Source: Marinilabilia rubra (GTDB lineage Bacteria > Bacteroidota > Bacteroidia > Bacteroidales > Marinilabiliaceae). From it: a stretch of 64,000 nucleotides of DNA. The notes beneath the pieces are model-generated. The model was given only the letters and a program-made list of their open reading frames with translations. It searched no databases and had not been told where the DNA came from. Both the position numbers and the translations under genes were made by a program. Below are positions 1 through 64,000 of this stretch, piece by piece. Every line of letters starts with the position of its first letter. The first letter of the stretch is position 1. Where the stretch lies: the NCBI RefSeq assembly GCF_003121985.1, contig NZ_QEWP01000008.1:62001-126000 (forward strand). Direction: 5' to 3'.

Positions 1-127
1 AGGTTTTTTGTTGGAAAAAATTCTTTTAATGATAGTATTTTGTGGATATTTATGTTTGTTTATTTAAATTTGATTAAATTAAAATTTTAAACAAAGGAAT
101 TGTTTCCTTAATCTGATTTTCCTTTTT

Positions 128-1156
128 ATGAGAAAAACTTTATTTCTACTAACTTTTTTCCTGGTATTCTTTTGTACTGAAAGTAAGGCCCAGGATTGGA
201 CTTCAAACGGAGATACATTATTTCGGGAAAAACCAGTTATTATTGGTAGTAATACCGGTAGTGAAAACTCCATTCTCTCGTTGATAAGTAAATATGATTC
301 GCCTGAGGGGGGAGGATATGGACTTATAAACAAGCATTCCAGTAGCCTTTCTTATTTGCAATTTCGCTCCAGAGGAAGAGTTGGGTATTCCAGTGCATGG
401 TATTCCCAGGCTCAAAGTGCCGCTTTTGCCGGAACCAACTATTTGAAAACTGATCATGCCGGACAACTGGATAGCCACAGTTCAGGCGGTCTGTTTGTTT
501 TGGAATTTGATGATTACAGACCTTATAGTTCTTATCTTTCAACTACACATTATTTGGGAGGATCTTATAGTACCATTAGAGGCAATATTCTTGGTTATCC
601 TAATAATTTTGTAATCTCTGCAGTTATTGGGCAAGATCAAATTCGAAATGATTCAACATTTGCAGGTTATTTTGAAGGGCGAGGATTTTTCAGTGATAAT
701 GTGGGATTTGGAACAGTTAAGCCCACCGCCAAAGTTGAAGTGGCTGATGGGGACGTTTATATAAGTGATATTGATAAAGGGATAATTATGAAGTCTCCCG
801 ATGGAAACTGCTGGAAAGGCATATTGGACAATACAGGCATGTTAAGTTTTTCTCCTGTACAATGTCCTGATGCAATATTACCTTCATCGTCGCCTGAACT
901 TAAAAGTAGTGAAGGCTCAGTCTCTTTATATCCAAATCCTGCCGGAGATGATGTTTCAATTGAGATAAATGATTCAAGAAGTACTCAAATGTATTATTCC
1001 ATTGTAAATATAGACGGGAAGGAATTGGAGGCGGGATTTATCGAAGGAAATAAATATACCCTGGATGTAGGAAATTTCAATTCCGGTGTTTATTTAGTTA
1101 ATATTACTGATGTCAATGGGGATATTATTTCAACTAAAAAATTGATTAAAGAATAA
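128..1156 (+). CDS. Secreted protein with type IX secretion C-terminal sorting domain
   Basis: 342 aa. Residues 1-21 form a signal peptide ending in KAQ, so the protein enters the periplasm through Sec. The last 77 residues (from about 266) are a type A T9SS sorting domain: an LYPNPAGD opening, a beta-sandwich pattern and a NFNSGVYLV motif before a KKLIKE end. It is therefore probably exported across the outer membrane by the T9SS, whose parts SprA, SprE/PorW and PorX are encoded in this window. Around residue 195 a stretch reading NVGFGTVKPTAKVEV resembles the repeat seen before tail-fibre-like regions in many Bacteroidetes surface proteins. The cargo function of the middle region is not recognisable. 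A hairpin terminator follows the stop codon. Confidence 0.85.
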   Translation: MRKTLFLLTFFLVFFCTESKAQDWTSNGDTLFREKPVIIGSNTGSENSILSLISKYDSPEGGGYGLINKHSSSLSYLQFRSRGRVGYSSAWYSQAQSAAFAGTNYLKTDHAGQLDSHSSGGLFVLEFDDYRPYSSYLSTTHYLGGSYSTIRGNILGYPNNFVISAVIGQDQIRNDSTFAGYFEGRGFFSDNVGFGTVKPTAKVEVADGDVYISDIDKGIIMKSPDGNCWKGILDNTGMLSFSPVQCPDAILPSSSPELKSSEGSVSLYPNPAGDDVSIEINDSRSTQMYYSIVNIDGKELEAGFIEGNKYTLDVGNFNSGVYLVNITDVNGDIISTKKLIKE

Positions 1157-1180
1157 TCATTTAGATAATCTTACATTCAA

Positions 1181-1210
1181 TATCCTTCATCTTTGGTGAG
1201 GGATTTTTTT
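1181..1210 (+). terminator. Rho-independent terminator after the T9SS cargo gene
   Basis: A stem of about nine pairs, ATCCTTCAT pairing with GTGAGGGAT (two G-T pairs), with a short CTTTG loop and then seven T residues. It starts 24 nt after the stop codon. Confidence 0.7.
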
Positions 1211-1290
1211 ATCAATTACCTGTTTGTAATTGATTTTGTTTCTCATTCCTTTATATTTGTAGGCTCTTTTTGTAACCAATAACTAATGCT

Positions 1291-2199
1291 ATGCCTGTAA
1301 ATATTCCTGACTTACTGCCTGCTAAGAGTCTTCTTGAGGAGGAAAATGTGTTTGTAATGGGTGAAAGCCGGGCTGTTGCTCAGGATATCCGCCCACTCAA
1401 GATTCTTGTTCTTAATCTGATGCCTTTAAAGATTAAGACTGAGACGCATCTGCTGAGGGTGTTGTCTAATACCCCCTTGCAGGTAGAGGTTGAATTATTG
1501 TTTACCTCTTCGCATGTTCCAAAGAATACACCTCAGGAACACTTGATTAGTTTTTACAAAACTTTTGAAGAAATAAAGGACAAGCATTACGATGGTTTTA
1601 TAATTACCGGAGCTCCCGTTGAATTGCTCGAATTTGAAAAGGTAACCTACTGGGAAGAATTGTGCCGGATCATGGATTGGAGTAAAACCAATGTTACTTC
1701 CACGCTGCATCTTTGCTGGGGGGCGCAAGCGGGGTTGTATTATCATTATGGTATCCCCAAGTATGAAATGTCAGCCAAATTGTTTGGGGTTTTTGAGCAT
1801 TTTGTGAACGATCCTGAGGAGCCTCTTCTGAGAGGATTTGATGACACATTTTGGGCACCTCATTCCCGTTATACCGATGTCAGGCGAACAGATATTGAGA
1901 AGGTGGATGATTTAATCTTACTTTCCGACTCGGTAAAAGCCGGACCATATATTGCACTGTCTAAGGATCGAAGTCAGGTTTTTGTGACAGGGCATCCTGA
2001 GTATGACAAATTAACATTGGGCGAAGAGTACCACCGTGATAAAGCTCGGGGCCTGCAAACCAAACTTCCTGAAAACTATTATAAAAATGATGACCCCTCA
2101 CAGAAATCTATTGTGCGATGGCGCAGTCATGCCCATCTGCTGTACTCGAATTGGTTAAACTATTACGTTTATCAATCTACCCCTTACGATTGGGGATAG
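1291..2199 (+). CDS. metA: Homoserine O-acyltransferase MetA (probably acetyl-CoA dependent)
   Basis: 302 aa, full length for the MetA family. It activates homoserine by O-acylation, the first step of methionine synthesis from homoserine. Catalytic Cys142 lies in [10 protein letters not shown], and His235 and Glu237 in TGHPEYD, so the Cys-His-Glu set is intact. Residue 111, within TGAPVEL, is Glu. In this family Glu111 goes with acetyl-CoA use (Bacillus type) and Gly111 with succinyl-CoA use (E. coli type), so this enzyme is more likely a homoserine O-acetyltransferase, although automatic annotation usually says succinyltransferase. It is a single gene with its own upstream region, convergent with the next gene (9-nt gap). 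No SAM riboswitch could be recognised in the 130 nt upstream. Confidence 0.95.
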
Positions 2200-2208
2200 T
2201 CTACTGAT

Positions 2209-3099
2209 TTATTTTAATTCGAAAGTAAATCTTCCAATATTGCCACCGTCAGCAAATATGTCCGTGGTATATTCCCCTGGCATCAGCTCACCCATGTCTG
2301 CGTCATAGAATATACAAATATCGGTTTCTTCGCCACCATATTCTATTTCGCGCATGGCGGAGTAGTTTATTTCTGTACCTTCATATTCAAACAGGTCTTC
2401 TCGGCTTCTTAACAGTATTTGACCATCCGGTCGTTCAAGCCTTATGTAAAAGGGTTTTATCCCAACAGGGGCTGTCAGGTTTTTCTTGACTGTAAAGCAT
2501 ATTTCAATTTTGTCAATCCTGTTTGTTCGGCTGGTACTTCTGCCTCTTGCATTGAGCCCATCTGCACTCATGTTTGTAGTTTCGAGACGACTGGCAATTT
2601 CAACCTTGTCCTCCAATTCGGTCTTTACATCTTCCAGCTCTTTGTAGGAGTTTTGGATCTGACTGTAACGTTGCTGGTACTCCTTGTTTTCTTTCTTTAG
2701 CTCTTCGTTTAGCCTGTTGAGACTGTCAATCTGAGCTACATAACTTTTTAATACCCCTCTTAAAGTGCCAAGTTCTTTTCGGTACTCACGTATTTTTGAA
2801 GCATTGGTGGCTTTAATTGTTTTAATTTCCTCAATGAGGTGTTCTACCTTCTGGCGCTCCTTTTCAAGCATTGTATTAAGCGTATCGCTGGTCGATTCCA
2901 GGGAATCGTATCCCATAGCGAGATCTTGATATTCTTCGGTCAGAATGTTTTTTTCAATGGTCATTTCTTCTACAACTTCCTTCATCTCAACACTCTGAGT
3001 TATGTATAAAGCTGCAATTACAACCAAGAGTACTGCTGCTACGCCCAATGCAATGTATATCGGTCTCTGGTTTTTATTGTTGTTTTTTTCTGTTTGCAT
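2209..3099 (-). CDS. Single-pass membrane protein with long coiled coil, unknown function
   Basis: 296 aa. A short charged N-terminus precedes one membrane segment (about residues 14-34). A heptad-rich, Glu/Lys/Leu-rich coiled coil follows (about 40-185). The C-terminal domain of about 100 residues (from KIEICFTVKKN) looks like a beta-sandwich rich in Tyr, Gly and Glu. The likely topology is N-terminus inside with the coiled coil and C-terminal domain in the periplasm. I do not recognise the family. It could be an envelope scaffold, but nothing nearby defines a function. It is divergent from the lipoprotein gene at 3190 with about 90 nt between them. Confidence 0.75.
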   Translation of the reverse strand: MQTEKNNNKNQRPIYIALGVAAVLLVVIAALYITQSVEMKEVVEEMTIEKNILTEEYQDLAMGYDSLESTSDTLNTMLEKERQKVEHLIEEIKTIKATNASKIREYRKELGTLRGVLKSYVAQIDSLNRLNEELKKENKEYQQRYSQIQNSYKELEDVKTELEDKVEIASRLETTNMSADGLNARGRSTSRTNRIDKIEICFTVKKNLTAPVGIKPFYIRLERPDGQILLRSREDLFEYEGTEINYSAMREIEYGGEETDICIFYDADMGELMPGEYTTDIFADGGNIGRFTFELK

Positions 3100-3189
3100 G
3101 GTTTTTGTTTATCGAATCAGGGGCAAATTTAAAAAGTTTCATCATTTTACTCTAACTTTGCTGTGTTCTTTACCGAAAATAAACGTTTG

Positions 3190-5022
3190 ATGTTGAAAAA
3201 TATTTCTTATTTCCTTTCCATTGTTTTCATTCTGCTTGGTTTGGCCCGATGCGCTAATCAGGGGTACCCTGAGGGTGGCCCCAGGGATGAGACACCCCCA
3301 CGCATGGTTAGTTCCAAGCCCCCCATGAATGCGGTAAATTTTCAGGGGAACGAGGTTGAAATTGAATTTGATGAGCTGATTGTACTTAAAGAAGCGCTTC
3401 AAAAGGTTGTGATATCCCCCCCCTTAAATAATATGCCTACCATCAGAGGTCTTGGAAATAAGGTTACCGTAATTTTTGATGAAGATCTTCAACCCGGAAC
3501 AACTTATTCCATTGATTTTGCTGATGCCATTCAGGATAACAACGAATCTAATGCACTGGATGGTTTTACTTTTTCATTTTCAACAGGAGAAACACAGGAT
3601 AGTTTGGAAATCTCCGGGCATGTTTTTGAAGCCAATACCCTAACCCCTGTTCCGGGGGTCCTGGTTATGGCCCATACCAATCATGCTGATTCAGCCTTTA
3701 CCAATATGGTGCCTCCCCGGTTGGCCAAAACGAATGAAGAAGGGCGGTTCACAATTCGAAATTTAGCAGAAGGACAATACAGGGTTTTTGCTCTTGAGGA
3801 TTTAAACCGAAACTATAGGTTTGATCAGCCCGGAGAACGTATCGCCTGGTTGTCTGATCTGGTAGAACCATCCTTTGAATACCGCGAGAGAGTAGATTCC
3901 CTTTTTAAGGATTCTGTAACTCTGGATACCGTAATTGTAACTCAGGAATTGGCTTATATTCCCGACAGCCTCAGGCTATTCCTGTTTCAGGAAGATTATA
4001 AGAAGCAATATCTCGATACACGGGAAAGAAGTGAGCGCCATCGTCTGGATTTTATATTTAACCGTCCATTGGAAAAGCCTCTTGAGCTGAAAATGCTAAA
4101 TATTCAACCTGAAAAGGAAGACTGGTTTGTTTATGAACGCTCGGCAAGGCATGATTCCGTTATGATTTGGTTAATTGACAGTACGCTTATATCCAGCGAT
4201 TCCCTTACGCTTCAGGTAAAGTACCCCCTCCGCGACTCATTGGATAATCTGGTGGATCAAGTGGATACTTTAAATATGTTTCATCGAGCGATGGAAGAGA
4301 AAAAACGAAGAGGAAAAGATGAGGCGGAAGATGCAGGGCCTGATCCTTTGAGATTCAGGGCAACAAGTGGGGCAATGGAGATAGGTGCTGCACCATGGCT
4401 TAATTTTCCTGTGCCTCTCTCTTTGTTACAGGTGGATTCATTGCAGCTTTTTGTGATGGTCGATACTCTTTTTCAGCCGGTTCCTTTTGATGTCAGTCAG
4501 GACTCCATCCGTATTCGCAATTTCAGGGTTGAACATGAATGGGAGCCTGGCAGAGCCTATCAGATTGTGATGGACTCTGCTGCTTTTGAAGATGTTTATG
4601 AACGAGTAAACCGTCCGGCAGAGAGTTCTTTTAATGTAAAGACTGAAGACAGCTATGGAACTGTTTATGTGAGTGTGCAAAACTTTGATGAGAGTGCTCT
4701 TTTGCAAGTTCTGGATAGTAAAGAAGAGGTTGTGAGGGCTGGCGAGTTGCCTGCAAATGGAAAGTTAGCATTTAGGTACATTAAGCCGGGTAAGTATTTT
4801 CTTCGGATAATAAATGACAACAACCAAAACGGGGAATGGGATACAGGTAATTTCGAGCAAGGGCTGCAGCCTGAAAGAGTGAATTATTACCCTGAATCAA
4901 TAACTGTCAGGGAGAACTGGGGACATGAGGTTGAATGGGATATCTTCGAACATCCCGTTTATGAATTTGTTAATAGAAACAGAATAGAAAGCAAAAAAAG
5001 GAGTAATTCTCAAAGAAGGTAA
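3190..5022 (+). CDS. Large lipoprotein with N-terminal Ig-like (Big_5) domain
   Basis: 610 aa from the ATG at 3190. This start is preferred over one nine codons upstream because it puts a signal peptide directly at the N-terminus, ending in the lipobox LARC (Cys21). Arg just before the Cys is unusual but tolerated. Residues about 30-130 (ETPPRMVSSKPP through FTFSFSTG) match the SbsA-type Ig-like fold typical of Bacteroidetes envelope lipoproteins. A carboxypeptidase-regulatory-like beta-sandwich follows (ISGHVFEANTLTPVPGVLV, then GRFTIRNLAEGQYRVFA). The rest is a long Asp/Glu/Arg-rich region with a second similar segment near the C-terminus (GKYFLRIINDNNQNGEWD). It is probably a structural or binding lipoprotein. 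The stop lies 3 nt before the next gene, suggesting an operon of three genes. Confidence 0.8.
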   Translation: MLKNISYFLSIVFILLGLARCANQGYPEGGPRDETPPRMVSSKPPMNAVNFQGNEVEIEFDELIVLKEALQKVVISPPLNNMPTIRGLGNKVTVIFDEDLQPGTTYSIDFADAIQDNNESNALDGFTFSFSTGETQDSLEISGHVFEANTLTPVPGVLVMAHTNHADSAFTNMVPPRLAKTNEEGRFTIRNLAEGQYRVFALEDLNRNYRFDQPGERIAWLSDLVEPSFEYRERVDSLFKDSVTLDTVIVTQELAYIPDSLRLFLFQEDYKKQYLDTRERSERHRLDFIFNRPLEKPLELKMLNIQPEKEDWFVYERSARHDSVMIWLIDSTLISSDSLTLQVKYPLRDSLDNLVDQVDTLNMFHRAMEEKKRRGKDEAEDAGPDPLRFRATSGAMEIGAAPWLNFPVPLSLLQVDSLQLFVMVDTLFQPVPFDVSQDSIRIRNFRVEHEWEPGRAYQIVMDSAAFEDVYERVNRPAESSFNVKTEDSYGTVYVSVQNFDESALLQVLDSKEEVVRAGELPANGKLAFRYIKPGKYFLRIINDNNQNGEWDTGNFEQGLQPERVNYYPESITVRENWGHEVEWDIFEHPVYEFVNRNRIESKKRSNSQRR

Positions 5023-5025
5023 TAT

Positions 5026-5337
5026 ATGTCTGTATTGTTGAATTTTGCTATGTTTCCAACCGATAAAGGGGCTAGCGTGAGTGCTTACGTGGGGAAAGTG
5101 ATTGAAATGATTCGCGAAAGTGGCGTTGCCTATCGCCTGAATCCGATGGGAACCACCATTGAAACCCAAAATATGACGGAGGCTCTGGATATTGTAAATA
5201 AAGCTTATGCCATTCTTGAGCCTCATTCCGACAGAATTTATTCAACCATTAATATTGATGCAAGAGAAGGTGGTGTGGGAAGATTAGAGGGAAAAATTGA
5301 GTCGGTTGAGCGTAAAATAGGAAAGGTTAATAAATGA
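5026..5337 (+). CDS. MTH1187 family thiamine-binding protein
   Basis: 103 aa, the normal size for the MTH1187/YkoF-like family, a small ferredoxin-like fold that forms tetramers. Seen in the sequence: the opening LLNFAMFPTDKG, the central SGVAYRLNPMGTTIET and the ending INIDAREGGVGRLEGKIESV, all typical of the family. Members bind thiamine or related pyrimidine compounds in the cytoplasm. The physiological role is unclear. It overlaps the next gene by 4 nt (ATGA), so the two are probably translationally coupled. Confidence 0.85.
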   Translation: MSVLLNFAMFPTDKGASVSAYVGKVIEMIRESGVAYRLNPMGTTIETQNMTEALDIVNKAYAILEPHSDRIYSTINIDAREGGVGRLEGKIESVERKIGKVNK

Positions 5338-6179
5338 TTCCTTTAATGCTTTCCCGACATACTTTTTATGTTATCGTGCTCGGATTCTTGATTTTCAGTC
5401 AGGGTTCCTCTTCAGCTTTTTCGCAATGTTACAATAATGAAGTTGTGTTCGCCCCCGGAGAAGAGGTGACATACCATGCATATTACAATTGGGGATTTGT
5501 CTGGATCAATGCCGGGGCGGTGACCTTCGCTGTTAATGATTCCCAATGGCGCGGTAATCCCGCATGGCAGTTTAAGGCTTACGGAAATACCTATAAAGCT
5601 TACGATATTTTTTTTAAAGTTCGCGATAGTTTCGATGTTTGGGTAGATCCCCATTCCCTTAAGCCGTTTGAGTTTCAAAGGCGCACCAATGAAGGTTCTT
5701 ACAAGGCTCATCATCATTATATTTTCGACCAGGAAAAAAGAGTAATTAATGCTTCTATCAGTAAGCGGGGAAAAGCATATCGGGATACTACATTTGAATG
5801 GCCTGATTGTTCTTTCGACTTACTTTCTATGGTCTATCAGGCAAGAAATCTTGATTTTTCGCGTTACGATATTGATGAAAAGATACCCATAAACTTGATT
5901 GTTGATGGTGAAGTGCACAGTTTGTATATCCGATATCTTGGAAAAGAGGTGGTTAAAGATCGGAGTGGAAGAGAATTCAGATGTCTTAAGTTTTCTCCTA
6001 TGCTGGTTGAGGGTACCATCTTTGAAGAAGGGGAGAAGATGTTTGTATGGGTTACTGATGATCAGAATCGCATCCCCATTATTGTTGAAGCAAAGATCCT
6101 TGTGGGATCGGTAAAAGCCGTATTTGTTGATGCAAAAGGATTGAAAAATCCGATGAAGGCAGAAATAAGAGACAAATAA
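5334..6179 (+). CDS. DUF3108 domain-containing periplasmic protein
   Basis: 281 aa. The N-terminus carries a signal peptide (hydrophobic from about residue 10 to 25, then SSSAFSQC). An internal ATG four codons later is an alternative start. The mature part matches the DUF3108 pattern: FAPGEEVTYHAYYNWGFVWINAGAV near the start, FKVRDSFDVWVDP and LKPFEFQRRTNEGSY in the middle, and a beta-rich C-terminus ending with a lysine-rich tail. It is a soluble periplasmic beta-barrel-like protein of unknown function, common in Bacteroidetes and Proteobacteria. The start codon overlaps the stop of the thiamine-binding protein. Confidence 0.85.
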   Translation: MIPLMLSRHTFYVIVLGFLIFSQGSSSAFSQCYNNEVVFAPGEEVTYHAYYNWGFVWINAGAVTFAVNDSQWRGNPAWQFKAYGNTYKAYDIFFKVRDSFDVWVDPHSLKPFEFQRRTNEGSYKAHHHYIFDQEKRVINASISKRGKAYRDTTFEWPDCSFDLLSMVYQARNLDFSRYDIDEKIPINLIVDGEVHSLYIRYLGKEVVKDRSGREFRCLKFSPMLVEGTIFEEGEKMFVWVTDDQNRIPIIVEAKILVGSVKAVFVDAKGLKNPMKAEIRDK

Positions 6180-6220
6180 GGAGAGCTTTGCATTATTCAG
6201 ATTGGAGATTTTTTTGATAT

Positions 6221-6293
6221 AAAAAAACACCCGGTCGTTTTATGTCACTATCAAGGGCCATGAAGATTAAGTGAGTTTGCGAACCGGGTGTTT
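6221..6293 (-). terminator. Long-loop structured terminator for the minus-strand gene
   Basis: A perfect 11-bp inverted repeat (AAACACCCGGT at 6225-6235 with ACCGGGTGTTT at 6283-6293) encloses 47 nt. The loop contains a second small stem, TCACT (6245-6249) with AGTGA (6270-6274). Read on the minus strand the stem is followed by seven T, so it can terminate the gene ending at 6334. The structured loop is unusual for a terminator. Confidence 0.6.
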
Positions 6294-6333
6294 CGTTGAT
6301 TAAAAACAGCCTAAGACAAAAATGCTTAGGTGC

Positions 6334-6798
6334 TTATATTATGTTTTTGCTTATTTCTGCTGCATGTTCGTATTTTATTTTGTTTACGTGTTTCCTGTTC
6401 TGACGGTAAATTACTCCTTCCTTTTGCTCAGATGGCTCCGGAAAGTTTAGAAAAGTTTCATAAAACTTAACCTGTTCAAAGTAATTTAGTTTTATCGTCG
6501 TGGGGCTGAACAAATATTTTCTAATCCAGAAATTGGTTCCGGAATTAATTTTTATCGTTTGTAAGCCTTTTATTTTAAAGAAATAATCTAATATTTCCTC
6601 ATCGCTAAATCGATCGCTGGTAAATTTTCTGAAAGTCTTTAATACTTCAGATTTTTGCCAATACCCATCTGGAAAAAGGATTGATTCAAGTTTCTTACTT
6701 GCTTTTTTCCTTACCAGTTTCGGGAAAATTTTTTTTGCCGAAATGTAGGCTATTGGGAGTATTGCTCCCACAATAATGGCAACCGGTAAGAAATACAT
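6334..6798 (-). CDS. Hypothetical small membrane-anchored protein
   Basis: 154 aa. One N-terminal membrane segment (residues about 3-20, hydrophobic with Ala and Ile) precedes a basic stretch (KKIFPKLVRKKASKK), so the rest is expected in the cytoplasm. The remainder is a soluble domain of mixed alpha/beta character, rich in Lys, Phe and Ile. I do not recognise a family. The adjacent minus-strand glycosyltransferase is 354 nt upstream, so it may have its own promoter. Confidence 0.55.
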   Translation of the reverse strand: MYFLPVAIIVGAILPIAYISAKKIFPKLVRKKASKKLESILFPDGYWQKSEVLKTFRKFTSDRFSDEEILDYFFKIKGLQTIKINSGTNFWIRKYLFSPTTIKLNYFEQVKFYETFLNFPEPSEQKEGVIYRQNRKHVNKIKYEHAAEISKNII

Positions 6799-7152
6799 AG
6801 GCTATTCCTTTGTCTTGTTTTGAACTGGTACGTCAATCGTTCAGAAAGGTTTCTCATTTTTTAAGTATTACTTCAATTTGTCATCAAAGGTTTATTTTAT
6901 GTGATGAATGATGATTTTTTTTAGACGAGAATGTCTTTAGCTGTTGTCGAATGGGAATTCCGCAGCTTTTGAATTGAACCTGGATTATTCATAAATTATC
7001 TATTACAATGTTCAATTACCTGCCAAATACTGGCGTCCTCAATAAAACTGACTTGAAAATAGTTCACTATTTCCTTCATCAATTTTCTTTGTGGGTGCCA
7101 GTATTTATTGGCACCTGAACATTTCATAACGAAAACTCATGCATAAACCAGG
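6799..7152. other. 354-nt intergenic region with nested inverted repeats
   Basis: No coding frame is supported here. The main structure is an inverted repeat: TGCCAAATACTGGC at 7021-7034 pairs with GCCAGTATTTATTGGCA at 7097-7113 (three unpaired bases). Each arm is itself a small hairpin, and a further 6-bp hairpin (AAATAG/CTATTT) lies between them. The rest is AT-rich and featureless. Confidence 0.5.
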
Positions 7153-8244
7153 TTAAAAGAAATCTTTAAGTTTTTCACGAAATATCAAGGCTTCATGTCC
7201 GTTTTGGTCCGGAGGAGGGAAGCTTAAATCCATTGTGTCAAGTTGGGTTAGTGTGTTTTGATTTACAATGAGATGATTTCGATTCTTATGGAACCCGGCC
7301 AAATACTCCTGCTCGGTTTGCCCGGGAGTTGGAACTAACAGGCATTTTTTCCCAAGTGCGTACATATCCATGATGGTAGAATACCCTGATCTTACTATTA
7401 TATTATTATGCCTTAGAATCTCTTTCCTCATGACAGAGGATGAGGAGTGCCCGTAAATGATAATTTTTTCAGCTGGTGACTCAGACCTTTGATTGGTCTT
7501 ACCATTAAAGAGGGTTAATCCGTCTCCGCTACGCTTGAAGGCTGTTATCAGTATCTTTTCAAGAATTGATTTTTGAGGTTCGGGCCCTGAAATAATGGCA
7601 AGAACTGATTTTTCGGGAATTACGAATATGTTCTTTTCATCATTCTTTTCAAACCGCGACAAGGGGCCAATTAGCCTGGAGTTGTCGGGTAATGGGTACT
7701 TGTGAACCAGATCACCGGCCAGTGATTTGTCTTCAGTGAAATCCGGAATCCAGCATTCATCGAATCTATTAATGAGCAAAGTGATGAACCAATGCACAGG
7801 ATACTCCAGCCATTTAAGGAGACCGGGCATTTTTATCATTAATTGGTGCGTAATAATAACTGAAAAAACATCTTTGTGCCTCGCCCCATATCTGTTATCA
7901 GAAACGATAATCTTTGGGTGGTATTTCTTTACCAGTTCCTGGATTATACTTTTTTCTCTGAATGGCCATTTTAGAAGTTCAGGAAGTGATAAAATGAATT
8001 TGAGAAAAGAAAACCCCTTTTTCCCATAAGTTATTCTAGGCCCCGGGAAAGAGGTCGTTGTTAATTCAGGCAATTCAGCCTTCACCCATTTTATGATATG
8101 AGGCGATGCAGCAACTATTACTTTATACCCCTTGTCATGAAATTCTTTTATTAAGGGAAAATCTCTGGCAATATGGCCCAGACCCCAATCCAGGGGGCAA
8201 AAAAGTATGGGGATTTTCTTTTTTTTAGTTTCCGGTTTGTTCAT
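7153..8244 (-). CDS. MurG-like (family 28 type) glycosyltransferase
   Basis: 363 aa. The N-terminus reads PILFCPLDWGLGHIARDFPLI: a GT-B first strand followed by a Gly-rich GxGH loop and Arg, as in MurG-like enzymes. The C-terminal half has the donor-site pattern: SRLIGPLSRF, LAIISGPEPQ, then IIVRSGYSTIMDMYALGKKCLLVPTPGQTEQ, which matches the conserved nucleotide-sugar binding loop and the EQ pair. It is a cytoplasmic or membrane-associated sugar transferase; the acceptor is unknown. It is not MurG itself: mur genes are absent nearby and the sequence differs. The gene stands alone on the minus strand, divergent from holB. Confidence 0.8.
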   Translation of the reverse strand: MNKPETKKKKIPILFCPLDWGLGHIARDFPLIKEFHDKGYKVIVAASPHIIKWVKAELPELTTTSFPGPRITYGKKGFSFLKFILSLPELLKWPFREKSIIQELVKKYHPKIIVSDNRYGARHKDVFSVIITHQLMIKMPGLLKWLEYPVHWFITLLINRFDECWIPDFTEDKSLAGDLVHKYPLPDNSRLIGPLSRFEKNDEKNIFVIPEKSVLAIISGPEPQKSILEKILITAFKRSGDGLTLFNGKTNQRSESPAEKIIIYGHSSSSVMRKEILRHNNIIVRSGYSTIMDMYALGKKCLLVPTPGQTEQEYLAGFHKNRNHLIVNQNTLTQLDTMDLSFPPPDQNGHEALIFREKLKDFF

Positions 8245-8283
8245 AACATATCAAAAATAGGACAATATTTTTGATTTTCAGAA

Positions 8284-8308
8284 GACCTTCTCTAAGGGAG
8301 GTAAGGTC
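8284..8308. repeat. Short inverted repeat between glycosyltransferase and holB
   Basis: GACCTT (8284-8289) and AAGGTC (8303-8308) form a 6-bp inverted repeat with a 13-nt spacer containing a smaller CTC/GAG pair. It lies in the 144-nt divergent region and could be an operator or leader hairpin. Evidence is weak. Confidence 0.3.
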
Positions 8309-8341
8309 ATAATTTAGAAAACACAATCTCGATGTTTTTCT

Positions 8342-8349
8342 TATCTTTG
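8342..8349 (+). promoter_or_regulatory. Candidate -7 element for holB
   Basis: TATCTTTG fits the Bacteroidetes -7 consensus TAnnTTTG and lies 40 nt upstream of the holB start. No clear TTTG is found 19-21 nt before it, so the promoter is only partly supported. Confidence 0.4.
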
Positions 8350-8388
8350 ACCATTAAGTGAGTACAATAATAAGTTGGATGCTGAATT

Positions 8389-9525
8389 ATGATGTTTAAA
8401 GAGGTTGTTGGACAACAGGCTGTTAAGGAGCACCTGATATCAATGGTCAAAGAAGACCGCATCAGTCATGCTCAATTATTTACCGGTCCCGAAGGTGCCG
8501 GTTTGATGCCAATGGCACTGGCGTTTGCCCAATATGTAAACTGTCATAACCCCGGTCTCAAAGATTCATGCGGGGTATGCCCTGCATGTAAAAAAATGGG
8601 GAAATTAATCCACCCCGATTTTCACTTTATATTCCCTGTAATAAAGCGCAGCAACCCGAAGCCTGTAAGTGCCGATTATCTTGATGAATGGCGCAGTTTT
8701 GTGCTTAAAAGTCCCTATTTTACAGATCATGAGTGGTTTTCATTTCTAAATGCTGAGCGTGGACAGGGAATGATTTATACGCAGGAGGGCAATGAGATTA
8801 TTAAAAAGCTTAGTCTTAAAACCTTTGAAGGTAAGTATAAGATAATGGTTGTTTGGCAGCCCGAAAAGATGCATAATTTTGCTGCCAATAAATTGCTTAA
8901 AATTCTGGAAGAGCCACCTGCAAGAACGCTGTTTATATTAGTGTCAGATTATCCCGCAGGAGTACTTCCCACCATTCTTTCGCGCACCCAGCAACTCAAA
9001 ATTCCCAAGATTGACGACCATGCAATAGCAAAGGGGTTGATGGATGTTTTTGAAGTTGACGATGAGCAAGCTAAGTCGGTGGCCCGAATTTCAGGCGGCA
9101 ATTTCATCAAAGCCCGCGACGTCATAAGCAACAGTGAAGAGAAGCAATTTTTTCATGACATGTTTGTCAATTCTATGCGTAATGCCTATTCAGGAAAGCT
9201 TGATGAAATAATAAAATGGGTAGATACGGCTTCCGGCATGCCTAAAGAGCGATTAAAGAATATGCTTCTTTACTGCATAGATATTTTACGTGAAAGCTAC
9301 ATAGCAAATTACAATATAGCGGAACTGGTTTATGCCACCCCCGCAGAAGATCAATTTATCAGCAAGTTCAAGACTTTTGTGAACGATCGCAATATCGAGA
9401 CTATGGTCGAGGAGTATTCCCTGGCTCTTTCTCATATTGAACAGAACGGTAACATCAGACTTGTACTTTTTGATATGTCGATGAAGGTGAGTAGCCTGTT
9501 TAGGATTTCAAATCAACTCGCCTGA
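8389..9525 (+). CDS. holB: DNA polymerase III delta' subunit
   Basis: 378 aa, similar to DnaX/RuvB-type clamp-loader subunits. It starts MMFKEVVGQQAVKEHL (a second ATG follows directly) and continues with ISHAQLFTGPEGAG. The P-loop position reads GPEGAGL with no Lys-Thr, as expected for delta', which does not hydrolyse ATP. A zinc module follows (CHNPG, CGVCPACKKM), then FHFIFPVIK and the sensor region LLKILEEPPARTLFIL with SRTQ. It works in the clamp loader at the replication fork. It is first in the run holB-ricT-gldH, an order I recall as frequent in Bacteroidetes. Confidence 0.93.
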   Translation: MMFKEVVGQQAVKEHLISMVKEDRISHAQLFTGPEGAGLMPMALAFAQYVNCHNPGLKDSCGVCPACKKMGKLIHPDFHFIFPVIKRSNPKPVSADYLDEWRSFVLKSPYFTDHEWFSFLNAERGQGMIYTQEGNEIIKKLSLKTFEGKYKIMVVWQPEKMHNFAANKLLKILEEPPARTLFILVSDYPAGVLPTILSRTQQLKIPKIDDHAIAKGLMDVFEVDDEQAKSVARISGGNFIKARDVISNSEEKQFFHDMFVNSMRNAYSGKLDEIIKWVDTASGMPKERLKNMLLYCIDILRESYIANYNIAELVYATPAEDQFISKFKTFVNDRNIETMVEEYSLALSHIEQNGNIRLVLFDMSMKVSSLFRISNQLA

Positions 9526-9697
9526 TTCATTTTTCACGAAAACCGCCATTGATAGTGGTTTTCAGCAATATTATATACCCAGAGTGTAACTCAAATTATT
9601 GACTTCCCATGAGGAGTTGATGTTTTGTGGTGGCCTTTGTTTTTAATAAAAAAGTCATTGCAGATTGGGATTACCCTCTTATAAAAAATGGAATATT

Positions 9698-10891
9698 ATG
9701 GATGCAGAAACTATTCCTCAGGACAATAGTAAATGCAGCACCTGTAGCAGCCGATGTGGGAAGCTTGAGGTTTTTGATTGGCTTTCAGATCTTCCCCAGC
9801 CTGGCGGAGTTACCGACGTGGTGGAGGTGCAGTTTAAAAATACCCGAAAAGGGTTTTATCGGAACAGTAATCAATTAAAGCTTAAACGTGGAGATGTTGT
9901 CGCCGTTGAGGCTTCTCCCGGACATGATATAGGAGAGGTTACGCTTACCGGAGAGTTGGTATTGCTTCAGATGAAGAAAAACAATCTGAACCCTTCCTCA
10001 TATGAGTTTAAGCGTGTTTACAGGAAGGCCAAACCTGTAGATGTTGACAAGTGGGAGGAAGCTAAGGCCCTTGAACATGAGACCATGCTTGAGTCAAGAC
10101 GGATTGCCGACAGACTTAACCTCAATATGAAAATTGGAGATGTTGAGTATCAGGGCGATCGAACAAAGGCAATCTTCTATTATATTGCTGATGAGCGGGT
10201 TGATTTCCGTGAGTTGATCAAGGTGTTAGCAGATCGTTTTAAAGTACGCATTGAAATGCGCCAGATAGGAGCCAGGCAGGAAGCCGGCCGAATTGGCGGG
10301 ATTGGCCCTTGTGGACGTGAGTTGTGCTGCTCTACCTGGATTACAAACTTTGTTTCGGTGACCACCAACGCTGCTCGTTATCAGGAAATATCACTGAATC
10401 CTCAAAAGCTCGCCGGTCAGTGCGGAAAACTTAAATGTTGCCTTAATTATGAGTTGGATGCCTATATTGATGCACAAAAAGATTTTCCTTCTACCGACAT
10501 TCCTCTTGAAGCTGATGAGGAAACATATTATCACTTTAAAACAGATATTTTTAAGCGTTTGATGTGGTTCTCTTCCGGGAGGGATAGTGCCGGAAATGTA
10601 GTGATGTTGACAGTTGATAAGGTTAAAGAAATTGTAGAGCTAAACAAGAGGGGTAAAAAAGTCGCTAAACTCACCAGTGAATTTTCGGCAAGTGTGGTGA
10701 AGGAGATTGATTATACCAACGTGGTAGGGGAAGACAGTATCACCCGGTTTGATGAGAAAAGTAAGAGGTCCAATAAACGTCGCAAAAACAAGCGTCGCAA
10801 AAACACAAACAAATCCAATAATGGCAGTAATACCGGACGAAACAGGAAAAATGATAAACCATCCAATTCCTCAGGCAATAAAAAACGTTAG
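9698..10891 (+). CDS. ricT: PSP1-domain iron-sulfur protein RicT
   Basis: 397 aa from the ATG at 9698; an in-frame TTG 33 nt upstream is less likely. A Cys pair near the N-terminus (CSTCSSRCGKL) precedes the PSP1 domain, whose core contains VVEVQFKNTRKGFYRN, GDVVAVEASPGHDIGEV, RIGGIGPCGRELCCSTW and LAGQCGKLKCCLNYE. The CGRELCC and CGKLKCC pairs are the cluster ligands in Bacillus RicT (YaaT), part of the Ric complex that influences RNA processing and development. No RicA or RicF is nearby. The C-terminal 50 residues are Lys/Arg/Asn-rich and probably disordered, perhaps binding nucleic acid. Its end overlaps gldH by 41 nt. Confidence 0.88.
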   Translation: MDAETIPQDNSKCSTCSSRCGKLEVFDWLSDLPQPGGVTDVVEVQFKNTRKGFYRNSNQLKLKRGDVVAVEASPGHDIGEVTLTGELVLLQMKKNNLNPSSYEFKRVYRKAKPVDVDKWEEAKALEHETMLESRRIADRLNLNMKIGDVEYQGDRTKAIFYYIADERVDFRELIKVLADRFKVRIEMRQIGARQEAGRIGGIGPCGRELCCSTWITNFVSVTTNAARYQEISLNPQKLAGQCGKLKCCLNYELDAYIDAQKDFPSTDIPLEADEETYYHFKTDIFKRLMWFSSGRDSAGNVVMLTVDKVKEIVELNKRGKKVAKLTSEFSASVVKEIDYTNVVGEDSITRFDEKSKRSNKRRKNKRRKNTNKSNNGSNTGRNRKNDKPSNSSGNKKR

Positions 10892-11366
10892 CCCCCTTTC
10901 TTTGGTTTTGCTGTTAATCAGTCTTTTTTCCTGCAACCAGGGCGCTATTTATGAGGAAAAATACGAGTTTGCCGGAAATGGTTGGTATAAGGATTCGGTT
11001 GTGACTTTTAATCCGGTTCTGGAGGATACCTCGAAGGTGCTGAACCTTGGGTTTTCGATGGAACATTCTAATGATTATCCTTATAGTAATCTCTGGTTGT
11101 TTATTGAAGTGAAAAGTCCCGATGGTCATATGCAGACGGACACTATGGAGTATTTTTTAGCAGAACCGGATGGGCGATGGATTGGAAAAGGGAACGATGA
11201 TTCCCGTCTTCTTTATTGGCTCTACAAAAGAGGTGTGAAACTTAGTACTCCGGGAACTTATTCGTTTTCCATCCGCCAGGGAATGCGAAGAGCTGATCTT
11301 TTTGGCATTCATTCTTTTTCTCTTTGGGTGGAGGAAGCTGAAATGAAGCAAGACAACAGTAATTAG
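10851..11366 (+). CDS. gldH: Gliding motility lipoprotein GldH
   Basis: 171 aa starting at the ATG at 10851, inside the end of ricT in another frame. The signal peptide (SLVLLLISLFSC) ends in a lipobox Cys. The mature protein has the GldH features: YEEKYEFAGNGWYKDSVVTF, PYSNLWLFIEVKSPDG, TMEYFLAEPDGRWIGKG and the C-terminal ISYxFxIRQGMR-like segment (SFSIRQGMRRADLFGIHSFSLWVE). GldH is an outer-membrane lipoprotein needed for gliding in Flavobacterium johnsoniae and belongs with the T9SS/gliding machinery. Here it probably supports T9SS function whether or not the cell glides. Confidence 0.88.
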   Translation: MINHPIPQAIKNVSPLSLVLLLISLFSCNQGAIYEEKYEFAGNGWYKDSVVTFNPVLEDTSKVLNLGFSMEHSNDYPYSNLWLFIEVKSPDGHMQTDTMEYFLAEPDGRWIGKGNDDSRLLYWLYKRGVKLSTPGTYSFSIRQGMRRADLFGIHSFSLWVEEAEMKQDNSN

Positions 11367-11509
11367 ATTGGCTTTGGATTATATTGAAATTATGTGGTTT
11401 GGTTGATGATTGAAAGCCAGCGATTGTGGGATGGTCTTTTTCTGTTGATCTAAAGGACGGTAAGCTGTTTCTTAAAATAAAGTGATTAATTGAAGAGAAG
11501 TTCAAAAAA

Positions 11510-12268
11510 GTGGGAAAAAACAAGTTGAAGAAGTTTGCGGAGATGGATGCTTATCCGCATGTTGTGCAGGCTCCGTTTAATGAGGTTTTTAATAAAAAGC
11601 ACGAGCTGTATGGCAGATGGAAAACTGATTTTTTTAAGAATGAGAACTCCATCGTTTTAGAGCTGGGATGTGGAAAAGGTGAATACACTGTGGGATTGGC
11701 GCGCATGTTTCCCGGGAAAAATTTCATTGGGGTGGATATTAAGGGAAACCGGATGCACCGTGGTGCTACAGATGCTTTGAATGAGGGGCTGAACAATGTT
11801 GGCTTTTTGCGAACAAGGATTGAGGCCATTCAAGGTTTCTTTGGACCTTCTGAAGTGGATGAAATATGGCTGACATTCCCTGATCCACAGATAAAAAAAT
11901 ATCGAAAAAGGCTTACCTGTACACGTTTTCTGGAGGCATATAGTCAGTTTTTGAAGCCCGGAGGTATCATTCACCTTAAGACCGATAGTCTCTTTATGTA
12001 TTCCTATACCCGTGAGCTCTTGAAAGCGAATAATATTGACCCACTTGTTGATGAAAATGATCTTTACAGTAACGGTTACCAAAATGAGATTTTAGCAATA
12101 AAAACTTATTACGAGAGCAAGTGGCTCAAACATGGAATACCAATTAAATACCTGAAATTTGAACTTAGGAATGGTGATAATTTGGTTGAGCCTGATGTGG
12201 AAATTGAGCCCGATGATTACAGGAGTGCGGGGAGAGGAGTAAAGCCCCGTAGAACCGCCAATAAATAA
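11510..12268 (+). CDS. trmB: tRNA (guanine-N7-)-methyltransferase TrmB
   Basis: 252 aa starting at GTG 11510, chosen because the protein opens GKNKLKKFAEMDAYPHVVQ, typical of Bacteroidetes TrmB. It methylates G46 in the tRNA variable loop using S-adenosylmethionine. The SAM site is LELGCGKGEYTVGLA, followed by FIGVDIKGNRMHRG. The TrmB signature is IWLTFPDPQIKKYRKRLT. The protein is cytoplasmic. It lies 143 nt after gldH and 5 nt before the next gene, so it is probably cotranscribed with that one. Confidence 0.95.
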   Translation: MGKNKLKKFAEMDAYPHVVQAPFNEVFNKKHELYGRWKTDFFKNENSIVLELGCGKGEYTVGLARMFPGKNFIGVDIKGNRMHRGATDALNEGLNNVGFLRTRIEAIQGFFGPSEVDEIWLTFPDPQIKKYRKRLTCTRFLEAYSQFLKPGGIIHLKTDSLFMYSYTRELLKANNIDPLVDENDLYSNGYQNEILAIKTYYESKWLKHGIPIKYLKFELRNGDNLVEPDVEIEPDDYRSAGRGVKPRRTANK

Positions 12269-12273
12269 GGGCA

Positions 12274-12609
12274 ATGAGCAATAATGAGGGATTCTTTAAT
12301 AAAGTTTACGAAGTGGTGAAGCTGATTCCTTCGGGGAGGGTTACCACTTACGGGGCGATTGCTTCGGCAATTGGTTCGCCCGGAGCCGGAAGAATGGTCG
12401 GTTGGGCTATGAATAAAGCTTTTTCACAACCATGTTTTGTCCCGGCTCATCGTGTGTTGAACCGGAATGGTCAACTCACCGGAAAGCATGCTTTTCCTAA
12501 TGCTGATACAATGCAGGAATTGTTGGAAAGTGAAGGAGTCGAAGTTGAAAATGATAAGGTTAAGAACTTTGAAAACATTTTCTGGAAGCCTGAAAGGGTG
12601 GTTGATTAG
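12274..12609 (+). CDS. Alkyltransferase-like protein (MGMT family, no catalytic Cys)
   Basis: 111 aa, the single C-terminal domain of O6-methylguanine methyltransferase. Tyr26 (VTTYGAIA) and Arg40 (GAGRMVGWAM), which flip and replace the damaged base, are present. The acceptor site that reads PCHRV in true methyltransferases is PAHRV here (Ala58), so it cannot accept an alkyl group. This is the alkyltransferase-like (ATL) arrangement; known ATLs bind O6-alkylguanine and hand the lesion to nucleotide excision repair. A role as a damage sensor is therefore inferred. It follows trmB by 5 nt. Confidence 0.88.
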   Translation: MSNNEGFFNKVYEVVKLIPSGRVTTYGAIASAIGSPGAGRMVGWAMNKAFSQPCFVPAHRVLNRNGQLTGKHAFPNADTMQELLESEGVEVENDKVKNFENIFWKPERVVD

Positions 12610-12638
12610 CCTTTTATTTATGGGGTTTTAAATAAACA

Positions 12639-12671
12639 TTTGTTCGCTTTGGCGAATTTTTTTTACCTTTG
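12639..12671 (+). promoter_or_regulatory. Bacteroidetes-type promoter of mrp
   Basis: TTTG at 12639-12642, a 21-nt spacer and TACCTTTG at 12664-12671 fit the TTTG/TAnnTTTG consensus of the primary sigma factor in this phylum. It lies 35 nt upstream of the mrp start. Confidence 0.7.
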
Positions 12672-12705
12672 TTGCTATATTTAAAAAGTTTAAATAAAGT
12701 TAGAT

Positions 12706-13815
12706 ATGAGTTTTTATCCGCAGCTGGTTACTGATGCCTTGAAGCATGTTATTCATCCTGGCAAAGAAAAGGATATTGTTTCTCTTGGTATGGTTGAAGA
12801 TGATATCCGCATTGATGGAAAAAGAATTAGTTTTAGCTTGAAGTTCGAGCGGGCCAATGATCCCTTTGTGGCCGCCATTAAGAAAGCATCGGTACAGGCT
12901 ATAAAGAAATATGTTGGAGATGACGCCCAGATTGAAGGGAATATTTTTGTGAAGGTAAAGCCTAAAGCACCTAAAGCTGAAGCAAAGATGTTGCCTGAAG
13001 TGAAAAACATTGTTGCTGTGGCATCAGGAAAAGGAGGGGTTGGAAAATCCACTGTTGCCAGTAATCTTGCGGTTGCTTTATCAAATATGGGATATAAAGT
13101 TGGGTTGTTGGATGCTGATGTCTATGGCCCCTCTATTCCTAAAATGTTTAAGACAGAGGATGCCCGTCCGGTACTTAAAAAAGTCGATGGTAAAGATAAA
13201 ATTGTGCCTGTTGAAAAATATGGTGTTAAAAACCTGAGTATAGGTTACTTCGTTAATCCTGAGGATGCCCTTGTTTGGCGTGGTGCTATGGCAACCAATG
13301 CCTTAAAACAATTGATCAGTGATGGCGACTGGGGTGAGTTGGATTACTTATTACTGGATCTACCTCCCGGAACCAGCGACATACATTTGACAGCTGTACA
13401 AACCATCTCTCTTGCCGGAGCTGTGGTTGTTAGTACACCTCAGGATGTAGCTCTTGCCGATGCCAGAAAAGGAATCAGCATGTTTACAGGGGAAAAAATC
13501 AATGTGCCCGTTCTTGGACTTGTTGAAAATATGGCCTGGTTTACTCCTGCTGAACTTCCCGAAAACAAATACTATATTTTTGGTGAAGGTGGATGTAAAA
13601 AGCTTGCAGAAGAGTTAAAGGTTCGGTTGTTAGGTCAAATCCCTATAGTACAGAGTATTCGTGAGGGAGGAGATAATGGCGAGCCTTCTGCATTAAATCC
13701 CGACAGTATAACCGGGCAGGCTTTTGCCAAGCTCGGCCAGGCAGTGGTTGAGGCAGTGGACCAACGAAATGAAAACCTTCCTCCAACCAAAATTGTTGAA
13801 GTAATAAGAAAGTAA
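12706..13815 (+). CDS. mrp: Mrp/NBP35-family iron-sulfur carrier ATPase
   Basis: 369 aa. The N-terminal DUF59/MIP18-like domain spans about residues 1-95, followed by a SIMIBI-class NTPase with the deviant Walker A GKGGVGKST, GLLDADVYGPSIPKM and DYLLLDLPPGTSD. Family members load or carry Fe-S clusters in the cytosol. The usual CPxC cluster-binding pair after the VENM motif is missing: here it reads VENMAWFTPAELPENKYYIFGEGG, and the only nearby Cys follows GEGG. I recall this as common in Bacteroidetes Mrp. The next gene, 5 nt downstream, encodes a NifU-type CxxC domain, so the pair may share the cluster-handling role. Confidence 0.93.
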   Translation: MSFYPQLVTDALKHVIHPGKEKDIVSLGMVEDDIRIDGKRISFSLKFERANDPFVAAIKKASVQAIKKYVGDDAQIEGNIFVKVKPKAPKAEAKMLPEVKNIVAVASGKGGVGKSTVASNLAVALSNMGYKVGLLDADVYGPSIPKMFKTEDARPVLKKVDGKDKIVPVEKYGVKNLSIGYFVNPEDALVWRGAMATNALKQLISDGDWGELDYLLLDLPPGTSDIHLTAVQTISLAGAVVVSTPQDVALADARKGISMFTGEKINVPVLGLVENMAWFTPAELPENKYYIFGEGGCKKLAEELKVRLLGQIPIVQSIREGGDNGEPSALNPDSITGQAFAKLGQAVVEAVDQRNENLPPTKIVEVIRK

Positions 13816-13820
13816 ACTTT

Positions 13821-14063
13821 ATGGAAATGGACAAAGAACAACTCACCCGGCGTGTTAAGGAAGCTCTGGATACTGTGCGTCCGTATCTTCAATCGGATGG
13901 CGGGGATCTTTCCTTTGTTGAGCTTACCGATGATTTGAGGGTGAAGGTAAAACTTGATGGCGCTTGTAATGGATGCCCAATGAGTGTTCAAACGCTGAAA
14001 GGCGGAGTGGAAATGGTAGTTAAGCAAAAAGTGCCCGAAATTCTTGAGGTTGTGGCTGTTTAA
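13821..14063 (+). CDS. NifU C-terminal-domain iron-sulfur scaffold protein
   Basis: 80 aa, a stand-alone NifU C-terminal (Nfu) domain. The pattern is LDTVRPYLQSDGGDLSFVEL, then LDGACNGCPMSVQTLKGGVE. The CNGC pair is the cluster ligand; Nfu proteins bridge a 4Fe-4S cluster between two subunits and pass it to target enzymes in the cytoplasm. It starts 5 nt after mrp and is almost certainly in the same operon. It ends 3 nt from the convergent regulator gene. Confidence 0.93.
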   Translation: MEMDKEQLTRRVKEALDTVRPYLQSDGGDLSFVELTDDLRVKVKLDGACNGCPMSVQTLKGGVEMVVKQKVPEILEVVAV

Positions 14064-14066
14064 GTG

Positions 14067-15404
14067 TTAGTCCTCTTTCTGCTTTTTTAGTAAGTTGTAG
14101 ATGGTCGACTTCCCAATGTTGAGTTTGTCGGCCACCTCCATTACATTATTGTATTTCTTCAGGAAGTATAAAATGATTCGTTCGTTATATTCCTTGAGAG
14201 TTAATTCTTCATGAAGAATCTCCGGGGTTGGTTCCGAATGGTTGAAAACAATATGTCTTTCATCCAAAACAGATGAATTTGAAAGCACGGCAGCCAGCTC
14301 GATTATGGCTTTTAATTCCCGAATGTTTCCCGGATACTCATGAGATAATAATTTTTTCTTTGCCCCTGATGATAAGTTTATTGGGGGTAAGTTGTTTTCT
14401 TTACAAAAAGAACTGAGAAAAGAAGATCCCAGAGTGATAATATCCTTTCCTCTTTCACGAAGTGGAGGAATTGATATTGGAAGGCCCACCAACAGATAGT
14501 AAAGATCTTCTCTGAATTTTTTCTCCCTTACTGCCTGAAGTAAATCAAAAGAGGTGGCTGTTATGATTCGACAGTTTACCGGTATCTCTTCACTGCCACC
14601 TATTCTTTTCATTTTCTTCGTTTGAAGAACATTTAAAAGTGCTAGCTGAATGTCTGTATCGAAATCGGTTACTTCATCGATAAAAAGCGTTCCTTCGCCA
14701 GCTTCTTCAATCTTTCCTTTGGTTGTCATCAGTGAATCCGAAAAGGCCCCTTTTTCTTCTCCAAAGAGAGAAGACTCAAGTTTATTCCCCATCAATGTGC
14801 TGCCACTCAATGTCACAAAAGGATGATTTTTCCTTGGAGAATTGTAATGAATGGTTTTGGCTGTGAGTTCTTTACCGGTTCCGGTTTCCCCATGAAGAGA
14901 AACATTTATGTTGGGAACTTTAATGGCCTTCTCGATAAGGGTAAATATGTTTTTTATTGCCGGGCTATCCCCCTGTATGGTTTGTCTGAATTGGTATTTG
15001 TCAGATACTTCTGTTTTTAATTGTGCAAGTTCCTGCTTTAAAAGGTGGTTTTGTTCTATCTTCCTAAGTGTGTGTAGTAGCCTCTCCCTAATGTTTTCAT
15101 CTTTGGTGATATAATCGTAAGCCCCTTCCTTCAGAAGTTTTACTGCAACAGGAATATTGTCCTGGCCCGAGATGATAATGATCTCTATTTCAGGGTTGTA
15201 CTTTCTGATTTGATTCATTAGTTTGGTTCCTGAAATATCAGGTAATCCCAAATCCAATGTCACAACATTTAAAGAGGGGGAAAGTTGCTTAAGGAAACTC
15301 TTTCCATCGAAGTGGACGATTGTCTCATATGAGTTGTTGCCTTTTACTACTCTTTCAATTATTTTATTGAACACCGGATCGTCTTCTATTATATCAACTC
15401 TCAT
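14067..15404 (-). CDS. NtrC-family response regulator with altered sigma54 contact loop
   Basis: 445 aa. Receiver domain (1-120): acidic pocket E7/D8/D9, phosphoacceptor Asp51 (TLDLGLPD) and Lys101. AAA+ domain (about 143-370): Walker A GETGTGKE (172-179) and Walker B LFIDEVTD. A Fis-type helix-turn-helix is at the C-terminus (EVADKLNIGKSTIYNLL). Two key features differ from sigma54 activators. The GAFTGA loop is GAFSDS (219-224). The usual FREDLYYRL reads FREDLYYLL (from 298), so the second arginine-finger position is Leu. ATP binding looks intact, but normal remodelling of sigma54 polymerase is doubtful. No partner kinase is adjacent; the orphan kinase at 22.5 kb is one candidate. Confidence 0.85.
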   Translation of the reverse strand: MRVDIIEDDPVFNKIIERVVKGNNSYETIVHFDGKSFLKQLSPSLNVVTLDLGLPDISGTKLMNQIRKYNPEIEIIIISGQDNIPVAVKLLKEGAYDYITKDENIRERLLHTLRKIEQNHLLKQELAQLKTEVSDKYQFRQTIQGDSPAIKNIFTLIEKAIKVPNINVSLHGETGTGKELTAKTIHYNSPRKNHPFVTLSGSTLMGNKLESSLFGEEKGAFSDSLMTTKGKIEEAGEGTLFIDEVTDFDTDIQLALLNVLQTKKMKRIGGSEEIPVNCRIITATSFDLLQAVREKKFREDLYYLLVGLPISIPPLRERGKDIITLGSSFLSSFCKENNLPPINLSSGAKKKLLSHEYPGNIRELKAIIELAAVLSNSSVLDERHIVFNHSEPTPEILHEELTLKEYNERIILYFLKKYNNVMEVADKLNIGKSTIYNLLKKQKED

Positions 15405-15743
15405 ATAAGGTTTATTATTTAATTGCGATACTCCGTTATCCCGATGGTTCGGGATTGTAAAAGGCTATAAATCAATTTTTTGGAACAACATCCATGATTG
15501 CTTTAAGACTTTGATTATTAGTACTATGTGGTTCGTCTTAAATCTAATATCTATCCCGAAGCATCGGGACTAACGATCTATTGTAATTGTGCATAGGGGA
15601 AATTATGCCGAAATCTTCGAAAAAACTTCCTTGCAGATGATTATCTTTGTTGATGACAGGATAAAAATATTTTTTCCTGAGTAATTTAGGAAATATTTTT
15701 GCCGCAAGGCAGTTTATAATGTATTATCAGTTCAGTTTTGTAC
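15405..15743. repeat. 339-nt intergenic region: dispersed repeat copy A with two palindromes
   Basis: No gene is visible between the divergent regulator and sprE. From ATACTCCGTTA (15428) to CTAACGATCTATTG (15570-15583) it resembles the region at 22303-22437: shared end blocks, plus TCTTAAATCTAATATCT here against TCTTACATCTAATATCT there. This copy carries two hairpin palindromes of type TCCCGA-N4-TCGGGA, at 15439-15454 and 15554-15569, absent from the other copy. The last 150 nt before sprE must hold its promoter, but no convincing consensus was found. Confidence 0.6.
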
Positions 15744-18572
15744 ATGAAGAATTTTCACCTCTTTTATATATTGGGTTTTTTCCTTTTTCTGGGATGTTCC
15801 ACTCAAAAAAATACCTGGTTGTCTCGAGGATATCATAACCTTACTGCCAGATACAATGTCCTGTTTAACGGGCAGCAAAGTTTTGATCAGGGACAGGAGG
15901 ATATGCGCGAATCCCTGGAAGACGATTTTACAAAAGTTCTTCCCATGTTTGCTTATGCCAAATCTGCACATGGGCAGGTACCCGGATCAAAGATGAACCG
16001 GGCTGTTCGCAAGGGGCATAAGCTTATTGATAAACATTCTATTACCGTGAAACCTGACCGTCTGCCCAGAGGAGCTTCGCAGGAGTATCGGGAATTCTAT
16101 AATCAACGGGAGTTTAACCGTTGGGTAGACGAATCCTGGATGCTTATAGGGAAAGCTCATATTTATTCTCATAACTGGCATGAAGGGCTAAGTGCTTTTG
16201 ATATGGTTTTGCAAACATTTCCTGACAAAAAGGTTCGTTTCAAGGCCATTTTGTGGATGGCCAGAGCATATATTGAAACAGGAAATATGGAGAGTGCACG
16301 CCTTAGCCTTGAACGATATTCCTCCGAAGTCAAGGATGAAGAGAAGTATTATGTTGAGGCTATGTCAACATATGCCTGGTACTGGATTGTTAAAGGCGAT
16401 TTTGAAAAAGCATTGGAATATTGCCGGATGGCTGCAAAATCGACCACCGACAGATGGCAGAAAATCAGATGGAATTTTGTTTTGGGGCAGGTAGCTGAAA
16501 AAAATAAAGAATATACATTGGCCCGGGAGGCTTATGAAACTGTTGAAAAAATGAATCCCGATTATGAGTTTGCCATCCATGCCAGAGTCAAAGTAGCTTT
16601 GCTTGAGGGTGGCCCGGATAATCCGGAGCAATCCAGAAAAGCTTTGGAAAAATATGCCGGAGAATATAAAAACCTGGATTATCGGGGTCAAATATATTAT
16701 GCGATCGCGCAAACATGGTTTTGGGAAGGTGATACCCTGAATGCTTTAACAAATTTGCAATTGGCTGCCGGATATGGAGGCGGAAACAAAAGTCTGAGCG
16801 GAAGTATCTATAAACGCATGGCTGATGTCTATTTCCAATCGGGAGATTATGTTGCTGCTAATGCTTATTATGACAGTACCCTCACTGCATTACCGGAAGG
16901 TTATCCCGGTTTATATGAAATATCAAAAAGAAAAGATAAGCTGGAACCGTTGGCCATCAATCTGAATGCAATTCAGTACGAAGACAGTGTACAACGTATT
17001 GCTGCAATGCCACAGGCCGAAAGAGATGAGTTTCTTGATAATCTCCTGGTACAACTGGAGCAGGAAGAAGAACAGAAACAATTTCAGGATCAAACAGACG
17101 ATGCGTTCTTTTATCGCAATTTTGCCAACCGGGGAAATCGTAATACTGATGAATCCGGAAAGTGGTACTTCTATAACCAGACTATGGTTAGCCTGGGGGA
17201 AATGGAATTTGAAAAGCGCTGGGGACGCCGTGAATTGGAAGATAACTGGAGACGAACCAACAAAGAAGCTCAGGTTGCAATGGATCAAGGGAATGATGGC
17301 ATGATGCCGTCTGATCCGTTTGGTCAGAACCCCCCCGGACCGGGGCAGGAACCACAAGAGAAAATTCAACAGGGGCAGGCTGGTGATGATATGCCTGATA
17401 AGGAGTCTCTTGAAGCAGGTTTGCCTTTGACTTCTCCGGAATTACAAGCTTCTCATCTTAAAATTCAGTCCTCTCTTTTTAGTGCCGGGCATGTTCTGGC
17501 ACACAATTTCGATAAGCAGGAGGAAGCCATTGAAATGTTTGAAAGACTTTTGAGTGAATATCCACAGACAAAGTTTCGTGAACAAACTCTGATGGGAATC
17601 TATATGGCTTGTCGTGAAATATCTGACAACAGATGTACACAGCATTATGGGCAGGTGATTACAGACGATTATCCTGATAGTCGTTTCGCTGCATTTATTC
17701 AAGACCCTCAATATTTTGAAAAGCAGGAAGTCCGGGAAGAAAAATTAAATGATTTATACGAAGATGCTTTTAATGATTTTCAAAAGGGTTCATGGAGCAA
17801 GGTAATTAACAAAACTGAGCAAATAATTGGTGAAGCTTATGATTCGCTTATGCCACAATCCTTTTTATTGAGCGCAGCAGCTTATAGTCAAACAGATGCC
17901 GATAGCAGATTTAAGAACCAGTTGACAGTAATCGTCAATGATTATCCCAATTCATCTCAGGCCACTGTTGCTCAAAACTGGCTCAATTTACTTGAGCAGG
18001 GACGTAAACCTCAAAAAATTACAATGGCGCTTTCGGATGAAGTGTCCGGCCGGTTGGATGCAGGTTCATCTTCAGAGATCGAACAGGAATCAGTTGCTTC
18101 CGATAAATTTGTATATGAACCTGATTCACTCCATTATTTATATGTAGTGATGAATCCAAAAGCTGATATCAATCAATTACTTTTTAATCTGGCCAATTTT
18201 AATTTTGATCGGTTTGTAACGGGAGAACTCGAGTTGTCAACATTTAATATCGGGAATTTAAAAGTACTGGAAACCGGCCCTTTTAGAAATAGAACTACAG
18301 GTCTGGATTATTTCTTTGCTTTAATCGATAATCCTTCTGTATTTAAAGTTGATGAGTCGGGAGAACCCCAGGTACTGTTAATAAGCCGGGGTAACAAAAA
18401 GCAAATAAAAAGTGCAGAAGACGTGGAAGGTTATAGAACTTTCTTTTTGGAAAACTACCTGCCAGGAAGTGCGCTATCAGCAATAATAATCAACGAAAGT
18501 GAAATCCCGGATGTTTCATATGTGGAGCAGAAAATGGAACAGGAAACTGAAGAAGATAACGTTGAAGAATAA
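15744..18572 (+). CDS. sprE: T9SS/gliding lipoprotein SprE (PorW)
   Basis: 942 aa from the ATG at 15744. The lipoprotein signal ends FLFLGCSTQKNT; the following CSTQKNTWLSRGYHNLTARYN is the hallmark opening of the SprE/PorW family. The protein is rich in tetratricopeptide repeats (about residues 130-420 and again 560-740), with an acidic, Gln/Pro-rich linker in between. The C-terminal domain (about 780-920) is beta-rich. SprE is an outer-membrane lipoprotein on the periplasmic side, required for T9SS secretion and gliding in F. johnsoniae; PorW is the P. gingivalis counterpart. porX starts 11 nt downstream, so regulator and structural component are probably cotranscribed. Confidence 0.9.
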   Translation: MKNFHLFYILGFFLFLGCSTQKNTWLSRGYHNLTARYNVLFNGQQSFDQGQEDMRESLEDDFTKVLPMFAYAKSAHGQVPGSKMNRAVRKGHKLIDKHSITVKPDRLPRGASQEYREFYNQREFNRWVDESWMLIGKAHIYSHNWHEGLSAFDMVLQTFPDKKVRFKAILWMARAYIETGNMESARLSLERYSSEVKDEEKYYVEAMSTYAWYWIVKGDFEKALEYCRMAAKSTTDRWQKIRWNFVLGQVAEKNKEYTLAREAYETVEKMNPDYEFAIHARVKVALLEGGPDNPEQSRKALEKYAGEYKNLDYRGQIYYAIAQTWFWEGDTLNALTNLQLAAGYGGGNKSLSGSIYKRMADVYFQSGDYVAANAYYDSTLTALPEGYPGLYEISKRKDKLEPLAINLNAIQYEDSVQRIAAMPQAERDEFLDNLLVQLEQEEEQKQFQDQTDDAFFYRNFANRGNRNTDESGKWYFYNQTMVSLGEMEFEKRWGRRELEDNWRRTNKEAQVAMDQGNDGMMPSDPFGQNPPGPGQEPQEKIQQGQAGDDMPDKESLEAGLPLTSPELQASHLKIQSSLFSAGHVLAHNFDKQEEAIEMFERLLSEYPQTKFREQTLMGIYMACREISDNRCTQHYGQVITDDYPDSRFAAFIQDPQYFEKQEVREEKLNDLYEDAFNDFQKGSWSKVINKTEQIIGEAYDSLMPQSFLLSAAAYSQTDADSRFKNQLTVIVNDYPNSSQATVAQNWLNLLEQGRKPQKITMALSDEVSGRLDAGSSSEIEQESVASDKFVYEPDSLHYLYVVMNPKADINQLLFNLANFNFDRFVTGELELSTFNIGNLKVLETGPFRNRTTGLDYFFALIDNPSVFKVDESGEPQVLLISRGNKKQIKSAEDVEGYRTFFLENYLPGSALSAIIINESEIPDVSYVEQKMEQETEEDNVEE

Positions 18573-18583
18573 GATGTGAAGAT

Positions 18584-20137
18584 ATGGATGAAATAAAGAA
18601 AATAAGGATATTATGGGTGGACGATGAAATTGAACATTTGCGTTCACATATTATTTTTCTTCAGGAAAAAGGTTTCGAAATGGCTACTGCAACCAATGGG
18701 AATGATGCACTGGATTTGCTCGCGAAACAAAATGTGGATTTGGTTTTCCTTGATGAAAATATGCCCGGATTGAGTGGACTTGAAACGCTCTCCCGAATGA
18801 AGGAACTTAAACCCACCATGCCGGTGGTTATGATTACCAAAAGTGAAGAAGAAGACATCATGGATCAGGCAATTGGCAGTAAAATTTCTGATTATCTGAT
18901 AAAACCCGTGAAGCCGAATCAAATACTTTCTTCCATTAAGAGGCATATCGATCGTGAAAGATTGGTGACTCAAAAAGCAACCAGTGATTATCAGGCCGAG
19001 TTTTCTGACCTGGGATTAAAAATGAATGACAATCTCAGCATGGATGAATGGGCTGGTATTTACCGTAAACTGGTGTATTGGGAGTTGGAGTTGCAGAGTA
19101 CCGACAGCCCTATGGATGAGGTGTTGAAAATGCAGAAAAATGAGGCCAACCAGTTGTTCTCAAGAACAGTCAGGAATAACTACCTTAACTGGCTGGCTGA
19201 CGAAGAAGGGCCTTTAATGTCTCACCGGGTGTTTAAGCAGAGAATACTTCCCATGCTTGACCAGGGACAGAAAGTAGTTCTCGTTGTGATTGATAACTTC
19301 AGACTTGATCAGTGGGAAACCATTCGTTCAGATATCCGGTCTTTATACGATGTGGCTGCCGATGGGGTGTATTCAAGTATTCTGCCAACAGCTACACAAT
19401 ATGCCCGGAATGCCCTTTTTTCAGGCCTTCTTCCCAATCAAATTCAAGAGTTTTATCCACATCTTTGGGTGGATGACGATGAGGAAGGCGGACGAAACCA
19501 GTATGAGGAGGAATTAATAAAAGCATTTTTTCAAAGAATGCGCCGGTCTTTTTCCTTTTCTTATCACAAAATCAGTGACAATGAAACCGGCAAAAGGCTG
19601 GCTGATAATTATTCCCGGCTTTTGTCGAATGACTTTTCGGTGTTGGTGTATAATTTTGTGGATATGCTCTCTCATGCCCGCACCGAAATGAAGATGATAA
19701 AAGAATTGGCTTCGGATGAATCAGCTTACCGGTCACTGACCAGATCATGGTTTGTTCATTCTCCATTGTTTGAGTTGTTGAAAAAACTATCCTCTGAGAA
19801 AGTTAAAGTTATTCTTACCTCCGATCACGGGTCCATTCGGGTTCAGCATCCGGTAAAAGTTGTTGGAGATCGGAATACCAATACCAATCTAAGGTTTAAA
19901 CAAGGAAAAAATCTTGCCTATAAGGCTAAGGAGGTTTTCGAAGTTAAAAAACCGGAAGAGGCATTTTTACCTCGTCTAAATGTTTCAACTTCCTATATAT
20001 TTGCAAAAGGAGATGACTTTTTTGCCTATCCCAATAATTACAACTATTACGTTAATTACTATAAGGATACCTTTCAGCATGGTGGAATTTCCCTCGAGGA
20101 AATGTTGATTCCTTTTGTGGAATTAATTCCCGTTTAA
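18584..20137 (+). CDS. porX: T9SS response regulator PorX (receiver-PglZ)
   Basis: 517 aa. Residues 1-125 are a receiver domain (acidic pair in WVDDE, phosphoacceptor Asp57 in VFLDENMPG, Lys in MITKSEEE). A helical linker follows, then a PglZ alkaline-phosphatase-like domain (about 200-515). The metal-site segments are visible: VVLVVIDNFRLDQWE, the nucleophile region SILPTATQYARNALFSGLLP, LVYNFVDMLSHAR and VILTSDHGSIRVQHP. This is the PorX architecture; PorX with PorY controls T9SS gene expression, and its PglZ domain is a phosphodiesterase. It is not a BREX PglZ. It follows sprE/porW in the same direction. tsaE and ald come next. Confidence 0.93.
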   Translation: MDEIKKIRILWVDDEIEHLRSHIIFLQEKGFEMATATNGNDALDLLAKQNVDLVFLDENMPGLSGLETLSRMKELKPTMPVVMITKSEEEDIMDQAIGSKISDYLIKPVKPNQILSSIKRHIDRERLVTQKATSDYQAEFSDLGLKMNDNLSMDEWAGIYRKLVYWELELQSTDSPMDEVLKMQKNEANQLFSRTVRNNYLNWLADEEGPLMSHRVFKQRILPMLDQGQKVVLVVIDNFRLDQWETIRSDIRSLYDVAADGVYSSILPTATQYARNALFSGLLPNQIQEFYPHLWVDDDEEGGRNQYEEELIKAFFQRMRRSFSFSYHKISDNETGKRLADNYSRLLSNDFSVLVYNFVDMLSHARTEMKMIKELASDESAYRSLTRSWFVHSPLFELLKKLSSEKVKVILTSDHGSIRVQHPVKVVGDRNTNTNLRFKQGKNLAYKAKEVFEVKKPEEAFLPRLNVSTSYIFAKGDDFFAYPNNYNYYVNYYKDTFQHGGISLEEMLIPFVELIPV

Positions 20138-20305
20138 TAAAGGGAGCTTTAAAATAATAATTGTTTTAAAAGCCTTTTGCTTTTTTAGATTTTACTCTTT
20201 CGGGTGTTATTTGGTTTAAGAGAAGTAGTCTTGAATTGATGCAATATTATGCGATTGTCGTGGAAGTGGCTTATTAATAAAGAGTTAATTGATCTGTTTT
20301 GAAAT

Positions 20306-20734
20306 ATGGAGCATAGTTTTATTATTCATTCAGAAAAAGATGTTGAGAGGGTTGCTTCTGAGGCAGTTCCCTTTTTAAAAGAACATAAAGTTGTGGCTTT
20401 TTATGGAGATATGGGCGTTGGAAAAACCACTTTTATTAAAGGTGTTTGTAAAGTTTTGGGCGTTGAGGACCCCGTAACCAGTCCCAGTTTTGCCATTGTG
20501 AATGAATATGAGGGGAACGACAACCAGGTGATTTTCCATTTTGATTTTTATCGATTGAAAGATGTGAGTGAGGTTTTTGATATGGGGTATGAAGATTACT
20601 TTTTTAGTGATCATATTTGTTTGATAGAATGGCCTGAAAAGATTGCCTCAGTTCTTCCGGATGATAGGTTGGATGCGTATCTTTCTGAGAATGAAGATGG
20701 ATCGAGGAATTTGAAAATAAAGAGTGCCGTCTAA
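20306..20734 (+). CDS. tsaE: tRNA threonylcarbamoyladenosine ATPase TsaE
   Basis: 142 aa, normal for TsaE. It is the ATPase of the TsaB-TsaD-TsaE complex that makes t6A37 in ANN-decoding tRNAs, in the cytoplasm. Walker A is GDMGVGKTTF. The family motif VTSPSFAIVNEYEG follows, then FHFDFYRLKDVSE with the conserved Asp and Tyr, and the C-terminal LIEWPEKI. It starts 168 nt after porX; that gap holds a weak AAAAGC/GCTTTT hairpin but no clear promoter. Confidence 0.95.
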   Translation: MEHSFIIHSEKDVERVASEAVPFLKEHKVVAFYGDMGVGKTTFIKGVCKVLGVEDPVTSPSFAIVNEYEGNDNQVIFHFDFYRLKDVSEVFDMGYEDYFFSDHICLIEWPEKIASVLPDDRLDAYLSENEDGSRNLKIKSAV

Positions 20735-20789
20735 AACTTACTATTCCCAATTATTTTTTTGTAACTTGAGCTCAAATATTAAAAAAACT

Positions 20790-22019
20790 ATGGGAGATAT
20801 CGGGAAAAGTGCATCATACTATTTTGCTATGAACCAGGCCGGGCTAATGCCAAAAGAAGAGTTAATGGAGGTGGGGCACAAACAGAAATCTATGTCTTTC
20901 GGTATTCCCATGGAGTGGGAGATGGGCGAAAACAGAGTGCCATTGACCCCACAGGGCGTTGAACTTCTTACTGCCAACGGACACGAAATTGTCATTGAGA
21001 GTGGAGCCGGCAATGCTGCCAACTATTTTGACCACGATTTTTCTGAAGCCGGTGCCCGTATTGTTAATGATCATGAGGAGCCCTTTAAATGCGATGTTGT
21101 TTTAAAAGTTGCTCCTCCCAATAATGAAGAAAGGCAACTTCTCTCTCCCGGTCAGTTACTGATTTCCCTTCTTTCTATGGTAAAACAGGATCGTGAAGCC
21201 ATTCAGGATTTAATGCATAAAAAAGTAAATGCCCTGGCTTACGAGTTTCTGAAAGATGACGCCGGATGTTATCCTGTTGTAAGGAGTATGAGTGAGATAG
21301 AAGGATACGCAGCCATAATGATTGCTTCCGAGTACCTGAGCAAGGGGAAAAATGGCAAGGGAGTTTTACTGGGAGGTATTACAGGAATTTCCCCGGCCGA
21401 AGTAGTGATAATTGGAGCCGGAACTGCGGGGGAATTCGCCGTAAGAGCTGCATTAGGTTTGGGGTGCCAGGTTAAAGTATTTGATAATTCATTTCGAAAT
21501 CTCCGCGAGTTGGAGCGAAATGTAGGACAAAGACTGTTTACATCTGTTTTGCACCCTCAGGTTTTGAGCAAAGCTCTCAGGTCTGCAGACGCCGTGATCG
21601 GCAGCCTTCGGTATTTTGATCCTCAGAGTGGATTTCTTATTTCTGAAGAACAGATTGCCGGAATGAAGCCCGGTTCCATCATTGTTGATTTGAGTATGGG
21701 GAATGGGGGCTGCTTGGATACTGCTGTTCCCAACTCTGAAAAGAATGAGCCTGTAACCACGCATCATGGCGTTATTCATTATCGTGTGCACAATATTGCA
21801 TCCAGAGTTTCCAGGACTTCCTCTATTGCGTTAAGTAATATATTTGCACCGGTTTTGTTGAGGCTTGCAATTGCCGGTGGTGTTAGCCAGTTAATCAAGC
21901 AAGATGTAGGTGTCAGCAACGGTCTTTACTTGTATAAGGGCATTTTGACCAATCATAATGTAGGTGAAAGGTTTAATATTCCTTCAAAAGACATTGGCTT
22001 GCTAATGGCGGCATTTTAG
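20790..22019 (+). CDS. ald: Alanine dehydrogenase
   Basis: 409 aa from ATG 20790. An in-frame ATG at 20724 overlaps tsaE and would add 22 unrelated residues. It interconverts L-alanine and pyruvate plus ammonia using NAD. N-terminal domain: GIPMEWEMGENRVPLTPQGV, with the conserved substrate-binding basic residue region, and VVLKVAPPNNEE. NAD-binding Rossmann motif: VVIIGAGTAGEFAVRAALGLGCQVKVFD. Then DAVIGSLRYF and IVDLSMGNGGCLDT. The protein is cytoplasmic. TTTTTTTGTAACTTGAG just upstream resembles a -7 element, so the gene may have its own promoter in addition to readthrough from tsaE. Confidence 0.9.
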   Translation: MGDIGKSASYYFAMNQAGLMPKEELMEVGHKQKSMSFGIPMEWEMGENRVPLTPQGVELLTANGHEIVIESGAGNAANYFDHDFSEAGARIVNDHEEPFKCDVVLKVAPPNNEERQLLSPGQLLISLLSMVKQDREAIQDLMHKKVNALAYEFLKDDAGCYPVVRSMSEIEGYAAIMIASEYLSKGKNGKGVLLGGITGISPAEVVIIGAGTAGEFAVRAALGLGCQVKVFDNSFRNLRELERNVGQRLFTSVLHPQVLSKALRSADAVIGSLRYFDPQSGFLISEEQIAGMKPGSIIVDLSMGNGGCLDTAVPNSEKNEPVTTHHGVIHYRVHNIASRVSRTSSIALSNIFAPVLLRLAIAGGVSQLIKQDVGVSNGLYLYKGILTNHNVGERFNIPSKDIGLLMAAF

Positions 22020-22506
22020 AAAATAGATGGGGAGCGCTGAAAAACTCATATTTTATTAACTATTAAATAATTAAATCTCAAAAACAAGCCTTTAAGTGCA
22101 AGGCTGTTTCACATCACACTCGGATTTCTTTGCACTTGATTTTATAAAAATAACTAATCAAAAGAACAAGATTTACTTTACCACCCGAATCTCAAAGCAT
22201 TTCAATACTCCTTTGATTGGGCGGCTTGTTTCTTTTGCCCTTTTGACTTTTTTTCAGAAGCCCCTTCTTTGCTGTTATTTTCAAGTAGTCTTCTTTTTGT
22301 CAATACTCCGTTAAACTTTTACAATAGATTCGTAATCAATTGATTACAAGAGCACTCTCTTTTTTTGTTAATGTGCGGAATTTCAGCATGATACGAATCA
22401 TCTTACATCTAATATCTAAAAATCTAACGATCTATTGTTTTGTAGGACACAGTTAAAATTCCTCTGAAACTTAGGAAAGGCGTTGAAAGAGAATTTGTCA
22501 GGAGTT
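22020..22506. repeat. 487-nt convergent intergenic region with dispersed repeat copy B
   Basis: No supported gene. ATACTCCGTTA at 22303 and CTAACGATCTATTG at 22424-22437, with CATCTTACATCTAATATCT before the latter, make this the second copy of the repeat at 15428-15583. It lacks the TCCCGA palindromes but holds a perfect 16-bp palindrome, GTAATCAATTGATTAC (22332-22347). A shorter fragment, ATCATCTAACGATCT, lies at 56144-56158 before sufC. The first 280 nt show nothing recognisable. Confidence 0.55.
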
Positions 22507-24000
22507 TTATTCGGAAATATTTGAAGGGGTAAAAAGGGTTTGTTTAAACATCTCTCTTCCATTTTGTTCCGGTTTTGGGGCTGACAAAGTTTTTTCCCTG
22601 GGATTTAATGGCAAAGTAAACTTGAAACTTGCACCTCGTTCAGGTTTTTCATTATTGCTGCACCAGATATGTCCATTCATAGCATTTACATATCTTTTGG
22701 CAATGGCCAGACCTAATCCTGTTCCCCCAAATTGGCGACTTAATCGCAGGTCTCCCTGTCTGAACAAATCGAAGATCTCTTTTTCTTTTCCTTCAGGAAT
22801 TCCAATCCCGCTATCTTCAACAAAAAACAGGATCTGCTTGTCGCGAATTTCATACCCGAAGTTCACAAAACCGGAAGCGGTGAATTTCACTGCATTGTCA
22901 ATTAAATGATTGAGGATCTTGTAAGTGGCTTCTTTGTCAAGAGTGACAATGTCTTTGCCATCTTTGGTGGGGAGAGTGAGATTAATAATTAAGGGCTTTC
23001 CGTTAATGTCAACTTCTGACTGGAAATTGTTCAGCAATTGTTGCATCATCTGATTGAGCGAGAAAGCCTGTTGTTCTTTTCCAATGTTTTTTGCCTGGAA
23101 CCGCGAGATATCAATCAACGAATCCATTATGTGAAGAAGTCGGGTTCCGTTTTGCTGAATAATGTCAATATAGTTCCGGCGTTGATCATTGGGCATGTTG
23201 TCTGCGCTCAACAGCTCTGTAAATCCCATAATTACATTCATCGGAGTCCTGATTTCATGGCTTAAATTGGCCAGGAATGCAGATTTCAGGCGACTACTTT
23301 CATCCACAATTTGCTTTGCTTTTGAGATATTTTTATTGAGGTTGTCCAGAAGTTGGTTTTTTAATTTTAATTCCTCCTCCTTTTTTAGCAGCTCCCGGTT
23401 CTTCTTCTCAAGTTTTTCCTGATTGATGATATGTTGCAATTCGGAGTTTATATTGAAGGAAAAAAAATTAAGAGCATTAATCAAGGGCTTCTGCTGATGT
23501 TTTTCTTTTGTAAAACCAAAAGCTGCTCCAATGGGCTTGTTTTCATTGTCCCTAAGTAAAATTGCAGAAACCGATTTTGCTTTTTGCTTTTTTCTGTTAA
23601 TCTGAAGAAGAATATCTTCCGGTTGGTTACTAAACGCACTTCCTTCACTTAAAAGAACAGGCAGCAGATCCGACATGAACTCGTCGGGTTTAGTTGTCAA
23701 GATATTGGTATTATCAGCAATCGCTGCAATTTTAAATCGATTTTGTGCAGTAATTCTTGCGATAATTATGTATTCGGATTGGCTGATCTTTGAAATCTTA
23801 TAAGCAAGGGTTTCAGCTGGAGAAACACCTTTTGAAGGGGATGACGTGGCATTTAAAGAGTCGATTAACCTGGCCGCTCCTTCGCTGGAGAAGAAGGTTG
23901 AAGGAATACCCGAGTCCTTTTCAGACCTTTTTTTAGTTAATAAAGTTACAATCCTATTTATGAAGTCCATACCCTTAAAACGTGCTATATTGTTTTTCAA
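22507..24000 (-). CDS. Cytoplasmic sensor histidine kinase (orphan)
   Basis: 497 aa with no membrane segment. Residues about 60-190 look like a GAF-type sensor (PAETLAYKISKISQSEYIIIARI, then SAILLRDNENKPIGAAFGF). A coiled coil follows (190-235). The HisKA domain contains FLANLSHEIRTPMN with the phosphoaccepting His248. The ATPase domain has an N-box-like HLIDNAVKF, FVEDSGIGIPEGKEKEIFDLFRQGD and GGTGLGLAIAKRYV. There is no receiver domain and no adjacent response regulator, so the partner is unknown. The start could also be the Met at residue 11. The signal sensed is not recognisable. Confidence 0.9.
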   Translation of the reverse strand: MKNNIARFKGMDFINRIVTLLTKKRSEKDSGIPSTFFSSEGAARLIDSLNATSSPSKGVSPAETLAYKISKISQSEYIIIARITAQNRFKIAAIADNTNILTTKPDEFMSDLLPVLLSEGSAFSNQPEDILLQINRKKQKAKSVSAILLRDNENKPIGAAFGFTKEKHQQKPLINALNFFSFNINSELQHIINQEKLEKKNRELLKKEEELKLKNQLLDNLNKNISKAKQIVDESSRLKSAFLANLSHEIRTPMNVIMGFTELLSADNMPNDQRRNYIDIIQQNGTRLLHIMDSLIDISRFQAKNIGKEQQAFSLNQMMQQLLNNFQSEVDINGKPLIINLTLPTKDGKDIVTLDKEATYKILNHLIDNAVKFTASGFVNFGYEIRDKQILFFVEDSGIGIPEGKEKEIFDLFRQGDLRLSRQFGGTGLGLAIAKRYVNAMNGHIWCSNNEKPERGASFKFTLPLNPREKTLSAPKPEQNGREMFKQTLFTPSNISE

Positions 24001-24110
24001 AGGAAAAACTAATGACTAATTATTGCAAATACTTTTGACGAAATGACAATTAATAGTGACTATTATTGTTTGTTTGTCTTTTAGGTTGGATGTAAGTGTT
24101 TTAAGAGAAA

Positions 24111-25805
24111 TTAATAGCCTGCAGCCTGACCATCCTTACGGGACTCAGATGCGCCAATGTAGACTCCCCTTTCATTGTCATACATAATCCCTTGAAATCC
24201 ACCATATCCACCCAGGTCGAATGACACAATATGTCCCATTTGCATTAAACCACGAACGGTCTCATAAGGAATGCCGCTTTCGACGTGAATTTCACCTTTT
24301 GTTTTGTGCGAAACTCCGGTGGGTGTACTCCCTCCGCTGTGCGAAAACCGAGGTGCATCGCCCGCTTCCTGGAGGTTCATTTCAAAATCGATGAGGTTCA
24401 TGATGATTTGTACATGCCCCTGAGGCTGAAAATCGCCACCCATAACCCCAAAGCTTAGCCAGGGCTTTTTATCTTTTGTTACAAAGGCAGGAATGATGGT
24501 GTGAAAAGGTCTTTTGCCGGGAGCATATTCGTTGGCATCTCCAGGATTCAGGGAAAACAATTCTCCACGGTTTTGAAGCATGAACCCTAATCCGGGTGGA
24601 ACCATACCTGATCCCATTCCCCGGTAATTGCTCTGGATGAGAGAAACCATATTCCCCCACTGATCCGCAACAGTTAAGTATACAGTCTCACTGTGATTTT
24701 GCATTCCAGGTGTGTAGGAGCCGGCTCTTGCGGAGTCAATCAGAGATCTTCTCTTTTTGGCATAAACCTTAGAGAGCAACTTATCAAGGGGAAGTTTTGC
24801 AAAGTCCGGATCGGCAATGTAGTTGGCCCGATCTTCGAATGCTATTTTTTTTGCTTCGTTGACTAAATGAAGATGACGAGCGGTGCCAAATTCCTCCGGG
24901 GAAAACTCAAAACCTTCCAGAATGTTGAGCATGATTTGAGCCGTGATTCCCTGTCCGTTAGGAGGTAACTCCCAGACGGTGTAACCTTTGTAGTTTACAG
25001 GAATAGGCTCAACCCACTCAGAATGATGAAGGGTGAAGTCTTCCTCACTAAGGAAGCCTCCTTGCCCCTGGATGAAATTTACAATGGTTTTGGCAATTCG
25101 GCCATTGTAAAAAGCATCCCGTCCTTTTTCGGCAATTAGTCTGTAAGTATTTGCAAGGTCCGGGTTTTTAAAAATATCCCCTTTTTCAGGTGCTTTTCCG
25201 TCAATGGAATATGTTTCCATAACATTAGGGAATTTCCGGAAATGGTTTAGAGATAACTTCCAGTAATGGCTGATCAGTTCTGTTACGGGAAATCCTTCTT
25301 CGGCATAATCAGCTGCCGGAGCCAGTATTTGTTCCATTGGCATTTTCCCGAATTTATCATGTAATTCAAACCATGCATCGACACAGCCCGGAACTGAAAC
25401 AGGAAGAGGACCGAATGAGGGTATTTTCTCTATTCTATTGGAGATGAAATAATCGTTTGTTAGCAATCGTGGAGAACGACCGCTTCCATTTATGCCATAA
25501 AGACTATTGGACTCAGCGTCCCAGACAAGCGCAAATAAATCTCCACCGATTCCGGAGCCCGTAGGTTCCATGAGTCCTAATGCAGCATTAGCGGCTATAG
25601 CAGCATCGGTCGCGGTGCCTCCTTTTTTTAGGATCTCAAGGCCTATTTGTGTGGCCAGCGGATGACTGGTGGCTACCATTCCTTTTTTGCCAATAATTTC
25701 TGAACGTGTAGCAAATGTGCGGCCTGTAATGCGGTCCTGAGCAATGGAGTATACTGCTGTTGTGAGAATCACCGCTGAAAAAAGCAGTTTTCTGAAATTG
25801 GACAT
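24111..25805 (-). CDS. ggt: Gamma-glutamyltransferase
   Basis: 564 aa from the ATG at 25805, which begins a signal peptide (LLFSAVILTTAVYSIAQ). A longer frame runs back through the tRNA and is not credible. The enzyme splits gamma-glutamyl bonds of glutathione and related compounds in the periplasm and is made as a precursor that cuts itself. Seen: MVATSHPLATQIGLEILKKGG with TDAAIAANAALGLMEPTGSGIGG, and the cleavage-site region ETVYLTVADQWGNMVSLIQ, where the Thr after Glu is the expected N-terminal nucleophile of the small subunit. Also LHLVNEAKKIAFEDRANYIADP and SFGVMGGDFQPQGHVQ. It stands alone on the minus strand, downstream of the initiator tRNA and its terminator. Confidence 0.92.
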   Translation of the reverse strand: MSNFRKLLFSAVILTTAVYSIAQDRITGRTFATRSEIIGKKGMVATSHPLATQIGLEILKKGGTATDAAIAANAALGLMEPTGSGIGGDLFALVWDAESNSLYGINGSGRSPRLLTNDYFISNRIEKIPSFGPLPVSVPGCVDAWFELHDKFGKMPMEQILAPAADYAEEGFPVTELISHYWKLSLNHFRKFPNVMETYSIDGKAPEKGDIFKNPDLANTYRLIAEKGRDAFYNGRIAKTIVNFIQGQGGFLSEEDFTLHHSEWVEPIPVNYKGYTVWELPPNGQGITAQIMLNILEGFEFSPEEFGTARHLHLVNEAKKIAFEDRANYIADPDFAKLPLDKLLSKVYAKKRRSLIDSARAGSYTPGMQNHSETVYLTVADQWGNMVSLIQSNYRGMGSGMVPPGLGFMLQNRGELFSLNPGDANEYAPGKRPFHTIIPAFVTKDKKPWLSFGVMGGDFQPQGHVQIIMNLIDFEMNLQEAGDAPRFSHSGGSTPTGVSHKTKGEIHVESGIPYETVRGLMQMGHIVSFDLGGYGGFQGIMYDNERGVYIGASESRKDGQAAGY

Positions 25806-25919
25806 CCTGATGTTTTTTCTTGTGATTTGTGTTGTCAAATGCTTGCTGTGCCTGCAATTTAAGAAAAATGGCGGATTAATACAATTGCTGTCCGAATTCT
25901 TTTGATCCGGAAAGTCAAT

Positions 25920-25958
25920 AAAAAAAAAGCCGTAAAGCATTTTTGCTTTACGGCTTTT
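25920..25958 (-). terminator. Strong rho-independent terminator of the initiator tRNA
   Basis: A perfect 15-bp inverted repeat (25925-25939 with 25944-25958, core AAGCCGTAAAGCA) with a TTTT loop. On the minus strand it is followed by a run of T (the A run at 25920-25928). It lies 2 nt past the tRNA 3' end. Confidence 0.9.
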
Positions 25959-25960
25959 AG

Positions 25961-26033
<73 letters not shown>

Positions 26034-26073
26034 ATATATCTTAAAACGTGTGTTTTCTTCTTGATTGCGGTTG

Positions 26074-26105
26074 CAAATATAAAGGCTTTTCCAGCTCCCA
26101 CCAAA
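26074..26105 (-). promoter_or_regulatory. Promoter of the initiator tRNA
   Basis: On the minus strand TTTG (26102-26105) is followed by exactly 20 nt and TATATTTG (26074-26081), then C: a full match to the Bacteroidetes consensus. The expected start of transcription is about 35 nt before the mature tRNA 5' end. Confidence 0.85.
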
Positions 26106-26231
26106 TGTTTTTGCTGTTAAAATGTGATAAAAAAAAGTGGTCGTCTTTCTTTGTGTTGGTAACTAGATTGTTCCGGTTTGAAAAAAAATATACATAAGGC
26201 GGTCCTTTTTCGCTACGTCCATAATAATGCT

Positions 26232-26239
26232 TAATTTTG
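26232..26239 (+). promoter_or_regulatory. Candidate -7 element for the M23 peptidase gene
   Basis: TAATTTTG matches TAnnTTTG and lies 40 nt upstream of the start at 26279. The -33 position (TTTC) is a poor match. Confidence 0.45.
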
Positions 26240-26278
26240 TGGGGTTAGAGGAGTAGTTTATGCATTTGAAAATTCATC

Positions 26279-27172
26279 ATGGCCGGCAAAAAGCGAAAAG
26301 AATTTATTCAGAAACTTAAGAGCAAGTATAAACTTGCAATCTTCAATGAACAAACCTATGAGGAAGTATTGGTTTTGAGGCTTTCGAGGCTGAATGTTTT
26401 TACCTTGGTTGGAGCTTCAGCCATTGTCTTAATTATTCTGGTGAGTTTGTTGATTGCTTTTACAGGACTCAGGGAATATATTCCCGGTTATCCCGATGCG
26501 AATCAAAGGTTGCTGATAGTGAGAAATGCCCAGCGGGTAGACTCTCTTTATATTGAGCTCGAAAAAAGAAACAAGTTCATAGAGAACATGCAAAATATTC
26601 TTGATGGAGGTGTGCCGGAATCGCCCGATGAACCCACCATGGGGGATCAGGAGGATGCTCCGTCAACAACAGCCAATAACTCAATGACGGATATTGAGTT
26701 TTCCAGATCTGAAGAAGATTCTCTTTTCAGGGCTTTGGTAGAGAAAGAGGAAAGGTTTAACGTATCGGATAAGCCTACTCGAAATTCCGGCCAGCTTTTA
26801 GAAAATACTTTTTTGTTTACACCTTTGAAAGGGATGGTTGTAAATGAGTTTGGAGATCCCAGAGGACATTACGGTGTTGATATTGTTGCTGGCCCCGGGG
26901 CGCGTGTTTCTGCAGTTATGGATGGCGTTGTGGTTTTTTCGGGCTGGACCGTTGAGACAGGCTATGTGATTCAATTGCAACACTCCAATAACCTGATTTC
27001 AATGTACAAGCACAATGAGCGGTTGCTTAAATCAACCGGAGAACATGTTAAAGCAGGTGAGGCCATTGCCAATGTTGGAAATTCCGGTGAGTTAACTACC
27101 GGCCCGCATTTACACTTTGAGTTGTGGTACAATGGAGTTCCGCTTGATCCGCAGGAATACATTTCTTTTTAG
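26279..27172 (+). CDS. M23 family metallopeptidase (envelope endopeptidase)
   Basis: 297 aa. A basic N-terminus (MAGKKRKEF) precedes one membrane segment (about 40-62). A short coiled coil follows (about 80-108), then an acidic linker and a LytM/M23 domain at the C-terminus (about 180-297). Zinc and active-site residues are all present: His197 and Asp201 in GHYGVD, His245 in MYKHNE, and His277/His279 in PHLHFE. It should therefore be an active peptidoglycan cross-link hydrolase anchored in the inner membrane, or act with a partner in cell separation or growth. The order M23-dxr-rseP suggests linked envelope functions, but there is a 148-nt gap before dxr. Confidence 0.93.
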   Translation: MAGKKRKEFIQKLKSKYKLAIFNEQTYEEVLVLRLSRLNVFTLVGASAIVLIILVSLLIAFTGLREYIPGYPDANQRLLIVRNAQRVDSLYIELEKRNKFIENMQNILDGGVPESPDEPTMGDQEDAPSTTANNSMTDIEFSRSEEDSLFRALVEKEERFNVSDKPTRNSGQLLENTFLFTPLKGMVVNEFGDPRGHYGVDIVAGPGARVSAVMDGVVVFSGWTVETGYVIQLQHSNNLISMYKHNERLLKSTGEHVKAGEAIANVGNSGELTTGPHLHFELWYNGVPLDPQEYISF

Positions 27173-27320
27173 TGAAAGCTTAGCTTAAACCAGGTGAATG
27201 AAATTTTGTCAGATGCTGAATATTGCTGTTTCTGTAAACACCGATGCTGGAAAATCAGGCTTGAGTATTCTGAATAAAAAGTTCTTCGAAAGCATTATCC
27301 TTAAAATCAATTAGTAAATA

Positions 27321-28475
27321 ATGAAACGTCGAATCGCCATTCTTGGCTCAACCGGCTCAATCGGTACACAGGCACTTCAGGTAATAGATCAACACCCCGA
27401 TCTTTTTGAAGTAGAAATTTTAACTGCTGGTAATAATGCTGATCTTCTGGTTCAGCAAGCTCGAAAATATGAGCCCAATGTTGTTGTTATTGGAAATGAG
27501 GAGAAATATAAATGGGTTTGTAGAGAGCTGGAAGATTTGCCTGTCAAAGTCTATGCAGGGAAAGAGGCGTTATCCCAGGTTGGGGCGACGGGAACTGTGG
27601 ATATGGTGCTTGTGGCTCTTGTCGGATTTTCCGGGTTGATGCCTACCATCAGGGCCATTGAAGCAGGTAAGCCAATTGCCCTGGCCAACAAAGAAACCCT
27701 GGTGGTCGCAGGTGATTTGATCATGCAACTGGCCCGTGAGAAAAAAGTACCTGTTCTCCCTGTTGATTCTGAACATTCCGCAATATTTCAGTGCCTGGTT
27801 GGTGAAACTGACAATCCCTTAGAAAAAATTATTCTTACGGCTTCCGGAGGCCCCTTTAGAGGGAAAAATGTTGACTTTCTGCGAAAAGTGACCCGTTGCC
27901 AGGCATTGAATCATCCCAATTGGAAAATGGGGGATAAAATAACCATCGATTCAGCCTCCCTTATGAATAAAGGCTTTGAGGCAATTGAAGCCAAATGGTT
28001 GTTTGACCTCAAGCCTGAGCAGATAGAAATAGTTGTCCATCCTCAATCTATTGTCCATTCGATGATTCAATTTAGGGATGGTTCAATAAAAGCCCAGATG
28101 GGATTGCCGGACATGAAATTGCCGATTCAATATGCTATGGGATACCCTCGAAGATTGGCGAATGGATTTCCGAGGTTTAATTTTACCGACTTTCCAAGTC
28201 TGACATTTGAAAAGGCAGATGTCAGTGTTTTCAGAAATCTTTCGCTGGCGTTTGATGCCATGAACAAAGGGGGCAATATGCCCTGTATTGTCAATGCCGC
28301 CAATGAGGTGGCAGTTGAAGCTTTTCTGAAAAGCAGAATTGGTTTTGTGGAGATGTCCTCGGTTATTGAACAAACAATGACTAAAACATCTTTTTTAAAG
28401 GCTCCGGTATTTCAGGATTATATTGAAACAGATAAAGAAGCCCGTATTGTTGCGGCAGAGATTGTGGCCAAATAA
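27321..28475 (+). CDS. dxr: 1-deoxy-D-xylulose 5-phosphate reductoisomerase
   Basis: 384 aa, full length. Second step of the non-mevalonate isoprenoid pathway: DXP to 2-C-methyl-erythritol 4-phosphate with NADPH and a divalent metal. NADPH site: ILGSTGSIGTQAL. Metal/substrate region: PVDSEHSAIFQCL, LTASGGPFR, NHPNWKMGDKITIDSASLMNKGFE, and VVHPQSIVHSMIQFRDGS. C-terminal helical domain: NAANEVAVEAFL. The enzyme is cytoplasmic. It is followed after 65 nt by rseP, a common neighbour in many bacteria. Confidence 0.97.
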   Translation: MKRRIAILGSTGSIGTQALQVIDQHPDLFEVEILTAGNNADLLVQQARKYEPNVVVIGNEEKYKWVCRELEDLPVKVYAGKEALSQVGATGTVDMVLVALVGFSGLMPTIRAIEAGKPIALANKETLVVAGDLIMQLAREKKVPVLPVDSEHSAIFQCLVGETDNPLEKIILTASGGPFRGKNVDFLRKVTRCQALNHPNWKMGDKITIDSASLMNKGFEAIEAKWLFDLKPEQIEIVVHPQSIVHSMIQFRDGSIKAQMGLPDMKLPIQYAMGYPRRLANGFPRFNFTDFPSLTFEKADVSVFRNLSLAFDAMNKGGNMPCIVNAANEVAVEAFLKSRIGFVEMSSVIEQTMTKTSFLKAPVFQDYIETDKEARIVAAEIVAK

Positions 28476-28540
28476 AGAAAAACAATATATTTGCGGATTC
28501 TCTTGTGAAAAAATGAACCAGATTTAACTTAAAGAAGAAC

Positions 28541-29860
28541 ATGGAATTTCTGATAAAAGCACTACAATTGATTTTAAGCTTGTCCATTCTCGTTATATTG
28601 CATGAGTTTGGGCACTTTCTTTTTGCCCGGCTGTTTAATACACGGGTAGAAAAGTTTTATTTGTTTTTTAATCCCGGATTTTCATTATTCAAATTCCGTA
28701 AGGGCGATACCGAGTATGGTATGGGGTGGTTGCCACTTGGTGGGTATGTCAAAATTTCCGGGATGATTGATGAGTCAATGGATAAAGAACAAATGAAACA
28801 ACCGGCACAGCCTTGGGAGTTTAGAGCCAAACCGGCTTGGCAGCGACTTTTAATTATGGTTGGAGGAGTGTTGGTTAACTTCATTACAGCCATGGTTATT
28901 TTTTGGATGATTCTTTTTAAATGGGGGGAATCATACATCCCGGTCGAAGGTGCCTCATACGGTTTTTCATACCATCCAATAGGGCATGAGCTCGGTCTTC
29001 AGGATGGAGACAAAGTGTTAGCAGTTGATACTTTCAAAGTGGAAACGGTGGGTGATGTGATCCGACACGTGCTTTTGGAGGATCCTGATTATTTTACTGT
29101 TGAAAGAGAGGACTCAGTATTTCAACTCTCGTTACCGGATGAGTTGGGACAGAAGTTTTTATCTGAAGGAGTAAAACGATTTGCTCAATACCGTATTCCA
29201 TTTGTTGTAGATTCTGTGGTGCCCGGAATGCCTGCCGAGGAAGCCGGACTTTTAAAAGGGGACAGCCTGGTGGCAGTGGCAGGAAAAGATGCACCTTTCT
29301 TTAATCAGTTTGTTGATGAATTGTTTCACCATAAAGGAGACTCTACCACAGTCTCATTTTACCGAAATGGTGAATTAATGTCCTTGCCTATGGGCGTTAA
29401 TAAGTCTGGTAAGATTGGTGTTGGACCCAAAGCACCTTCAACTTATCTCGATATCAAAACCCGGGAATATGGTTTTTGGGAAGCTTTCCCGGCCGGAATA
29501 GATAAGGGTTTTGGTATTCTGGTTGGTTATGTCAAGCAAATGCGCCTTATCTTTACAAAAGAAGGAGCCCGGCAGGTGGGTGGTTTTGGAACCATAGGAA
29601 GTTTGTTTCCTGCAAGTTGGGACTGGAACAGCTTTTGGTATACCACAGGTTTTCTATCACTTATTCTTGCATTTATGAATATTCTGCCTATTCCCGCACT
29701 TGACGGCGGGCACGTGTTGTTCCTTCTTTATGAAATCGTTTCCCGACGTAAGCCAAGTGAGAAGTTCCTTGAACATGCCCAGCTTGTTGGAATGATTTTA
29801 TTGATTGGCTTGCTGTTGTATGCAAATGGGAACGATTTGTTCCGTTGGTTGTTCGAATGA
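28541..29860 (+). CDS. rseP: RIP metalloprotease RseP (site-2 protease)
   Basis: 439 aa. The zinc motif HEFGH lies at residues 21-25 in the first membrane helix. The third-helix motif NILPIPALDGGHV supplies the metal-binding Asp. Two PDZ-like regions sit in the periplasmic loop (about 140-200 and 215-290, the second around GMPAEEAGLLKGDSLVAVAG). Membrane helices lie at about 1-25, 100-125, 360-385 and 410-435. It cleaves membrane-spanning substrates such as anti-sigma factors and remnant signal peptides in the inner membrane. No anti-sigma gene is nearby. It probably forms an operon with dxr. Confidence 0.96.
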   Translation: MEFLIKALQLILSLSILVILHEFGHFLFARLFNTRVEKFYLFFNPGFSLFKFRKGDTEYGMGWLPLGGYVKISGMIDESMDKEQMKQPAQPWEFRAKPAWQRLLIMVGGVLVNFITAMVIFWMILFKWGESYIPVEGASYGFSYHPIGHELGLQDGDKVLAVDTFKVETVGDVIRHVLLEDPDYFTVEREDSVFQLSLPDELGQKFLSEGVKRFAQYRIPFVVDSVVPGMPAEEAGLLKGDSLVAVAGKDAPFFNQFVDELFHHKGDSTTVSFYRNGELMSLPMGVNKSGKIGVGPKAPSTYLDIKTREYGFWEAFPAGIDKGFGILVGYVKQMRLIFTKEGARQVGGFGTIGSLFPASWDWNSFWYTTGFLSLILAFMNILPIPALDGGHVLFLLYEIVSRRKPSEKFLEHAQLVGMILLIGLLLYANGNDLFRWLFE

Positions 29861-30257
29861 CAGGGGCTGACTTCCTGTGTAAGGATTTAGCCTGATAATA
29901 TAGTTGTTGTTGTTTTCTCAAATGTGAAAAGTGAATTTTCGTTAGTTAGTGCCCGTATATAAAGTCGGGAAAGTTTGTAAACAGTTTTGTGTCTGGTCAG
30001 AAAGGGCCAGTTGCAATCCCGAGGCTTCGGGAGCGAAGCCTGAAAATACGCAGTCCCGATCCCTCGGGATGAGTAATTTTCGGGCAAGCGTAACGCGGTA
30101 AATGGAACTTTATGGAAACGCACTAGTCAGGGTTAAGGAATTTTCAAGGTAAAAACATATTATCCGATTAATAAATTTATACATTTGTGAAAGAACTTTT
30201 TGGGAATGTTTTTAAGCATTTTAAGAAGTTTTAATAAGAAATTCTAATATTAAGAAT
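29861..30257. other. 397-nt intergenic region between rseP and tatA
   Basis: No gene. Most of the space is taken by the MITE-like element at 29947-30125. The 130 nt before tatA are AT-rich and presumably hold its promoter, but no clean TTTG/TAnnTTTG pair was found. Confidence 0.5.
29947..30125. mobile_element. 179-bp MITE-like element with terminal inverted repeats
   Basis: The ends are imperfect inverted repeats of pattern TAGTGC-N7-ATAAAGT (left from 29947, right ending 30125). The interior is a chain of hairpins: CTGGTC/GGCCAG, AGGCTTC/GAAGCCT, two TCCCGA-N4-TCGGGA palindromes (30017-30032, 30054-30069), and an outer stem TGAAAAT/ATTTTCGG around the second. There is no coding capacity. 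A target duplication is not clear, so mobility is inferred from structure only. Confidence 0.55.
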
Positions 30258-30482
30258 ATGGAACTAAATAGTATTTTTTTATTTGGCATTCCTAGTGGCA
30301 TGGAGTGGGTGCTGGTGATTTTAGCTCTGTTGTTATTATTTGGTGGTCGCAAGATTCCTGAATTAATGAAAGGGCTTGGACAGGGAATGAAGGAATTCAA
30401 AAAAGCCAGAAATGAAGCATCAGATGACTCAAAAAAGTCTGTTGATGAAAGCAATGGAAAGGACGACGAGAAAAAGTCCTGA
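30258..30482 (+). CDS. tatA: Twin-arginine translocase subunit TatA
   Basis: 74 aa, typical. A single N-terminal membrane segment (about residues 14-28, [12 protein letters not shown]) is followed by the [20 protein letters not shown] amphipathic-helix motif and a Lys/Asp/Ser-rich cytoplasmic tail. It forms the pore-like assembly for export of folded proteins together with TatC, which is not in this window. TatA and TatE cannot be told apart by sequence. It is followed after 80 nt by a transglycosylase gene. Confidence 0.93.
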
Positions 30483-30562
30483 AAAGCAATGTTGATGCAG
30501 TTTGATTAACTCTCTTTTTTTAAAGGAGTTATATTTTCTACTTTTCAAGAGGTGTGTTGTTT

Positions 30563-31792
30563 ATGCTCAAACAAATTCTGTTTTGTGCGGGTGTTTTTTT
30601 GCTTTGTTTTGTAGCGGTAAAGGGGCAATCGGATAAAAATAGGGTCCATGTTCCCGGATATCTTGTGGAATCCAGGGTTGAAAAACTTGATCTTAAAACA
30701 CCTGTCTCCCTGGTTTATAATCAATATGTTCAGGCTTATATCGATGTTTATACTTTCAAAAGGCCTGATCACCTTTCAAATATTCTTGCAAGATCGGAAC
30801 TTTACTTTCCTTTATTTGAGGAATATCTTGATAAGTATGATCTTCCGCTGGAATTGAAGTATCTGGCAGTTATCGAATCGGCACTTGACCCCCGTGCCAA
30901 ATCTTCTTCGGGAGCCTATGGCCTGTGGCAATTTCTGTACCAGTCTTCCCGTATGTTTGATCTAAAAATCAATTCTTATGTGGATGAACGTGCAGATCCT
31001 GTTAAGGCAACAGATGCCGCCTGCCGGTATTTGAAGTACTTATATGCCAATTTTAATGATTGGTCGCTGGCAATTGCAGCCTATAATGGTGGAATAGGAG
31101 TGGTCAAAGAAGCAATTTTGAAAACAGGAGGGGAGACAGACTACTGGAAACTTCGACCCCATTTGCCTGAACAGGTAAGAGGCTATGTCCCGGCATTTAT
31201 TGCCGTTAACTATGCTATGAAGTATTACCCTTCATATGAAATACAAAAGAGGGAGGCGGAGTTTTCCTATGATGATTTGCATACAACAACATTGAGCGGG
31301 GGGATTACATTTGACCAAATATCCCGAAAAACCGGGATAAAGGAGGATGTCTTAAGACTTTTAAACCCTGTTTATAAGATGGATTATATCCCGGCCTGCC
31401 AAAAACCTGTTCGTATTGTTTTACCTAAAGAAAATTTGGTGAACTTTATGCAAAATAAATCTTCTTTTATTTTGGAAAAAGAACCTGTGGTAGAGAGAAA
31501 TCCTGCTCCCGGAGATACAGCAGGCCGAACAAAATTAAGTCACATTGTTGCCCGTGGAGAATTTTTTCATGAAATAGCCATGAGATATCAGTGCACCGTT
31601 GAAGATTTAATGGTTTGGAATGATTTTGAAGACAAGAATTTGTTGGCTGGACAAAGATTAACGGTGTGGGAACCTGTTTTGTCCAATTGTAGCCGTATAC
31701 GAATTTTGGATGTAGAAGAGGGGGTTGATTTTCATGATTTTAACACAAGTGCCAGACCTTCCATAAATGAGGTTGCAAATGTCTCTAACTGA
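30563..31792 (+). CDS. MltD-like membrane-bound lytic transglycosylase with LysM
   Basis: 409 aa from the ATG at 30563; an upstream in-frame GTG would place three extra residues before the signal peptide. The signal peptide ends AVKGQ. The SLT domain (about 85-220) contains LAVIESALDP with catalytic Glu105, then SSSGAYGLWQF and AAYNGGIGVV. A degenerate LysM-like segment (about 240-285) and a clearer LysM domain (about 330-375, SHIVARGEFFHEIAMRY...VEDLMVWND) follow and should bind peptidoglycan. The enzyme cleaves MurNAc-GlcNAc bonds non-hydrolytically in the periplasm. Confidence 0.92.
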   Translation: MLKQILFCAGVFLLCFVAVKGQSDKNRVHVPGYLVESRVEKLDLKTPVSLVYNQYVQAYIDVYTFKRPDHLSNILARSELYFPLFEEYLDKYDLPLELKYLAVIESALDPRAKSSSGAYGLWQFLYQSSRMFDLKINSYVDERADPVKATDAACRYLKYLYANFNDWSLAIAAYNGGIGVVKEAILKTGGETDYWKLRPHLPEQVRGYVPAFIAVNYAMKYYPSYEIQKREAEFSYDDLHTTTLSGGITFDQISRKTGIKEDVLRLLNPVYKMDYIPACQKPVRIVLPKENLVNFMQNKSSFILEKEPVVERNPAPGDTAGRTKLSHIVARGEFFHEIAMRYQCTVEDLMVWNDFEDKNLLAGQRLTVWEPVLSNCSRIRILDVEEGVDFHDFNTSARPSINEVANVSN

Positions 31793-31871
31793 TTTTCCCG
31801 GTGCTTTGGGCTTTTTTTTGTAACTTCAACCTTGACAGATATCAGTTTGAAATACCTTAAAATATGATTCA

Positions 31872-32903
31872 ATGAATAAAAAATCCAGGCCTAAACATCT
31901 AATTTTCTTTTTGGTAATGGTTGCGCCATTACTTCTTTTTTCATGCAAAAACAAAGGGGGTGTTCATAAACCTAATATTTCCGGTAGCACAGGGGAAATG
32001 CTGATTGTCATGAACGACTCTGTAAGAAGCTCTGCAGGTGGAAAACAACTTGAGTCGGTAATGCGCCAGTCGGTTGTGGCATTACCACAGGCCGAAAACT
32101 TATTCGATGTATCCATTATTCCTCACCGGGCTTTTAGTGAGCGGTTAAGGTCTTTCAGAAACCTGGTTATTGTAAAGTTAGGGCCAGAACAACAGACAGG
32201 GATTAAGTATTATAAAGATCAATGGGGAAAACAACAGGCTATGGCCCGGATTTTTGCAAAGGACACCTGGGAGCTCGATTCCCTTATAAATGAAGACGAA
32301 GTAAAATTGACCGGCTTCTTTGTAAAAGCAGAGAGAGAGCGAAGTCAAAGATATTATAGAAAATATATTAATAGAAACCTGACTGAGAAGTTTCAGGAGA
32401 AGTGGGATGCTTTTATGATTGTGCCTGTTAATTACACAGAAAATAAGCCAGGCAAAGATTTTATGTGGATGTCTCACGAAACACCTTTGGTGAGTCAGGG
32501 GTTGTTGGTTTATTCTTTTGAATATACAGGCCATGAATCTATTTCAGAGGCCTACTTGTTGAATAAACGCGATTCTGTTTTAAAGATAAATGTTCCGGGG
32601 CCTTCACAAGGTTCTTACATGGAAACAGAAAACAGGGTTCCGGTTACCTACAAACGATTTTTGCATAATGATCACCAAATTGTAGAGATGCGGGGTCTGT
32701 GGAGGGTTGAAGGTGACCTTATGGGCGGACCGTTTGTCAGTTTTGCTCACATCGATCCCGAAAATAGCAGAATTGTTGTGACAGAGGGGTATGTGTATGC
32801 CCCGGAAAAACCGGAAAAACGTAATCTTGTCTGGCAGTTGGAGTCGGTGCTTTATTCATTTAAATTTATAGAAGAAGAACAACAAGATACAGAACAGGAA
32901 TGA
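31872..32903 (+). CDS. DUF4837 family lipoprotein
   Basis: 343 aa. A basic N-terminus (MNKKSRPKH) and hydrophobic stretch end in LLLFSC, a lipobox Cys. The mature part opens ISGSTGEMLIVMNDSVR, typical of DUF4837, a Bacteroidetes-restricted family of unknown function. Also visible are LIVKLGPEQQTGIKYYKDQW, IPVNY-like IVPVNYTENK and the late GGPFVSFAHIDPENSRIVVTEGYVYAPEKPKR-type segment, the most conserved region. The gene overlaps the next by 4 nt (ATGA), so the two products may act together. Confidence 0.85.
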   Translation: MNKKSRPKHLIFFLVMVAPLLLFSCKNKGGVHKPNISGSTGEMLIVMNDSVRSSAGGKQLESVMRQSVVALPQAENLFDVSIIPHRAFSERLRSFRNLVIVKLGPEQQTGIKYYKDQWGKQQAMARIFAKDTWELDSLINEDEVKLTGFFVKAERERSQRYYRKYINRNLTEKFQEKWDAFMIVPVNYTENKPGKDFMWMSHETPLVSQGLLVYSFEYTGHESISEAYLLNKRDSVLKINVPGPSQGSYMETENRVPVTYKRFLHNDHQIVEMRGLWRVEGDLMGGPFVSFAHIDPENSRIVVTEGYVYAPEKPEKRNLVWQLESVLYSFKFIEEEQQDTEQE

Positions 32904-33271
32904 ATTACCCATCTCTCACAAACGACGATATTCGAAAAGCCACCAGTAGGGAGGATCTGATAAGAGAAACAGCAGAACAAATTATTAAAGACTTTGCTGA
33001 GTTTGATCTTGTGATTCACTTCTCCGGTAATGTTTACGATTTTTATCAGGAGTTATTTGGACAGATGCAGCAGCATGTGGACATTCTGTTGGCATCACAG
33101 GGAGAGAAGTTTTTCAATTTGCTTTATCGAATTGATGTGGATCCTAAAGATATCGACCACTATCAGCAACAGTTTCCTGAAACATCCCATGTTGATGTTG
33201 TAACAGAACTCATCATACATCGCGAATTAAAGAAGGTGATGATTCGGGAGTATTTTCGTCAGTCTAAATGA
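32900..33271 (+). CDS. Small conserved hypothetical protein coupled to DUF4837
   Basis: 123 aa, soluble, with no signal peptide or membrane segment. It is alpha-helical and acidic, with the patterns REDLIRETAEQIIKDFAEF, VIHFSGNVYDFYQELFGQM and LIIHRELKKVMIREYFRQ. I do not recognise a family. Its ATG overlaps the stop of the DUF4837 lipoprotein gene by 4 nt, implying translational coupling, although one product is expected in the cytoplasm and the other in the envelope. Confidence 0.7.
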   Translation: MNYPSLTNDDIRKATSREDLIRETAEQIIKDFAEFDLVIHFSGNVYDFYQELFGQMQQHVDILLASQGEKFFNLLYRIDVDPKDIDHYQQQFPETSHVDVVTELIIHRELKKVMIREYFRQSK

Positions 33272-33437
33272 GTAATAAAGCATTGGTTACGAAGCTTCTG
33301 GATAGATCAATGGTAAACCATACAGTGCTGATAAACTGATTTTTAATGCAATTGTGTCTTTGGCATTAAATAATTGTATTTCAGTTTTTTCAAAAAAACC
33401 TGACGAAGTGTTGAATAAGCAGACATTCCATATATAT

Positions 33438-33454
33438 CACATGAGAATCATGTG
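33438..33454. promoter_or_regulatory. Perfect inverted repeat just before pdxA
   Basis: CACATGA-GAA-TCATGTG, a 7-bp perfect inverted repeat with a 3-nt centre, ends 8 nt before the first possible pdxA start and 20 nt before the second. It could be an operator or an RNA hairpin covering the ribosome-binding region. Confidence 0.45.
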
Positions 33455-33462
33455 GCCATTAA

Positions 33463-34536
33463 ATGATTATAGTTATGAGTACAGAAAAAGTTAAAGTTGC
33501 AATTACACAGGGAGATATTAATGGAATTGGCTATGAGGTAATTTTTAAAACCCTGTCCGATCCTAAAATTCTTGAAATTTATACACCCGTCATTTACGGA
33601 TCATCAAAAGTAGCTGCTTACCATAGAAAGGCACTTAATATCCCCAATTTTAGCCTTAATAGCGTTAGATCGGGAGAGGAAGCTCATCCCAAAAGAGTCA
33701 ATATCGTTAATTGTCTGGACGACAATGTGAGGGTAGAGCTAGGTAAAGCTACCGATACGGGAGGGCAGGCTGCCTTTGAGGCGTTAAAGAAAGCTGTTGA
33801 GGATTTGCAAAAGGGAGCGGTAGATGTTTTGGTTACTGCGCCAATAAATAAGAATGCTACTTTTTCCGAAAGCTTCAATTTTCCCGGGCATACCGAATAC
33901 CTTGCAGAACAATTTGGCACTAAGTCGCACATCATGTTAATGGTAAGCTCAAAGCTTAAAGTCGGTGTTGTTACAGGCCATATCCCTTTAAAGGATGTTG
34001 CAGGCCAATTGACTATCGAAAAAGTCCTGGATAAGATTCGTGTTCTGGATAAGACTTTAAGGGTTGATTTTACTGTCCGTAAACCCCGAATCGCAGTGTT
34101 AGGTGTTAATCCTCATGCCGGGGATGAAGGGTTATTAGGTAATGAAGAAATAAATATTATTAAACCAGCTATTGACGTTGCCAGAGATGAAGGTATTATG
34201 GCGCTCGGGCCTTATCCGGCAGATGGCTTGTTTGGCTCCGGGGATGTCGGCCGGTTTGATGCTGTTTTGGCAATGTATCACGATCAGGGGCTTGCACCTT
34301 TCAAAAGTATTGCCTTTTCCGAAGGGGTTAATTTTACAGGTGGATTACCCGTTATCAGAACCTCTCCTGACCATGGTACCGCTTTTGGAATTGCTGGTGA
34401 AAATAAGGCTGACGATACCTCTTTCAGGGAAGCCGTCTATCTTGCAATCGATGTATTTAAACAACGTAAAATGCACGAAGAGATTTCTGCAGACCCACTT
34501 AAGCCTGCGGATAAAGGAGCCCTTGATTCAGAATAA
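33463..34536 (+). CDS. pdxA: 4-hydroxythreonine-4-phosphate dehydrogenase PdxA
   Basis: 357 aa; the Met at residue 5 (33475, MSTEKVKVAITQGD) is an equally likely start. It oxidises 4-phosphohydroxy-L-threonine in pyridoxal 5-phosphate synthesis (DXP-dependent route). Family motifs: ITQGDINGIGYEV, LVTAPINKNATF, FPGHTEYLAEQF with metal-binding His, VVTGHIPLKDV, LGVNPHAGDEGLLG and MYHDQGLAPFKSI, followed by GLPVIRTSPDHGTAFGIAG. The protein is a cytoplasmic homodimer. dxs-derived precursor supply links it to dxr in this window only loosely. It ends at a bidirectional terminator shared with lpxA. Confidence 0.96.
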   Translation: MIIVMSTEKVKVAITQGDINGIGYEVIFKTLSDPKILEIYTPVIYGSSKVAAYHRKALNIPNFSLNSVRSGEEAHPKRVNIVNCLDDNVRVELGKATDTGGQAAFEALKKAVEDLQKGAVDVLVTAPINKNATFSESFNFPGHTEYLAEQFGTKSHIMLMVSSKLKVGVVTGHIPLKDVAGQLTIEKVLDKIRVLDKTLRVDFTVRKPRIAVLGVNPHAGDEGLLGNEEINIIKPAIDVARDEGIMALGPYPADGLFGSGDVGRFDAVLAMYHDQGLAPFKSIAFSEGVNFTGGLPVIRTSPDHGTAFGIAGENKADDTSFREAVYLAIDVFKQRKMHEEISADPLKPADKGALDSE

Positions 34537-34557
34537 AAAACTTGAGTTTACAGTATA

Positions 34558-34592
34558 AAAAAACGGGCGGTCAATTGGCCGCCCGTTTTTTT
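34558..34592. terminator. Bidirectional terminator between pdxA and lpxA
   Basis: CGGGCGG-T-CAATTG-G-CCGCCCG with flanking A and T runs. The stem is GC-rich with T runs in both directions, in the gap between convergent genes. Confidence 0.92.
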
Positions 34593-34613
34593 AGTATCAA
34601 TATTATTTCCTTT

Positions 34614-35411
34614 TTAAGAATTACTACTGTTGTCTACATGGTAACCTTTAATAATACCACGCTGTGAATTCTTAATGAAAAGAATGATTTCATCTCTTTC
34701 ATTTGAAGCTGTTAATTCTGCTTCAATGCGCTCGATGGCTTGTGTGTTATTAAGCCCTTTCTGGAACATAAATCTGTAAATGTCCTGAATATCCCGGATC
34801 TGCTCATTTGAGAAATTCCGTCTTCTCAATCCGATAGAGTTCACTCCGGCATAGGAAACAGGTTCACGCCCCGCTTTTACATATGGAGGTACATCTTTAC
34901 TGACAAGGGTTCCACCGGCCACCATAACATGGGTCCCAATGTGAACAAATTGATGGATGGCGGATAAACCTCCCACAATAGCCCAATCGTCTATTTTTAC
35001 CTCACCTGCTACCTGTACGCTGTTTACTAGTATTACACGGTTCCCGATTACGCAATCATGGGCAACATGTACGTAAGCCATTAAAAGACAATTGTCACCA
35101 ACAACGGTCTTTCCTTTTGACTTGGTTCCCCTGTTGATGGTAACAAACTCACGAATTGTGGTGTTGTCACCAATAACGACAAGAGAGTCTTCTCCTTCAA
35201 ATTTAAGATCCTGAGGAACAGCTGAAATAACTGCTCCTGGGAAAATATTACAGTTTTTTCCGATTCTGGTACCTTCCAATATCGTAACATTGGATCCAAT
35301 GCGGGTTCCTTCCCCTATTTCCACATTCTTATCAATGGTGGCAAAGGGTTCAATTACCACATTCGGCGCTATTTTTGCTTCGGGATGAATGTATGCTAAT
35401 GGTTGCTTCAT
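34614..35411 (-). CDS. lpxA: UDP-N-acetylglucosamine O-acyltransferase LpxA
   Basis: 265 aa. First step of lipid A synthesis: transfer of a 3-hydroxyacyl chain from acyl-ACP to UDP-GlcNAc. The N-terminal two thirds are left-handed beta-helix hexapeptide repeats (IHPEAKIAPNVVIEPFATI and onward). Catalytic His118 lies in VHVAHDCVIG. The C-terminal helical bundle starts near NSIGLRRRNFSNEQI. The enzyme is a cytoplasmic trimer. It is third in the operon lpxD-lpxC/fabZ-lpxA, 61 nt after the fusion gene. Confidence 0.97.
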   Translation of the reverse strand: MKQPLAYIHPEAKIAPNVVIEPFATIDKNVEIGEGTRIGSNVTILEGTRIGKNCNIFPGAVISAVPQDLKFEGEDSLVVIGDNTTIREFVTINRGTKSKGKTVVGDNCLLMAYVHVAHDCVIGNRVILVNSVQVAGEVKIDDWAIVGGLSAIHQFVHIGTHVMVAGGTLVSKDVPPYVKAGREPVSYAGVNSIGLRRRNFSNEQIRDIQDIYRFMFQKGLNNTQAIERIEAELTASNERDEIILFIKNSQRGIIKGYHVDNSSNS

Positions 35412-35472
35412 ATTGTTTTTGTTTTTCCTTTCCTAATTCAGGAGAACTGGTTAAAATCTCCTGAAGGATGCT

Positions 35473-36873
35473 TTATTGTTTGTTTTTAGCAATTTGTGCC
35501 ATAAATTCACCCTCTGCAACAATCGCATTGCCCACGAAGGCTGTTCCTTTCATATTGGCCACTCCGCGTCTGATATCAGTAACCATCTCCAGTTTGAAAA
35601 CAATGGTATCGCCCGGTACAACTTTTTTCCGGAACTTGATGTTGTCAATCTTCAGAAAATAGGTGCTGTAAAGCTTGGGATCGTCAACCTGGCTTAACAC
35701 AAGGATGCCTCCAATCTGTGCCATCGCTTCAACTTGTAAAACACCTGGCATTACAGGCTCTTCAGGGAAATGACCTACGAAAAATGGTTCATTCATGGTG
35801 ACGTTCTTGACACCAACAATGGTTTTTTCCTTGAGGTCAATAATTTTATCTACTAAAAGGAATGGTGGTCGGTGTGGCAGGTAGTTTTTTATGGCGTTGA
35901 TGTCATAGACCGGTGTGGCCTCAGGATCGTAAGGCGGAGCATCCGTTTTCATTTGCCTGCGCTTGATTTCTTTTCTTACCGCCTTTGCAAATTCAGCATT
36001 GATTTTATGGCCCGGCTTCTTGGCGATAATGCGTCCTTTGATGGGCTGACCTGTCAGGGTTAAATCTCCAATCACATCCAACAGCTTATGGCGTGCGGGC
36101 TCATTTGGGAAATGTAAATCAAGGTTGTTGAGTATTCCAATTGGCTTAACTTCAATAGATGGTCTGTTGAATAATTTAGCCAGACGGTCTAGCTCCTCTT
36201 GCTTAACTTCCTTGTCAATGATAATGATGGCGTTGTCAAGATCTCCACCCTTGATAAGGTTGTTTTTCAAAAGCGGCTCTAATTCGTGAAGGAAAACGAA
36301 TGTCCGGGACTTGCATATTTCTTTTTCAAACTCGTCCATGCTTTCCATATTGGCAAATTGGTTGGAAAGGAGCATGGAATTATCAAATGAGATCATGGCC
36401 TGGTAAGTTTGACCATCTTCAGGGATGGCAACAATCGAACTGCCGGTTTGGGGATCCTCAATAATCATTTTTTCTTTTACCACAAAATACCGACGTTCTT
36501 CGTCCTGCTCTTCAATACCTGCCTTTTTGATAGCTTCTACAAAGTGAAAAGCACTTCCATCAAGTATAGGGGCTTCAGGCCCATCAATATCAATGCAGCA
36601 GTTGTCAATGCCCATTCCACGAAGTGCGGCCAAACAATGCTCAATGGTGCTTACCCGTGCTTCCTTTTCCTCCAGAACCGTTCCCCTCTCAGTAAAAACC
36701 ACATTGTCTGCCAGGGCCCGAATGACAGGTTCTCCTTCCAGATCTGTTCTTTTAAAACAAAACCCCGAATTAGCCGGGGCGGGATTCAATGTCAATGTAA
36801 CTTCAGCTCCGGTGTGCAGCCCGGTACCTTTAAGGGAAACTGCTTCCCGGATTGTTCTTTGTTTATCTGCCAT
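35473..36873 (-). CDS. lpxC/fabZ: Bifunctional LpxC deacetylase / FabZ dehydratase fusion
   Basis: 466 aa, the LpxC-FabZ fusion usual in Bacteroidetes. LpxC part (about 1-300): KGTGLHTGAEVTLTL at the start, zinc His in STIEHCLAAL and a second zinc pair in EPARHKLLDVIGDL. It removes the N-acetyl group, the committed step of lipid A synthesis. FabZ part (about 320-466): LPHRPPFLLVDKI, then the active site GHFPEEPVMPGVLQVEAMAQ with catalytic His and Glu; it dehydrates 3-hydroxyacyl-ACP. The fusion ties the balance of lipid A and phospholipid acyl chains to one protein. Both active sites look intact. Confidence 0.97.
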   Translation of the reverse strand: MADKQRTIREAVSLKGTGLHTGAEVTLTLNPAPANSGFCFKRTDLEGEPVIRALADNVVFTERGTVLEEKEARVSTIEHCLAALRGMGIDNCCIDIDGPEAPILDGSAFHFVEAIKKAGIEEQDEERRYFVVKEKMIIEDPQTGSSIVAIPEDGQTYQAMISFDNSMLLSNQFANMESMDEFEKEICKSRTFVFLHELEPLLKNNLIKGGDLDNAIIIIDKEVKQEELDRLAKLFNRPSIEVKPIGILNNLDLHFPNEPARHKLLDVIGDLTLTGQPIKGRIIAKKPGHKINAEFAKAVRKEIKRRQMKTDAPPYDPEATPVYDINAIKNYLPHRPPFLLVDKIIDLKEKTIVGVKNVTMNEPFFVGHFPEEPVMPGVLQVEAMAQIGGILVLSQVDDPKLYSTYFLKIDNIKFRKKVVPGDTIVFKLEMVTDIRRGVANMKGTAFVGNAIVAEGEFMAQIAKNKQ

Positions 36874-36922
36874 AATAACTGTTATTAGGTCTCAATGGCC
36901 CTGTTTTTAGGCCTGTAGGTTC

Positions 36923-37951
36923 TTATTTTTCTGTAATTTTTTTCTTTAATTCCTGTAGCTGTTTGTATATATCCGGAAGCTTCCTGAATATAACGTATGA
37001 CTTGTTGTACTCCATTGCATTAAAAGCCGGGGATCCCATTAGGGTTGTTCCTTCCTTCTTTATCGCTCCGCCTACGCCTGTTTGTGCAGCCAGTTTAGTG
37101 CCATCAGCCACTTTTATGTGACCTGCGATGCCTACCTGACCTCCAAACATGCAGTTCTTCCCGATTTTTGTACTTCCGGCCACGCCTGTTTGCGCTGCAA
37201 TAACGGTGTTGGCCCCAACTTCAACATTATGGGCGATTTGAACAAGGTTGTCGAGTTTGGCTCCCCTGCGAATGATCGTGGATCCCATTGTAGCGCGGTC
37301 GATAGTTGTATTGGCACCAATTTCAACAAGATCTTCGAGAATGACGTTGCCCACTTGCGGGATTTTTTGATAATCGCCATCGGGTCCCGGCGCAAATCCA
37401 AAACCATCTGAGCCGATAACTGCACCTGAATGAATGATGCAATTGTTGCCTACTTTGCAATGTTTGTAAATTTTTGCACCCGAATAAACTATTGTGTCAT
37501 CTCCAATTTCGACTCCTTCACCAATAAACGCTCCGGGCCATATCTGTGTGTTTTTGCCTATTTTGGTTTTTTCGCTGATGTATGCAAAGGCGCCTACGTA
37601 TACAAAATCTCCTATCTGTGCATCGTCAGCAATGAATGATGGTTGTTCAATTCCGGTTTTCTTGGGGAGAGAACTTTCATACATTTGAAGCAACTTGGCA
37701 AGCGCCTGATAGGCATCCTCAACTTTGATTAAAGTGGCTTTGATTGGTTTTTCGGGGGTGAAGCTCTTATTGACAATAACGACAGAGGCGTCGGTGTTGT
37801 ATATGTGATGCTCATACTTGGGGTTTGCCAGAAAGGTAAGTGTTTCGCGACGTCCTTCCTCTATCTTGGAAACATCTCTAATCACTTGTTCTGCATTGCC
37901 TTCTATTTCTCCTTGTATGAGTTCAGCTATCTGTTGTGCAGTAAATTCCAT
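36923..37951 (-). CDS. lpxD: UDP-3-O-acylglucosamine N-acyltransferase LpxD
   Basis: 342 aa. N-terminal uridine-binding domain (about 1-100: [23 protein letters not shown]), then beta-helix hexapeptide repeats (about 105-310) with [17 protein letters not shown]-type segment ([21 protein letters not shown]) and the catalytic His in [12 protein letters not shown] short C-terminal helix follows. It adds the second 3-hydroxyacyl chain, on nitrogen, in lipid A synthesis. It is first gene of the lpx operon; the next gene starts 49 nt downstream. Confidence 0.97.
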
Positions 37952-37967
37952 GTTGAAAAATTTGGGA

Positions 37968-37975
37968 CAAAACTA
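37968..37975 (-). promoter_or_regulatory. Candidate -7 element of the lpx operon
   Basis: On the minus strand TAGTTTTG fits TAnnTTTG, 17 nt before the lpxD start. The -33 position is weak. Confidence 0.45.
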
Positions 37976-38108
37976 ATAAATATATCCTTTGGTGTAAAAT
38001 AATGTTGATGTAACTCATGCTTTTTATAGTGGATTGCAGGATGAAGCAGCAAAAATTTGGGTTAAGACGTCCCATTTTGGGGTCCGGACGGAGCTCTGGC
38101 ATAGGTGT

Positions 38109-39344
38109 TTATTTGGGATAGCAGAGTATGTATTTGTTAACGGTTTTGGCAAAGGCATTGTGATCCAGCATGTCAGAGGCTCTGGATATGTCTTTGAGTG
38201 TGCCGTCTTTGTATAGGATGTTAATATTTTCCTGGCCAACATTGTAAGCACTGTTTGAAATGTGATCCGTAAATACAAAATAATCCATTTCCTCTTTACT
38301 TAAATTTAGCAAGGGGCCTTTTTCTTTTTTTAGCTGCTCAATTATTTCTTTGGAATAGGGGGTGTCTGAAATTTCGATCTTAAGAAGCCGACGATTAAGA
38401 AGATTAGATGACAGTTTTGCCAAAACAGGGTCCCTGTGGTTTCTCCATTGTTTGAGTGCGCTCATGATGTCGTTGTCGTCGAGCATGATGAAATCTTCCA
38501 AAATTTTTGGGTTAGAAAGGAAATCCTTTTTGCAGAAGCGTTTTTCCAAAAATGTTTTTAAAAATGGAGGTGCCGGCACATCTTGTTTGTTCAGAGCCAG
38601 GTCTTTTGCACGTTTTAGGATATGAATTAACATTCTTTCGGCAACCAGAGCTGTTTTGTGAAGATAAACCTGCCAATACATGAGCCTTCTTGCCACCAGG
38701 AATTTCTCAATGGAATAGATGCCTTTACCTTCGACAACAAGTTCGTTGTTTTTGATTTCCAGCATTTTAATAATTCTGTCCGAGCCAATGACACCTTCAG
38801 AAACTCCTGAGAAAAAACTGTCCCGTTTCAGGTAATCCAGTCTGTCCATGTCCAGCTGACTGGAAACAAGCTGGTGAAGGAAAAGCTTATCAGTGTTGCC
38901 TTTAAATATGTCAATTGCTTCAGACAAAGCTCCCTTGAAGTGTACGTTTAATTTGTCCATCAGGAGCAATGAAATATCTTCATGATTAAGACTTTCAATT
39001 AAAGTTTGCTCGAGCGCATGCGAAAAGGGGCCGTGCCCTATGTCGTGCATAATAATAGCGGAGTGAGCAGCGGTGGATTCGTTTTCCGAAATTTGGCAGC
39101 CCTTATTTCTTAAAACTGATATGGCCGTTCCCATTAGAAAAAAAGCACCCAGCGTGTGTTGAAATCTGGTGTGAACAGCTCCGGGGTAAACAAGAGATGT
39201 CAGTCCCAGTTGTTTTATTCTGCGAAGCCGCTGAATATACGGGTGCTCAATTAAGCTGTAAAGAATATTGTCCGGAATGCTGATGAAGCCATGAACCGGG
39301 TCGTTGACAATCTTTCTTTGACTATATGGCTGCTCTGTTTTCAC
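38109..39344 (-). CDS. HD domain phosphohydrolase (dGTPase-like)
   Basis: About 411 aa. The metal-binding HD motif is clear: HTLGAFFLMG, then AHSAIIMHDIGHGPFSHALE, and later SSQLDMDRLDYLKRDS. The N-terminus KIVNDPVHGFISIPDNI and RLRRIKQLGLTSLVYPGAVHTRFQHT matches the SAMHD1/YdhJ-like group of deoxynucleotide triphosphohydrolases; the exact substrate is unknown. No ATG is available. GTG at 39344 gives a natural N-terminus (KTEQPYSQRK); GTG 39371 and TTG 39383 are alternatives. The protein is cytoplasmic. It lies upstream of lpxD with 157 nt between. Confidence 0.88.
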   Translation of the reverse strand: MKTEQPYSQRKIVNDPVHGFISIPDNILYSLIEHPYIQRLRRIKQLGLTSLVYPGAVHTRFQHTLGAFFLMGTAISVLRNKGCQISENESTAAHSAIIMHDIGHGPFSHALEQTLIESLNHEDISLLLMDKLNVHFKGALSEAIDIFKGNTDKLFLHQLVSSQLDMDRLDYLKRDSFFSGVSEGVIGSDRIIKMLEIKNNELVVEGKGIYSIEKFLVARRLMYWQVYLHKTALVAERMLIHILKRAKDLALNKQDVPAPPFLKTFLEKRFCKKDFLSNPKILEDFIMLDDNDIMSALKQWRNHRDPVLAKLSSNLLNRRLLKIEISDTPYSKEIIEQLKKEKGPLLNLSKEEMDYFVFTDHISNSAYNVGQENINILYKDGTLKDISRASDMLDHNAFAKTVNKYILCYPK

Positions 39345-39508
39345 AATCGTTTTTCTTGTGGTATAAAACACAAAGAAAATCAATCGCGCTGAATACTACA
39401 AGTATTGAGACTCTCTGGGAGAGATTGCTTTTTGCAAAAACAAGTAATCTTTATTTTTATGTTGAGCTGGAGTTACTCAAAATGATTTGATTTTTAGGCA
39501 TAAAGGTT

Positions 39509-39540
39509 TTTGCATATTTGTTACTCATTGATTATCTTTG
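39509..39540 (+). promoter_or_regulatory. Promoter of the rimP-nusA-infB operon
   Basis: TTTG at 39509-39512, a 20-nt spacer and TATCTTTG at 39533-39540 followed by C: an excellent Bacteroidetes promoter. The start of transcription should fall just before the leader hairpin at 39564. Confidence 0.85.
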
Positions 39541-39563
39541 CAGCGGTTTTCACAATGAGTGGG

Positions 39564-39588
39564 TAGGGGACAAGGGTCCCCTATTTTA
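39564..39588 (+). promoter_or_regulatory. Leader hairpin before rimP (possible attenuator)
   Basis: TAGGGGAC-AAGG-GTCCCCTA is a perfect 8-bp stem with a 4-nt loop, followed by TTTTATTAATG. It lies between the promoter and the rimP start, where an intrinsic terminator could limit expression of this nusA-containing operon. Confidence 0.6.
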
Positions 39589-39602
39589 TTAATGTATTGT
39601 GC

Positions 39603-40067
39603 ATGATTACAAAAGAGCAAATATTAGATCTGATTGGAGAGAAACTTGAAGACGATGGTTTTTTTCTCGTTGATGTCAGTGTTAAGCCCGGCAATAAGAT
39701 TGATGTACTCATCGATAGTGAGAAAGGAGTACCTATTGAGTATTGTGTGGAAATTTCCCGGAAAATAGAGCACTCCCTCGATCGTGAGGTGGAGGATTTT
39801 TCTTTAGAGGTTTCTTCCCCCGGTATAGGGCAGCCGTTTAAAGTCATTGAGCAGTACGCCAAATGTATTGGAAGGCCCGTGGAAATAGTTACTCCTGACG
39901 GACGAGTTCAAAAAGGAATATTGGAAGAGGTAACTGAAGATGGCTTTACGGTGAGTGAGGAAAAGAAAGTCAAAGTCGAAGGAAAAAAGAAAAAAGAGTT
40001 GCAGGTTTTTAACCATCAGTTTAGTTTTGACGAAACTAAGAGGGTTAAGGAGATTTTGTCACTTTAA
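39603..40067 (+). CDS. rimP: Ribosome maturation factor RimP
   Basis: 154 aa from ATG 39603; a TTG two codons earlier is less likely. Needed for 30S subunit maturation. The N-terminal alpha/beta domain contains DGFFLVDVSVKPGNKIDVLIDS and ISRKIEHSLDREVEDFSLEVSSPGIGQPF, the family hallmark. A C-terminal SH3-like domain follows with a Lys-rich insertion (KKVKVEGKKKKELQ) typical of Bacteroidetes RimP. First gene of rimP-nusA-infB, a near-universal bacterial order. Confidence 0.96.
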   Translation: MITKEQILDLIGEKLEDDGFFLVDVSVKPGNKIDVLIDSEKGVPIEYCVEISRKIEHSLDREVEDFSLEVSSPGIGQPFKVIEQYAKCIGRPVEIVTPDGRVQKGILEEVTEDGFTVSEEKKVKVEGKKKKELQVFNHQFSFDETKRVKEILSL

Positions 40068-40188
40068 AAGTTTCCTGAGATATTGAGTTAATTCCCGAAA
40101 TGATGTAATTTAACCTGAAAGAGCTTTTTCTCTATTTTACCGATTAGATACAACTTAAGATAAAAGAACGCATTATATTACAACAGCG

Positions 40189-41427
40189 ATGGAAAATATA
40201 AATTTGATAGACACTTTTTCGGAATTTAAAGAACTGAAGAACATTGATCGTGCCACAATGGTGAGGGTTCTCGAAGATTCATTCCGAAGTGTTTTGGTCA
40301 AGATTTTTGGGAGTGACGAGAATTTTGACGTCATCGTAAATATTGATAAAGGTGACTTTGAAATCTGGCGTAACCGTGAAGTAATGCCTGATGGAGAAGT
40401 TGAAGATCCCAACCTTCAGATTTCGTTAACCGATGCCCGCAAATTTGATGAAGATTATGAAGTAGGGGAGGAAGTAGTTGATGAGGTTGATTTTCATAAG
40501 TTTGGAAGAAGAGCGATTTTGACATTGAGGCAAAATCTTGCCGGTCAGATTATGGAACTGGAAAAAGATCATCTCTACAGCAAGTATACTGAGCGTATTG
40601 GTGATGTTGTTACCGGAGAAGTTTATCAGATATGGAAACGCGAGATGTTGATTTTGGATGATGAAGGGAATGAGCTGATATTGCCTCGTGCGGAACAAAT
40701 CCCCGGAGATTTTTTCAGAAAGGGAGAGACCGTTCGTGCTGTTGTGATTCGTGTTGAAATGCGCAACAATACCCCATTGATTATCTTATCTCGTACTTCA
40801 CCCGTTTTTCTTGAGCGGTTGTTTGAATTTGAAGTTCCTGAGATTTATGACGGGTTAATCACCATTAAGAAAATTGTAAGAGCTCCGGGAGAGAGAGCAA
40901 AGGTTGCTGTAGAGTCATATGATGACCGCATCGACCCTGTTGGTGCCTGCGTGGGTATGAAAGGATCACGAATTCATGGTATCGTGCGGGAACTGCATAA
41001 CGAAAATATTGATGTCATCAATTATACCACTAATGTTCAATTGTTCATTCAGCGTGCTTTAAACCCGGCCAAAGTGTCGAGTATTAAACTGTTTGACGAC
41101 GAGTCACGCGCCGATGTGTACCTTCAGCCGGAGGAAGTGTCCCTGGCAATTGGAAAAGGTGGACTTAATATCCGATTGGCTAGTCAGCTTACAGGGTATG
41201 AAATTGATGTTTATCGCGAAACAGAAGACGAAGATGAAGAAGATGTTTCACTGGATGAATTTACAGATGAAATAGAAAGCTGGATTTTGGATGAATTGAA
41301 AGCGATTGGTTGCGATACAGCCAAATCCGTACTTGACTTGACTGTAGAGGATCTAACTAAGAGAACAGATTTGGAAGAGGAGACCATTCGTGAGGTAATT
41401 AATATCCTCAAGGCTGAATTTGAATAA
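40189..41427 (+). CDS. nusA: Transcription termination/antitermination factor NusA
   Basis: 412 aa. N-terminal RNA polymerase-binding domain (about 1-125, with [22 protein letters not shown]), S1 domain (about 135-200, [18 protein letters not shown]), KH1 (about 230-290, [20 protein letters not shown]) and KH2 (about 300-345, [23 protein letters not shown]). The C-terminus has one acidic helix-hairpin-helix-like segment ([22 protein letters not shown]). It binds elongating RNA polymerase and modulates pausing and termination. It lies 121 nt after rimP and 64 nt before infB. Confidence 0.97.
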
Positions 41428-41491
41428 TTCATTTATCTTTGTCCGTCAAAGATTTTTAATCTTTTTTACCAGAAAAACGAAAGTCCCTTAT

Positions 41492-44400
41492 ATGGCAGTT
41501 GGAAAAAGACTTAGTAAAATAGCAAAAGAATGTAATGTGGGAATCAACACTATTGTTGAGTTTCTGCATAAGAAGGGGTTCGAGATTGAATCCAACCCGA
41601 ATACCAAAGTTTCGGAAGAGATGTATGACCTTCTGAAGCAAGAATACCGTTCTGACCTGACGGTTAAAATGGAATCAGAAAAACTGGTCGAAAGAAAACA
41701 AAAAGGGAAAAAGTCTTCAGTGTCTATTGAGGATTTGAAGGAAAATAGTGAAGACGGAGACGAAGAAGTCTCTGATGAAGACGTGGAGGAAACTCCTGTT
41801 GAGAGGCCCGTGAAGAAAGAAGAGAAGCCAACTGCCGAGGTTTCCACGCCTAAACCAAAAATGGATCTGAAGGTTGTTGGAAAGATAGATCTTGAGAAAA
41901 AAGAGAGAACAGCTGAGAAAGAAGAAGAGAAGGAAAAGAAGGAAGAGGTAAAAGAGGAAGAGGTAAAAGAGGAAAAGCCAGCTGCTGAAAAACAACCTTC
42001 TGAACAAAAGGATACTTCTGTCCCTGAAAAGGAAGAAGCAGATAAAAAAGATACTACACAGGAACACGATAAAGCCGGTAAACAACCCGAAAAACCTCAG
42101 GAAACCGGGGAATCGGGAGGTGAGGATAATGTGGATATTCCGGTGGAGGTACAAAAACCAGACAAAGATTTAAAAGTGGTTGGAAAAATTGACCTTGGAA
42201 AAGGGCCGGAATCCAAAAATACTTCTGAAAAGAAAAAAGAGGAGCCTCGAAAGCAGCATAAGCCTAAGGCCTCTAAGAAAGAAGAGAAGGAAGTGAAGCC
42301 GGAACCAAAGCCTCAGCGGAAGCAAGAAGAAGGCAAAAAGAAAAACGCTGAACAAGCTATAAGTGCTGAGCAAGCTGAAGCGCCCGATAAGGCCGCAGCG
42401 AAACAAAAGCCTGTTGAAAAAGAACAAGCCAAACAACAGGAAGAACAAACCGACGAAAAGAAGGATAAAGATAGTTTCATGCCTACCAAGGTGAAGAAGT
42501 TATCCGGCCCTACTGTTGTTGGGAAAATTGATCTTCCTTCAAATGCCCGGAATAATGAAAATAACCGGGATGAACAGCGCAAAAAGAAGAAAAAGCGTAA
42601 GCGCATCCGCAAAGAAAAAGAGCGGGTGAATATAAATGAGAAGCAACAACAACAGCAACAGCAAGGTGGTGGCGGTAAGACTTTGGAAAGGAAGGAGAAA
42701 CGCAAAAAGACCAAAGCTAAAAAACGTCCAGCTCGCCCCGAAGTAAGCGAAGAAGATGTTCAAAAGCAAATTAAGGAAACACTTGCTCGATTAACATCTA
42801 AAGGGAAATCAAAAGGAGCGAGACACCGTCGTGACAAGCGTGATGCAGCTGCTCAGAAAGAGCACGACGAGATGGAACGGATATCGGAAGAAAGCAAGGT
42901 GCTTAAAGTGACCGAGTTTTTGACCGCCAACGAGTTAGCCAGTCTTATGGACGTTCAGGTGAACCAGGTTATTGCGACCTGTATGAGCTTAGGGCTTTTC
43001 GTATCTATTAACCAGCGTTTGGATGCTGAGACCATTACCCTTGTTGCCGAGGAGTATGGTTATAAAGTTGAATTTATAAGCGTCGATGCTGCTGAAACTA
43101 TCGAAGAAGATATAGACGATCCTGAAGATCTGCAGGCACGTCCTCCTATTATTACCGTAATGGGACACGTTGACCACGGTAAGACGTCTCTTCTTGACCA
43201 TATTCGTAAAGCGAATGTAATTGCCGGTGAGGCAGGGGGTATAACCCAGCACATTGGAGCCTATAATGTTGAGATGCAGGATGGTCGTGAAATTACCTTT
43301 CTAGATACACCAGGTCACGAAGCCTTTACCGCAATGCGTGCCCGGGGTGCTCAGGTGACAGATATTGCCATTATTATTGTGGCTGCTGACGACAATGTAA
43401 TGCCTCAAACGGTAGAGGCCATAAATCACGCTTCGGCAGCAGGAGTTCCCATTGTGTTTGCAATCAACAAAATTGATAAACCCAATGCCAATCCTGATAA
43501 AGTGAAAGAAGAACTGGCTAATATGAATTACCTCATTGAAGAGTGGGGAGGTAAATATCAGTCGCAGGAAATAAGTGCCAAGAATGGTGTCAATATTGAC
43601 CAGTTGCTTGATAAGGTATTGCTTGAAGCTGATTTGTTAGAACTTAAGGCAAATCCTGAAAAGCCGGCAGTAGGTTCAGTTATTGAATCAACTCTGGACA
43701 GAGGTCGTGGATACGTGGCCACTCTTCTTGTTCAGGCAGGTACATTACGTACCGGAGATTTGATCCTTTCAGGGCAGTACTATGGTCACGTCAAAGCCAT
43801 GTTTAATGAGCGTAACCAAAACATTGATGAGGCCGGACCATCAGAACCGGTATTGATGCTTGGTCTTAACGGTGCTCCACAGGCAGGTGAGAAATTCCAT
43901 GTTATGGAAAATGAGCGTGAAGCCAAAGAGATTGCCACTAAACGTTCTCAGCTTCAGCGTGAGCAGGGACTTCGAACCCAGAAGCACATTACACTTGATG
44001 AAATTGGCCGCCGTATTGCCATCGGTAACTTCCAGGAACTTAATCTGGTTGTGAAAGGTGACGTGGATGGTTCTATCGAAGCATTGGCCGACTCATTAAT
44101 TAAGCTTTCTACCGAAGAGATTCAGGTGAATGTTATTCACAAAGCAGTTGGACAGATTTCAGAGTCAGACATCATGCTGGCGGCTGCATCAAATGCAATT
44201 GTTATTGGTTTCCAGGTACGACCATCTCTGGCTGCACGTCGAATTGCCGAGAAAGAAGAAATAGATATTCGTCTTTACTCCATTATTTACGATGCAATTG
44301 AAGAAATTACATCGGCTATGGAGGGTATGCTTTCACCTGAAATTAAGGAGCAGATTACGGCAACCGTCGAAATACGCGAAACCTTTAAGATTACGAAAGT

Positions 44401-44644
44401 CGGTACAATTGCCGGTTGTATGGTTAAAGAAGGTAAAGTGAAACGCAGCTCAAAGATCAGGGTTATTCGCGATGGTATTGTGATATTTACCGGCGAACTT
44501 GGTTCTCTTAAGCGCTTTAAGGACGATGCCAAAGAGGTCGCTTCGGGATATGAATGTGGCTTGAATATTAAGAATTTCAACGATATAAAAGTAGGCGATA
44601 TTATTGAAGCCTTTGAAGAAGTAGAAGTTTCCAGAACTCTTTAG
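41492..44644 (+). CDS. infB: Translation initiation factor IF-2
   Basis: 1050 aa from ATG 41492 ([15 protein letters not shown], the IF2_N helical domain). An upstream in-frame extension to 41420 is not credible. Residues about 60-440 are a low-complexity Lys/Glu/Gln/Pro linker. It contains a motif, VVGKIDL, repeated three times (about 127, 228 and 342), a short poly-Gln run and an Arg/Lys cluster. A second IF2_N-like helix set follows ([16 protein letters not shown]). G domain from about 557: [42 protein letters not shown]. Domains II, III and IV follow, ending EEVEVSRTL. It positions initiator tRNA-fMet on the 30S subunit; that tRNA is also encoded in this window. Confidence 0.97.
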
Positions 44645-44667
44645 ATTATTCTGGAATGACTGAAATA

Positions 44668-44708
44668 AAAAAGGCGCTCGAATTTTTCGGGCGCCTTTTC
44701 TGTTTTTT
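44668..44708. terminator. Bidirectional terminator between infB and gcvH
   Basis: AAAAGGCGCtCGAA pairs with TTCGgGCGCCTTTT around a 3-nt loop (one G-T pair). Runs of T occur in both directions. It lies between convergent genes. Confidence 0.9.
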
Positions 44709-44721
44709 TTAAAGAGGAATG

Positions 44722-45099
44722 TTATCCAATCAATTCTTTATATTGAGCAGCGGACAACAGATCTTCGGCCTGATCGGGATCGGCCATTTCAATTTTAACC
44801 ATCCAACCGCCGTCATAAGGCTCTTTGTTTACTTTTTCGGGCTCGTTTTCCAGTTCTTCGTTGACTTCGATGATTTTTCCTGAAACTGGCATGTAAAGGT
44901 CTGAAACTGTTTTTACAGCTTCAATCGTTCCGAAAACTTCTTCTTTTTCGAGATCCTCATCTTCAGTCTCAATTTCAACAAAAACGATGTCACCCAATTC
45001 GTTTTGGGCAAAGTCTGTAATCCCGACGATGGCTACTCCGCCGTCAATTTTAACCCACTCGTGGTCTTTTGTGAATTTTAGGTTTTCCGGTATGTTCAT
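44722..45099 (-). CDS. gcvH: Glycine cleavage system H protein
   Basis: 126 aa starting at the ATG at 45099 (MNIPENLKFTKDHEWV); upstream residues of the longer frame do not fit the family. Lipoylated carrier of the glycine cleavage complex, moving the aminomethyl group between P, T and L proteins. The lipoyl site Lys is in GTIEAVKTVSDLYMP. Other family segments: GITDFAQNELGDIVFVE and EPYDGGWMVKIE. The protein is cytoplasmic. It is the last gene of the minus-strand run ruvA-sprA-gcvH, 83 nt after sprA; an AT-rich inverted repeat lies between them. Confidence 0.96.
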   Translation of the reverse strand: MNIPENLKFTKDHEWVKIDGGVAIVGITDFAQNELGDIVFVEIETEDEDLEKEEVFGTIEAVKTVSDLYMPVSGKIIEVNEELENEPEKVNKEPYDGGWMVKIEMADPDQAEDLLSAAQYKELIG

Positions 45100-45131
45100 A
45101 ACAATTTGTTGTTTATGGATTCTCTCCAAAA

Positions 45132-45158
45132 TTAGATAATTTTTTAGGAATTATCTAA
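45132..45158. repeat. Inverted repeat upstream of gcvH
   Basis: TTAGATAATT-N7-AATTATCTAA, a perfect 10-bp inverted repeat. On the minus strand it is followed by TTTTG, so it could end the sprA transcript or act as an operator; the same stretch, TAATTTTG, resembles a -7 element for gcvH. Confidence 0.5.
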
Positions 45159-45182
45159 CAGAAAATTTGGATATATTTTACA

Positions 45183-48100
45183 TTACTGTGCCAATGAAAA
45201 ACGGAAGCTGACCCCAACGTTTGTATTATATGTCGGGTAGGACGATGAAATGTAAGGATTGTTTATTTGTTTATCGTAAAAGAGTTGCACGTTAAATCGG
45301 TCGCTCAGGACATAATCTGCCGTTATTTTGAGGGTCGTTACTTTTTGCCCGGCAGTCATCTGGTTGGATTGCTCCTGAATTTTTCGGATGATGGAAAAGT
45401 TCTCACGGAATGACAAATCTGCCCTTAGGTTTAGATCTGAAGATATTTTCTTTTGACTGTCCGACTTCCCGAGAATCATATCCATTTGGTCAAATCGGTA
45501 GCCCAACCCAATTACCCATTCATTATTATAGTTTTCTATTAACTGATTGTTGTTAAGACTCAGATTCAGGATCCGACCTTTTTTATATTCGGCCCGGGTG
45601 CTGAAGTTACCGGCCCAGGTAATGTTGAATTGAAGGAAGGGCGAAAACTGCTCTGCTATTGTAACACCGTTTATAAGATATTTGGGGATAAAATTGTCTT
45701 GAGCATCTCTCACAAAGCTCAATCCATCACCATTTTTCTCCCATTCCAGGTTGGTTTGATAATTTCCGATGCTGTAGGTTGATGAGTAGGCATGACTAAC
45801 ATCAAATGACTTAATGTATTTCTTCAGAAAACTGATTTTGGAGAGACCTGTGTAGTTGATGCGCCAGTTTGGTTTTAAATGCATCAGTGAAGGGAAGGTT
45901 TCCGTAAAAATATTGTCAGCGCTTTTGCCTGAATACGCAGCCAGAAAAGCCGGAACCAATACCTCCCTGGATGTTAGATTGTATCCGTCCACTCCGGATA
46001 TTACCTCATGTCCAAGATCAGGATATCCCGAAGGGTTGTAAGCCAGACCGGCTATATTGGTGTTTTCATAATCGCCGGTTTCGGGATAATTGGATCCAAC
46101 CCGCTTTTCTCCCAGTCTTTGGGCAATGACCTCGCGATTTTCAAGAAACTGGTTAAATGCTTCCGATTCGTACGTTCCGGATCGTTCTACATTTTCGAAA
46201 GCAGTTGCAAGGGTGTTAAAAGACATAGAGAAGCTTCCGGATTCTGTTGTGTTAAAAACCCCTCTGAATTGATCTCCATTAAAAAGATAGTACTCGTTCA
46301 TATTGTTGGAATACCGTCTGCTGGCATTCAGATCAATCCTCAGTCCATCGATGGGTTCTATTGTTGCCCTGATACTCAAATCTTCTGAGTGGGTCATAAT
46401 GTATGGACTGTTGAGTGTGCTGTCGGTCGTTAACCAGTTATTTTCGACTGCTTTCATTGCAAAGTCACGATCCTGCCAACCCAATAAAAATGGAATACCG
46501 GGGGCTTTTGTGCCTCTCACATTCTGGTTGCCCAGAAACCCTGATTCCGGCATGTAGCCCGGAAGAGCAGTTCCGTTATTGGATGAATACGAGATAGACA
46601 CATTTTTTATTCCGGTAGCAATTTTGAGAAGGTTGTCGGCAACAATTTTTATGGGTGAAGTTGCCAGCTGTCTTTGACCGGTGATAAGTGTTCTGGCATT
46701 GGATATCTTGCGTGAGGCGGTAAAGGTAACTGTGTTGGCATCAATCACCTGGGTTTGGCCTTGTATCGGACGACCGTTGCTGTCAAAGATTCTTACCTGC
46801 ACATCCCTTGTATCCAGTTTGTGCTCAATGGTAAGAGGGGTGTCTTTCTCAATGTTCAGGTTATGGCTTGTGAAACGAAGACGCTCACCCCCCCCGGCTT
46901 GCCTTTGAGGGCGTGACAGGTTCTGAATATACTGAACCTTGTTGAACAAACCTGTGAAATTGAGTTGAGCATTACCTTGTATGGTGTTGGAGTTCCGTAT
47001 GGTATTTCCCCAGTTGTAATCTTCTTTTGTGATAGGGCCTTGCTGCCAGTTAAACAAAGCTCCGTAGTTGACATTGGCTGAAGTCCAGTCCATCATAGGG
47101 AGCTTATTGATGGGCAATCTATAGCTGGCGTTAATATTGTGCTGATAATTAGTGGTTCGTCCCAGAGACATAATGTTCCCCATTACTGAATCTTTCCAAA
47201 GCTCATATTCGTCTTTGTAAAGATCTCTGTTCACAGGTCCCTCCGGCTCATCAATCCTTGCATTGGTCGTAGTTCTGAAATCCACTTTCAGAGATTTTGA
47301 AAGATTATAGGTCATTTCAAAATAGCGGTTCCAGTTAAAATCTTTTCTAACAGAAACGGGAATCTGGAAATTTGGGTTGTTAACATTTCTCAACTGGGAT
47401 TCAGTATAATCTCTCATCAACTCCCACCGGTAGTTAATCTGACTTGGTAATAAGTAAAAATTAAAGTCTCTGACCAATCGGAGCGCATTGCCTTTTACTT
47501 TTTTAAAGGGTTCAACAATCTTTGGTTGGGCTGAGTAGTTGTAAGCGAGAATTCCCCGGTAGTTTTTATCTGTTTTGTATTCGGTGTTTACATCCCGGTG
47601 CTCTGTTTCGTTGTATGAATAAGTTGCGCTGAGATTCGAAATGTCGTATATCTTTGCTTTATTTTCTTTAGGTTTCAGCCTTACATTTGTGAGGTTAAAA
47701 CTTTTGCGTTTTGTATGATCTTCTGCCAAATCTTTGATGCTGTCTCTTTCCGTCTTTGTAGATGCATTATCCATAGCTACATCCATGGGGATGTCCGGAT
47801 CGAGTGGGAAATATTCAGGAGTAGCGACTTGTTCGCTGACACTAACATACATTGGGGCCGATAATCTGGATTCAGGTCCCAGAAGTTTTCCTAATTCCAG
47901 GTTGGTGGCAATATCGTATTGGTAATAGTCTTCCTGACTGCGTTCGTTTACACTCTGTTCAATTCCGCCAAAGCCAATGGTTTGTACCTTTCCGGCCATA
48001 GAAATGCTTCCCAGATCTGCCAGTTTTACATTCATTCGGGCATTGGCTGCCCATCCCCCTTCTTCGTCAAAATCAGATAGTCTTAGCTCATTAAACCACA

Positions 48101-51100
48101 CTTCTGTTGTTTTGTTGTTGATGGAGTTGTTGCGTATACCAATCATAATTGATCGTACATTGGCCAGGCTGGGATTACCTTTTATTCCCACATAATTGTC
48201 CGGGTTCTCCGGGTCTACCAGGATAAATTTCCGTGTGACAGCAGCATTGCTGTCACCTCTTCGGGTGGCATCATTTCGCTCAATCTTAATTTTCTGAAGC
48301 AGCTCAATGGGGATGTCGAAACGATTGTCCTCGGGCCATACAATAAATCTGTCGCTGGTGGAATTGTTACTGTAAGTGCCTGCAGGTGTCAGTTTTAATG
48401 GGATTTCGTATTCGTAATAGTTGTTTTTAAAATCAGTCCCCAGCCTTATGAAAGCCACAATCTCATCGTCTTCAAGAGGGTAGCCGGTAACCTCCTCTGC
48501 GTGAACTTCCATTTTAATACGCCTGTATTGGCGCATGTCCATGTTCAGAGTTTTGTAAACGGCTCTTGCATCTCCACCGGCAAGCTCACTTGCTTTTAGC
48601 ACAATAGATTGTTCGTTGAGCTGTCTTATTTGCGGATTTCCCGGATCAATAACCCTGTCAATGCCGGGGGGAAGCACGTAATTGACCGGTTTTCTTGTGC
48701 CATTTTCCTCAATATTTACCGTGGCCACTTCAAATTGGGTTTGAGGAGAGGGGGATACCATGTCATCAATCTCAAAAAGTTCATCGTTGTATTTGCGCCA
48801 GTCGGAACGAACTAAATCCATCGTTGCAAATCTTAATATGACTGTATCTCTGAAGTTTTTAAGGTACATACGCATGAAACGTACCGAACTGAGATCCCTT
48901 AACTCGCCAACTGTGGTATCCGGTTCGCTAACCGGAACTTTGAATTGGTACCATTTAACAGAGCTGGTTTTCCCGTTTTTTAATTTGACAGTAGACTCTA
49001 TTTCATCGGTAATAAAATTTTCTCCCACATTCATATTCTCGGGACGAAGATTGATGTGGTACTGAAAATAGCTTTCCGTTTCGCTAAGTGTATTATCACG
49101 GTTAATATCTTCACCATCCGGAATAGTTGATGAAGCTGTACTGTAGCTTTCATCAGAATATTCTGAGGGCACGGAGTTGCCCTCGGGGTTGTTAAAGTTT
49201 TTGTAACGATCAAGGATTCCGGTTTCAGCTCTGTCAAAATCGCTTCCTCTGTAATGGTGATAATCATCTGCTGACGGGTCGTTCATGATTTCCTTGTGCG
49301 CTTCTTCAGAAAGGCCACCTGATCCAAACAGGTTGTTGACCATCTGGATGAAGGGGTGTGGGTTTTTCTGGTAGAAGGTTCTTTCATCATCAGAGTTTAG
49401 CCCATCCAGACCAATGTCCTGCATAAACCGGGCCTCCGGGTCGTTGCTGAAGGCATTTACCAGACTTTGCTTCGTTGGAATGTAACCCCATGCGGTGCTG
49501 TCTACAGCAAAAGGATCTTCCGGGCCTGGCATTCCCTGCTCAAAAAACTTGCGGGAATCGCGAAGAATGTCTTCCGAAATATTACCAAGGTTGATATACA
49601 TGTCACCACCCTGGTTAGGGCCATCTTCGTATACAAAAGGGTCCATCACCCAGAATTCAATGTATTCAACATTGGCAGACTCAAAGTCACTGGTTTGAAT
49701 TTCGCGCATGATACCGGCCCATCTTTCCTCAGGGTTATTAAGTTTTCCTTCGGGAGAGAGATTGGTGTCAAAATTGTATGGGCCACGCTCATCGGGGTAA
49801 TAAGCAAGGTTGAGAACCGGAATGTTAGTGGGTTCTCCGTAAGCGCTCTCCCGGTAAGGGAATATCTCCTTCTCAAAAACTTCCCGTACAAAATGGCTGG
49901 ATTGCTGTTCGGGATTTTGTCGAAGGTGACCGGGTGTTAGATTGTTATTTCTTAAAAACAGTGGATCAATGACGTACCAGGCAATTTTAGCCCGGTTGAA
50001 TCCATAAGAGAGGTCGTCAATATTTCCAGCCTCGGGAAACTCAGCGCTTTGTCCCTGAGGTGTACTTGCCAGTTTCCAGGCTGTCCAGTTTTTGATATCA
50101 ATTGGAATCTCGCTGCCCTCAAAATCATCTATGTAGGATGTGCCCTCTTCCTCTATGACATTGGGGTGTCCCGGTACTAACTGAGCAAATTCTCCTTCAA
50201 ATGAGACAGAGGAGGGGGTTGTGGTTTCTACCATGGGCAGCTTGTCAATGAGATTGGTGAGGCCATTGGATTCCGTGTAATATGCGGTGTTTAATCCCCA
50301 TATTGTATTGGCAATTGGTTCGTCGCCAAAGTTTACCTTTTGTGTAAGCGGACGTTCCCTAAGGTGCATCAGGGTGGCGCCTACATTGAAATCTTCATTG
50401 AACTGATAATTCAGGTGGGTTCCAAGCAATGTCTTGGTCTGGAGATTAAACATTTCCTGGCTCTCCAGGGAGACCTGGATGGGTGTGCCTGATTCCAGAA
50501 GGCCTTCATTTAGTATTCTGATGCGTCCGGTGGTGTAGTCTACTGAGTAATCCTGGTTTTCAGTCAGTCGAATACCACCTGCTGTTACCACAACTGAACC
50601 TTCGGGGATGTTGAAAGCATTGAGGGATATTTCGCTGCTGACAGAAGATTTGTACGTTCCGCGTAGTTTAAATTTGTTTTTCTCAGCAAACTGGGAAGCC
50701 ACTGTTAAAGTGGAATCATAAAGCGCATTGAAAACATACTTGTCAATTAATGCCGGATTTCCACTGAGCTTTCCCTCCAGATGCTGTCCAAATGGTTCAA
50801 CTACAGGGAATACAACCCTTCCCTGATCTGCAAGAATGGTGTATCCGGGCACAAAGTCAAACGTTCCGTCGGGATAGGGTTCCTGGTTCCCGTCCAGTCT
50901 GTCGAGTCCCATTACGCTTATTAGCAACTCTCCATTTATTCCTCCTTCGTCCGGTTTAGGACCTTCGGGAAAGTAATTGATGAAAGAGCCTTGGGAATCA
51001 TCCAGATAAACGACATCCATAATGAAATCTTCGGGACTTACCTGATAGGCTCCAATGGCATAAATGTTTTTCATCATCAAATCCCAGGTCTTTACCCTTG

Positions 51101-52616
51101 GAGAAAGTAAGGTTCCTTTAAGAAGTTTTAAGTAAAGACTACTGGGCGCTTCAATTCCGCTGGTACTGAGTTCTCCAACTTTGTAAACCTGGCCATTGTA
51201 AGTGTATTCATATGCTACTGCCAGAACTTCATCATCGTTAAGAGGGCTGTTAAGAGAGATGTACCCCAGCTTGCTGTGGAGGGTGTATTGAGATTGATCC
51301 AGCAGACGGGCATTTTCAATTTTTTCGTACTCTCGAGCGCCTCTGAATCCCTGAGACTCCAATGCTGCAAAGGTAGAGGAAACCTGGTTGATGTCACGGG
51401 CAGCCGAGTAAGTATTGTTCATCTGCTGGTAGAGATTGTTGGCGTCATTGGAAGGCAATGCTCCCGGTTGACCCGACCAAATTCCGGGATTGGTGAGATT
51501 ATTACTGCTTTCTGCCAGATCCGCAAAAGCGATAATGTTTCTTGACTCATCAAAATCGTTGCTGCGGTTAGTTATCCACACCTCAATTTTTGTAATGTTA
51601 AAAGGGGAGTTTATCACCGGCAGGTTTTTCATCGCTTCATTATACCTTTCCCGAAAGTGGTGTGAAAGAAAAAAGTGCCTGTTTTTGTCATACTCGTCCG
51701 CACTTATTTCAAAATCCTGTTGCTGGGCTCCTCCCTGAATGTCCATGGTGGAAGTCTCACCTTTTTGTTGTGAGAAGATTGAAGTTACAGTTAGGCGGCC
51801 AAACTGCATTTCCGTTTTGACACCGAAAAGACTTTGACTACCCGTAATTAGTGTTCCCGGTAATGGCAAAGTAACGTTTCCGGCTTCCACTTTTTGCAGG
51901 ATTTCATCTTCGTGACCGGTGTATTCCAGGTTGATTTGATTTTCAAAATCAAAGGTTGCCTCAGTGTTGTAATTTATGCCCATCCGGAGTTTGTCACCGA
52001 TGTTTCCGGTTATGTTCATTTGTATTTTTTCCTGAAAATCAAAGGTTGTGGTTTTACGCATGCGTTCCTGAAGCGTGGGGTTATCAATGCGTGTATGATT
52101 AACTCCTATCTGCAGCTCTGCAATTCCCTGGGGACGTATATTGATGGTTCCGCTTCCAAAAATACTTTCTACCGCTTTGCCGGCGCCTATTTGGATACCA
52201 CTCCCGCGGGGGGCTCCATCTGAGTCAAGTTTATTGTTATCCCAATAATTGAGCATGGATTGACGCATCTCTTTACGTCTGTACTCCTCTACGGTCATGG
52301 AGTAGGGAAGCTTAACAGGTATATCCCCTACCATTTTATAAAGGTTGACCAATCCTGTTTGGGGATCATACTCGGCCCGGTAAGATATATTTTCCGGTTG
52401 AGGGATTATCGGGGAGGTTTCCTCATCAATATTTTTGGTTACATGTTCGGGATGGGCAATTCTTTTGAAATCAAATTGAGTCGTATCCGGCTGCTGCATC
52501 ACCTGGGAGTTTTGTGGTGATTGAAGTCCGGGGTGGCCGGGAGTGGCTCCCACGAATGCAATCAGGGAGGTTAGAGCCAGAGAAAACAATATATGTTTAG
52601 AGTATTTTTTCAGCAT
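45183..52616 (-). CDS. sprA: T9SS outer-membrane translocon SprA
   Basis: 2477 aa, close to the F. johnsoniae SprA size (about 2400). Signal peptide at residues 1-25 (ILFSLALTSLIAFVGA). The conserved N-terminal region reads LPYSMTVEEYRRKEMRQSMLNYW and is followed by the beta-rich SprA_N pattern, with LQIGVNHTRIDNPTLQER and KLRMGINYNTEATFDFENQINLEY. Two large extracellular/plug-like regions contain ASYIDDFEG-type (TSYIDDFEGSEIPIDI) and EVWFNELRLSDFDE segments. The C-terminus alternates strand-like stretches to the final VGVSFRFSLAQ. SprA forms a 36-strand barrel, the conduit for T9SS cargo such as the protein at 128-1156. Transcribed with ruvA, 28 nt upstream. Confidence 0.97.
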   Translation of the reverse strand: MLKKYSKHILFSLALTSLIAFVGATPGHPGLQSPQNSQVMQQPDTTQFDFKRIAHPEHVTKNIDEETSPIIPQPENISYRAEYDPQTGLVNLYKMVGDIPVKLPYSMTVEEYRRKEMRQSMLNYWDNNKLDSDGAPRGSGIQIGAGKAVESIFGSGTINIRPQGIAELQIGVNHTRIDNPTLQERMRKTTTFDFQEKIQMNITGNIGDKLRMGINYNTEATFDFENQINLEYTGHEDEILQKVEAGNVTLPLPGTLITGSQSLFGVKTEMQFGRLTVTSIFSQQKGETSTMDIQGGAQQQDFEISADEYDKNRHFFLSHHFRERYNEAMKNLPVINSPFNITKIEVWITNRSNDFDESRNIIAFADLAESSNNLTNPGIWSGQPGALPSNDANNLYQQMNNTYSAARDINQVSSTFAALESQGFRGAREYEKIENARLLDQSQYTLHSKLGYISLNSPLNDDEVLAVAYEYTYNGQVYKVGELSTSGIEAPSSLYLKLLKGTLLSPRVKTWDLMMKNIYAIGAYQVSPEDFIMDVVYLDDSQGSFINYFPEGPKPDEGGINGELLISVMGLDRLDGNQEPYPDGTFDFVPGYTILADQGRVVFPVVEPFGQHLEGKLSGNPALIDKYVFNALYDSTLTVASQFAEKNKFKLRGTYKSSVSSEISLNAFNIPEGSVVVTAGGIRLTENQDYSVDYTTGRIRILNEGLLESGTPIQVSLESQEMFNLQTKTLLGTHLNYQFNEDFNVGATLMHLRERPLTQKVNFGDEPIANTIWGLNTAYYTESNGLTNLIDKLPMVETTTPSSVSFEGEFAQLVPGHPNVIEEEGTSYIDDFEGSEIPIDIKNWTAWKLASTPQGQSAEFPEAGNIDDLSYGFNRAKIAWYVIDPLFLRNNNLTPGHLRQNPEQQSSHFVREVFEKEIFPYRESAYGEPTNIPVLNLAYYPDERGPYNFDTNLSPEGKLNNPEERWAGIMREIQTSDFESANVEYIEFWVMDPFVYEDGPNQGGDMYINLGNISEDILRDSRKFFEQGMPGPEDPFAVDSTAWGYIPTKQSLVNAFSNDPEARFMQDIGLDGLNSDDERTFYQKNPHPFIQMVNNLFGSGGLSEEAHKEIMNDPSADDYHHYRGSDFDRAETGILDRYKNFNNPEGNSVPSEYSDESYSTASSTIPDGEDINRDNTLSETESYFQYHINLRPENMNVGENFITDEIESTVKLKNGKTSSVKWYQFKVPVSEPDTTVGELRDLSSVRFMRMYLKNFRDTVILRFATMDLVRSDWRKYNDELFEIDDMVSPSPQTQFEVATVNIEENGTRKPVNYVLPPGIDRVIDPGNPQIRQLNEQSIVLKASELAGGDARAVYKTLNMDMRQYRRIKMEVHAEEVTGYPLEDDEIVAFIRLGTDFKNNYYEYEIPLKLTPAGTYSNNSTSDRFIVWPEDNRFDIPIELLQKIKIERNDATRRGDSNAAVTRKFILVDPENPDNYVGIKGNPSLANVRSIMIGIRNNSINNKTTEVWFNELRLSDFDEEGGWAANARMNVKLADLGSISMAGKVQTIGFGGIEQSVNERSQEDYYQYDIATNLELGKLLGPESRLSAPMYVSVSEQVATPEYFPLDPDIPMDVAMDNASTKTERDSIKDLAEDHTKRKSFNLTNVRLKPKENKAKIYDISNLSATYSYNETEHRDVNTEYKTDKNYRGILAYNYSAQPKIVEPFKKVKGNALRLVRDFNFYLLPSQINYRWELMRDYTESQLRNVNNPNFQIPVSVRKDFNWNRYFEMTYNLSKSLKVDFRTTTNARIDEPEGPVNRDLYKDEYELWKDSVMGNIMSLGRTTNYQHNINASYRLPINKLPMMDWTSANVNYGALFNWQQGPITKEDYNWGNTIRNSNTIQGNAQLNFTGLFNKVQYIQNLSRPQRQAGGGERLRFTSHNLNIEKDTPLTIEHKLDTRDVQVRIFDSNGRPIQGQTQVIDANTVTFTASRKISNARTLITGQRQLATSPIKIVADNLLKIATGIKNVSISYSSNNGTALPGYMPESGFLGNQNVRGTKAPGIPFLLGWQDRDFAMKAVENNWLTTDSTLNSPYIMTHSEDLSIRATIEPIDGLRIDLNASRRYSNNMNEYYLFNGDQFRGVFNTTESGSFSMSFNTLATAFENVERSGTYESEAFNQFLENREVIAQRLGEKRVGSNYPETGDYENTNIAGLAYNPSGYPDLGHEVISGVDGYNLTSREVLVPAFLAAYSGKSADNIFTETFPSLMHLKPNWRINYTGLSKISFLKKYIKSFDVSHAYSSTYSIGNYQTNLEWEKNGDGLSFVRDAQDNFIPKYLINGVTIAEQFSPFLQFNITWAGNFSTRAEYKKGRILNLSLNNNQLIENYNNEWVIGLGYRFDQMDMILGKSDSQKKISSDLNLRADLSFRENFSIIRKIQEQSNQMTAGQKVTTLKITADYVLSDRFNVQLFYDKQINNPYISSSYPTYNTNVGVSFRFSLAQ

Positions 52617-52644
52617 TCAACTAGGTGCAATTGATAAAGGAGTC

Positions 52645-53226
52645 CTACAACATCTTAAGGGCATACTTAATGATCTCTTCAACTTTACTTCCCGGGTTTT
52701 CCTTCAGGATTTTATTAATGACCTTCTGCGATGGTGCTTTTGAAAAACCCAACATCACTAAAGCAGATAACGCTTCTTCTACCTTTGTATTGTCTTCGGG
52801 GATAGGTAAATTTTGCATTTCAGCAGCCTTCCCAATTTTGTCCTTTAATTCAACAATGACACGTTGAGCTGTTTTTAGCCCTATTCCTTTAACACTTTTT
52901 ATCTGATTGACATTTTCAGTTGATATTGCTATGTGCAGTTCATCAGGCGACAGAGATGAAAGCATCATTCTGGCAGTATTGGCACCTATGCCGGATACGG
53001 AAATTAACAGCTCAAAAAGATTTCGTTCTCTTGTTTCATTAAACCCATAAAGAGCATGAGCGTCTTCCCTGATGTGCTCATAGATGAACAGACGTGCCTC
53101 TTGTTTGTCTTTTAAGGCCTCAAAAGTGAAAAGGGAGATGTTAATAAAGTAACCAATACCCCGGTTCTCGAGAATGACATAAGCTGGGGTGGTTTGAGTA
53201 AGTTTGCCGGATATGAATTCGTACAT
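52645..53226 (-). CDS. ruvA: Holliday junction branch migration protein RuvA
   Basis: 193 aa, full length. It binds four-way junctions and recruits the RuvB helicase during recombinational repair. Domain I (1-65) opens MYEFISGKLTQTTPAYVILENRGIGYFINI. Domain II (about 70-140) has two helix-hairpin-helix motifs: LISVSGIGANTARMML and IKSVKGIGLKTAQRVIVELKDK. Domain III (about 150-193) is the RuvB-contacting bundle, VEEALSALVMLGFSK. It is cotranscribed with sprA. ruvB and ruvC are not in the window. Confidence 0.96.
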   Translation of the reverse strand: MYEFISGKLTQTTPAYVILENRGIGYFINISLFTFEALKDKQEARLFIYEHIREDAHALYGFNETRERNLFELLISVSGIGANTARMMLSSLSPDELHIAISTENVNQIKSVKGIGLKTAQRVIVELKDKIGKAAEMQNLPIPEDNTKVEEALSALVMLGFSKAPSQKVINKILKENPGSKVEEIIKYALKML

Positions 53227-53248
53227 GCTTGATTAATTAGGGTGTTAA

Positions 53249-53306
53249 AGAAAAAAATAGTGCAGACTGAGTGGTTACTTTAATAACAGAAACAGTTCAG
53301 TCTGCA
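53249..53306 (-). terminator. Hairpin plus T run between thiL and ruvA
   Basis: TGCAGACTGA (53261-53270) pairs perfectly with TCAGTCTGCA (53297-53306) around a 26-nt loop holding a GTTA/TAAC mini-stem. On the minus strand it is followed by CTATTTTTTTC. It can end thiL, but a promoter-like TATATTTGC lies before it, so it may instead attenuate ruvA-sprA. Confidence 0.65.
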
Positions 53307-53329
53307 AAGTTTTGATGATGCATTGACTG

Positions 53330-53337
53330 CAAATATA
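53330..53337 (-). promoter_or_regulatory. Candidate -7 element for ruvA-sprA
   Basis: TATATTTG followed by C on the minus strand, identical to the -7 element of the initiator tRNA promoter. No good TTTG is found at -33. Confidence 0.45.
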
Positions 53338-53351
53338 ATATAAACAGCCGC

Positions 53352-54410
53352 TTAGTTTTTGCTTTCAGCATCTTCATTTCCCCATCCTCTTGCCTTTAAT
53401 GCAATTTCTTCACCTGCATTGGTTTCGAGAGTGTATCCTTTTGATTCGGGGGTAATGTGACCGATTACAAAAATGTCTTTCAACGATTTCCCTTCTTTCT
53501 CTATCCGTTGATAATCCTCGAGGGAAATGGTGAAAAGCAGCTCGTAGTCTTCACCTCCATTCAGTGCTGCAACAACCGGGTTTATTTCCATTTCTTCACC
53601 CAGTGTATTTGTCGAATGATCTATTGGTAATTTGTTTTCATAAATGTTGCATCCGGTTCCTGAAGCTTTACACATTCTGATGAGTGCGGCTGCCAATCCC
53701 TCCCTGACTAAAGCCATTGAGGTTGGTTTCAGATGTGCGTTTTTGATTTGATCCAGCAAATCAAGTCGTGCTTCAGGTTTTAATTGCCTTTCCAATAAAT
53801 AGTCGTACCCGCCAAAATCAGGATTTTTCTGACCTGTCTCTTTTAAAACCTGCTTTTCCCTTTCAAGGAGTTGCAGCCCCATAAAAGCGGATCCCAGATC
53901 TCCGGTTACACATATCAAGTCATTTTCCCGGGCCCCAATTCTTGTTGAAGGAGATGATTCGCTGGCAAAACCTATTGCTGATACGGCAATCGACAAACCC
54001 GTTAATGAAGATGAAGGCCGGAAATTTACTAAGTCTAAATCGTATTTTTCGCAGGCAGTAGCGACCCCCTCCATTAATAACTCAACTGCTTCGAGCGACA
54101 TTTTTCCACTGAGACCAAGTGAAATGCTTATCTGTGAGGGTTTTGTGCCTGTGGCAATGATGTCAGATATTCCTGATACAACGGCTTTAAATCCCAGGTG
54201 CCTGAGTGGGTAATATGTGAGATCAAAATGAATGCCCTCCAAAAGCAGGTTTTGTGCGGTGATGAGTTTGGAACCTGAGCAACTGACGACAGCCGCGTCA
54301 TTCTCAATCCCGGTCAGGCTGTTTTCGTTTCTTTTCGGGAAAGTCTTTTCAATATGTTCAATAAGACCGAAGAGACCTATTTCGGAAAGTGGTGTAATCT
54401 TTTTACTCAT
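53352..54410 (-). CDS. thiL: Thiamine-monophosphate kinase ThiL
   Basis: 352 aa from ATG 54410 (MSKKITPLSEIGLFGLIEHI); a longer frame adds seven residues without support. It phosphorylates thiamine monophosphate to thiamine diphosphate, the final cofactor step. PurM/AIRS-like fold: TGIENDAAVVS at the start, LLLEGIHFDLTYYPLRHLGFKAV, ISDIIATGTKPSQISISLGL, ICVTGDLGSAFMGLQL and NGGEDYELLFTI, the last two being nucleotide and metal sites. Divergent from sufB. Thiamine-linked proteins elsewhere in the window (MTH1187 family, YjbQ family) are not adjacent. Confidence 0.96.
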   Translation of the reverse strand: MSKKITPLSEIGLFGLIEHIEKTFPKRNENSLTGIENDAAVVSCSGSKLITAQNLLLEGIHFDLTYYPLRHLGFKAVVSGISDIIATGTKPSQISISLGLSGKMSLEAVELLMEGVATACEKYDLDLVNFRPSSSLTGLSIAVSAIGFASESSPSTRIGARENDLICVTGDLGSAFMGLQLLEREKQVLKETGQKNPDFGGYDYLLERQLKPEARLDLLDQIKNAHLKPTSMALVREGLAAALIRMCKASGTGCNIYENKLPIDHSTNTLGEEMEINPVVAALNGGEDYELLFTISLEDYQRIEKEGKSLKDIFVIGHITPESKGYTLETNAGEEIALKARGWGNEDAESKN

Positions 54411-54514
54411 TTTTTGGCTTTTAGTGTGCAAAGATAAATGTTACTATGGACAAATTGTTTGAAGTCTTTAAAATAGTGTGAATAAGTTCTTCGAAAAGCA
54501 AAATAACTGTGTAA

Positions 54515-54547
54515 ATTTAGATTTAATCTAAATGTTTGGTAACTTTG
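54515..54547 (+). promoter_or_regulatory. suf promoter with 19-bp palindromic operator candidate
   Basis: ATTTAGATT-T-AATCTAAAT at 54515-54533 is a perfect 19-bp palindrome. It ends 6 nt before the -7 element TAACTTTG (54540-54547); the -33 position reads TTTA (54516-54519) with a 20-nt spacer. A protein bound here would block the promoter. The likely regulator is unknown; an iron-responsive repressor is a reasonable guess. Confidence 0.65.
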
Positions 54548-54640
54548 CAAAGTAATAAAAGAGTTTTTAGTCCTTTTGAGATTGAACCCTGCCTTTAGTT
54601 TGTTGTTAAATCCCCCAGGACTGCAAAGATTTGAAATGAT

Positions 54641-56089
54641 ATGGCAACAGAGCAAGATAAAATATTAGACGAAGTAACCAAAGGGGAATATAAATACGGT
54701 TTTTATACCGATATTGAGATGGATGCATTGCCCAAAGGTTTGAGTGAGGATGTTGTGCGTGAAATCTCCAGACGAAAGGGAGAGCCTGAGTTTATGCTTG
54801 ATTATAGGTTGAAAGCCTACCGCAACTGGCTTAATATGAAAACCCCTGATTGGGCGCATCTGAACATTCCCGAAATTGATTTTCAGGACATTATTTACTA
54901 TGCTGCTCCCAAAAGCAAACCTAAATTGGACAGCATGGATGATGTGGATCCCGAACTTAAAGCCACTTTTGACAAATTGGGAATTCCTCTTGAGGAACAA
55001 AAGCAGCTTGCCGGAGTAGCAGTTGATGCTGTGATGGATAGTGTTTCTGTAAAGACGACTTTTAAAGAAACACTTGCCGAAAAGGGGATTATTTTTTGCA
55101 GTATCAGTGAAGCCATTCGTGAATATCCTGATTTGGTGAAAAAACATCTCGGAAGCGTTGTGCCTCCCAATGATAATTATTTTGCGGCATTGAATTCTGC
55201 AGTGTTTTCAGATGGCTCTTTCGTTTATATTCCTAAGGGGGTAAGAAGCCCGGTGGAGTTGTCCACATATTTTCGGATTAACGCAATGAATACGGGGCAG
55301 TTTGAACGTACGCTGATTATTGCTGAAGACGACAGTTATGTGAGTTATCTTGAAGGTTGTACAGCTCCCAAGAGGGATGAAAACCAGTTACACGCCGCTA
55401 TTGTTGAAATTGTGGCAATGGAACGGGCTGAAGTAAAGTATTCAACCGTACAGAACTGGTACCCGGGCGACAAAGATGGTAAAGGAGGTATTTACAACTT
55501 CGTAACGAAGCGGGGAATGTGTAAAGGCGATTATTCCAAAATATCATGGACGCAGGTGGAGACCGGGTCAGCAATTACCTGGAAGTATCCCAGTTGTGTG
55601 TTGATGGGTGACCACTCTTCCGGGGAGTTCTATTCTGTAGCCCTGACCAATAATCATCAGCAGGCCGATACCGGTACCAAAATGATTCATCTTGGTAAAC
55701 ATACCAAAAGCCTGGTGGTATCAAAAGGGATTTCAGCAGGTAAGAGTCAGAACAGTTACCGCGGACTTGTGAAGGTTTCGAAACGTGCCGATGATGCCCG
55801 AAACTTTTCTCAGTGTGATTCCCTGTTGTTGGGTGATAAGTGTGGAGCACATACTTTCCCTTATCTGGAAATCAACAATAATTCAGCTAAAATTGAACAC
55901 GAGGCCACTACTTCCAAGATTGGGGAGGACCAGATCTTCTATTGTAACCAACGGGGCATTGCTACTGAAGATGCCGTGGGCCTGATTGTGAATGGTTACG
56001 TGAAAGAGGTCATTAATCAATTACCAATGGAATTTGCCGTAGAAGCCCAAAAACTTCTGGAGATTAGCCTGGAGGGAAGTGTCGGTTAA
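54641..56089 (+). CDS. sufB: Fe-S cluster assembly scaffold protein SufB
   Basis: 482 aa. Part of the SufBC2D scaffold on which clusters are built in the cytoplasm. Family segments in order: [36 protein letters not shown], the beta-helix core with [55 protein letters not shown], and [40 protein letters not shown]. The last holds the conserved Cys and acidic residues; catalytic regions look intact. First gene of sufB-C-D-S-E, transcribed away from thiL behind a palindrome-containing promoter. Confidence 0.97.
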
Positions 56090-56167
56090 CAATTTATTTG
56101 CACAAAAAATATAATGGGGGCAGAATTGCTTTCAAACAACAATTAATCATCTAACGATCTGATAAAT

Positions 56168-56923
56168 ATGCTTTCTATAAAGAATTTACATGCCAAAATA
56201 GAGGACAAGGAAATTCTCCGTGGGATTGACCTGAATGTTAAACCAGGAGAGGTTCACGCAATTATGGGACCAAATGGCTCTGGAAAGAGTACCCTCGCTT
56301 CAGTATTGGCAGGTAATGAGATGTTTGAAGTGAGCGAGGGAGAGGTGCTTTTTAATGATAAGGACATTTTGGATATGGCACCTGAAGACAGAGCCCGTGA
56401 AGGGTTGTTTTTGAGCTTTCAATATCCCGTCGAAATTCCCGGTGTCAGCATGGTTAATTTTCTTCGTACCTCACTCAACGAACTGAGAAAATACAGACGA
56501 GAAAAGCCCTTTTCAGCCAGTGAATTTCTGAAAATTATGCGCGAAAAGAAAAATCTGGTTGAAATAGACTCTAATCTCACCAACAGGTCCGTGAATGAAG
56601 GTTTTAGTGGCGGAGAGAAAAAGAAGAATGAGATTTTTCAAATGGCAATGCTTGAACCAAAGCTTTCCATTTTGGATGAAACAGACTCAGGATTGGACAT
56701 TGATGCACTTCGTGTTGTGGCCAACGGGGTGAATAAACTAAAACGTCCTGATAATGCTACGGTATTGATTACTCACTACCAAAGACTGTTGGAGTACATT
56801 GTTCCTGATTATGTGCACGTTCTTTATCATGGTCGTATTGTAAAAACCGGAGGCAAGGAATTGGCGCATGAATTGGAAGCCAATGGATACGACTGGATAA
56901 AAAAAGAGTTTGAAGATCAATAG
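56168..56923 (+). CDS. sufC: Fe-S cluster assembly ATPase SufC
   Basis: 251 aa, ABC-type ATPase. Walker A GPNGSGKST, Q-loop LSFQYPVEIPGV, signature FSGGEKKKNEI and Walker B LSILDETDSGLD, then THYQRLL. The KKKNE after the signature is specific to SufC. It powers conformational change of the SufBCD complex. It starts 78 nt after sufB; the gap contains an ATCATCTAACGATCT fragment of the repeat found at 15.5 and 22.4 kb. Confidence 0.98.
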   Translation: MLSIKNLHAKIEDKEILRGIDLNVKPGEVHAIMGPNGSGKSTLASVLAGNEMFEVSEGEVLFNDKDILDMAPEDRAREGLFLSFQYPVEIPGVSMVNFLRTSLNELRKYRREKPFSASEFLKIMREKKNLVEIDSNLTNRSVNEGFSGGEKKKNEIFQMAMLEPKLSILDETDSGLDIDALRVVANGVNKLKRPDNATVLITHYQRLLEYIVPDYVHVLYHGRIVKTGGKELAHELEANGYDWIKKEFEDQ

Positions 56924-56966
56924 CTGGTCATTTCTCTTTTGAGTCGAACAATTAACCTACAATTGA

Positions 56967-58358
56967 ATGGACAACGTTATCAAAAATATAATTGGGAAGG
57001 ATATAAGTATTGGAGAACTTTTTGAAGAGTATAGATCTCAGATAGAAGAGCATTCCTCTGAGGTGCTCAATAGTTTCCGTGGCGAGGCTTTTGATACATT
57101 TCAGGAAACAGGAATCCCCTCCAATAAGGTTGAAAATTATAAATACACCAATCTTCAGCCTTTTTTTAAGGGAGACTTTAAATTTAGTATTGCCCCCGGA
57201 AAGTCGGAACAGAATGTAGAGGATGTATTCTCATGTGATGTTGATACCCTTGATACCTACACCCTTTATGTTGTAAATGGCTGGTATTATCCGTTGAATG
57301 ATCTGGAAGGACTTCCTGCCGGAGTCAGAATAGGAAGCCTGGCTCAGTTATCCAAAGACGACCCTGCTTTTTTTAAAAAATACTACGGCAAAAGGGTTCC
57401 TTATCTTTCGGACGGAATTGCAGCCATGAATACAATGTTTGCTCAGGATGGATTTGTGATACACATCCCTAAAGGAGTGGTTGTTGAAAAACCAATTCAG
57501 ATTGTAAACATATTGATGTCCGAAGAATCCCTGATGGCTACTCAGCGCAACCTTATCGTAATGGAAGAAAACAGTGAGGCCAAAGTTATGGTTTGCGACC
57601 ACACACTTTCTACCGATAAGTTTGTGATGAACAGTGTTACCGAGGGGCACATTGCACGTGATGCCCGTCTGGATTTTTACAACCTGCAAAATCAACATAA
57701 TGCAACCACTCAGGTGGCAGGTTTCTATTTTGAACAACATGAGAACTCACTGGTAAGCACCAATAATCTTACACTGCATGCCGGAGTGGCCCGTAACAAT
57801 ATTGAATTAAAACTTGCCGGTGAACATGCAGAAGGCCGGGCTTACGGCCTCTATCTTCTGGATAAAAATCAACATGTTGACAATTTCTCATACATCGATC
57901 ACGCTGTAGCCGAGTGCTTCAGTGATGAGTTATTCAAGGGCGTATTAGACGACTATTCTACCGGTGCCTTTACCGGAAAAATAATGGTTCGCCCAGATGC
58001 TCAGAAGACCAACGCTTATCAGTCTAATAATAATCTTCTTCTTACCAATGATGCAAAAATCAATACCAAACCTCAGTTGGAGATTTATGCCGATGATGTA
58101 AAATGTAGTCACGGAGCAACGGTGGGACAATTGGATGAAGATGCTATGTTCTATCTTCGTACCAGGGGCATCAACAAAGAGGAAGCCACGATATTGCTGA
58201 TGTATGCTTTTGCATATGAGGTGATTGAGAAAATTAAAGTGAAGCCGCTTCGGGAACAAATCCGTGGTTTGGTAGAACAACGATTTCGAGGGGAACTGGA
58301 TAAGTGCCATTCATGTGTGGTATGCGGACAAAAGGGCACCGAAATTACCTGTTTGTAG
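56967..58358 (+). CDS. sufD: Fe-S cluster assembly protein SufD
   Basis: 463 aa, a SufB paralogue. N-terminal helical part with TGIPSNKVENYKYTNLQPF, then the beta-helix: GFVIHIPKGVVVEKPIQIVN, VTEGHIARDARLDFYNLQ and the C-terminal core ADDVKCSHGATVGQLDEDAMFYLRTRGI, in which the conserved Cys-Ser-His group is present. A CxxC pair (CHSCVVCG) near the C-terminus is a slight extra seen in this branch. Forms the SufBC2D scaffold with its neighbours. 43 nt after sufC. Confidence 0.96.
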   Translation: MDNVIKNIIGKDISIGELFEEYRSQIEEHSSEVLNSFRGEAFDTFQETGIPSNKVENYKYTNLQPFFKGDFKFSIAPGKSEQNVEDVFSCDVDTLDTYTLYVVNGWYYPLNDLEGLPAGVRIGSLAQLSKDDPAFFKKYYGKRVPYLSDGIAAMNTMFAQDGFVIHIPKGVVVEKPIQIVNILMSEESLMATQRNLIVMEENSEAKVMVCDHTLSTDKFVMNSVTEGHIARDARLDFYNLQNQHNATTQVAGFYFEQHENSLVSTNNLTLHAGVARNNIELKLAGEHAEGRAYGLYLLDKNQHVDNFSYIDHAVAECFSDELFKGVLDDYSTGAFTGKIMVRPDAQKTNAYQSNNNLLLTNDAKINTKPQLEIYADDVKCSHGATVGQLDEDAMFYLRTRGINKEEATILLMYAFAYEVIEKIKVKPLREQIRGLVEQRFRGELDKCHSCVVCGQKGTEITCL

Positions 58359-58430
58359 ACAAACGTTTTTTCTAAAATTTTTTCCGGTACGTGTTATGGA
58401 CGGGTACCGGAATCGTTGTATTTAAAAGCT

Positions 58431-59651
58431 ATGACCTTGGACATCCGAAAAATAAGAAACGATTTTCCTATTCTCAGCCAAACGGTTCATGGTAAACCGC
58501 TGGTTTACTTCGATAATGCTGCGACAACTCAAAAACCCACATCGGTAATTGAGGCTGAAGCCGATGTATATCGTAAATTCAACAGCAACATTCACCGGGG
58601 CGTGCATCATCTGAGTAATGTATGCACCGAAGCTTATGAGGAAGTCCGAAAAAAGGTTGCAGATTTTATTAATGCAGAGTCAAAGGAAGAAATAATCTTT
58701 ACAAAGGGAACGACAGAATCTGTAAATCTGCTTTCATCAAGTTTTGGAGGATCATTTCTGAAAGAGGGGGACGAGGTGATATTGACAGAAATGGAACATC
58801 ACTCCAATATTGTGCCCTGGCAGCTACTGGAAAAAAGACAAGGCATTAAGGTAAAGGTATTACCTGTCTCGGATAAAGGAGAATTGGATGTTGAAGCCTT
58901 CAAAGGGCTGGTTTCTTTCCGTACAAAGATGGTAGCTGTGACTCATATCAGCAATGTGATGGGAACGATTAATCCCATCAGGGAAATAATTGAATTGGCC
59001 CATTTAAAGGATGTTCCCGTCATGATTGATGGAGCTCAGGCCATTCATCATGTGCCTGTTGATGTTAAAAGTCTGGATTGTGATTTTTATGTTTTCAGCG
59101 GACATAAAATGTATGGACCAACCGGAGTTGGAGTGCTCTATGGTAAAAGAAAGTGGTTGAAAGAGATACAACCCTACCAGGGTGGAGGCGAGATGATTGA
59201 TAAAGTCGCCTTCAGCGGAACAACATATAACGATTTGCCTTATAAGTTTGAGGCCGGTACACCTAATTATGCAGGTGTTATTGGCATGGGAGCAGCAATT
59301 GACTATTTATTAACCAATGATCGTGAGTCCATATGGTCTTATGAGCATGAGCTCTTTGAGTATGCTTTGGAAAAGATGAAAACCATTCCGGGTATTCGAT
59401 TCATTGGTGAAGCAGAGAACCGTACAAGTGTTATTTCTTTTTTGTTAGGCAACTCGCATCCATTCGATGTGGGTACTTTGCTTGATAAATTAGGATTCGC
59501 TCTTCGCACCGGGCACCATTGTGCACAGCCGTTGATGGACAAGATGGGGATTCCCGGAACTGTGAGGGCTTCTTTTGCTTTTTACAATTCCCGCGAGGAG
59601 GTCGATCGATTGGTTGAGGCTCTTAACAGAGTTGGGGCAATGCTTGGATGA
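58431..59651 (+). CDS. sufS: Cysteine desulfurase SufS
   Basis: 406 aa from ATG 58431 (MTLDIRKIRNDFPIL). PLP enzyme that takes sulfur from cysteine. Seen: VYFDNAATTQKP, HRGVHHLSNVCTEAYE, FTKGTTESVNLL, DGAQAIHHVPVDV, the PLP-lysine in FSGHKMYGPTGVGVLYG, and the persulfide Cys in LRTGHHCAQPLMDKMGI, the group II (SufS) arrangement without the long IscS loop. It hands sulfur to the SufE-like protein encoded 45 nt downstream. Confidence 0.97.
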   Translation: MTLDIRKIRNDFPILSQTVHGKPLVYFDNAATTQKPTSVIEAEADVYRKFNSNIHRGVHHLSNVCTEAYEEVRKKVADFINAESKEEIIFTKGTTESVNLLSSSFGGSFLKEGDEVILTEMEHHSNIVPWQLLEKRQGIKVKVLPVSDKGELDVEAFKGLVSFRTKMVAVTHISNVMGTINPIREIIELAHLKDVPVMIDGAQAIHHVPVDVKSLDCDFYVFSGHKMYGPTGVGVLYGKRKWLKEIQPYQGGGEMIDKVAFSGTTYNDLPYKFEAGTPNYAGVIGMGAAIDYLLTNDRESIWSYEHELFEYALEKMKTIPGIRFIGEAENRTSVISFLLGNSHPFDVGTLLDKLGFALRTGHHCAQPLMDKMGIPGTVRASFAFYNSREEVDRLVEALNRVGAMLG

Positions 59652-59696
59652 CCACAAAAGGTTTTCTGAAGTTTCTATCTTTGCAAAAAAAATATC

Positions 59697-60119
59697 ATGA
59701 CAATAAAAGAGAAACAAGACGAAATCATTGAGGAGTTTTCAGCTTTTGACGACTGGATGGATAAATACTCCCTGCTCATCGAATTGGGCAATGAATTAGA
59801 TTCTTTTGACGAAGCCCATCGAAAAGATCAAAACCTGATTGAGGGATGCCAGTCGAAAGTATGGCTGCATGCCGAGTTGAATGATGGTAAAATTGAATTT
59901 CAGGGAGACAGTGACGCTATAATTACCAAGGGTATTGTTGCTTTGTTGCTCAGAGTCTTGTCTGGTCACACTATGGATGAAATATTGGATACAGACCTTT
60001 ATTTCGTTGATGAAATAGGACTTAAGGAACATTTATCACCTACTCGCAGCAATGGTTTGGTGGCCATGATTAAGCAGATTAAAGCCTATGCACTTGCCTT
60101 TAAAGCCAAACAGGCATAG
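59697..60119 (+). CDS. sufE: Sulfur acceptor protein SufE
   Basis: 140 aa. Takes persulfide from SufS and delivers it to SufB. The acceptor Cys is in LIEGCQSKVWLHAE. Other family features: FDDWMDKYSLLIELG near the start, FQGDSDAIITKGIVALLLRVLSGHT and the closing LSPTRSNGLVAMIKQIKAYA. Fifth suf gene; the DUF59 gene follows after 52 nt. Confidence 0.96.
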   Translation: MTIKEKQDEIIEEFSAFDDWMDKYSLLIELGNELDSFDEAHRKDQNLIEGCQSKVWLHAELNDGKIEFQGDSDAIITKGIVALLLRVLSGHTMDEILDTDLYFVDEIGLKEHLSPTRSNGLVAMIKQIKAYALAFKAKQA

Positions 60120-60171
60120 GATTGAACTACAGGCTGGTGCGGATTGTTTTTTACAGAAAAAGGGAAAAGCC

Positions 60172-60489
60172 ATGAGTACAGAATTTTTAAATATTGAAAC
60201 GGATATTGTAAAAGCTCTTAAGACAGTGTTTGACCCGGAAATTCCGGTTAACATATACGATCTGGGGCTTATTTATGAAATTGAGGTACGTGAAGAGGGA
60301 AAAGTGAGAGTGGTGATGACACTTACCTCACCCAACTGTCCTGTAGCAGAATCGTTGCCCGAAGAGGTTTATGATAAGGTATTGGCTGTTGAAGGCATTA
60401 ATGAGGTTGAGCTCAATCTTACATTTGACCCGCCATGGTCAAAAGATATGCTTTCGGAAGAAGCCTTGCTTGAACTGGGATTGCTTTAA
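60172..60489 (+). CDS. DUF59 Fe-S assembly protein (SufT-like)
   Basis: 105 aa from ATG 60172; an earlier in-frame ATG inside sufE is not supported. DUF59/MIP18 domain: LKTVFDPEIPVNIYDLGLIYEIEV and LTSPNCPVAESLPEEV, with the conserved reactive Cys and the DPE motif, ending FDPPWSKDMLSEEALLELGLL. SufT-type proteins assist maturation of Fe-S enzymes when demand is high. Mrp in this window carries a related DUF59 domain at its N-terminus. Only 15 nt separate it from queG. Confidence 0.93.
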   Translation: MSTEFLNIETDIVKALKTVFDPEIPVNIYDLGLIYEIEVREEGKVRVVMTLTSPNCPVAESLPEEVYDKVLAVEGINEVELNLTFDPPWSKDMLSEEALLELGLL

Positions 60490-60504
60490 TCAAATCTTAT
60501 TTCT

Positions 60505-61455
60505 ATGGATTTGGTGCTGGAACAACGGGCAAAATTAATCCGGGAGTTTGCACAGGACCTTGGGTTTGATGACGTGGGGTTTGTATCTGCCGAACCCATG
60601 CAGAAAGAGTCTGACTTTCTGGAGCAATGGCTTGAAAAAGGCTATCATGCCGGAATGGATTACATGGAAAGGAATTTTGAAAAACGTACCAATCCGGCTA
60701 AGTTGGTTGAAGGTGCAAAGTCCGTTGTAGTATGTCTTCAAAATTATGCTCCATCAAGAAAGGAGAAACCTTCAGGCGATTATAAGATCTCCAAATATGC
60801 CTATGGAAGAGACTATCATAAAGTGGTAAAGAACCGTCTGAAAAAACTCTTTACCTTCATACAATCAGAAGTGGATCCCCAAGCGGATGGTAGGTTTTTT
60901 GTTGACTCTGCTCCCGTTTCAGAGCGAGCCCTGGCTGCCAGTGCCGGTTTAGGGTGGAGAGGGAAAAATACCAATCTCATTCATCCCCGGTTAGGATCTT
61001 TTATTTTTATAGGAGAAATAATTCTAAACATTGATTTACCGTCAGGTTCTCCTATCAAAGAAGCTTGTGGGGGTTGCACTCGTTGCATCGAAGCTTGTCC
61101 CACAGATGCCCTCAGATCGCCTTATGAACTTGATTCCAATCGCTGCATCTCTTACCTGACCATTGAAAATAAGGGGAGCATATCAGCCGAATTTGCCGGG
61201 AAAATGGAAGACTGGATCTTTGGCTGCGATATTTGTCAGGATGTTTGCCCCTGGAACTGGAAAGCAAGGCCACATTCTGAGCCGGATTTTAAATTATGGC
61301 CGGTTTTCAAGAATATGGAAAATCAAAGCTGGGAGGAGCTCGATGCCGGTTGTTTTGACGAAATCTCCCGAGGCAGCCCAATACGCAGAGCAGGATTTGA
61401 TGGGATTAAGAGAAATATATCTTTTGTGGTGAATGCCAAAGATCCCGATAATTAG
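60505..61455 (+). CDS. queG: Epoxyqueuosine reductase QueG
   Basis: 316 aa, normal length. Reduces epoxyqueuosine to queuosine in tRNA, the last step of the modification; uses cobalamin and two 4Fe-4S clusters. Cluster ligands: CGGCTRCIEACPTDA and CDICQDVCPWN. Other motifs: GYHAGMDYMERN, KYAYGRDYHKVVKNRLKKL, DSAPVSERALAASAGLGWRGKNTNLIHP. It sits at the end of the suf run, fitting its need for clusters. Its stop codon overlaps the left end of a 160-bp fold-back element; the reading frame is not shortened by it. Confidence 0.96.
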   Translation: MDLVLEQRAKLIREFAQDLGFDDVGFVSAEPMQKESDFLEQWLEKGYHAGMDYMERNFEKRTNPAKLVEGAKSVVVCLQNYAPSRKEKPSGDYKISKYAYGRDYHKVVKNRLKKLFTFIQSEVDPQADGRFFVDSAPVSERALAASAGLGWRGKNTNLIHPRLGSFIFIGEIILNIDLPSGSPIKEACGGCTRCIEACPTDALRSPYELDSNRCISYLTIENKGSISAEFAGKMEDWIFGCDICQDVCPWNWKARPHSEPDFKLWPVFKNMENQSWEELDAGCFDEISRGSPIRRAGFDGIKRNISFVVNAKDPDN

Positions 61456-61614
61456 AAACTGTTTAAATTTTGTTTTTGGAAGATGTTTTTGAAGATTTGA
61501 GTTCTTAGACAAGTCAAAATTGACACGAATAGCAACGCTATTTAAGGAAATTTTGACGAAGTATAAGAGCTCAAGACCAGAAAACATCCCAAAGGATAAA
61601 ACTTAAACAGTTTC
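61455..61614. mobile_element. 160-bp fold-back MITE flanked by TTA
   Basis: The ends are near-perfect inverted repeats (left GAAACTGTTTAAATTTT, right arm reading GAAACTGTTTAAGTTTT on the other strand). Symmetry continues across the whole element: GATGTTTT, TTGAGTTCTT/TTGAGCTCTT, GTCAAAATT and a central AATAGC-AAC-GCTATT hairpin exactly at the midpoint. TTA flanks both sides (61452-61454 and 61615-61617), as expected for a 3-bp target duplication. It fills the gap between convergent queG and the YjbQ-family gene. Confidence 0.75.
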
Positions 61615-61625
61615 TTAGATAAGCC

Positions 61626-62036
61626 TTATTTTTCGGAATCATAAACAGTAACTACTATTCTTCTTTCTTGCCTGGGGCCATCAAACTCGCAAAGGAAGAT
61701 ATTTTGCCATGTTGAAAGCCCAATTTCACCATTAGTAATCGGGATTGTTTCGGAAGGTCCTACAATGCCGGCCTTTAGGTGAGAATCCCCATTGTTGTCC
61801 TGGGCGTCATGTTGCCATATTCCATGAGGGATTATTTTTCGCAGCCAGTTTATGACATCCGTTTGAACCGAATCGTCCCAGTTTTCCTGAATCATTATTC
61901 CTGCAGTTGCTCCCTGAACATAGACATTTGCCAATCCTGTTTGTATATTGCACTGGGAAATTATTTTTTTGACCTGGGTCGTAATGTCCAGGAGCTGATC
62001 ATGTTGATGGGTTTGAATTGTAATTGCCTTTTGCAT
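61626..62036 (-). CDS. YjbQ/UPF0047 family protein
   Basis: 136 aa, single-domain YjbQ (secondary thiamine-phosphate synthase-like) protein. Pattern: ITTQVKKIISQCNIQTGLANVYVQGATAGIMIQEN, DGDSHLKAGIVGPSETIPI (here NGDSHLKAGIVG) and LSTWQNIFLCEFDGPRQERRIVVTV. The His and acidic residues of the trimer active site are present. Some members can replace thiamine phosphate synthase in vivo, but the native reaction is unknown. Its stop codon is 11 nt from the MITE. Confidence 0.9.
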   Translation of the reverse strand: MQKAITIQTHQHDQLLDITTQVKKIISQCNIQTGLANVYVQGATAGIMIQENWDDSVQTDVINWLRKIIPHGIWQHDAQDNNGDSHLKAGIVGPSETIPITNGEIGLSTWQNIFLCEFDGPRQERRIVVTVYDSEK

Positions 62037-62249
62037 GTTTAATCCTTTTTCTGATTTTTTTCATCCGAAAGCTAAGTTAAGACAATCCATTTCGAAGTCA
62101 AAAGAGGTATTTGAGAAATATTATATTTTTGTTTGTTTGCAAAAATTAACTAAATTTAGCGGTCCCGGAGGCACATTCTTTGCAGCACGTTTTAACGGTT
62201 ATGCATATGTTTGTGAGCTTTATTCACCTTAGAAAAATCCATCCCTGAA

Positions 62250-63101
62250 ATGCAAAACAGAGAGTTTAATCTGGTTGCCAGCGATGGCACCTTTCTGGTA
62301 GGTCGATTTTGGAAACCAAGTGGTTATCCTGCTGCAGTGATCTGTCTTGTACATGGTATAGGTGAACACTCAGGGCGCTATCACAGTTGGGCGCAGAAAT
62401 TCTGCAATGACGGTTTTATGGTTTACTCTGTTGACCTTAGAGGGCATGGATTATCTGAAGGTAAACGCGGGCACATCGATCACTTATCTAATTATCTCGA
62501 TGATATTAATAGTCTCGTTCGTAGAGTAAAGCATAATTGGGATGATATTCCCATATTTATTTACGGGCACAGCATGGGGGGAAATCTGGTTCTTAACTTT
62601 TTGCTAAGAAAGAGGCAGGATTTTTCAGGTGCCATAATTACCTCGCCATGGTTGAAATTGGTCCATCCACCTTCACCAATCGTTTTAAAATTGGCTGAGA
62701 CTCTGGATAAAATATTTCCCAAATTGATTTTTCATACCGGGATAAAATCGACACAATTAACTTCTGATACCAACGAACAGGAAACGAGTGATAATGATTC
62801 TTTGATGCATGGTCGAATATCGCTTCGTTTATTTAATGAGCTCCATAAATCAGCTGAGGAACTAATTGAAAGAAGCAGTCGGATCGTAATTCCTGTTTTT
62901 TTTGCTCATGGCACCAGGGATGAAATTACCGATATTGAGACAACCCGCAATTTAGCTGATAAATTGGGTGAAACTGCTACCTTTTATGATGCACAGGACG
63001 CAAAGCATGAAATTCACCGCGAACCAGTTTCAGATAAACTATTTGAAAGTGTCACATGTTGGATAGACCTAGTATTAAAAAGAGTTGAGCATGCCATTTG
63101 A
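62250..63101 (+). CDS. Alpha/beta hydrolase, monoacylglycerol lipase-like
   Basis: 283 aa, no signal peptide. Typical serine-aminopeptidase/MAG-lipase fold: ICLVHGIGEHSGRYHSWA and VYSVDLRGHGLSEGKRGHID at the start. The nucleophile elbow is YGHSMGGNL with Ser108. Acid Asp224 is in HGTRDEITD and His253 in AKHEIHRE. It probably hydrolyses monoacylglycerols or similar esters in the cytoplasm; the exact substrate is unknown. Its last codons overlap the start of the GSCFA gene by 11 nt, so the two are probably coupled. Confidence 0.9.
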   Translation: MQNREFNLVASDGTFLVGRFWKPSGYPAAVICLVHGIGEHSGRYHSWAQKFCNDGFMVYSVDLRGHGLSEGKRGHIDHLSNYLDDINSLVRRVKHNWDDIPIFIYGHSMGGNLVLNFLLRKRQDFSGAIITSPWLKLVHPPSPIVLKLAETLDKIFPKLIFHTGIKSTQLTSDTNEQETSDNDSLMHGRISLRLFNELHKSAEELIERSSRIVIPVFFAHGTRDEITDIETTRNLADKLGETATFYDAQDAKHEIHREPVSDKLFESVTCWIDLVLKRVEHAI

Positions 63102-64000
63102 ATTTCGAACTGTTGTTGATCCCGGTATATTTGAAGACAGAATCGATGTTGGGTCTCCGGTTTTTTTAATAGGTTCTTGTTTTGCCGATAATGTGGGTGA
63201 AAAATTATTGGAGAGCCGGCTTCATTCGCTGACAAATCCTTTTGGAGTTTTGTACAATCCTGTTTCAATAGCCAAAAGTATTGAAAGGATTATCAATCGG
63301 AATTTTTGTGAGAAAGAAGAGTTGGTCTTTCATAATAATTTATGGCATCACTTCGATTTTCATGGGCGGTTCAATAATGCTGACCAGGATCTTGTCTGCG
63401 ATGCGATAAATGAGGAGATTGAAAGAGCACATGCTTTTCTTGGGAGATCTGAATTTCTTATTATCACTTTTGGTTCCTCTTTTGTTTATGAACGTAACGA
63501 TACTTCCGAAATAGTAGCTAACTGCCACAAGTTTCCAAATAATTTCTTTGACCGATATAAGCTGGAGCCTGATGAAATTGTTTCTCTTTATAAAGATTTG
63601 ATTATTTCTCTTCGGATTTTTAATCCCAATTTGAAAGTGATTTTTACCGTTAGTCCTGTTCGTCATTGGAAAGACGGGGCACATGGTAACCAGTTGAGCA
63701 AGGCAACATTGCTTTTAGCCATTGATAAGCTTTGCAATTTGTTTGAGAAAATATGGTATTTCCCGGCTTACGAGATTATGATGGATGATCTGCGAGATTA
63801 CAGGTTTTATGAACCAGGCATGCTCAATCCTTCTGGTCAGGCTGTTGATTATATTTGGTCTCGTTTTACTGAAGTGCTTTTTTCAGAGAAGGCACAAAAA
63901 TTCATATCCCGGATAAGAAAGATTCATTTGGCGCGCCAGCACCGATTTCTTAATGCCCCCGACGAACGATATTTCAATTTTATTCGCAAAAATCTCCAAT
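63091..64000 (+). CDS. GSCFA domain protein (partial, cut by window end)
   Basis: 303 residues visible, open at the right edge. GSCFA is an SGNH-hydrolase-like family. The naming motif LIGSCFADNVG (Gly28-Ser29-Cys30) is intact, as are ITFGSSFVYE and FTVSPVRHWKDG. The late block, which in relatives I recall as DMLHPS with catalytic Asp and His, reads GMLNPS here (243-248), so both catalytic positions are changed. Either the hydrolase is inactive or uses other residues. It overlaps the alpha/beta hydrolase gene by 11 nt. Function of the family is not established. Confidence 0.88.
   Translation, partial: MPFEFRTVVDPGIFEDRIDVGSPVFLIGSCFADNVGEKLLESRLHSLTNPFGVLYNPVSIAKSIERIINRNFCEKEELVFHNNLWHHFDFHGRFNNADQDLVCDAINEEIERAHAFLGRSEFLIITFGSSFVYERNDTSEIVANCHKFPNNFFDRYKLEPDEIVSLYKDLIISLRIFNPNLKVIFTVSPVRHWKDGAHGNQLSKATLLLAIDKLCNLFEKIWYFPAYEIMMDDLRDYRFYEPGMLNPSGQAVDYIWSRFTEVLFSEKAQKFISRIRKIHLARQHRFLNAPDERYFNFIRKNLQ

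Follow-up and report, generated by a model that had tools for sequence, protein, structure and literature searches.

A MITE-like element at the queG stop codon of Marinilabilia rubra carries a covarying hairpin core, probably selected as RNA, within ends that differ between lineages

MITEs are usually regarded as transient remains that a single IS has left in a single genome. Among the closest described systems, the ERIC repeats of enterobacteria (also IRU or RU-1) are 127 bp long, were found in E. coli, Y. pestis and V. cholerae, and form RNA hairpins reported, in the parts of the two sources cited here, to affect neighbouring transcripts in Yersinia (PMC2229807, PMC2267715). The NEMIS (Correia) elements of Neisseria are also MITEs, of about 107 or 155 bp, and the section cited describes their RNA stem-loop as a proposed RNase III substrate (PMC2229807). 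YPAL (RU-2) of Yersinia, 168 bp long, is a mobile palindromic repeat whose sites are occupied in some relatives and empty in others; in the same section it is given duplications of 3-26 bp and internal inverted repeats, and is not A+T-rich (PMC2229807). Within Bacteroidota, Porphyromonas gingivalis carries MITEs (MITEPgRS/464, BrickBuilt) with ends of the IS5-IS kind and internal tandem direct repeats, and the part of that paper cited here lists the IS5-family IS ISPg4 (PMC4596501).

Here we describe a hairpin element found in a 64,000-nucleotide stretch of the Marinilabilia rubra genome (contig NZ_QEWP01000008.1, positions 62,001 to 126,000 of the forward strand). This whole stretch is called the window below, and coordinates refer to it. 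The features of the locus are the following:

60505..61455, + strand: queG, epoxyqueuosine reductase (TIGR00276, 346.4 bits); its stop TAG at 61453-61455 straddles the element junction
61452..61454, no strand: left copy of the TTA target duplication, from sequence; its TA forms the first bases of the queG stop TAG
61455..61614, + strand: MITE-like element, an imperfect 160-bp palindrome (sequence, fold z -8.86, genome copies, covariance-model match); + is the strand with the more stable RNA fold
61455..61466, + strand: left terminal inverted repeat GAAACTGTTTAA, from sequence
61490..61580, + strand: conserved 91-nt structured core (two-sided changes in 22 of 24 pairs of alignment A5; matches of model R2)
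61528..61542, + strand: hairpin tip AATAGC-AAC-GCTATT, among the best-kept parts of the core
61603..61614, - strand: right terminal inverted repeat, GAAACTGTTTAA on the - strand, from sequence
61615..61617, no strand: right copy of the TTA target duplication, from sequence
61626..62036, - strand: convergent yjbQ / UPF0047 gene (TIGR00149, 134.7 bits)

The 160 bp at 61455-61614 begin with GAAACTGTTTAA and end with TTAAACAGTTTC; the 12-bp terminal repeats are perfect and the G+C content is 0.31. The initial annotation had described a fold-back palindrome with a central hairpin and TTA on either side, spanning 61452-61617, i.e. the 160-bp element plus both TTA copies, and both sequence and DNA fold bear this out. 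Folded as DNA, 61440-61630 reaches -35.8 kcal/mol, where shuffled versions average -11.98 (z -8.86), with the hairpin tip in central position; none of 200 shuffles folds as well. The covariance model introduced below scores the element at 187 bits, this row being part of the model's own alignment.

Pfam and NCBIfam, searched up to E 10, had nothing matching the peptides from the frames of the element. A short open frame on the + strand, ending in the right repeat and partly kept between two genera, was considered as coding and rejected: Pfam, NCBIfam and a plasmid tblastn search returned nothing for it, it is broken (by eye) in the G192 copy, and its partial conservation is taken as a chance product of conserved sequence. 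The element itself had no match in a plasmid search. Rfam had no match over the window element or in seven distant loci, only sub-threshold ones, the best with 32.5 bits to the MIR2630 microRNA hairpin model, whose gathering score is 144. In the literature searched, with most subscription journals outside its scope, we found no paper on such an element.

The first base of the element is the G of the queG stop TAG (61453-61455), and 11 bases separate its other end from the end of the convergent yjbQ. The statement that the element supplies the stop-codon G is thus true as sequence. However, the base after the right TTA (61618) is also G and the flanks joined without the element read AAT TAG, so the stop was probably TAG before the insertion as well, and the element had no need to rescue it. 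The queG-yjbQ pair is kept in all four congeners (G001-G004) and the element is absent from each. Three of them have short gaps between the two genes; in the fourth, with a gap of ~190 bases, BLAST shows only a chance 8-base match to the element, and the core model had no match in the congener queG-yjbQ loci. The comparison with relatives thus finds the site without the element in all four, with junctions too diverged for the exact pre-insertion TTA triplet to be read or an exact duplication to be proved.

The element is a multi-copy one. BLAST gave 55 matches in the M. rubra genome (reverse-strand rows being the palindrome matching itself), with 12 near-full copies of 89-100% identity, the window's own included; other copies are short (103-106 bp), split, eroded or cut. 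Across genomes the copies lie at many places, rather than once only or at one and the same place in distant genera. Flanking triplets were compared for 64 clear-ended copies from two genera (g1, g12) and from distant families. They are identical in 47, each identical pair being TNA (TTA 24, TAA 16, TCA 6, TGA 1), and TNA stands on both sides in 51, which points to a 3-bp target duplication. This set leaves out truncated or badly eroded copies (e.g. L020, L025, L027, L028, L032-L039), copies whose model-placed ends lie inside or at other repeats (L301, L304, L306, L309, L311, L317-L320, L058) and one more locus set. Short and non-coding, with terminal inverted repeats, many copies with TNA duplications and none at the congener site, the element can be kept under the name of MITE that it was first given.

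Several copies show peculiarities of their own. In L019 (G000:C57:173142-173303) the central hairpin, but not the outer arms, is inverted relative to the other aligned full-length copies; in L054 one of the inner arms seems, by eye, to be a copy of its partner. In L222 and L224 (G049) an arm of the long stem is interrupted by an additional small hairpin (GTACGATGGCTATCGTAC). A second multi-copy palindromic element, with terminal inverted repeats of about G[AT]GYCTGTCYATAAA and 42 matches in the M. rubra genome, is inserted in copies L021, L022, L023, L024 and L026 (and in part L027 and L028) of the first, at the TATTTA, or a variant of it, of the hairpin tip. It has TANNTA duplications by pattern in four of eight loci, one of them imperfect; one diverged copy lies in the window at 29949-30123, between TAGTTA and TAGTCA.

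By mechanical gene calls the copies are nearly all intergenic, a single one of 57 overlapping a called frame (of 110 aa), and 8 of the 57 are within 5 bases of a stop codon. Since TNA covers TAA and TGA, insertions at stop codons arise naturally. The 51 classifiable copies occupy 29 tandem, 14 divergent and 8 convergent gaps, compared with 22, 7 and 7 among the window's own 36 gaps. Their orientation to the neighbouring genes is unbiased (++ 15 and -- 14 of 51), which argues against a cis role in host transcripts. Lying between two convergent genes, over the stop codon of one and close to the end of the other, the element had been thought to serve as a bidirectional terminator for queG and yjbQ. 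We regard this as very improbable: no intrinsic-terminator-like site was found in the element, convergent placement (8 of 51 copies vs 7 of 36 gaps) is not preferred, and the three congeners with short gaps manage without it. With neither an orientation nor a convergent preference and no terminator-like site, a specific service to queG or yjbQ is unlikely.

TNA target duplications are a trait of the IS5 subgroups IS1031, IS427 and ISL2. The end of ISPg4, GAGACTGTTGCA, as listed in the part of the P. gingivalis paper cited here, is identical to GAAACTGTTTAA at 9 of 12 positions (PMC4596501). On these two likenesses IS5 is our best guess for the transposase. IS5-type transposition, as initially proposed, is consistent with the TNA triplets and the ends; it stays unproven, with no parent IS found, and the narrower assignment to IS427/ISL2 is one that these features cannot fix.

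The search for such a parent covered several sets of genomes. Domains PF01609 (DDE_Tnp_1) and PF13586 (DDE_Tnp_1_2) are absent from the M. rubra genome, and PF13359 (DDE_Tnp_4) had no match in five genus genomes. PF01609 had 45 matches across 11 of 12 relatives; among the 30 of these 45 that were read as loci, several of which stop at contig ends, there was no IS with matching ends. The 13 matches read of the 15 in the four congeners all have other ends. IS-sized end pairs with 4 mismatches in 24 at three loci (L251, L252, L265) were taken as chance. As these searches of the genome and the genus, over the matches read, gave no IS5 transposase with such ends, the element is not filed as an IS5 member.

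The 17-bp end pattern GAAACTGTTTAARTTTT occurs in 13 of 71 family genomes (backward-read control, 0 of 71) and in 14 of 393 order genomes, where the control matched in a few. The places fetched outside M. rubra (24 of 30 among the order matches listed and many of the family set) turned out to be short elements, lone ends and chance pairs, with no IS, and a scan of all 43 viral loci for the exact pattern gave no IS either. A 2144-bp end pair in one genome (G233) was rejected as parent IS: it consists of two separate 160-bp elements, and the two frames between them encode no transposase but a beta-barrel protein and a DUF4848 protein. According to the initial annotation, lack of an IS with matching ends throughout the phylum would speak against its reading; the search made here, within the genomes covered, does not establish such a lack.

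In five genomes (G207, G235, G397, G233, G001) identical or almost identical ends, most of them flanked by TNA, surround quite dissimilar interiors, so one transposase system seems to serve several MITE families. MITEs with GAAACTGTTTAA ends and TNA flanks in G207 (L280, L281, L282, L284, L285) and in G397 and G235 (L271, L273, L275) carry at least one G+C-rich palindrome of the CCACGGGCTTTAGCCCGTGG or CCTCCGGTTTACACCGGAGG kind; G+C-rich intergenic hairpins of this kind may be mobilised by the same system.

In the second genus, g12, the length is often the same 160 bp and both arms are changed together. For a wider survey a full-length covariance model (R1) was run against 247 genomes of the order; filtering was strict and 11 candidates were scored in each genome, which makes its copy numbers minimum values. 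Other palindromic MITEs are matched by R1 too. R1 gave matches in 16 genomes; three of these, G089 (family f20), G207 (f25; three of its four matches were tested) and G246 (f74), are not recognised by the core model and were dropped as false relatives (L308 of f74, the only such row in alignment A4, was left out of A5). This leaves 13 of the 247 genomes, representing 12 families, as carriers of the element, with 49 of 62 matches being 155-162 nt long. The ends (GAAGCTG, GAGCTTG, GGAACG, GGCTTTG, AGTGTCATG) differ between families around a common inner part. In two copies of family f115, L306 and L320, the core is the same and the terminal repeat around it (AGTGTCATGTCAAG in L306), flanked by CTAG-like sequence, is unrelated; ACTAGTGTCAAGTCAAGC, similar to the f115 repeat, abuts the truncated M. 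rubra copy L032.

Relationship among the distant copies was also assessed with a sequence profile of the whole element, which is blind to pairing, run on 33 loci. It gave E below 0.001 for families f5, f53, f82, f84, f70, f72, f83 and f115 and for Flammeovirga aprica, and weaker values for f102, f67 and f114 (E 0.0025 to 0.024); f25 and f74 were matched at the ends only, and f20 at chance level (0.5). A core-only profile reached E below 0.001 in f5, f70, f84, f72, f83, F. aprica and one f115 copy and had weak values, 0.02 to 0.1, in f82 and f53, whose sequence signal is in the outer part. Against shuffled targets the whole profile found nothing at E up to 1 and the core profile one match at 0.53.

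The 91-position core model, R2, was built from 22 sequences of ten lineages. It finds f114 (73.9 bits), f102 (66.9) and f67 (50.4), none of which is in its training set. At E up to 0.1 it had no match in L305, L308, L310 and L321, nor in 17 loci, among them the other MITE families that share these ends; with the limit raised to E 0.5, 43 viral loci and 30 transposase loci gave none. The core is thus common to the window element, 11 other families of the order and F. aprica, which belongs to Cytophagales. The F. aprica copy is full-length and scores 68.9 bits with R1, a model built without it; it is the sole R1 match in 67 loci, which come from viral contigs and from named genomes of the Bacteroidota type. 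The copy stands 881 bases upstream of queG rather than at the queG stop; as the locus was fetched via its queG, this nearness is due to that choice or to coincidence. In three other Flammeovirga genomes the stretch is without an insert, and the F. aprica junction lacks a clear duplication.

Two further places in the window gave weak model matches. On the - strand, 6981-7150 is a 170-bp palindrome beside the stop codon of a frame, with -62.9 kcal/mol as RNA; as it scores 24.1 bits with R1 but fails the core model (E 0.5), it is probably another hairpin repeat. A core-model match at 44561-44640 (E 0.45) was taken as chance.

The palindrome had been recognised in the initial annotation; what it missed is a conserved core in which the pairing is kept by covariation. 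In 31 copies from g1, g12 and f5, 18 of 56 predicted pairs have two-sided changes. Over this full-length alignment 96.5% of cells pair, and covariation is 0.196 against 0.105 for shuffled alignments (0 of 500 reach it) and at most 0.050 for slid ones. The signal is stronger in core alignment A5, with two-sided changes in 22 of 24 pairs, 94.7% of cells paired and a covariation of 0.685; shuffled alignments give 0.218 (0 of 500 reach the observed value) and slid ones no more than 0.194. Conservation extends to the tip and to parts of the inner loops that do not pair, in contrast to the differing ends. That the core fold was kept while sequence and ends changed suggests that the folded RNA itself matters.

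A fold may be kept in RNA or in DNA. Selection on DNA only would give about as many G-T as C-A mismatches, so an excess of G-T was tested as a sign of RNA. The + strand folds better in 29 of 31 copies, in 27 of 28 broad rows and in all 22 cores, and the core consensus folds at -18.3 on the + strand vs -7.4 on the - strand. In the arm alignment of the 31 copies there are 188 G-T and 100 C-A cells, with G-T ahead in 27 copies and C-A in 3; by lineage, G-T exceeds C-A in 12 of 13, the exception being f114. In core pairs the count is 35 G-T vs 5 C-A, for pairs picked by folding the + strand, and 17 vs 4 for those with a Watson-Crick majority. The most neutral test, using pairs common to the folds of both strands and the symmetric gaps between them, gives 111 G-T vs 87 C-A cells, with two columns mostly G-T and two mostly C-A. 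Copies share ancestry, so strand counts are not independent; shared ancestry and use of the + strand fold inflate them, and we treat them as hints, not proof, that argue for selection on RNA and against pure template switching.

Palindrome arms can stay alike by template switching (quasi-palindrome correction) without selection, and the element could then be a plain MITE, an IS deletion derivative with a functionless palindrome and an inherited core. Many copies, the ends and the TNA duplications are as such an origin would have them, as is the lack of orientation or gene-class bias; the inverted tip of L019 and the copied-looking arm of L054 are what template switching would give, and thus it does occur in the element. 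The most neutral strand test, being weak, also leans this way. Template switching is, however, blind to strand, yet G-T exceeds C-A in the other tests; moreover, the tip and inner loops are conserved where a deletion derivative would be expected to keep its ends. On balance we consider this account unlikely.

Alternatively, the hairpin might have no RNA role and be required to act as single-stranded DNA in excision, strand transfer or protection of the element. The strong DNA fold suits this, and both orientations being alike looks as if host transcription were irrelevant; but the + strand preference with G-U type pairs suits RNA better. TNA duplications, for their part, indicate an ordinary DDE reaction on double-stranded DNA, and we find the single-stranded account improbable.

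The explanation that we think probable is a non-autonomous element of the MITE kind whose core is kept by compensatory changes, with selection most likely acting on the + strand RNA. Its mobility is seen in the ends, the TNA triplets, the many copies and the absence from congeners. A transposase, most likely IS5-like, would act in trans on the inverted ends and leave 3-bp TNA duplications; against this explanation, no transposase or full-length parent was found in the genomes and loci searched. In the window the TNA target would have lain over the queG end, and because TNA covers TAA, TGA and their complements, insertions could restore a stop and be tolerated there. Compensatory changes would have preserved the inner 91 nt in many families, as the ends changed, with the + strand fold better kept and G-U tolerated over C-A, as expected if selection is most likely on the + strand RNA; covariation and, less firmly, strand bias are observed, and from them we infer transcription and function. 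When transcribed, the hairpin would probably form a stable double-stranded RNA, as is thought for ERIC and NEMIS, and may help the element to survive or spread rather than serve queG: by analogy with NEMIS, this RNA, perhaps an RNase III substrate, could soften the cost of insertion or stabilise a short transcript.

A bolder reading, which we put forward only tentatively, is that of mobile RNA hairpins across Bacteroidota, in which the 91-nt core, with its RNA fold selected, would have lasted very long by acquiring different terminal repeats, and with them different transposases, in different lineages. The core RNA itself may be part of the element's mobilisation or toleration. A MITE-like element that mostly keeps its length and covarying fold in 12 sampled families of the order and in Flammeovirga (Cytophagales), with ends that change, is the finding on which these readings draw. 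Should the strand bias be real, the element is a mobile structured RNA that Rfam lacks, and it becomes testable whether hairpin repeats of the ERIC and NEMIS kind persist via their RNA. The core model can be used for annotating Bacteroidota genomes.

How does the element compare with the systems named at the outset? It has the features of the ERIC/NEMIS/YPAL type, namely one long stem-loop, intergenic position and presence in several genera, the likeness drawn here being one of description. Like ERIC, as described in the parts of the literature cited, it is intergenic, multi-copy and predicted to form a single long stem-loop; unlike ERIC, whose termini are 5'-TA-3', it is 160 bp long, duplicates TNA and lives in Bacteroidota, and it has lineage-specific ends around one core. 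The effect described for ERIC depends on orientation, whereas no orientation bias was seen here. NEMIS termini likewise carry 5'-TA-3' in the section cited (PMC2229807), in contrast to the TNA duplication of the present element. With YPAL it shares a similar size and a palindromic, mobile nature; it differs in its TNA duplication, its terminal repeats and its G+C content of 0.31. The P. gingivalis MITEs share its phylum and have ends in common with IS5-family ISs, one of which, ISPg4, matches its end at 9 of 12 positions; their internal tandem direct repeats, as far as that paper is cited here, set them apart from the present element as described (PMC4596501). We read the element as a new mobile hairpin of the ERIC/NEMIS type with its RNA fold under selection. 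It departs from ERIC, NEMIS and YPAL in its host phylum, in its TNA target and most of all in having a single core inside ends that vary.
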